Shown: positions 1-21,111 of the stretch, piece after piece
Position numbering within the stretch: position 1 is the first letter of the stretch
Layout of the letters: every line of letters begins with the position of its first letter
From: a virus
DNA length: 21,111 nucleotides
Direction: 5' to 3' (one strand)
IMG/VR virus record: IMGVR_UViG_3300008267_000519
Location: 1-21,111 of that record
The notes under the pieces: model-generated
Told to the model about the DNA's origin: nothing
Database searches by the model: none
What the model saw: the letters and a program-made list of their open reading frames with translations, nothing else
Program-made: the position numbers and the translations under genes

Positions 1-654
1 TTAGGTTGGGGTGTAGTTGATGCTAAACAAGTACGCGCCCGTAAAGGTGATGGTTACCAAAAACACCTAGTTGTGTTCCGTAATAATGATTTGTTCATTG
101 AGGGTGAAGATGGTGATAATGTATTTCCACAAATTCTATTAACTAATAGTCATGATGGTAAAAACGCATTTACATTCACAGCTGGTTTGTTCCGTTTAGT
201 TTGTGAGAATGGTTTAGTAATTTCAACTCAAGAATTTGAGAATATGAAGATTCGCCATTATGGTTATGATTTTGAAGAGTTAGAGAAAGTAATCACTAAT
301 ATGGTTGAAGCGCTTCCACTAGCAGTTGAGTCAATGAATAAATTTAAACAAACTCAATTAGACCAAGAAACAATTATTGAGTTTGCTAAAAGAGCAGTTC
401 AAGTTCGTTTTGGTGAGGAACAAACACAAAATATTGCTATTGATTATAATGACTTAGTAACACCAACACGTCCTGAAGACCGTGGTAATGATTTATGGAG
501 TGTATTTAACACAGTCCAAGAAAAAATTACTCAAGGAATGTTTAATTATACAGTTGGAGCTAAAGTTAGAAAAGCTCGTAAAATTAAAAACTTCCGCCAA
601 GATTTAGATTTAAATGCTAAATTATATGAATTAGCAGCTGAGTTCGCAGCTTAA
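1..654 (+). CDS. DUF932-type phage protein (5' end outside window)
   Basis: The reading frame is open from base 1, so the true start lies upstream; the GTG at 73 is only an internal valine codon. The visible 217 residues contain a DUF932-like core with a TNSHDGKNAF segment followed by a hydrophobic FRLVCENGLVIS segment, which is characteristic of the DUF932/TIGR03299 phage-plasmid family. The C-terminal half is helical and charged. DUF932 proteins are common in large phages and plasmids and their biochemical role is not established, so no activity is assigned. The gene ends in TAA and is followed after 13 bases by a strong terminator, so it closes a transcription unit separate from the tRNA region downstream. 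Family assignment is fairly sure; function is unknown. Confidence 0.75.
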   Translation, partial: LGWGVVDAKQVRARKGDGYQKHLVVFRNNDLFIEGEDGDNVFPQILLTNSHDGKNAFTFTAGLFRLVCENGLVISTQEFENMKIRHYGYDFEELEKVITNMVEALPLAVESMNKFKQTQLDQETIIEFAKRAVQVRFGEEQTQNIAIDYNDLVTPTRPEDRGNDLWSVFNTVQEKITQGMFNYTVGAKVRKARKIKNFRQDLDLNAKLYELAAEFAA

Positions 655-667
655 TATATAAATGTTT

Positions 668-692
668 AAAGCCGGGTTAAGCCCGGCTTTTT
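668..692 (+). terminator. Rho-independent terminator after DUF932 gene
   Basis: A GC-only stem GCCGGG (671-676) pairs with CCCGGC (682-687) around a five-base loop. It is extended by A-T pairs and followed by five T (688-692). It sits directly after the stop codon of the DUF932 gene. Confidence 0.9.
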
Positions 693-706
693 CTATTAAA
701 ATAAAT

Positions 707-735
707 TTGGCTTCCCAGTAAATAAATATTATATT
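707..735 (+). promoter_or_regulatory. Promoter-like site in front of the tRNA region
   Basis: TTGGCT (707-712) is followed by exactly 17 bases and TATATT (730-735), placing a start about 8 bases before the first tRNA. The same -35-like hexamer and spacing recur at 1806-1834 in another gap, which supports both. It is not the TTTG/TAnnTTTG form typical of Bacteroidetes housekeeping promoters. Confidence 0.5.
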
Positions 736-749
736 AATATCATATAAAA

Positions 750-824
750 GGCGGGATGGACTGGAGATGGTTCCAGCTTGGTCTCATAAGCCAAATGACG
801 CAGGTTCGAGTCCTGCTCCCGCAA
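750..824 (+). tRNA. tRNA(CAT), initiator-like tRNA-Met
   Basis: A cloverleaf can be drawn: acceptor 750-756 with 817-823, D-stem CTGG/CCAG (761-764/773-776) with an extra bulged A, anticodon stem TTGGT/GCCAA around CTCATAA (anticodon CAT at 785-787), T-arm GCAGG-TTCGAGT-CCTGC (800-816) and discriminator A824. The acceptor pairs over six bases but positions 1 and 72 are G and A, a mismatch like the unpaired 1:72 of bacterial initiator tRNAs. The GCGGGATGGA start and CTCCCGCAA end also resemble tRNA-fMet. The anticodon stem keeps only two of the three G-C pairs usual in initiators. No CCA is encoded (ACT follows), so host CCA addition is needed. An elongator role cannot be excluded. Confidence 0.85.
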
Positions 825-830
825 CTAAAA

Positions 831-1017
831 CGCTAGATTTTCTAACTCGAAAGAGTGTGTAGGTGCAAGTCCTACCTTGAGTACAATGAGTAAGAGATAC
901 TCACCGGTCTTTGGTCTAAGTCCTTAATAATAGACTCGCTTAAACCGGACAGCGGAATGCCGGTTCTTAGGGCTAAAGGCGGCAATCACACCTCCTCCTT
1001 CGTAGTGTGACTTTTTT
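831..1017 (+). ncRNA. Unassigned structured RNA between two tRNAs
   Basis: No plausible gene is present here. GC content is about 47% over 841-1010 by hand count, clearly above the AT-rich genes around it. Visible hairpins are ACTC-GAAA-GAGT (845-856, GNRA-type loop), GTAGG-TGCAAGT-CCTAC (859-875), TGAGTA/TACTCA (878-883/898-903), AACCGG/CCGGTT (943-948/960-965) nested inside CTAAG/CTTAG (916-920/966-970), and a final terminator hairpin (986-1017). The first two hairpins, followed by CTTGAGTA, look like the variable arm, T-arm and 3' acceptor strand of a long-variable-arm tRNA, but no matching 5' half fits. I compared it by memory with group I and II introns, tmRNA and RNase P RNA and found no core motif. 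The 77 bases from the terminator to the next tRNA hold only weak hairpins. Confidence 0.45.
986..1017 (+). terminator. Rho-independent terminator with CCTCCTT loop
   Basis: The stem TCACAC (986-991)/GTGTGA (1005-1010) is followed by C and six T (1012-1017). The 13-base loop is CTCCTCCTTCGTA, so it displays CCTCCTT (994-1000), the same bases as the anti-Shine-Dalgarno end of 16S rRNA. It ends the putative RNA and possibly the transcript of the first tRNA. Confidence 0.75.
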
Positions 1018-1094
1018 AATGGGGATGCCCTTCAGGTTTCATCAATAGGAAAAAACCGAAATAACTACTCACTAGAATCTCAGGTGGGGAATTT

Positions 1095-1168
1095 GCGCCC
1101 TTAGCTCATTCGGTTAGAGCAACTGACTCATAATCAGTAGGTGCCTGGTTCGATCCCAGGAGGGCGCA
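1095..1168 (+). tRNA. tRNA(CAT), probable tRNA-Ile2 or elongator tRNA-Met
   Basis: A perfect cloverleaf: acceptor GCGCCCT/AGGGCGC (1095-1101/1161-1167), D-stem GCTC/GAGC, anticodon stem ACTGA/TCAGT with loop CTCATAA (CAT at 1129-1131), variable AGGTG, T-arm CCTGG-TTCGATC-CCAGG and discriminator A1168; CCA is not encoded. CAT may read AUG (Met) or, after lysidine modification by TilS, AUA (Ile). The pairs C4-G69 and C5-G68, used by TilS to recognise tRNA-Ile2 in E. coli, are both present, and the CCCTTAGCTCA start resembles E. coli tRNA-Ile2. ATA codons are abundant in the tail genes, which gives such a tRNA a use. The Ile2/Met choice is an inference. Confidence 0.95.
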
Positions 1169-1182
1169 CTAAATTTATTATT

Positions 1183-1326
1183 ATGTTAATATTAACAGCT
1201 GTTTTACTTATTGAGACTATTTTATCAATTACTTATCTTTATACTCTAAATAAACGAGTAAAATATTTAGAAGACGAAATAAGTAGGTTAAAAACACAGA
1301 ATATAAAACAATTATTAAAGGGTTAA
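1183..1326 (+). CDS. Small single-pass membrane protein with coiled coil
   Basis: The 47-residue product has one hydrophobic segment (about residues 2-19), then an aromatic-basic border and a short charged helix with heptad-like Leu/Ile spacing (about residues 22-43). The same frame is open upstream into the second tRNA, but the ATG at 1183 is the first start outside the tRNA and puts the membrane segment at the N-terminus, so I chose it. A single membrane anchor with a cytoplasmic or periplasmic coiled coil occurs in many small phage proteins, including spanin-like ones, but no lipobox or other diagnostic feature is seen. It lies 14 bases after the tRNA and is followed by a terminator-like hairpin. 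Function unknown. Confidence 0.65.
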   Translation: MLILTAVLLIETILSITYLYTLNKRVKYLEDEISRLKTQNIKQLLKG

Positions 1327-1338
1327 TTTGATTGTAAA

Positions 1339-1359
1339 AGCGGCTTAAAGCCGCTATTT
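1339..1359 (+). terminator. Terminator-like hairpin
   Basis: AGCGGCT (1339-1345) pairs with AGCCGCT (1349-1355) around a three-base loop, followed by ATTTC. The T-run is weak on the + strand; on the - strand the stem is followed by TTTTAC. It closes the tRNA/small membrane protein unit. Confidence 0.6.
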
Positions 1360-1373
1360 CCCTACTTATCATA

Positions 1374-1382
1374 TATTTATAT
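1374..1382 (+). promoter_or_regulatory. TATTTATA element before gene at 1385
   Basis: TATTTATAT lies two bases before the ATG at 1385. It is a weaker copy (no TATAAT) of the element TATTTATAAY found in four gaps of the late gene cluster. Confidence 0.3.
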
Positions 1383-1384
1383 AT

Positions 1385-1798
1385 ATGGATATCGAAGAAC
1401 TTTTTAATTTATTTAAAAATCCTGAAGAAGAAAAGGATGAAAGTATTCAAATTAACTTAGCTGAATACCCAGCTGTATGGATGGGAATGTTTAAAAAGTT
1501 AATATTAAATTATCAGACATTTAGTAAACAATTACTTAAATTTTTTGAAACCTCAGACCCTCAACTTGATATTAATGATATTGAAAAAGCTGGATGTTAT
1601 ATGGTATTCAATAGAGCATTGGATAATTTATCTAAAATAGAAGTTGATAATTCTTTTCATATTGAGTGCCTTAAATTTTACGCTGATGATGATTTTAAAA
1701 AGGCTCTTAGCTTAGCTATAGATTATTTTGTATCTGAAGAAGAGTATGAGAAATGTTCATATCTTCAAAAAATTCATGATACAGTAAACTTCTCTTAA
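1385..1798 (+). CDS. Uncharacterised acidic helical protein, 137 aa
   Basis: I do not recognise this protein. It is acidic (MDIEELFNLF start, EEEKDE at 14-19, SEEEYEK near the C-terminus), mostly helical by residue pattern, and has no signal peptide, membrane segment or known catalytic motif. It has a hydrophobic, Trp-containing middle (EYPAVWMGMFKKL, about residues 27-39) and two cysteines, C51-like positions being absent from the N-terminal third. The ATG at 1385 follows an AT-only stretch without a Shine-Dalgarno sequence. The gene stands alone between a terminator-like hairpin and a promoter-like site. Its place just ahead of the HD hydrolase and late sigma genes suggests an early or middle gene, but this is a guess from position only. 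Confidence 0.7.
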   Translation: MDIEELFNLFKNPEEEKDESIQINLAEYPAVWMGMFKKLILNYQTFSKQLLKFFETSDPQLDINDIEKAGCYMVFNRALDNLSKIEVDNSFHIECLKFYADDDFKKALSLAIDYFVSEEEYEKCSYLQKIHDTVNFS

Positions 1799-1805
1799 AA
1801 ATAGC

Positions 1806-1834
1806 TTGGCTTTTATATTTTTACTATTTACATT
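1806..1834 (+). promoter_or_regulatory. Promoter-like site, same form as at 707
   Basis: TTGGCT (1806-1811), 17 bases, then TACATT (1829-1834). The -35-like hexamer and spacer length match those at 707-735. It would start transcription at about 1841, in front of the genes for the 61-residue protein, the HD hydrolase and the late sigma factor. Confidence 0.45.
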
Positions 1835-1835
1835 A

Positions 1836-1907
1836 TAACTACGAGTTATGAGACAATTAATAAACGTAGAGAAAAAGAAATGTGATTAAGGTAACTACGG
1901 GTAATGA
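1836..1907. repeat. Pair of 16-base direct repeats, TAACTACGRGTWATGA
   Basis: Copy one is at 1836-1851 and copy two at 1892-1907, 56 bases apart and identical at 14 of 16 positions. Copy one forms a small palindrome (ATAACT-ACG-AGTTAT, 1835-1849); copy two has lost the symmetry. Each copy ends in ATGA and opens a tiny frame (13 codons from 1848, 12 codons from 1903). Possible operator, leader peptide or translational element; nothing more can be said. Confidence 0.55.
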
Positions 1908-1931
1908 AATATTCTATTAAAATAATTTACT

Positions 1932-2117
1932 ATGAAAAATAAAAATAATGTTCTACATCAATTAGATAAAATTGATAGTATTACTAATCAACTAAATTTT
2001 GTTGTGAAAAATCAACAACCAATTGAAGAATATCTAAAACTTTTAGAGATATTAAGAGAAACTGTAGACCAAACTCGCTTATTTGTTGAATCTGAGCAGA
2101 CAATATATAACTACTAA
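1932..2117 (+). CDS. Small helical protein, 61 aa, unknown
   Basis: A short, probably all-helical protein with regularly spaced Leu/Ile residues (about residues 8-50) consistent with a coiled coil or helical hairpin. It has no membrane segment, cysteine pair or known motif, and I do not recognise the family. The ATG at 1932 is preceded by an A/T-rich stretch ending in TTTACT. The stop codon is one base before the ATG of the HD-domain gene, so the two are very likely translated together. The upstream gap holds a promoter-like site and two direct repeats, making this the first gene of the unit that leads to the late sigma factor. Confidence 0.65.
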   Translation: MKNKNNVLHQLDKIDSITNQLNFVVKNQQPIEEYLKLLEILRETVDQTRLFVESEQTIYNY

Positions 2118-2118
2118 T

Positions 2119-2901
2119 ATGAATTTAACAGCCGAACAAATACAACAAAACTGGATAGATTTAGAGGAAACTATTAAATTATACATCAGTGAGCCACGTT
2201 GTTCACAGTTACTTGATTTCTACTCTAACTACTCAGAACGTCTTATGTTAATGCCAGCAGCTCATAAGAAAGAATACCATAATGCTTTCCCAGGTGGTTA
2301 CGTAGATCACGTATTACGAGTTATCGATTGTGCTCTTAAACTAAATAATATTTGGGTTGAAATGGGAGTAGACACTTCTACTTACACTAAAGAAGAATTA
2401 GTATTCGCAGCTTTAAACCATGATTTAGGTAAAATGGGTGATGAACAACATGATGCTTATATTCCTCAGGATGATCAATGGCGTAAAGATAAATTAGGTG
2501 AAGATTATAAATTTAATGACCGCTTAGAATTTATGTCAGTACCAGATCGTAGTTTACATTTACTACTTTCTCATGGTATCCAGATGTCTAAAAATGAATG
2601 GTTGGCAATTAAATTACATGATGGTTTATATGATGATGCTAATAAACCATATTTAATGTCTTGGTCACCAGAAACAAAACCTCGCACTTCATTAATTTAT
2701 ATCATTCATCAGGCTGATTTAATGGCCGCTCGTATTGAGTTTGAACGTGAATGGAATCCAAAATTAAAAGATGGGGATAAAAAGAAAGTTAATAATTTTA
2801 GTTTAACTACTGAAAAGAAAGCTTCTAAACCAACAATTAAAACTAAAACATTAAGTTCAATTGAAAGTACAGGACTAATGAATATGTTAAATGATTTATG
2901 A
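2119..2901 (+). CDS. HD-domain phosphohydrolase
   Basis: Of the HD superfamily, metal-dependent phosphohydrolases acting on nucleotides or related phosphoesters. The 260-residue product shows H54 and H64 in HNAFPGGYVDHVLRV, the signature H101-D102 in NHDLGK, later histidines H152 (SHG) and H167, and D200 in HQAD, which together give a full metal-binding set. The Lys-rich tail (about 215-246) looks disordered. I chose the ATG at 2119 because it follows the preceding stop by one base; a TTG further upstream would overlap that gene. The stop overlaps the next start (ATGA). Substrate cannot be told; dNTP or cyclic-nucleotide hydrolysis, including removal of a host defence signal, are possibilities, not conclusions. 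Confidence 0.85.
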   Translation: MNLTAEQIQQNWIDLEETIKLYISEPRCSQLLDFYSNYSERLMLMPAAHKKEYHNAFPGGYVDHVLRVIDCALKLNNIWVEMGVDTSTYTKEELVFAALNHDLGKMGDEQHDAYIPQDDQWRKDKLGEDYKFNDRLEFMSVPDRSLHLLLSHGIQMSKNEWLAIKLHDGLYDDANKPYLMSWSPETKPRTSLIYIIHQADLMAARIEFEREWNPKLKDGDKKKVNNFSLTTEKKASKPTIKTKTLSSIESTGLMNMLNDL

Positions 2902-3173
2902 TAATACTAACAATAATATTAGGAATAATGGTCGTGATCTTAGGATACACGACCTTTAATCTTCTTAAAAAGAATGAACGACAAGAGGATATTTTAGCTG
3001 GTTATATGTCTTATTTAAATAAAATATCAGATACAATTGACTTTGCTGATAAGAAACTTAAAGAAGTAGACGCTAGGGGATCATTTGAATCAGATGATGA
3101 AGTAGGTTTTTTCTTTAAACAAATTAAACAATTGCAAGATATATTAAACGCTTTTAAAATTAAAAATTTATGA
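2898..3173 (+). CDS. Small membrane-anchored phage protein
   Basis: The 91-residue product starts with a strong hydrophobic segment (about residues 2-22, MIILTIILGIMVVILGY) followed by Lys/Asn-rich residues, so it is likely anchored with the C-terminus in the cytoplasm. The remainder is helical and carries DARGSFESDDEVGFFFKQIK (about residues 58-77), a motif I associate with small uncharacterised proteins of marine T4-like phages; that is memory, not a search. It overlaps the HD-domain gene by ATGA at its start and the sigma gene by ATGA at its end, so the three are translationally coupled. Function unknown. Confidence 0.75.
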   Translation: MIILTIILGIMVVILGYTTFNLLKKNERQEDILAGYMSYLNKISDTIDFADKKLKEVDARGSFESDDEVGFFFKQIKQLQDILNAFKIKNL

Positions 3174-3880
3174 TTGAGGTGAAAGCTAAGAAAAAATCCA
3201 CTCAATATTTTACTCAAGATACTGAAGATGCTATAGTATTATATAATAATACTTCTGATTATGATGAGAAAGATAGAATATATAGAACACGTATACATTA
3301 TGCTTTCTTTAAATTAACAGAAAATATTATCCATACTTTTAAATTTTACTACACTGAAGTAGATAATATTGAGGATTTACAACATGAAGTAATAACATTT
3401 TTACTTTCCAAAATCCATCTATTCAACCCAGCTAAAGGAGCTAAAGCATACTCATATTTTGGTACTATTGCTAAACGTTATTTAATTATTACTAATACTA
3501 AAAATTATAAAAAACGAGTAGATAAAGCACCTATTGAGGAAATTGAATCAAATGAAGATTTCTCATATACAATTGAAGAAGGATCAGCTCAAGATAAATT
3601 ATCTAATTTTATTGATGAATACGTTTCACACTGTACTAAGAATATTTATACTTTATTTCCTAAAGAAAATGATGCCCAAATAGCTGATGCTATTTTAGAG
3701 TTATTCCGTAAGCGTGAGAGTATAGACATTTTTAATAAAAAAGCACTATATATATACATTCGTGAGATTATTGACGCTAAAACCCCTAAAATCACTAAGA
3801 TAGCCGATAAATTATATATTGTATTTAAACAACATTATTTTTTCTATCTAGAAAATGGATATACAGATTTCCATCGTTGA
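3170..3880 (+). CDS. gp55: Late transcription sigma factor, T4 gp55-like
   Basis: A minimal sigma factor that would direct the RNA polymerase to late promoters. The region 66-112 (NIEDLQHEVITFLLSKIHLF, then NPAKGAKAYSYFGTIAKRYL) has the pattern of sigma region 2, with the aromatic-rich FNPAKGAKAYSYFGTIAKRY segment typical of gp55-like phage proteins. The C-terminal part (about 190-225, with TPKITKIADKLYIVFKQHY) could be a reduced helix-turn-helix related to region 4. Length (236 aa) is somewhat above T4 gp55 (185 aa). The start overlaps the preceding stop as ATGA. It lies directly upstream of the tail genes it is expected to switch on, and a TATTTATAAT element starts at the base after its stop codon. 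Confidence 0.8.
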   Translation: MIEVKAKKKSTQYFTQDTEDAIVLYNNTSDYDEKDRIYRTRIHYAFFKLTENIIHTFKFYYTEVDNIEDLQHEVITFLLSKIHLFNPAKGAKAYSYFGTIAKRYLIITNTKNYKKRVDKAPIEEIESNEDFSYTIEEGSAQDKLSNFIDEYVSHCTKNIYTLFPKENDAQIADAILELFRKRESIDIFNKKALYIYIREIIDAKTPKITKIADKLYIVFKQHYFFYLENGYTDFHR

Positions 3881-3890
3881 TATTTATAAT
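3881..3890 (+). promoter_or_regulatory. TATTTATAAT element, candidate late promoter
   Basis: Occupies the gap right after the sigma gene; the next ATG is 12 bases downstream. Contains TATAAT on the + strand and TATAAATA on the - strand. One of four near-identical copies in gaps of the late cluster. Confidence 0.5.
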
Positions 3891-3902
3891 TAAAATAAAT
3901 AT

Positions 3903-4247
3903 ATGAGTAATGGTTTAGATAATGTTGTTTTTGGTAAAAAGAAATTCTCTGATTTATTAGAGGAGATTTATGATAATCAAAAAAAGAAAGAAAAACAAAT
4001 ATCTATATTAATTTCTGAGTTAAAACCACTTGTACAAAGTATAGGTGACGCTACTCTTATTGTTCCTTTAATTAAAGAATACTTAGAAATAAGTGTTAAA
4101 AATGATGAACAATTAATCAAAATGGCTACTATTATTCAACGTATTATGAATAATAACGCTAATAACACTGATGGTGGATTTGGTATTTCTGAAGAAGAAA
4201 AACAACAGTTATTAGCTGAAATAGATAAATTTAAAACTGAAGAATAA
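3903..4247 (+). CDS. Conserved helical phage protein, 114 aa
   Basis: A charged helical protein: FGKKKFSDLLEEIYDNQKKK near the N-terminus (about 10-29), then a hydrophobic helix (SELKPLVQSIGDATLIVPLI, about 38-57), a second helix ending in an Asn-rich linker and an acidic C-terminal helix. I associate this pattern with an uncharacterised protein next to baseplate genes in large marine phages, from memory. It has no enzyme motif or membrane segment. The stop codon shares a base with the start of the spike gene (TAATG), so they are coupled; it may be a tail assembly or chaperone protein, which is an inference from position alone. It is the first gene after a candidate late promoter. Confidence 0.65.
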   Translation: MSNGLDNVVFGKKKFSDLLEEIYDNQKKKEKQISILISELKPLVQSIGDATLIVPLIKEYLEISVKNDEQLIKMATIIQRIMNNNANNTDGGFGISEEEKQQLLAEIDKFKTEE

Positions 4248-5584
4248 TGGGTATAGATATATCATTCGGAACAGTTGGAATGAATAATGTTGTTTACACA
4301 ACAGGAAATACCTCTAAAGTAAACACAAATTCTCAGTTAGCATCTGGAATAGGTACTCTTATAGCAGCTAGAGTAAAACATATTATACTTGATGACTCTG
4401 AAGAAGTTAATGGTGTTAATAATAGACATTTATTTAATAAATTTGGGGACTGGAGTAGTATAGGTACCATATTTTGGGAATATGTTAATAACCCAATTTC
4501 AGGAAGTGGATTTAATCAAAATCAATATGCTATACCTATTTTCCCAAATATTAAAAATTATCCATTAATTAATGAGATTATATATATAGCTCAATTACCC
4601 AATCCGAATATATCTTTAAATTTATCAACTAATTCTTATTATTATTTCCCACCACTTAATATGTGGAATAGCCAAATACATAACGCTATGCCTGGGTTTG
4701 ATAATGATCCTTTAAATGATTTAAATCAACAAGTTGATTACCAAGAATCATTTCAAGGAGCTGTTAGAAAAATAGAAGATAATAGTTCTGAGATTTATTT
4801 AGGTAAGACTTTTAGTGAAAGAATAGAGACACATCCTTTATTACCATATGAAGGTGATATAATCTATGAAGGTAGATGGGGTAATTCTTTAAGATTAGGT
4901 TCAACAGTTAATAATTCTTATATACCTAATAATTGGTCTTCCACTGGTTCAAATGGAGACCCTATAACTATAATAAGAAATGGTCAAGCTGATTATATCT
5001 CTGATCCATGGATACCTGTAGTTGAAGATATAAATAATGATTTAACATCTATTTATTTAACTTCTAATCAAATTGTTCCTTTATTCGCTTCAAGTACAAA
5101 TAATTTTTCATTTTCAACAAATACTACACAACCACCTACTAATGTAAGCCAATACGCTGGGAACCAAATTATTTTAAATTCAGGCAGATTAGTATTTAAT
5201 GCTAAAAATGATTCAATAGTAGCATTAGCTAATAAATCAATACAATTATCATGCCAAGAAACAATAGGGATGGACGCTACTCAAATAGCATTAACATCTG
5301 ATAAAGTTTATTTAGGATCATCAGAAGGTATTGAAGGAACTAGTTTACAATCAGCTATATTAGGAGAAAATTTAATAACTCAATTAACTCAATTAGTGAC
5401 TAGTTTAAAAAGTTTAGCTACATCTGTAACTAACGCTATAGATTCTAATGGAGCTCCTATATCTGATTTTATAGTGGTAGGCACTAGTTTAAAAGCAACA
5501 TGTGATGATATTTTAAAAGTACTTAATAAAAAACCAAACACTAATGGTAGTTTATTATCTAATAAGGTTAAAATAAGACAATAA
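4247..5584 (+). CDS. gp5-like baseplate spike/hub protein, no lysozyme domain
   Basis: Likely the needle-like central spike of the baseplate, which pierces the outer membrane. Residues 200-222 (EGDIIYEGRWGNSLRLGST and neighbours) match the start of the OB-fold of gp5/VgrG-like proteins; about 240-275 continues it. Residues 305-360 show short alternating hydrophobic/polar strands (ILNSGRLVFNAK, IVALANKSIQLSC, IALTSDKVYLGS) like the intertwined beta-helix of spikes. The end (370-425) is a helical stretch rich in Leu/Thr. At 445 residues it resembles gp5 (575 aa) without the lysozyme domain, for which I see no motif. The next gene may supply the missing wall-degrading function. Confidence 0.7.
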   Translation: MGIDISFGTVGMNNVVYTTGNTSKVNTNSQLASGIGTLIAARVKHIILDDSEEVNGVNNRHLFNKFGDWSSIGTIFWEYVNNPISGSGFNQNQYAIPIFPNIKNYPLINEIIYIAQLPNPNISLNLSTNSYYYFPPLNMWNSQIHNAMPGFDNDPLNDLNQQVDYQESFQGAVRKIEDNSSEIYLGKTFSERIETHPLLPYEGDIIYEGRWGNSLRLGSTVNNSYIPNNWSSTGSNGDPITIIRNGQADYISDPWIPVVEDINNDLTSIYLTSNQIVPLFASSTNNFSFSTNTTQPPTNVSQYAGNQIILNSGRLVFNAKNDSIVALANKSIQLSCQETIGMDATQIALTSDKVYLGSSEGIEGTSLQSAILGENLITQLTQLVTSLKSLATSVTNAIDSNGAPISDFIVVGTSLKATCDDILKVLNKKPNTNGSLLSNKVKIRQ

Positions 5585-5586
5585 TT

Positions 5587-6573
5587 ATGGCTGAAGAAGA
5601 ATATAAATCTATCTTTAAAGGAAAAATAGTAGCTGAAGATGGAACCCCATTATCTGGAGTCAATGTTACCTTTAAAAGTAAAAATAATATAAGTGAACTA
5701 ATAGCCTCAACTGGGGAAACAGACATATCTATTAACCCAACAACATCAGATGTTGATATAAAAGGTAATATTAAAGAAAACACTGTAACTAATGAAAATG
5801 GAGAATGGGAATTTTCATTCCCCACTACTGATATAAACCCAGATGATTTAACTATTACTTTTGAAAAAGAAAATTACGATTTAAAAAATATCACTAATCC
5901 TACTGTTACATCTGAAGTAACTTTAGTATTAGATATTCCTTTAAATGAGTTTGTACCTATAAATAGTTTGTCTACATCTGCTAAAAATAAATTTGAACAA
6001 TATGAACAAGATAATGTTTTAGTTTTAGTTAGAGATGGTAGAATAGAAGCAGGACATCCTTTTTCTAAACCTGGTTCTGGGGGAAGAACAATTGGATCTA
6101 TGTATTATAAAGGTCAATTAATAGCTTACACTGTTGAAGATATAGTTAGATATGACAAAAAAATTAATTTACAAACAGCTATCCCAGCTGGTGATTATTA
6201 TATAAATTTAGATGTCACAGGTAATGATAATTTAACTAATAATTATGTTAAATTAAAAGGTAAAGGAAAATACCCAGCTAATTGGTCTCCAAATGTGACT
6301 AAAGGAGTATTTGCTAGAGTAGGAAATGATAATGCTAATGCTGTAAATGTAATTAATCCAAAATTTAATTTTGGTGGGGCTAGAATACATGCTGGGAGTA
6401 GTGAAAATAGCTCAGCTGGTTGTATAATAGTCTCTAATTTAAGAGATAATAAAGGTTATCTTATTGGAAATTCTTTAGCTAAATCATTTGAAATAACAAA
6501 ATTAATTTATGATAATGATATAACTAGAATAATTATTATTGATGATTTTAAAAGAAGAATTTATAAAAAATAA
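5587..6573 (+). CDS. Carboxypeptidase-regulatory-like domain + DUF5675-like domain
   Basis: Two parts. Residues 8-117 form a transthyretin-like carboxypeptidase-regulatory fold (FKGKIVAEDGTPLSGVNVTF, TVTNENGEWEFSF, ITFEKENYDLKN). Residues 140-315 resemble DUF5675: AYTVEDIVR (180-188), AIPAGDYYINLD (198-209) and RIHAGSSENSSAGCIIVS (266-283), in which H268 and C279 are spaced like the catalytic His and Cys of L,D-transpeptidase-like enzymes. The role of DUF5675 is not established; cleavage or binding of peptidoglycan is my inference. It lies two bases after the spike gene, so it probably sits on the tail tip, with the first domain as the mount. No signal peptide or membrane segment is seen. Confidence 0.65.
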   Translation: MAEEEYKSIFKGKIVAEDGTPLSGVNVTFKSKNNISELIASTGETDISINPTTSDVDIKGNIKENTVTNENGEWEFSFPTTDINPDDLTITFEKENYDLKNITNPTVTSEVTLVLDIPLNEFVPINSLSTSAKNKFEQYEQDNVLVLVRDGRIEAGHPFSKPGSGGRTIGSMYYKGQLIAYTVEDIVRYDKKINLQTAIPAGDYYINLDVTGNDNLTNNYVKLKGKGKYPANWSPNVTKGVFARVGNDNANAVNVINPKFNFGGARIHAGSSENSSAGCIIVSNLRDNKGYLIGNSLAKSFEITKLIYDNDITRIIIIDDFKRRIYKK

Positions 6574-6576
6574 TAA

Positions 6577-7506
6577 ATGGATAACACTAATAAAGTATAT
6601 GAAGTCTCTAGGGTAACATTATTACCAACCCCAGATGTAACTTCTACAGCTAATAGTAAAATTAATGAACAGATAACTTCTAAGGAAGAAGAATTATCTA
6701 GACTTAAATCACAATTACCAACTCGTGATAAACTTATCCAATTTTTTAATGAAAATAAAGAAACTTTTAAAAGAATATTAATCCCATTTGTTATTAGCTT
6801 ATTAGTAGCTTATGGTAGTAGTGTAGCTCAAGCTGTATTAGATGATATACCTTTAGATCAAATTATAGATATCTTAAAAGGAAAATGTCCTAGTCAGGCT
6901 AAAATAAAAGAATTAATTGAAAAACGTAATAAATTAGTTACTCAATTAAATAATAACTATGAGACTATTACAACTATGGCTAGTTGGACCGGTGTGTTAT
7001 CATCAGTTTTACAAGGATTAAAAATTGGGGTCCAATTAGTTAAAGCAGTTCCCACCCCAGCACCAGCTGGTGTAGCTGCTTATCTTATTGAAGGTGAAAA
7101 ACAAATAAATAACATTAGTAAAAGTATTAATTTAATCACTTTAACCACAGCTTCATTTGGGGTATTTTTTGGTTTAGTTATAAAATTATTAAACACATTA
7201 GATATATTATTACAACTATGCTCTCAAGATACTGGTATACCTTATGAACAAATAAATAATGAAATTAATGCTTTAAGTAATATAACTATAGAAAATCAAA
7301 ATGATAATACATATAAAGGATTTAATCTAGTTGTAAAAATTGATGAAACAAATGAAAGTCAATATATAAGAAGATATGCTGCCGCGGAAAATAAGCAAGG
7401 TATTCCTATTTTAAAAACAGACTCCTCATTTGCCTCAGATCCAACTGTATTAATAAATCAATTAAAATTCATAATAGATTCAAATCCTAATATAACAGCT
7501 GAATAA
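6577..7506 (+). CDS. Hydrophobic tail-cluster protein, possibly membrane-acting
   Basis: The 309-residue product has three hydrophobic stretches, at about 66-88 (RILIPFVISLLVAYGSSVAQ), 133-172 (with an Ala/Pro segment) and 183-214 (ITLTTASFGVFFGLVIKLL), between helical, charged regions (30-60 and 105-130). The C-terminal 65 residues are soluble and end in YKGFNLVVKID, RRYAAAENKQGIPILKTD and VLINQLKFIID, a pattern I recall from tail-cluster proteins of related phages, not verified here. Membrane-spanning character is rare among baseplate genes; insertion into the host inner membrane during DNA delivery, or a tape-measure-like role, are both possible. It follows the spike and enzyme genes with a three-base gap and ends before a TATTTATAAT element. 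Confidence 0.6.
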   Translation: MDNTNKVYEVSRVTLLPTPDVTSTANSKINEQITSKEEELSRLKSQLPTRDKLIQFFNENKETFKRILIPFVISLLVAYGSSVAQAVLDDIPLDQIIDILKGKCPSQAKIKELIEKRNKLVTQLNNNYETITTMASWTGVLSSVLQGLKIGVQLVKAVPTPAPAGVAAYLIEGEKQINNISKSINLITLTTASFGVFFGLVIKLLNTLDILLQLCSQDTGIPYEQINNEINALSNITIENQNDNTYKGFNLVVKIDETNESQYIRRYAAAENKQGIPILKTDSSFASDPTVLINQLKFIIDSNPNITAE

Positions 7507-7511
7507 TTAAA

Positions 7512-7521
7512 TATTTATAAT
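7512..7521 (+). promoter_or_regulatory. TATTTATAAT element
   Basis: Lies in the 19-base gap before the ATG at 7526, only four bases from the start codon. If TATAAT acts as a -10 element, the transcript would be leaderless or nearly so. Confidence 0.45.
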
Positions 7522-7525
7522 AGAT

Positions 7526-7900
7526 ATGAAAACAGATGCTCTAAAAAAATTAATAAAAGAAGCAGTACGTGAAGCAATTCAAGATGAATTAAAAGATATT
7601 CTTCTTGAAGCAGTGCGTGCTCCTAAAACAGTAGTACAAGAAACATATGCTGGTGCACAACCATCATATAGTTCACAACCAGTAATAGCCCAATCAAATG
7701 GAACAACTGTAAATCATGATCTTAGACGTAATCTAAGAAGTATGATTGGAAGTGAATTTGACACAGTTGTTACTGCTAATTCATCACACGCTCAACCATC
7801 TTATACTCCTCCACCTGTTAATACAGCTGGTGAAGGATCAAGTTTACCTGGTGGAGAAGTAGGTTTAGATCAAATAATGGGATTAATGAACGCTAAATAA
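7526..7900 (+). CDS. Small tail-cluster protein with N-terminal helix and flexible Pro/Ser region
   Basis: The first 32 residues form a charged amphipathic helix (KKLIKEAVREAIQDELKDIL), followed by a long low-complexity stretch rich in Pro, Ser, Gln, Ala and Gly with two short similar segments (GAQPSYSSQP at 43-52, HAQPSYTPPP at 88-97), and a short C-terminal helix (LDQIMGLMNAK). No enzyme motif is visible. Helix plus flexible linker plus helix suits a connector, chaperone or scaffold-type protein of the tail, but I do not recognise the family. Its stop codon shares a base with the gp25 start (TAATG). It is the first gene after an intergenic TATTTATAAT element. Confidence 0.7.
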   Translation: MKTDALKKLIKEAVREAIQDELKDILLEAVRAPKTVVQETYAGAQPSYSSQPVIAQSNGTTVNHDLRRNLRSMIGSEFDTVVTANSSHAQPSYTPPPVNTAGEGSSLPGGEVGLDQIMGLMNAK

Positions 7901-8301
7901 TGGCATATAGAGTACCAAATATAAACCCAATAGATGTTGGTGGAAGAGTAGCGATTGGGGTATCTGTACCTTTTAACAATATAGCTGTTTTCAATCAAAC
8001 ATATTCCACTAGCACTCAAATTAAATCAAATATAATTAATTATGTTTTAACTAGAAAAGGCGAAAGAGTACTCAACCCTGATTTTGGATTAGGCCTTGAA
8101 GAATATATATTTGAAAATATAGATAATAACACATTAACTACTATTCAAAATGTTATCACTGATGGCTTAACAAATAATTTCCCAAATATCATATTACAGA
8201 GTGTCACAGTAACTCCAGATTATGATAATAATGCTATTAATATTAAAATAAGATATTACACTATTGAAGGTAAAATTAACGAAATAAATGTATCTATATA
8301 A
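7900..8301 (+). CDS. gp25: Baseplate wedge subunit, gp25-like
   Basis: The 133-residue length and layout fit the gp25/gpW-like baseplate family, which forms the sheath-initiating part of the wedge. Visible signs are the segment IINYVLTRKGERVLNPDFGLGLEEYIFENI (residues 46-75), here quoted in parts as LTRKGERVLNPDFG and GLEEYIFENI; it holds the conserved pattern of an N-terminal helix, a basic residue pair and an N-P-D-F-G turn. The C-terminal half has strands ending in IRYYTIEG. It is followed after two bases by the gp6-like gene, the usual order in contractile-tail clusters. Confidence 0.9.
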   Translation: MAYRVPNINPIDVGGRVAIGVSVPFNNIAVFNQTYSTSTQIKSNIINYVLTRKGERVLNPDFGLGLEEYIFENIDNNTLTTIQNVITDGLTNNFPNIILQSVTVTPDYDNNAINIKIRYYTIEGKINEINVSI

Positions 8302-8303
8302 AC

Positions 8304-10145
8304 ATGGCTTCTGAGAATAGAAATATAAATTATCTAAATAAGGATTTTAATCAATTTAGGACATCTCTTTTTGATTACGCTCAAACTTATTTCCCAACAT
8401 CATACACAGATTTTTCTCCTTCCTCTCCAGGAACTATGTTTATAGAGATGGCTGCCTATGTAGGAGATGTTATGTCTTTTTACTTAGATAACCAAATACA
8501 GGAAAATTTTATTCAATATGTAAGACAGCAAAATAATATTTATGCTTTAGCTTATATGTTAGGTTATAAGCCTAAGGTAACATCTGTATCAACAACTAAT
8601 ATTGAAATCTACCAGAAAGTCCCAGCTGTAGGTAATCAACCTGATTTTACATACGCTTTAAATATAGCTGAAAACTTATCAATTCAGTCTCCAACAAACA
8701 TAGCGTCAAAATTCTTAATTCAAGATCCAGTTGATTTTTCTTTTTCAAGTTCATTGGACCCAACAGATATAACAGTTTTTGATAATAACTATTATTTATT
8801 AAAAAAGACTAGAAAAGCTATATCAGCTGAAATTAAAACTACAACATTTACTTTTACAAACCCTCAAAGATTTCAAACTGTAGAAATAAATGATTCTAAT
8901 ATAATAGGTATTTTAGATATAACTGATAGTGACGGAAATAAATGGTATGAAGTACCATATCTAGCTCAGGAGATGGTTTTTGATACTATTAAAAATACTA
9001 ATATTAATAATCCTACTTTCTCATCAGATAATGGAGATACTCCATATTTATTACAACTTAAAAAAGTTCAAAGAAGATTTACAACTAGAATATTAAATCC
9101 AACTGTATTACAAATACAATTTGGAGCTGGTACTAACACTCAAAATAATGATGAAGAAATTACACCTAATCCTGAGAATGTTGGTTTAGGTTTACCTTAT
9201 AAGCAATCTAAATTAACAACAGCTTACTCACCAACAAATTTCTTATTTACAGATACTTACGGGATAGCTCCATATAACACAATTTTAACTGTTAGATATT
9301 TAACAGGTGGTGGTTTACAATCAAATGTAACAGCTGGTACTTTAACTGTCATTAATAATCCTAGTTTAATTCAATTTCAAAATGCTGGTTTAGATGCTAC
9401 ATTAGCTAATGCTGTTTTTAACAGTGTAGCTGTCTTAAATCCATTTTCCTCAGATGGGGGAGGAGCAGGTGACTCAGATGATGACATAAGAATGAAAGCC
9501 ATGAGTACATTCACTACTCAACAACGAACTGTGACCTTAGATGATTATATGGTTAGAGCTATGTCATTACCTTCTGATTATGGTAATATAGCTAAAGTAT
9601 ATGTTGAGTCTGAAAAACTTTCAAATCTACTACCAGGTGAAACTCCATCAATATTAAATTTATATGTTTTATCATATGATGTTAGTAAAAAATTAAGAAC
9701 AGCTTCCTCAGCATTAAAACAAAATTTATCTACTTATTTATCACAATATAAAATGATGAATGATTCTATTAAGATTAAAGATGCGTTTATTATTAATATA
9801 GGAGTAGATTTTGAGATTGTTGTTTTACCTAATTATAATAATAATTTAGTTGTATCTAATTGTATAACTAAATTAAAAGATTATTTTAATATTGATAATT
9901 GGCAAATTAATGAACCAATATTACTAAGAGATCTATATATTATGTTAGATAATGTAGATGGGGTACAAAATGTTAAAACAGTAAACATAACAAATAAATA
10001 TGGTTCATTATTAGGATACTCTAATTATTCATATGATATACCTGGAGCTATAATAAATAATGTTATTTACCCATCATTGGACCCAATGGTTTTTGAAGTT
10101 AAATATCCTGATAATGATATTAAAGGTAGGGTTGTACCATTTTAA
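8304..10145 (+). CDS. gp6: Baseplate wedge protein, gp6/gpJ-like
   Basis: The 613-residue protein fits the gp6/gpJ-like family that forms the ring of the baseplate wedges. The N-terminus (NYLNKDFNQFRTSLFDYAQ, then PGTMFIEMAAYVGDVMSFYL at about 42-62) is the characteristic start; the middle has GDSDDDIRMKAMSTF (about 390-404) followed by TLDDYMVRAMSLPSDYGNIA, typical of the gpJ core; the end carries the LRDLYIMLDNVDGVQNV segment (about 540-556). It stands directly after gp25 and before a TATTTATAAC element. Length is close to T4 gp6 (660 aa). Confidence 0.9.
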   Translation: MASENRNINYLNKDFNQFRTSLFDYAQTYFPTSYTDFSPSSPGTMFIEMAAYVGDVMSFYLDNQIQENFIQYVRQQNNIYALAYMLGYKPKVTSVSTTNIEIYQKVPAVGNQPDFTYALNIAENLSIQSPTNIASKFLIQDPVDFSFSSSLDPTDITVFDNNYYLLKKTRKAISAEIKTTTFTFTNPQRFQTVEINDSNIIGILDITDSDGNKWYEVPYLAQEMVFDTIKNTNINNPTFSSDNGDTPYLLQLKKVQRRFTTRILNPTVLQIQFGAGTNTQNNDEEITPNPENVGLGLPYKQSKLTTAYSPTNFLFTDTYGIAPYNTILTVRYLTGGGLQSNVTAGTLTVINNPSLIQFQNAGLDATLANAVFNSVAVLNPFSSDGGGAGDSDDDIRMKAMSTFTTQQRTVTLDDYMVRAMSLPSDYGNIAKVYVESEKLSNLLPGETPSILNLYVLSYDVSKKLRTASSALKQNLSTYLSQYKMMNDSIKIKDAFIINIGVDFEIVVLPNYNNNLVVSNCITKLKDYFNIDNWQINEPILLRDLYIMLDNVDGVQNVKTVNITNKYGSLLGYSNYSYDIPGAIINNVIYPSLDPMVFEVKYPDNDIKGRVVPF

Positions 10146-10152
10146 TTTTTTA

Positions 10153-10162
10153 TATTTATAAC
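10153..10162 (+). promoter_or_regulatory. TATTTATAAC element
   Basis: Found in the 19-base gap between the gp6-like gene and the next start at 10165, two bases from the ATG. Differs from the other copies only in the last base. Confidence 0.4.
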
Positions 10163-10164
10163 AA

Positions 10165-11262
10165 ATGGCTATATATAAAATATTCCCTTCAAAAGACGCT
10201 ACAATCTATTCTAGATACCCAGATAAAAATACTGGGTTAGATGAGATTTTATCTGTTAGTATTGAAGATGCTCAAGACAGTGGTAACCCTCAAGTTAGTA
10301 GAATTCTAACTCAGTTCTCAGATGATGAAATATCTGATGTTATAAACAATAAAATCAATGGGGCTGCTTGGAGTGCTTCTTTAAGATTATACGCCTCAAC
10401 TATAAATGGTTTAAATGAAAATTTAATCTTAGAAGCATACCCAATATCAGGATCATGGAATATGGGTTCTGGAAAATACGCTTATAATCCTGAATATACA
10501 AATGGTGTAAGCTGGACTAGTAGATCATCATTAAATACAAATAATTGGATTACTTCCAATTTCCCAGCTGGAATTACAGGATCATATGGAGTTGAAGCTG
10601 GTGGTGGTAATTGGTATTATAATAGTAAAGTAACACAATCTTTTTCATATTATTCTGATAAAGATATTAATATAAATGTAACATCCATAGTTAACAATTG
10701 GGAAAATAATACCATTGTTAATAATGGTTTTATTATTAAACAACAAACTGAGTTTGTAGATAGTCTTGAGTATAACAATACTATGGATTATTTTTCAAGA
10801 GATACTCATACTATTTACCCACCCCAATTAGAATTTAAATGGAGAGATTATTCTTGGAATACAGGTTCATCAACATTAACTATCTTAAATACATTACCTG
10901 TTTTTATAGATATAGCTGAAAACCCAGGTGTTTTTTATCCTGAGAGTGTTAATAGATTTAGAGTAAATGCTCGACCTGAATACCCGACTAGAGTATTTCA
11001 AACAACTTCATATTATACTCATAATTATTATTTACCAACAGCTTCATATTATGCTGTTAAAGATTTAGATACTAATGAATATGTTATTGATTTTGATACT
11101 CAATTTACTCAATTAAGCGCTGATGAAAGTGGAAGTTATTTTAATCTTTACATGAATGGGTTGGAGCCTGAAAGATATTATACTATATTAATTAAGACAG
11201 TTATTGACAATAGTACTATAGTATTTGATAATAATTATAATTTTAAAGTTATAAATGGCTAA
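10165..11262 (+). CDS. DNRLRE-like virion protein
   Basis: Residues 1-225 look like a DNRLRE/CBM-type beta domain: KDATIYSRYPDKNTGLDEIL at the start (about 9-28), SRILTQFSDDE (45-55), SASLRLYAS (69-77), VTSIVNNWENN (about 172-182), and FSRDTHTIYPPQLEFKW near 210-226, the pattern of a family usually found in secreted or wall-bound bacterial proteins. Residues 245-365 are an Ig-like beta region rich in Tyr. I infer a surface-exposed structural role on the baseplate, possibly glycan contact. The stop overlaps the next gene's start by eight bases. Family match is by pattern only; a direct profile search would settle it. Confidence 0.65.
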   Translation: MAIYKIFPSKDATIYSRYPDKNTGLDEILSVSIEDAQDSGNPQVSRILTQFSDDEISDVINNKINGAAWSASLRLYASTINGLNENLILEAYPISGSWNMGSGKYAYNPEYTNGVSWTSRSSLNTNNWITSNFPAGITGSYGVEAGGGNWYYNSKVTQSFSYYSDKDININVTSIVNNWENNTIVNNGFIIKQQTEFVDSLEYNNTMDYFSRDTHTIYPPQLEFKWRDYSWNTGSSTLTILNTLPVFIDIAENPGVFYPESVNRFRVNARPEYPTRVFQTTSYYTHNYYLPTASYYAVKDLDTNEYVIDFDTQFTQLSADESGSYFNLYMNGLEPERYYTILIKTVIDNSTIVFDNNYNFKVING

Positions 11263-11602
11263 TTATACATTAAATAAAACAGTTTATAATAGAGGAGAAT
11301 ATCAACAAATTGTTGATACTTCTTTTACTCAATTTAAAGTACAACCCCCAGAAGAAGATACTATAACTGTTGAACAGTTTTTTGATTATTATACTAAAAT
11401 ATTTTATGATATACCTCCTCAAGGAGATATAAACTCACATGCTTATTTAGTTAAAGTAAGTGGAGAATATATAAAAAGTTCAAACATTAATGAAGATGTG
11501 CAACTTTTATTAGATGAAATATCATCTTTAAGACAACAGTTATTAGACTCACAACAACAATTAGTTAACATACAGATATCATCTAGTATGCAAAATGTAT
11601 AA
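11255..11602 (+). CDS. Small tail-cluster protein with C-terminal coiled coil
   Basis: A 115-residue protein whose N-terminal two thirds have mixed strand/helix character (EDTITVEQFFDYYTKIFYDI about 34-53, with several Tyr/Phe) and whose C-terminal third is a Gln-rich helix with Leu heptads (LLLDEISSLRQQLLDSQQQL, about 83-102), fitting an oligomeric coiled coil. The ATG overlaps the end of the previous gene by eight bases (ATGGCTAA), so the two are coupled, and the large baseplate gene starts two bases after its stop. A connector or trimeric accessory of the baseplate is plausible. I do not recognise the family. Confidence 0.7.
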   Translation: MANYTLNKTVYNRGEYQQIVDTSFTQFKVQPPEEDTITVEQFFDYYTKIFYDIPPQGDINSHAYLVKVSGEYIKSSNINEDVQLLLDEISSLRQQLLDSQQQLVNIQISSSMQNV

Positions 11603-11604
11603 CA

Positions 11605-14600
11605 ATGGCGGCTACAATTAATCCTATACTCCCACCTGATCCATATGTGTCATTAAATGCTGACCTAATCACCACTAACCAATTCCCTGCTAGTTTTGAT
11701 CCAAATGTTGATTATATAGAGTATGTAGTTACCTCTCCAAATTTATCATATTTAAATATAGAATATGATTATAGTAGATATTCTTTTCCATTAAATGGAA
11801 CAGTAACATCAGACTCAATTTCTGATATAATTATCAATCCACTTGGAGATGTTGGGTCATTAGGGATAACATCTGGTAATTTTAACTCCTATTATAATTT
11901 TTATAAAAACCAGTTAAATACATCTCCAACTAATCGTAATTTCTTTATTAAAGAAATATCACCTGATAGAACAGAGTTATTATTAAAAAATCCAAAAGAA
12001 TTATATGATGAATTAGTCTTAAATGTTAATGAATTTAAAACTACATTAAATGATAATTTATCATTCTTTCAAGATTTTTACTTAAATTTTGGTGATAATA
12101 TTTTAGCTGTAGCTAATAATATTGATATCAATACTGAAGGAGAAGTACTAATTAATCTATATAACCCTCTCCCAGCTAATATAGGTATTAATAGTACTTT
12201 ATGGATTGTTACTAAAATAGCTGATTCTTTAGCTTTTAATATAACTTTTACTCCTGAACCAGTAAAACCTTCAATAACAGCTTCTCCTTTAAAAGGTCCT
12301 AATACTAATCTACCAGTTAAGGATGTAGTAAATAATTCAACAGATTATTTAACATATAATACTCTTATAACTAGTTCTTTATTATCAACATCATATTCTC
12401 AATTAAATAATATAATATCATCATCAGGGTTAAAAATTAATGTTGATTACACTGATTTTGAAAATTTCATATTTTTCTCATCAGCTACTCAAAGATTAAA
12501 TAATTTTAATTATAAAGTAGCTCAAATTTCTGCTTCACAAGCTGAGATTGATATTTTAAACTCATCATTTTCTGGTTATACAACATCAAGTAATGTTATA
12601 ACTTTAACAAATCAAATTAATAATATTATTAATAATTTTGATGGGTATGAGTATTTTTTATATTATGGAACAGGATCTTGGTCTTGGCCTAAATCCACTT
12701 CAACAGTCCCATACACTTTATACTCCCCAGTTTCATCAGAAGTAATAAATTGGTTAGGTAATGCTGAAAATTATACTGGTGTGTTAGGTAGTGCTTCTTT
12801 GTATGATATGAATAATCCTAATTATTTATATAATACTGTACCTGATTATATTAAGAATGATCCTCAAAATGAACCATATAAATTATTTATAGAATTAATA
12901 GGACAACATTTTGATAACATATGGATTTATTATAAAGATGTAACTGAATTACATAACGCTGATAATAGACTAGATTATGGTATATCTAAAGACTTAGTAA
13001 AACAAGCTTTAGAATCTTTTGGTGTTTACATCTATCAAAATAATTTCTCATCAGATGATTTATATACTTCATTTTTAGGATATGGAGCTCTCAACCCAGA
13101 GACTACTAATATGTTACCTGTAACTACAGGATCATTTCAAGATTATATTAATAATTATGTAACAGCTTCTTATGATGCTTCTGTTACTCCTTTAGATGAT
13201 TATAATAAAGAAATATATAAGAGATTATATCATAATTTACCTTATTTAGCTAAAACTAGAGGAACTATCCTAGGTTTAAGAGCTTTAATAAATTGTTTTG
13301 GTATACCTGATACTGTTTTAAGAATTAGTGAGTTTGGAGGTAGAGATAAAGATACTTCTACTTATGATTATTTTGATCAACAATTCAATTATAAAGTAGA
13401 CATAGGTTCCTTATCTACTTCAACAATTAGAACTAGATGGGGTGTTACCTCATCTTGGGGAGCCCCAGGTGATGTGCCAAACTCAGTACAATTTAGATTT
13501 AAAATAACCCCAACTGATACAGGCTCATCAATGACATTATGGAACCTAACAAATATCTCAGGGGTAGTAACAGCTTCATTAAATATAAAATATACAGGAT
13601 CCGGTTTAATATCTAGTTCATATCTTGGATCTATACCATCACAATCATATCAATTTGCTAATATAATATTTTACCCCAATGTTAATAACATAAATGAGAC
13701 AGCTAGTGTTTATGTACCTATATTTAACCATGAATGGTGGTCAGTAGCAGTAAACCACTCAGCTAGTAATTTTACATTATATGCTGGTGATAGTTTGTAT
13801 TATGATGGGTATGATGGAAATCAAATAGGGTATTTAGTTTCATCTTCAACAACCTCATCAGTTAATCTTTGGGACAAACAAATTTATTCTTATTTTGGTA
13901 ACCCCACATCATCAATAGGTGGAGTAAATTATAGACAATTTTCAGGATCTATGCAAGAAATAAGATTTTGGAAAGAACCTGTGAATGTTTCTTCATTTAA
14001 AGATTATGTGATGAATCCTCAATCTATAGATTATACTGGGGAAGTCACATATGCTGATAATTTAATATTTAGATTACCTTTAGGTGGGGACTTATATACA
14101 GGTTCAACATCAGTTCACCCTAAAATAACAGGATCATGGACACCTACAGCTTCATTTTGGGTAACACCTTCTAATATAACATCAAGTGATGCTTCTCTTA
14201 TAGATGTTTCTTTTTCTACAAATGTAGAACCTAGATTTTTAAATTCTCCTATAATAGGTTTAAGAGGAAGAGTAACAGATAAAATACAAATTGTATCCTC
14301 TAGTTTACCTACAGGAAGTGTATTATCACAATATACTAGTTTAGAACAAAATTATCCATCATTAGGTAGTGAATCCCCAGATGTTAATTTATTAGAAGTA
14401 GCATTTTCACCTCAAAATGAGATTAATGATGATATTATTGACTCATTAGGATATTTTAATATAGGTGAATACATTGGTGACCCAAGACAAGTATCATCGT
14501 CAGCTACATCATACCCTGATTTAGTAAATTTAAGTAATAATTTCTTTCAAAAGTATTTTGACACTTATGACTTAAAAGATTATGTAAGATTAATTAAATA

Positions 14601-15147
14601 TTTTGATAACTCTTTATTCAAAATGATTAAAGATTTTACACCCGCTAGAACAAGTCTTATGTCAGGTGTAGTTATTAAACAACATATTTTAGAAAGAAAT
14701 AAGTACCCTCAACCTCAAATGGAGTGGGAAGAACTAGATTATAGTGGTTCTATTGATACTGCTTTTATGAGTGGTAGTACTGGAGGAGTATTTAATCCAT
14801 ATAATACTATTACTTTTGCTCAAGATTGGGTACAAACTTATGAAGGACCAACTGGGACATCATATATCTCTCAATCATCACAATATGAATTTTATAATGG
14901 AGAATTACCTGGATCTGAATTTATAGTTACTAATGGTGAATTAACTGAAAATAATATCTATAATTTTCCTTCATTAGATGAAAATTTATACTCTCCAACA
15001 TTATATGTTAGTAATATAACTTCATTAGAAGATTTTTTAAATACTAATACCTCACCAAATCAAGGTGAGATATATTTATGGTACGATACAGGTAGTTTCC
15101 TTAATATTAACCCACCAGGAGTCCCAACTGCTTTTGAACCAGGATAA
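11605..15147 (+). CDS. Large baseplate/tail protein with gpI/gp7-like and LamG-like parts
   Basis: The largest gene here (1180 aa). Residues about 415-580 resemble the P2 gpI/T4 gp7-type tail region: YKLFIELIGQHFDNIWIYYK, DYGISKDLVKQALESFGVYI and IYKRLYHNLPYLAKTRGTIL, then GLRALINCFGIPDTVLRI. Residues about 620-800 form a LamG/concanavalin-like beta domain (ASVYVPIFNHEWWSVAVNHS, FTLYAGDSLYYDGYDG, MQEIRFWKEPVNVSSFKDYV), a carbohydrate-binding fold. About 989-1037 is a conserved helical segment (KYFDNSLFKMIKDFTPARTS). The position right after the gp6-like gene supports a baseplate wedge role in which the LamG insert faces outward. Compared with compact gpI proteins it is greatly enlarged. No frameshift is seen. 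Confidence 0.75.
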   Translation: MAATINPILPPDPYVSLNADLITTNQFPASFDPNVDYIEYVVTSPNLSYLNIEYDYSRYSFPLNGTVTSDSISDIIINPLGDVGSLGITSGNFNSYYNFYKNQLNTSPTNRNFFIKEISPDRTELLLKNPKELYDELVLNVNEFKTTLNDNLSFFQDFYLNFGDNILAVANNIDINTEGEVLINLYNPLPANIGINSTLWIVTKIADSLAFNITFTPEPVKPSITASPLKGPNTNLPVKDVVNNSTDYLTYNTLITSSLLSTSYSQLNNIISSSGLKINVDYTDFENFIFFSSATQRLNNFNYKVAQISASQAEIDILNSSFSGYTTSSNVITLTNQINNIINNFDGYEYFLYYGTGSWSWPKSTSTVPYTLYSPVSSEVINWLGNAENYTGVLGSASLYDMNNPNYLYNTVPDYIKNDPQNEPYKLFIELIGQHFDNIWIYYKDVTELHNADNRLDYGISKDLVKQALESFGVYIYQNNFSSDDLYTSFLGYGALNPETTNMLPVTTGSFQDYINNYVTASYDASVTPLDDYNKEIYKRLYHNLPYLAKTRGTILGLRALINCFGIPDTVLRISEFGGRDKDTSTYDYFDQQFNYKVDIGSLSTSTIRTRWGVTSSWGAPGDVPNSVQFRFKITPTDTGSSMTLWNLTNISGVVTASLNIKYTGSGLISSSYLGSIPSQSYQFANIIFYPNVNNINETASVYVPIFNHEWWSVAVNHSASNFTLYAGDSLYYDGYDGNQIGYLVSSSTTSSVNLWDKQIYSYFGNPTSSIGGVNYRQFSGSMQEIRFWKEPVNVSSFKDYVMNPQSIDYTGEVTYADNLIFRLPLGGDLYTGSTSVHPKITGSWTPTASFWVTPSNITSSDASLIDVSFSTNVEPRFLNSPIIGLRGRVTDKIQIVSSSLPTGSVLSQYTSLEQNYPSLGSESPDVNLLEVAFSPQNEINDDIIDSLGYFNIGEYIGDPRQVSSSATSYPDLVNLSNNFFQKYFDTYDLKDYVRLIKYFDNSLFKMIKDFTPARTSLMSGVVIKQHILERNKYPQPQMEWEELDYSGSIDTAFMSGSTGGVFNPYNTITFAQDWVQTYEGPTGTSYISQSSQYEFYNGELPGSEFIVTNGELTENNIYNFPSLDENLYSPTLYVSNITSLEDFLNTNTSPNQGEIYLWYDTGSFLNINPPGVPTAFEPG

Positions 15148-15157
15148 AAAATAGTTT

Positions 15158-16147
15158 ATGCCAACAGAATTCGGTGCCATTTTTAATGATGGTGTAAAAT
15201 ATATAAAAGTCAATAAATTTGACACTACAGGAGCAGATAAATCTGATTATTTGTCTCAACTCCAAAACATCAGAATAAATCATCCTGATGTTGGGATATT
15301 ACAATATAATATAGCCACATCTCAAATTCAGAATGATTATTTTATATTTGGATTAACATTCCCTCAACCAACTACATCATCAGTTGGAGATATAAATGAT
15401 TATAGTTTTTTGGCTACATCTGCTAGTTTATTTAATTATAATTTTGTACCATTTGGTACAACCAATGAATATTATAATAATAGAGTATCATCATACGGGA
15501 GTATAACTGGTAACTCATTAGGTTTTATGACAGCATCATCTGGAATCTATACCTCAGGTCAAACTCCAAATAAGTTTATACAAGTTAAAATTAGTGGGAG
15601 TACTACATTAAGTGCTGGAACTATTCAATTGTATGCTTATATTACTAAAAATAATGGGACTGTGTTAAATGGAGATGTTCAGCGAGCATTAATAAGTTCT
15701 AGTTTTTCTGGTGGGGATTTTGATGTTACATTATATTTAACATCATCTTTTTCTATAATAGAAAATGATTTAATAGGATTTGGTTTAAGTAGAGATGCTG
15801 GAGCTAATGTTTTAGCTTTAAAGGAATTTCATGTTAGTATGTCATTATACAATGCTGCTCCATTTAATGGATCATCATCTTTAATTACTGTACCTAACCC
15901 AGATGTTATTGAGTTTTTCACTAGTGATTATAATCCATTGCTGAATAACGCTGAAATTCCACAATATTCAAATGTTTGGATGGATATAGATTATTCTCAA
16001 AATCCCGTGACTCCTGTGAATTTTGGTCTTATCATATCTGGGACTGCGGATAGAGCTTATGTTCAAGATTCAAACTATAGCTCAAGAGCTTGGTCTGGTA
16101 TTAGGTATAATGGTAGTAGAACAACATCATATAATTTTAATGTATAA
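15158..16147 (+). CDS. Tail-cluster structural protein, 329 aa
   Basis: Mostly beta, rich in Ser/Thr/Asn/Tyr, with no cysteine, membrane segment or enzyme motif. The N-terminus (GAIFNDGVKYIKVNKFDTTG) precedes a region of Ser-rich strands (about 90-230) that resembles a jelly-roll domain. The C-terminal end carries VWMDIDYSQNP (about 272-282) and DSNYSSRAWSGIRYNGSRTT (about 304-323). I recall such a DSNY...RYNGS motif lying in the middle of longer tail proteins of related phages rather than at the C-terminus, which suggests that this gene and the next were once one. The stop codon lies inside a TATAAATA sequence. It follows the large baseplate gene by ten bases. Function beyond virion structure is unknown. 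Confidence 0.65.
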   Translation: MPTEFGAIFNDGVKYIKVNKFDTTGADKSDYLSQLQNIRINHPDVGILQYNIATSQIQNDYFIFGLTFPQPTTSSVGDINDYSFLATSASLFNYNFVPFGTTNEYYNNRVSSYGSITGNSLGFMTASSGIYTSGQTPNKFIQVKISGSTTLSAGTIQLYAYITKNNGTVLNGDVQRALISSSFSGGDFDVTLYLTSSFSIIENDLIGFGLSRDAGANVLALKEFHVSMSLYNAAPFNGSSSLITVPNPDVIEFFTSDYNPLLNNAEIPQYSNVWMDIDYSQNPVTPVNFGLIISGTADRAYVQDSNYSSRAWSGIRYNGSRTTSYNFNV

Positions 16148-16150
16148 ATA
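16143..16150 (+). promoter_or_regulatory. TATAAATA, exact T4 late-promoter box
   Basis: The only exact + strand match to the T4 gp55-dependent late box that I saw in a gap; it overlaps the stop codon of the previous gene and ends five bases before the ATG at 16156. The closeness to the start codon argues for caution. Confidence 0.3.
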
Positions 16151-16155
16151 AGTTT

Positions 16156-17775
16156 ATGTCTGATAATTTTACAAAAGTATTTAAAACTAAAAATAATACT
16201 CCTACTCCAACATCTATTAATAATGACTCTCAAGGATTCTTAAGAAGTGATATATCTGGAGATTTTAATACTTCTACATTAAATAATAGTGGATATGGAG
16301 TTTTATCTGCCGCTGAAAAAAATCAAACATACTTTGCTTATTTTGATGGTGTTGGGGGTACTGGTCCTGAAATTATAGACCAAACAGCTTATTTTATTAA
16401 ATATTTAATTGACTCTCAAGGTAATGTTGTTACTCCTCAAGCTAATTCATTTGCTTTATTAAACTTAAATCAAAATTTTGAGTCTGGTAAAACAGTAAAT
16501 GTTACTAGTTTACAAGGAACAACATTATATTCTATATTATTAGGAGACAAAAAAATAACAGATGTTGGAAAGATAGAAACATTATTAGTAACAGAAACAA
16601 GTTCACTTAGAACTGAATTTCTACCAACAATGAGTTTTTTTCAATATAATTCTTTTATTAATCAAGTTAATAATCCACCTAATTACTCATTTAAAGCTTT
16701 AAAATCAGGGAACGCTACTCTTTCATCTACAACTACAACTGTTTTACCATTTGAGATAGCTACTTTAAATCCATTAGGAGATTATAATACTTCAATATAT
16801 GAGTATGAGTTTGGTTCCACAACATCTAATTATGGTATTGAAGTTAAATTTAAAGCAGGTTTAGCAATTAAATTTAATAATATTACAGGTGATGAATATA
16901 ATAATACTGGTAATTGGGAATCTGATGATATATTAAAACTTGAGATAGTTAAATCATCAGATAACTGGGCTACATCTCAATCTTTAAATTTACAAATACT
17001 TACAAATGTCCCAATAGCTAATCCTCAACCAAATTCTCTTACTTTAAATAGTTTAGAAAATTTATTAACAGCTACTATTAATAGTAATGGTGATGAGGCA
17101 GATAACACCACTAGATATATTACTTTTCAAACACTTCCATATGTCTTTACTAGTGGTGATAAAGTAAGAGTACAATATTATTTAGGATCTAGTGCTGTGT
17201 CACCTAATATAACACTGTTTGGAACTCCATCCACAGCTGGCGGAACTTTCTTTTCATTAGAAACTAATTATAGTAATGATCTTCAAATTACATCATCATA
17301 TTGGGATGGAGCCACATACCCAACAGTTGGATCAAATCAATCCCAATGGTTAACAGCGTCATTAGGCTTATCAGGATATTTAAATAATGATATGGTTCAA
17401 CTAACTCCAACAGCTTCATTTAATTTTGGATTTAGTACTATTTACACCCCAGCTAATCTTAAACCTGGAGATTATATTAGATTTGAATATGATCCAACTA
17501 AACAATCTAAAATATATAATATTGGAACATTAGCTGATGGTAGAACAACATTAGAAATATATCCTCCAATACCAACAGGTTCAATTTTAGATCATTTTTG
17601 TGTGTTTAGGGTGATACCAAATGGTAATTATATTATATTAAATATTAAAAAACCTGAAGGTACAACTGGACAACCTTTATCAGGATTTATTAAACCACAA
17701 TATGCTTCTCAAGAATTAGAAGATAATTTTGAAAACATAATACAAAAACTTGCCGCTGAAGGCACAATTTCATAA
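16156..17775 (+). CDS. Tail-cluster structural protein, 539 aa
   Basis: A beta-rich protein. Residues about 45-130 hold YGVLSAAEKNQTYFAYFDGV (about 47-66), FIKYLIDSQGNVVTPQ and LLNLNQNFESGKTVNV, a region I associate with large fibre-like proteins of Bacteroidetes and marine phages. The remainder is made of Ser/Thr-rich strands, with DDILKLEIVKSSDNW (about 256-270) resembling an adhesion-type beta domain, and ends in a helical tail (SQELEDNFENIIQKLAAEG). The product looks like the continuation of the preceding gene's C-terminus. The ATG follows TATAAATA by five bases. It stops one base before a TATTTATAAT element. Probable tail fibre or baseplate fibre network; no receptor can be named. Confidence 0.65.
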   Translation: MSDNFTKVFKTKNNTPTPTSINNDSQGFLRSDISGDFNTSTLNNSGYGVLSAAEKNQTYFAYFDGVGGTGPEIIDQTAYFIKYLIDSQGNVVTPQANSFALLNLNQNFESGKTVNVTSLQGTTLYSILLGDKKITDVGKIETLLVTETSSLRTEFLPTMSFFQYNSFINQVNNPPNYSFKALKSGNATLSSTTTTVLPFEIATLNPLGDYNTSIYEYEFGSTTSNYGIEVKFKAGLAIKFNNITGDEYNNTGNWESDDILKLEIVKSSDNWATSQSLNLQILTNVPIANPQPNSLTLNSLENLLTATINSNGDEADNTTRYITFQTLPYVFTSGDKVRVQYYLGSSAVSPNITLFGTPSTAGGTFFSLETNYSNDLQITSSYWDGATYPTVGSNQSQWLTASLGLSGYLNNDMVQLTPTASFNFGFSTIYTPANLKPGDYIRFEYDPTKQSKIYNIGTLADGRTTLEIYPPIPTGSILDHFCVFRVIPNGNYIILNIKKPEGTTGQPLSGFIKPQYASQELEDNFENIIQKLAAEGTIS

Positions 17776-17785
17776 TATTTATAAT
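17776..17785 (+). promoter_or_regulatory. TATTTATAAT element, best-spaced copy
   Basis: Starts at the base after the stop at 17775 in a 27-base gap. The ATG at 17803 is 17 bases downstream, which leaves room for a short A-rich leader (AAAATCATAAAAAAGAA), so this copy fits best as a promoter. Confidence 0.5.
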
Positions 17786-17802
17786 AAAATCATAAAAAAG
17801 AA

Positions 17803-18459
17803 ATGGGATATTTAAATAACCAAATTATAACAGTTGATGCTATCTTAACTAAAAAAGGTAGAGAGTTATTAGCCAAAAACGATGGCTCATTTAGAATTAC
17901 ACAATTTGCCTTATCAGATGATGAAATAGATTATACTCTATATAATCCAAATAACCCATCAGGTTCTGCTTATTATGGTCAAGCAATTGAAGGTATGCCT
18001 CTTCTAGAAGCATTTTCAGATGAGACTCAAGTAATGAAATACTTACTTACTACTTTACCTCGTGGTACAGCTAGAATGCCTATTATTAACATTGGTTACA
18101 CTAATATTACATTAAAACAAGGTGCTTCATTATCAATTACACCTCAAACATTAAACTATTTAGGTGGTTCACAAACATTTGAAACATCAGGTTATAATTT
18201 TACTATTGGTGATGTTAGAACAATGAGCACATTTAATGGTGTAGGTATTAACACAACTCAAGCTACTTCTCTTAATGCTACAACTACTCTTGGAACTAAT
18301 GTGTCTAAAACAGTAATTGGTACTACATTAAATATGACTGGTACAACAATTAATACTTTATTTGGTAATCAAACTCAATTACAAACAATATTAATTGTAC
18401 AAGGTAGAGATAGTGGAGCAAGAGTAACTATTCCAATTACTATAACAAAAGTTAGCTAA
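17803..18459 (+). CDS. Conserved tail-cluster protein, 218 aa
   Basis: The N-terminal 90 residues are strongly patterned: YLNNQIITVDAILTKKGREL (3-22), FALSDDEIDYTLYNPNNPSG (about 35-54), then AFSDETQVMKYLLTTLPRGT (about 70-89). I recall a family with this start encoded among tail genes of many large phages, without an assigned function. The remainder (about 100-218) is a Thr/Gly-rich beta region ending in VQGRDSGARVTIPITITKV. A structural virion protein is likely. Codon use is more GC-rich at third positions than in the neighbouring fibre genes (for instance cct cgt ggt aca gct aga atg), fitting a highly expressed protein, though this is an impression and not counted. Confidence 0.75.
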   Translation: MGYLNNQIITVDAILTKKGRELLAKNDGSFRITQFALSDDEIDYTLYNPNNPSGSAYYGQAIEGMPLLEAFSDETQVMKYLLTTLPRGTARMPIINIGYTNITLKQGASLSITPQTLNYLGGSQTFETSGYNFTIGDVRTMSTFNGVGINTTQATSLNATTTLGTNVSKTVIGTTLNMTGTTINTLFGNQTQLQTILIVQGRDSGARVTIPITITKVS

Positions 18460-18476
18460 TAAAAATATTATAAAAA

Positions 18477-19550
18477 ATGTCATATAAAGCCTTAGACCCC
18501 CAAGATTTCCTAGTTAGTGCTGATACTGTAACAGCTCCATGTTGGACTAATTATGTTTCTCCATTAACAGCTATGTACACATCATCTGTACAAATAGCTG
18601 GCACATCAGGAAATTATTATTTAAATGTATATAATTTAGATCCATCTACTAATTCAAGCACTACTGAGTTACAATTTAATATCACTTATGGTAATAAACA
18701 AGGATCAGGCTCATTATTATATAATGCTGGTATTAGTGGTTTATCCCCAACTAGAACAATTTACGGTCAGTGGAGAAATATGATTTATGGAGATGAAAAT
18801 ACTAATTTTTCATTCTCAACTGTAACTCCATTTCAACAAGACTTCTATGCTATTACAATTGACAGAGCTCGATTCAAAGAATCATTATTCCCAGGCTCAT
18901 TAAATTTAACATTATATTCAGCTTCTAGTCAAATTAATTTAACAGACAATAGTTTAGACACAACTACAATCACATATAGTGATGCTGGTCGTGTATTCCA
19001 AATTGTATCTGGAAGTAATGGAGCAGCTATTACTACAGCAAATAGTGCTTTGGGGGCTGTTAGTGCTGGTATGACTTTATCAGGTTCATATGGTTTATTC
19101 TTACCTGATGTTGGAACTATTATTTTAAACGCCGCAGCTTTAGATTTACCATATGCTAGTGGAGGTATTTCTTTAAATACCTTAAGAACATCAAATGCTA
19201 ATGTTTATAATCCAATACGTTTATATTCAACAGCTTCTGGAAGAATTGGTATGACTACAGGTTCATTTACAAGTAGTTTTGCTTTAAATAGTCAAGAAAC
19301 AATCACCTCTGATTTTGTATTTTGTAGAGCTAGAAATGCTGAGTTTAATTACACTGAAAATCCAAGTTTCATATCAGGTAGTACAGGTACTGTCTTATAT
19401 GATTTATTTATTAATAGTCCAACTACTTATATCACAACAGTAGGGATGTATAATGACTCAAATGAATTATTAGCTGTAGCTAAATTATCTAAGCCACTTA
19501 AGAAAGACTTTACAAAAGAAGCATTAATACGTGTTAAATTAGACTTTTAA
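18477..19550 (+). CDS. Tail-cluster virion protein, paralogue A
   Basis: A beta-rich, Ser/Thr-rich 357-residue protein. Its last 75 residues (about 282-357: AEFNYTENPSFISGS, YITTVGMYNDSNELLAVAKL, ending RVKLDF) match the end of the next gene's product in order and spacing, so the two genes share a C-terminal domain. The N-terminal two thirds differ. The start MSYKALDPQDFLVSADTVTA resembles the MSAYKQFLSTDVIVSPLVV start of the next gene. A repeated C-terminal assembly domain carrying different N-terminal parts suits a structural protein that attaches to a common site on the virion. The 17-base gap before it contains AATATTATAA, a variant of the TATTTATAAY element. Confidence 0.7.
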   Translation: MSYKALDPQDFLVSADTVTAPCWTNYVSPLTAMYTSSVQIAGTSGNYYLNVYNLDPSTNSSTTELQFNITYGNKQGSGSLLYNAGISGLSPTRTIYGQWRNMIYGDENTNFSFSTVTPFQQDFYAITIDRARFKESLFPGSLNLTLYSASSQINLTDNSLDTTTITYSDAGRVFQIVSGSNGAAITTANSALGAVSAGMTLSGSYGLFLPDVGTIILNAAALDLPYASGGISLNTLRTSNANVYNPIRLYSTASGRIGMTTGSFTSSFALNSQETITSDFVFCRARNAEFNYTENPSFISGSTGTVLYDLFINSPTTYITTVGMYNDSNELLAVAKLSKPLKKDFTKEALIRVKLDF

Positions 19551-19553
19551 TGA

Positions 19554-20543
19554 ATGAGTGCTTACAAACAATTTTTAAGCACGGATGTTATAGTATCTCC
19601 GTTAGTTGTTAACAAAAGTTTCACTTTTGCGGGAAGTGCATCTTGTGCTGAGGTTGGAATTCAAAGATATGTAGGGGTTAATACCCCTTTTCTTTCATCT
19701 TTTGAAACAAATAATGTTTCCCCATTCCAATCAATTTCAGGTTCTTTAGTTTATAATTCTATAAAACAATTATATTATACTAATTACATCCCTAACCCAA
19801 TTAGTGGGTCACCTTATATCACTAATTATTTAGGACAAGTAGTTGAAGATGACTCATTAACTAATGTTTATAGTAGATTCTATAATTATGAGCAAACTAG
19901 TTTATTCCAAACTAGTTCAGCTACTTATATTTCTAATTATGGATTTAGTAGATATTTCCCTACCCAATCAGCAAATTTTGGTTCAGGAAATAATGAAGGT
20001 ACTATAGGTGTTCTATCTATACCTAAGAATTTATTTGGGGATTACATTAATCCAAATTCATTCTATATGTCTGTAGATTTAGAAGAATCAGGTAACCCAT
20101 ACATCTTTACAGATAATGGTGAGGGTCTTTTAAATTTATCAGGTTCTACTGAAACAAAAGGAATTATTAATTATTCTCATGGGATAATAGTAATTGATTT
20201 ATTCAACGCTGCAGATGTTACTGCTGACTGGATTGCAACATATGTTGTAACCGGTTCCCTATTTACATGTAGTTTCCAAAGTTCAAGAACAATATTTGAA
20301 ACTCAATATAAATGTACTGTTAGACCTGAAGAATTTAACTTTAGCCTAAACCCATCATTAATATCAGGCTCAACAGAAGGAACAGTTTATAATTTTGTAA
20401 CAAGTTCATATTTTGCTCCATATGTCACAACAGTAGGTTTTTATAATGAAGCTCAAGAATTACTAATGGTAGCTAAATTAGGACAACCACTTCCAACAAG
20501 TACAACAACTGATACAACAATATTAGTTAATATAGATAAATAA
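19554..20543 (+). CDS. Tail-cluster virion protein, paralogue B
   Basis: A 329-residue protein. The N-terminus (YKQFLSTDVIVSPLVVNKSF, 4-23) has a pattern I recall from structural proteins of large marine phages. The middle is Ser/Tyr/Asn-rich beta (SRFYNYEQTSLFQTSSATYI, about 106-125). The C-terminal 75 residues (EEFNFSLNPSLISGS, YVTTVGFYNEAQELLMVAKL, ending LVNIDK) share the domain found at the end of the preceding product. An earlier ATG at 19550, overlapping the previous stop, is in another frame, so the ATG at 19554 was chosen. Its stop is four bases before the nuclease gene. Structural role inferred; no catalytic motif is seen. Confidence 0.7.
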   Translation: MSAYKQFLSTDVIVSPLVVNKSFTFAGSASCAEVGIQRYVGVNTPFLSSFETNNVSPFQSISGSLVYNSIKQLYYTNYIPNPISGSPYITNYLGQVVEDDSLTNVYSRFYNYEQTSLFQTSSATYISNYGFSRYFPTQSANFGSGNNEGTIGVLSIPKNLFGDYINPNSFYMSVDLEESGNPYIFTDNGEGLLNLSGSTETKGIINYSHGIIVIDLFNAADVTADWIATYVVTGSLFTCSFQSSRTIFETQYKCTVRPEEFNFSLNPSLISGSTEGTVYNFVTSSYFAPYVTTVGFYNEAQELLMVAKLGQPLPTSTTTDTTILVNIDK

Positions 20544-20547
20544 AATT

Positions 20548-21015
20548 ATGAGTAAATGGTTATATAAAGGTAGTGAAATAAATAATATAGAAGACTTTGG
20601 TGATAAAACACCATTTGGTTTTGTTTATTTAATTTCTAATACTATCAATGGTAAAATATACATTGGTAAAAAATTTCTACAACATAAAAAAACTAAAAAG
20701 TTAGGTAAAAAAGCCATGGCTGAACAAACTGGCCCTGGTCGTAAGAAAACTAAAGAAGTTACTTACGCTGAATCAGATTGGAAAATATACTGGGGTAGTT
20801 GTAAACCACTATTAGAAGATGTAGCAACTATTGGTGAAGATAAATTCTATAGAGAAATTTTAGAATTAGCGTGGACTTCAAAACATCTATCATATCTTGA
20901 AGCTAAATATCAATTTGTAACTGAGTGTTTAGAAAAAGATAGTTACAATGATAACATACAAGGAAGATACTTTAAAAAAGATTTGGCACCCCCAACTATA
21001 GTTGATATACTATAA
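20548..21015 (+). CDS. GIY-YIG nuclease
   Basis: The N-terminal part shows the GIY-YIG core as GFVYLISNTINGKIYIGKKF (residues 24-43): a FVY (25-27) in place of GIY, and YIG (38-40). A basic stretch follows (46-69, many Lys), then SDWKIYWGSCKPL (76-88), which is common in phage GIY-YIG enzymes, R102, and E118 in SYLEAKYQF, placed like the family's metal-binding Glu. Single-strand or double-strand DNA cleavage is the family activity. At 155 residues there is no separate DNA-binding domain. It could be a free-standing homing nuclease or a resident phage nuclease; the fit between tail genes and primase, without visible flanking scars, does not decide this. Confidence 0.8.
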   Translation: MSKWLYKGSEINNIEDFGDKTPFGFVYLISNTINGKIYIGKKFLQHKKTKKLGKKAMAEQTGPGRKKTKEVTYAESDWKIYWGSCKPLLEDVATIGEDKFYREILELAWTSKHLSYLEAKYQFVTECLEKDSYNDNIQGRYFKKDLAPPTIVDIL

Positions 21016-21017
21016 GT

Positions 21018-21111
21018 ATGGTAAATCAAGCTTTAGTAGCTACATTAAATTCTGTTTTAGGACAAGGTAAGAAAACCTCAAAAGGCAATTACGCTTATCA
21101 TTGTCCATTCT
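21018..21111 (+). CDS. DNA primase, N-terminal zinc-binding region (cut by window end)
   Basis: The frame from the ATG at 21018 stays open to the last base (31 codons). It gives MVNQALVATLNSVLGQGKKT followed by SKGNYAYHCPF, which is the beginning of a CHC2-type primase zinc finger (C-P-F after aromatic residues), as in phage DnaG/T4 gp61-like primases. A primase would make RNA primers at the replication fork. Only about 31 residues are visible, so the catalytic Toprim part is not seen. It starts two bases after the nuclease stop and marks the change from tail to replication genes. Confidence 0.7.
   Translation, partial: MVNQALVATLNSVLGQGKKTSKGNYAYHCPF

Follow-up and report, generated by a model that had tools for sequence, protein, structure and literature searches.

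ROOL and GOLLD are pseudoknot-rich non-coding RNAs of phages and prophages, which are often located near tRNA islands and whose function is unknown (PMC12286853). Many GOLLD RNAs are longer than 800 nt, and their linkers sometimes hold tRNAs (PMC12286853). Large phages give much space to tRNA arrays, the reason for which is still debated, and these arrays also carry RNAs that are unlike translating tRNAs and are missed by tRNA finders. By niche, ROOL and GOLLD are the nearest known RNAs to the element described here. It likewise occurs near phage tRNA islands: 71 of 107 distinct copies start no more than 5 nt after the 3' end of an upstream tRNA or tRNA-like gene, and 76 of 107 end no more than 20 nt before the next one. 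The element fails the ROOL and GOLLD family models, however, has other helices and is far shorter than GOLLD.

The window, i.e., the whole stretch of DNA that was analysed (21,111 nt; G000), is a 21-kb phage contig with T4-type baseplate genes, and its closest isolates by baseplate protein are Flavobacterium phages (immuto, 46% identity). A sequence-only reading had proposed that positions 831-1017 form one structured, non-coding RNA, which ends in a Rho-independent terminator and could be a phage small RNA, a tRNA relic or a new RNA class. This single RNA had to be divided: the flagged stretch is parts of two separate RNA genes joined, a broken tRNA-Leu-like gene and the first part of a conserved RNA that runs from 886 to 1089 (Table 1). 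We put the probability that the latter belongs, as an intact copy, to a new family of non-coding RNAs in phages at about 85%, a figure that concerns its identity and structure and excludes its role.

Table 1. Features of the tRNA cluster and of the two RNA genes in the window (PK, pseudoknot; TRL, tRNA-Leu-like RNA).
Feature	Position	Strand	Details
Intrinsic terminator between the DUF932 gene and the tRNA cluster	668-690	+	10-pair GC-rich stem, then T run
Promoter-like site before the tRNA cluster	707-735	+	TTGGCT-17-TATATT, 9/12 match; consensus match only
CAT-anticodon tRNA, atypical D-arm	750-825	+	Rfam tRNA, 40.7 bits; homologue in L073
Junction of 45-bp deletion relative to L002 and L003	829-830	+	missing bases: 5' acceptor strand, D-arm, D-loop hairpin
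TRL, 3' half of anticodon-less tRNA-Leu-like RNA	830-885	+	intact copies in L002, L004, L005 etc.; covariation
TRL: D-stem 3' strand	831-833	+	
TRL: anticodon arm remnant	834-844	+	
TRL: variable arm	846-855	+	
TRL: T-arm	859-875	+	
TRL: acceptor 3' strand	876-882	+	followed by A883 and CA 884-885
Complete structured RNA, three predicted H-type pseudoknots	886-1089	+	R1 match 183 bits; alignment of 40 distinct copies
P1 hairpin	887-903	+	covariation; loop 894-897 complementary to 1078-1081
Pseudoknot 1	907-936	+	stem a (PK1a) 907-911 with 918-922; stem b (PK1b) 913-917 with 932-936
Pseudoknot 2	937-965	+	stem a (PK2a) 937-940 with 951-954; stem b (PK2b) 943-948 with 960-965; both covary
Pseudoknot 3	966-1010	+	stem a (PK3a) 966-971 with 997-1002; stem b (PK3b) 986-991 with 1005-1010
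Conserved U-rich tract, internal to the RNA	1011-1017	+	~70 conserved bases after it in all full copies
Conserved core	1021-1059	+	GGGGATGCCC hairpin, stem 1021-1023 with 1028-1030; P4 1035-1039 with 1053-1057
P5 hairpin, loop AATCTC	1068-1088	+	1068-1073 with 1083-1088; covariation p = 0.0005
tRNA-Met (CAT), next gene of the cluster	1095-1169	+	67.7 bits

Using the upstream DUF932 protein as search query, 72 related viral loci were retrieved. As judged by eye, most relatives have a TTTGG...TATATT stretch 5' of the cluster that is similar to the promoter-like site of the window. The order of the cluster is CAT tRNA, flagged stretch, tRNA-Met, which places the stretch between two tRNAs as the sequence-only reading had it, and its GC content is indeed raised, with 47.1% over 841-1010 compared to 29.2% for the window overall. 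The CAT tRNA is probably derived from an initiator tRNA; ARAGORN gives its anticodon as 'ct'. At the end of the contig (20548-21015), a SegE-type GIY-YIG homing endonuclease gene is located.

The first part of the flagged stretch had been likened to the 3' half of a long-variable-arm tRNA without a 5' half, and the missing half was found in L002 and L003, where 45 extra bases lie between window positions 829 and 830. L125 and L382 are further stretches of the L003 contig. Outside the 45 bases, L002 and L003 match the window with 99.99-100% identity, along 829 bp to one side and up to more than 10 kb to the other. Since they carry the 45 bases, the absence of the 5' half in the window record is attributed to a deletion, which may be natural or an assembly error. 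Adding the bases to 830-885 restores a whole RNA of ~98 nt with the acceptor stem GCTCAAG/CTTGAGT, a tRNA-Leu-like D-arm whose loop contains a hairpin, a very small anticodon arm, a variable arm of class II and a T-arm. In the intact RNAs of 17 relatives, 98.9% of the cells pair, and 70 double-changed cells were counted compared to 20 in shuffles (0 of 500). The intact relatives share a GGCGGAATTGGTAGACGC-type D-arm, the T-arm, the discriminator A and, in some of them, the variable-arm hairpin with bacterial tRNA-Leu; unlike it, they have no normal anticodon arm, and the canonical 5-bp anticodon stem with a 7-nt loop did not occur in the 17-sequence alignment of window-type TRL. They further differ from tRNA-Leu in having a D-loop hairpin or a hypervariable insert, which measures 15-130 nt in the commonest class. 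The segment 830-885 is a broken member of this tRNA-Leu-like scaffold family; the label of a tRNA relic fits it, given the 45-bp deletion.

In L004, L005 and L006, the tRNA-Leu-like gene is present without the element. Because tRNA-Met directly adjoins its 3' side there, 886-1094 is a separate insertion, and elements of the 886-1089 type were found elsewhere, in L073 and L098. A different insertion of ~105 nt (AAATGTGTTGTTCCCTTGAGAAAGGAG...) occupies the same place between the tRNA-like gene and tRNA-Met in L018.

A motif from the insertion, GGGGATGCCCNNCAGGTTT, was searched in viral contigs and gave 70 matches, at least three of which are chance matches (L084, L109, L130); nearly all the rest carry the same RNA of ~205 nt. 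The covariance model R1 was built from this first, GGGGATGCCCNNCAGGTTT-selected set, and 40 distinct copies were aligned by sequence alone. R1 aligns to the window with an E-value of about 1e-45 over model positions 1-210 of 210, and it detects the element in nearly all of 88 newly fetched loci, which were chosen by an independent 3' motif pattern among the matches listed, with scores going down to 30 bits. The family is estimated to occur on at least about 150 IMG/VR contigs, and its members are about 200-265 nt long (~204 nt in the window). All of the 14 large carriers (94-465 kb), plus a fifteenth, contain one full-length R1 match per contig; in L121, L122 and L127, a second, partial copy consists of the conserved core only. 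An extra insert of ~50 nt lies in the second pseudoknot of L079, L291, L294, L326 and L342. Stops are present in all three frames in 106 of 107 distinct copies, which bears out the claim that the stretch is non-coding, and a protein-coding gene was rejected because the family is without an open frame. A short, tag-like ORF (in-frame ATG...TAA at 886) was rejected as well, since neither its frame nor its stop is conserved and the region covaries as RNA.

The structure read from the 40 copies comprises P1, three consecutive H-type pseudoknots, a small GGG/CCC hairpin, P4 and P5. It is carried by covariation: 238 double-changed cells were counted, compared to 90 in shuffles (0 of 500), which leave the relatedness of the sequences in, and to a maximum of 93 in slid controls. 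The compensatory changes across homologues that had been named as a check were thereby found. Among 13 sequences less than 80% identical, PK1b, PK2a, PK2b, PK3a and P1 lie above all 2000 shuffles, and p = 0.0005 was obtained for P5. PK1a is nearly invariant across the copies, and PK3b is paired in 57.6% of the cells of the sequence-only alignment; as PK1a hardly varies and PK3b is only partly aligned, just one stem is well supported in each of pseudoknots 1 and 3, compared to both stems in pseudoknot 2. In the window copy, two pairs of PK3a and one pair of PK1a are mismatched. Taken from these comparisons, two, and probably all three, of the predicted tandem H-type pseudoknots are supported.

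The proposal of a structured RNA stands by covariation, whereas thermodynamic folding alone is not above chance: single-sequence folding gave z = -0.49 against shuffles, and the minimum free energy (MFE) structure is unlike the comparative one. An MFE no better than shuffles and the broken tRNA-like half of the window record are consistent with the whole stretch being a functionless spacer of a degenerate tRNA cluster. Covariation across many distinct copies and the presence of one copy per carrier make this extremely unlikely; it is contradicted by the compensatory changes for 886-1089, whereas for 830-885 in the window record it may still be true.

The most conserved part of the element lies 3' of position 1017, where a clean Rho-independent terminator had been assumed. 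This assumption did not survive the comparison: 986-1017 consists of an internal pseudoknot stem and the conserved U-tract, and because stem 986-991/1005-1010 and the U-tract lie inside a conserved RNA, with ~70 conserved bases after them, 1017 is no terminator. A terminator scan of the window, which allows loops of 3-8 only, returned solely 668-690. The core is invariant in the first set because the selecting pattern used the core motif, and covariation in that set is uninformative for the core; in divergent members, the core hairpin reads GTG-GTAAGA-CAC or GCG-GTAAGA-CGC, i.e., the core stem varies to GTG/CAC and GCG/CGC.

In triple-helix stability elements, a U-rich tract, a hairpin, a U-rich strand and an A-rich strand follow each other in this order. 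The same order is found in the 3' part of the element, and the 3' core might act in cis on the stability or processing of transcripts from tRNA operons, possibly by a U-A-U triple helix of 1012-1017 with P4. U-tract changes seem to be paired with A-to-G changes in the A-tract (window 1011-1057): in 8 of 8 variants in which a G precedes AAAACC in the A-tract, the first U-tract contains a non-U, compared to ~2 of 31 others, as counted by eye in sequences that are related and not independent. Furthermore, in L121 (6946-7110) and L106 (2565-2730), the 3' core immediately adjoins the 3' side of a tRNA-like body whose anticodon loop is enlarged, a terminator comes after the core, and promoter-like TTGACT-TATAAT sequences were seen upstream by eye. 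However, the core is usually located 5' of further tRNAs and not at a transcript end, the divergent L289 and L345 misfit a simple triple, and the conservation of the 125-nt pseudoknot domain is higher than a simple end cap would require, which together render a cis-acting role unlikely.

In all of the 40 copies, the P1 loop is complementary to the P5 loop; a kiss between them is plausible rather than proven, because the only changes there are from A-U to G-U. Such loops could allow an RNA-only assembly of the ROOL/GOLLD type, in which the 5' hairpin loop of one molecule pairs with the 3' hairpin loop of another and many copies form a cage or ring. The niche in phage tRNA islands and the pseudoknot-rich fold are shared with these RNAs, and the tRNAs in GOLLD linkers (PMC12286853) recall the L121 core, which directly follows a tRNA-like body. 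The loop pairing could also be intramolecular, however, neither the sequence nor covariance models link the element to an Rfam family, and the length of the element contrasts with that of many GOLLD RNAs (PMC12286853), so that an assembly of this kind is considered improbable.

In Rfam 15 (4227 families), no credible match was found in the element, with E-values up to 5 admitted for the window and up to 10 for L073, L213 and L121; in these scans, only neighbouring tRNAs or tRNA-like bodies score. The Rfam search that had been named beforehand therefore matched no known RNA. Distant BLASTN searches of annotated phages with two versions of the element gave no credible match, the element was not found in GTDB genome contigs scanned with the core pattern, and R1 had no match in the nearest isolate relatives, which are Flavobacterium phage immuto and Microcystis phage Mel-JY01, or in the 484-kb record LR756508. 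No description of the element or of the TRL scaffolds was found in the open-access papers searched. Measured against Rfam 15 and these papers, 886-1089 may be regarded as a new RNA class by homology, and its function could still be of a known sort; the suggestion of a new class holds for this part, with strong covariation and no Rfam match.

The one-piece tmRNA encoded by phages resembles the element in its consecutive pseudoknots and its location near tRNAs. In contrast to tmRNA, the element has no conserved tag reading frame and no acceptor or T-arm of its own, and Rfam and ARAGORN searches for tmRNA made no call in 886-1089. A tmRNA is encoded in the same genomic region of L037, L038, L040, L042, L048 and L059, with the predicted tag ANVELSTMTFEDVMSFVGADYAVAA or a near version in several of them.

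Type III antitoxin RNAs (ToxI and its kin) consist of tandem H-type pseudoknots of about 30-45 nt. The element shares the tandem arrangement but adds a large extra core, and no toxin gene was noticed beside it. Tandem pseudoknots would suit a counter-defence decoy that binds and blocks a host nuclease attacking tRNAs, or a protein of an RNA-guided or toxin-antitoxin defence system. Its place in tRNA arrays, the internal domains that seem to be exchanged between its relatives and the T4-type RNA repair ligase encoded in 6 of 14 carriers are consistent with such a role. The ligase is not clearly enriched, however (6 of 15 carriers compared to 4 of 12 non-carriers), nor is a CCA-adding-type enzyme (6 of 15 compared to 1 of 12). 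Moreover, none of the three pseudoknots is a repeat of another, unlike those of type III antitoxins. A decoy function is therefore rather doubtful.

A compact, pseudoknotted RNA with an invariant core could also be a self-cleaving or self-splicing ribozyme. It does not match the Rfam ribozyme or intron families, and nothing needs to be spliced, because the neighbours on either side are intact in relatives that lack the element; we judge a ribozyme very unlikely. A group I or group II intron was rejected on the lack of an Rfam intron match and on the position of the element between complete genes in relatives.

The preferred reading, a non-coding RNA of its own kind that acts in trans, takes its mechanism from the position of the copies in the arrays. 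The element would be transcribed as a gene cassette together with the tRNAs of the cluster, and the enzymes that trim tRNA ends would free it, the 5' end being left where the preceding tRNA or tRNA-like gene stops and the 3' end likewise being set a few bases before the next tRNA. This route cannot be universal, because in about a third of the copies no tRNA was detected immediately on the 5' or the 3' side; some copies have their own terminator or promoter-like sequence. The freed RNA is predicted to fold compactly, with up to three tandem pseudoknots, a core made of the GGGGATGCCC hairpin and P4, and 5' and 3' hairpins whose loops can pair in the putative kiss. As a stable RNA, it would then act in trans during infection. 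The best single guess for its function, which we hold weakly, is that it binds a host or phage factor tied to tRNA or translation.

The second gene in the flagged stretch leads to a further RNA family, a by-product of the analysis whose importance may exceed that of the element. When the loci were scanned, they yielded 221 unique candidate scaffolds that are not called by ARAGORN, a few of which, at the edges of the list, are probably due to chance. The near-invariant, tRNA-Leu-like scaffold reads AGTCAGG-TGGCGGAATnGGTAGACGC ... ACAGGTTCGAATCCTGT-CCTGACT-A, with the anticodon arm replaced by a hypervariable insert (L110, L074, L103, L136, L105 and others). Among the 130 sequences of the commonest class, the acceptor AGTCAGG/CCTGACT was fixed by selection, as was the D-arm for part of the set, whereas the T-arm, only loosely required by selection, shows 93-100% conservation at most of its positions. 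Insert length in this class has a median of 62 nt (15-130), and the inserts are mostly unrelated; the 208 inserts of all classes fall into 145 sequence clusters, 116 of which contain a single sequence. Their MFE is slightly below that of shuffles (mean z -0.8). Several scaffolds often occur on one contig, with up to six or more (L110). The scaffold pattern was present in at least 120 viral contig stretches compared to five GTDB contigs, all from metagenome-assembled genomes, and as judged by this distribution of contigs, the family is phage-associated. It is independent of the 886-1089 element, because large contigs with scaffolds are often without the latter (6 of 7 checked).

The leucyl-tRNA synthetase LeuRS does not need the anticodon, and the tRNA-Leu-like scaffold RNAs might therefore be charged. 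As a tentative overall picture, the tRNA arrays of large phages would hold two RNA systems: a single-copy RNA with three pseudoknots, and multi-copy scaffolds with hypervariable structured inserts, in which the scaffold, matured and stabilised like a tRNA, would display fast-evolving domains, perhaps as decoys or inhibitors of host factors. Both families are open to direct experiment, as ROOL and GOLLD were, because their ends are defined, their structures are known from comparison and variants are numerous. One insert family with 17 members (ATGGTTATAnCAnnGTGGGTAAAAAA...GTCAnTATAATGGCAGCCC; L020, L012, L032 and others) seems to be conserved, with pseudoknot-like pairings. On the reverse strand of L110 and L136, a shared intergenic stretch, AATCTGAAATCACAACGGGTGGGCGGTTGCGACGAAAGGAGGGTAGCCCACATAC, lies between tRNA-like genes and possibly represents another small RNA.
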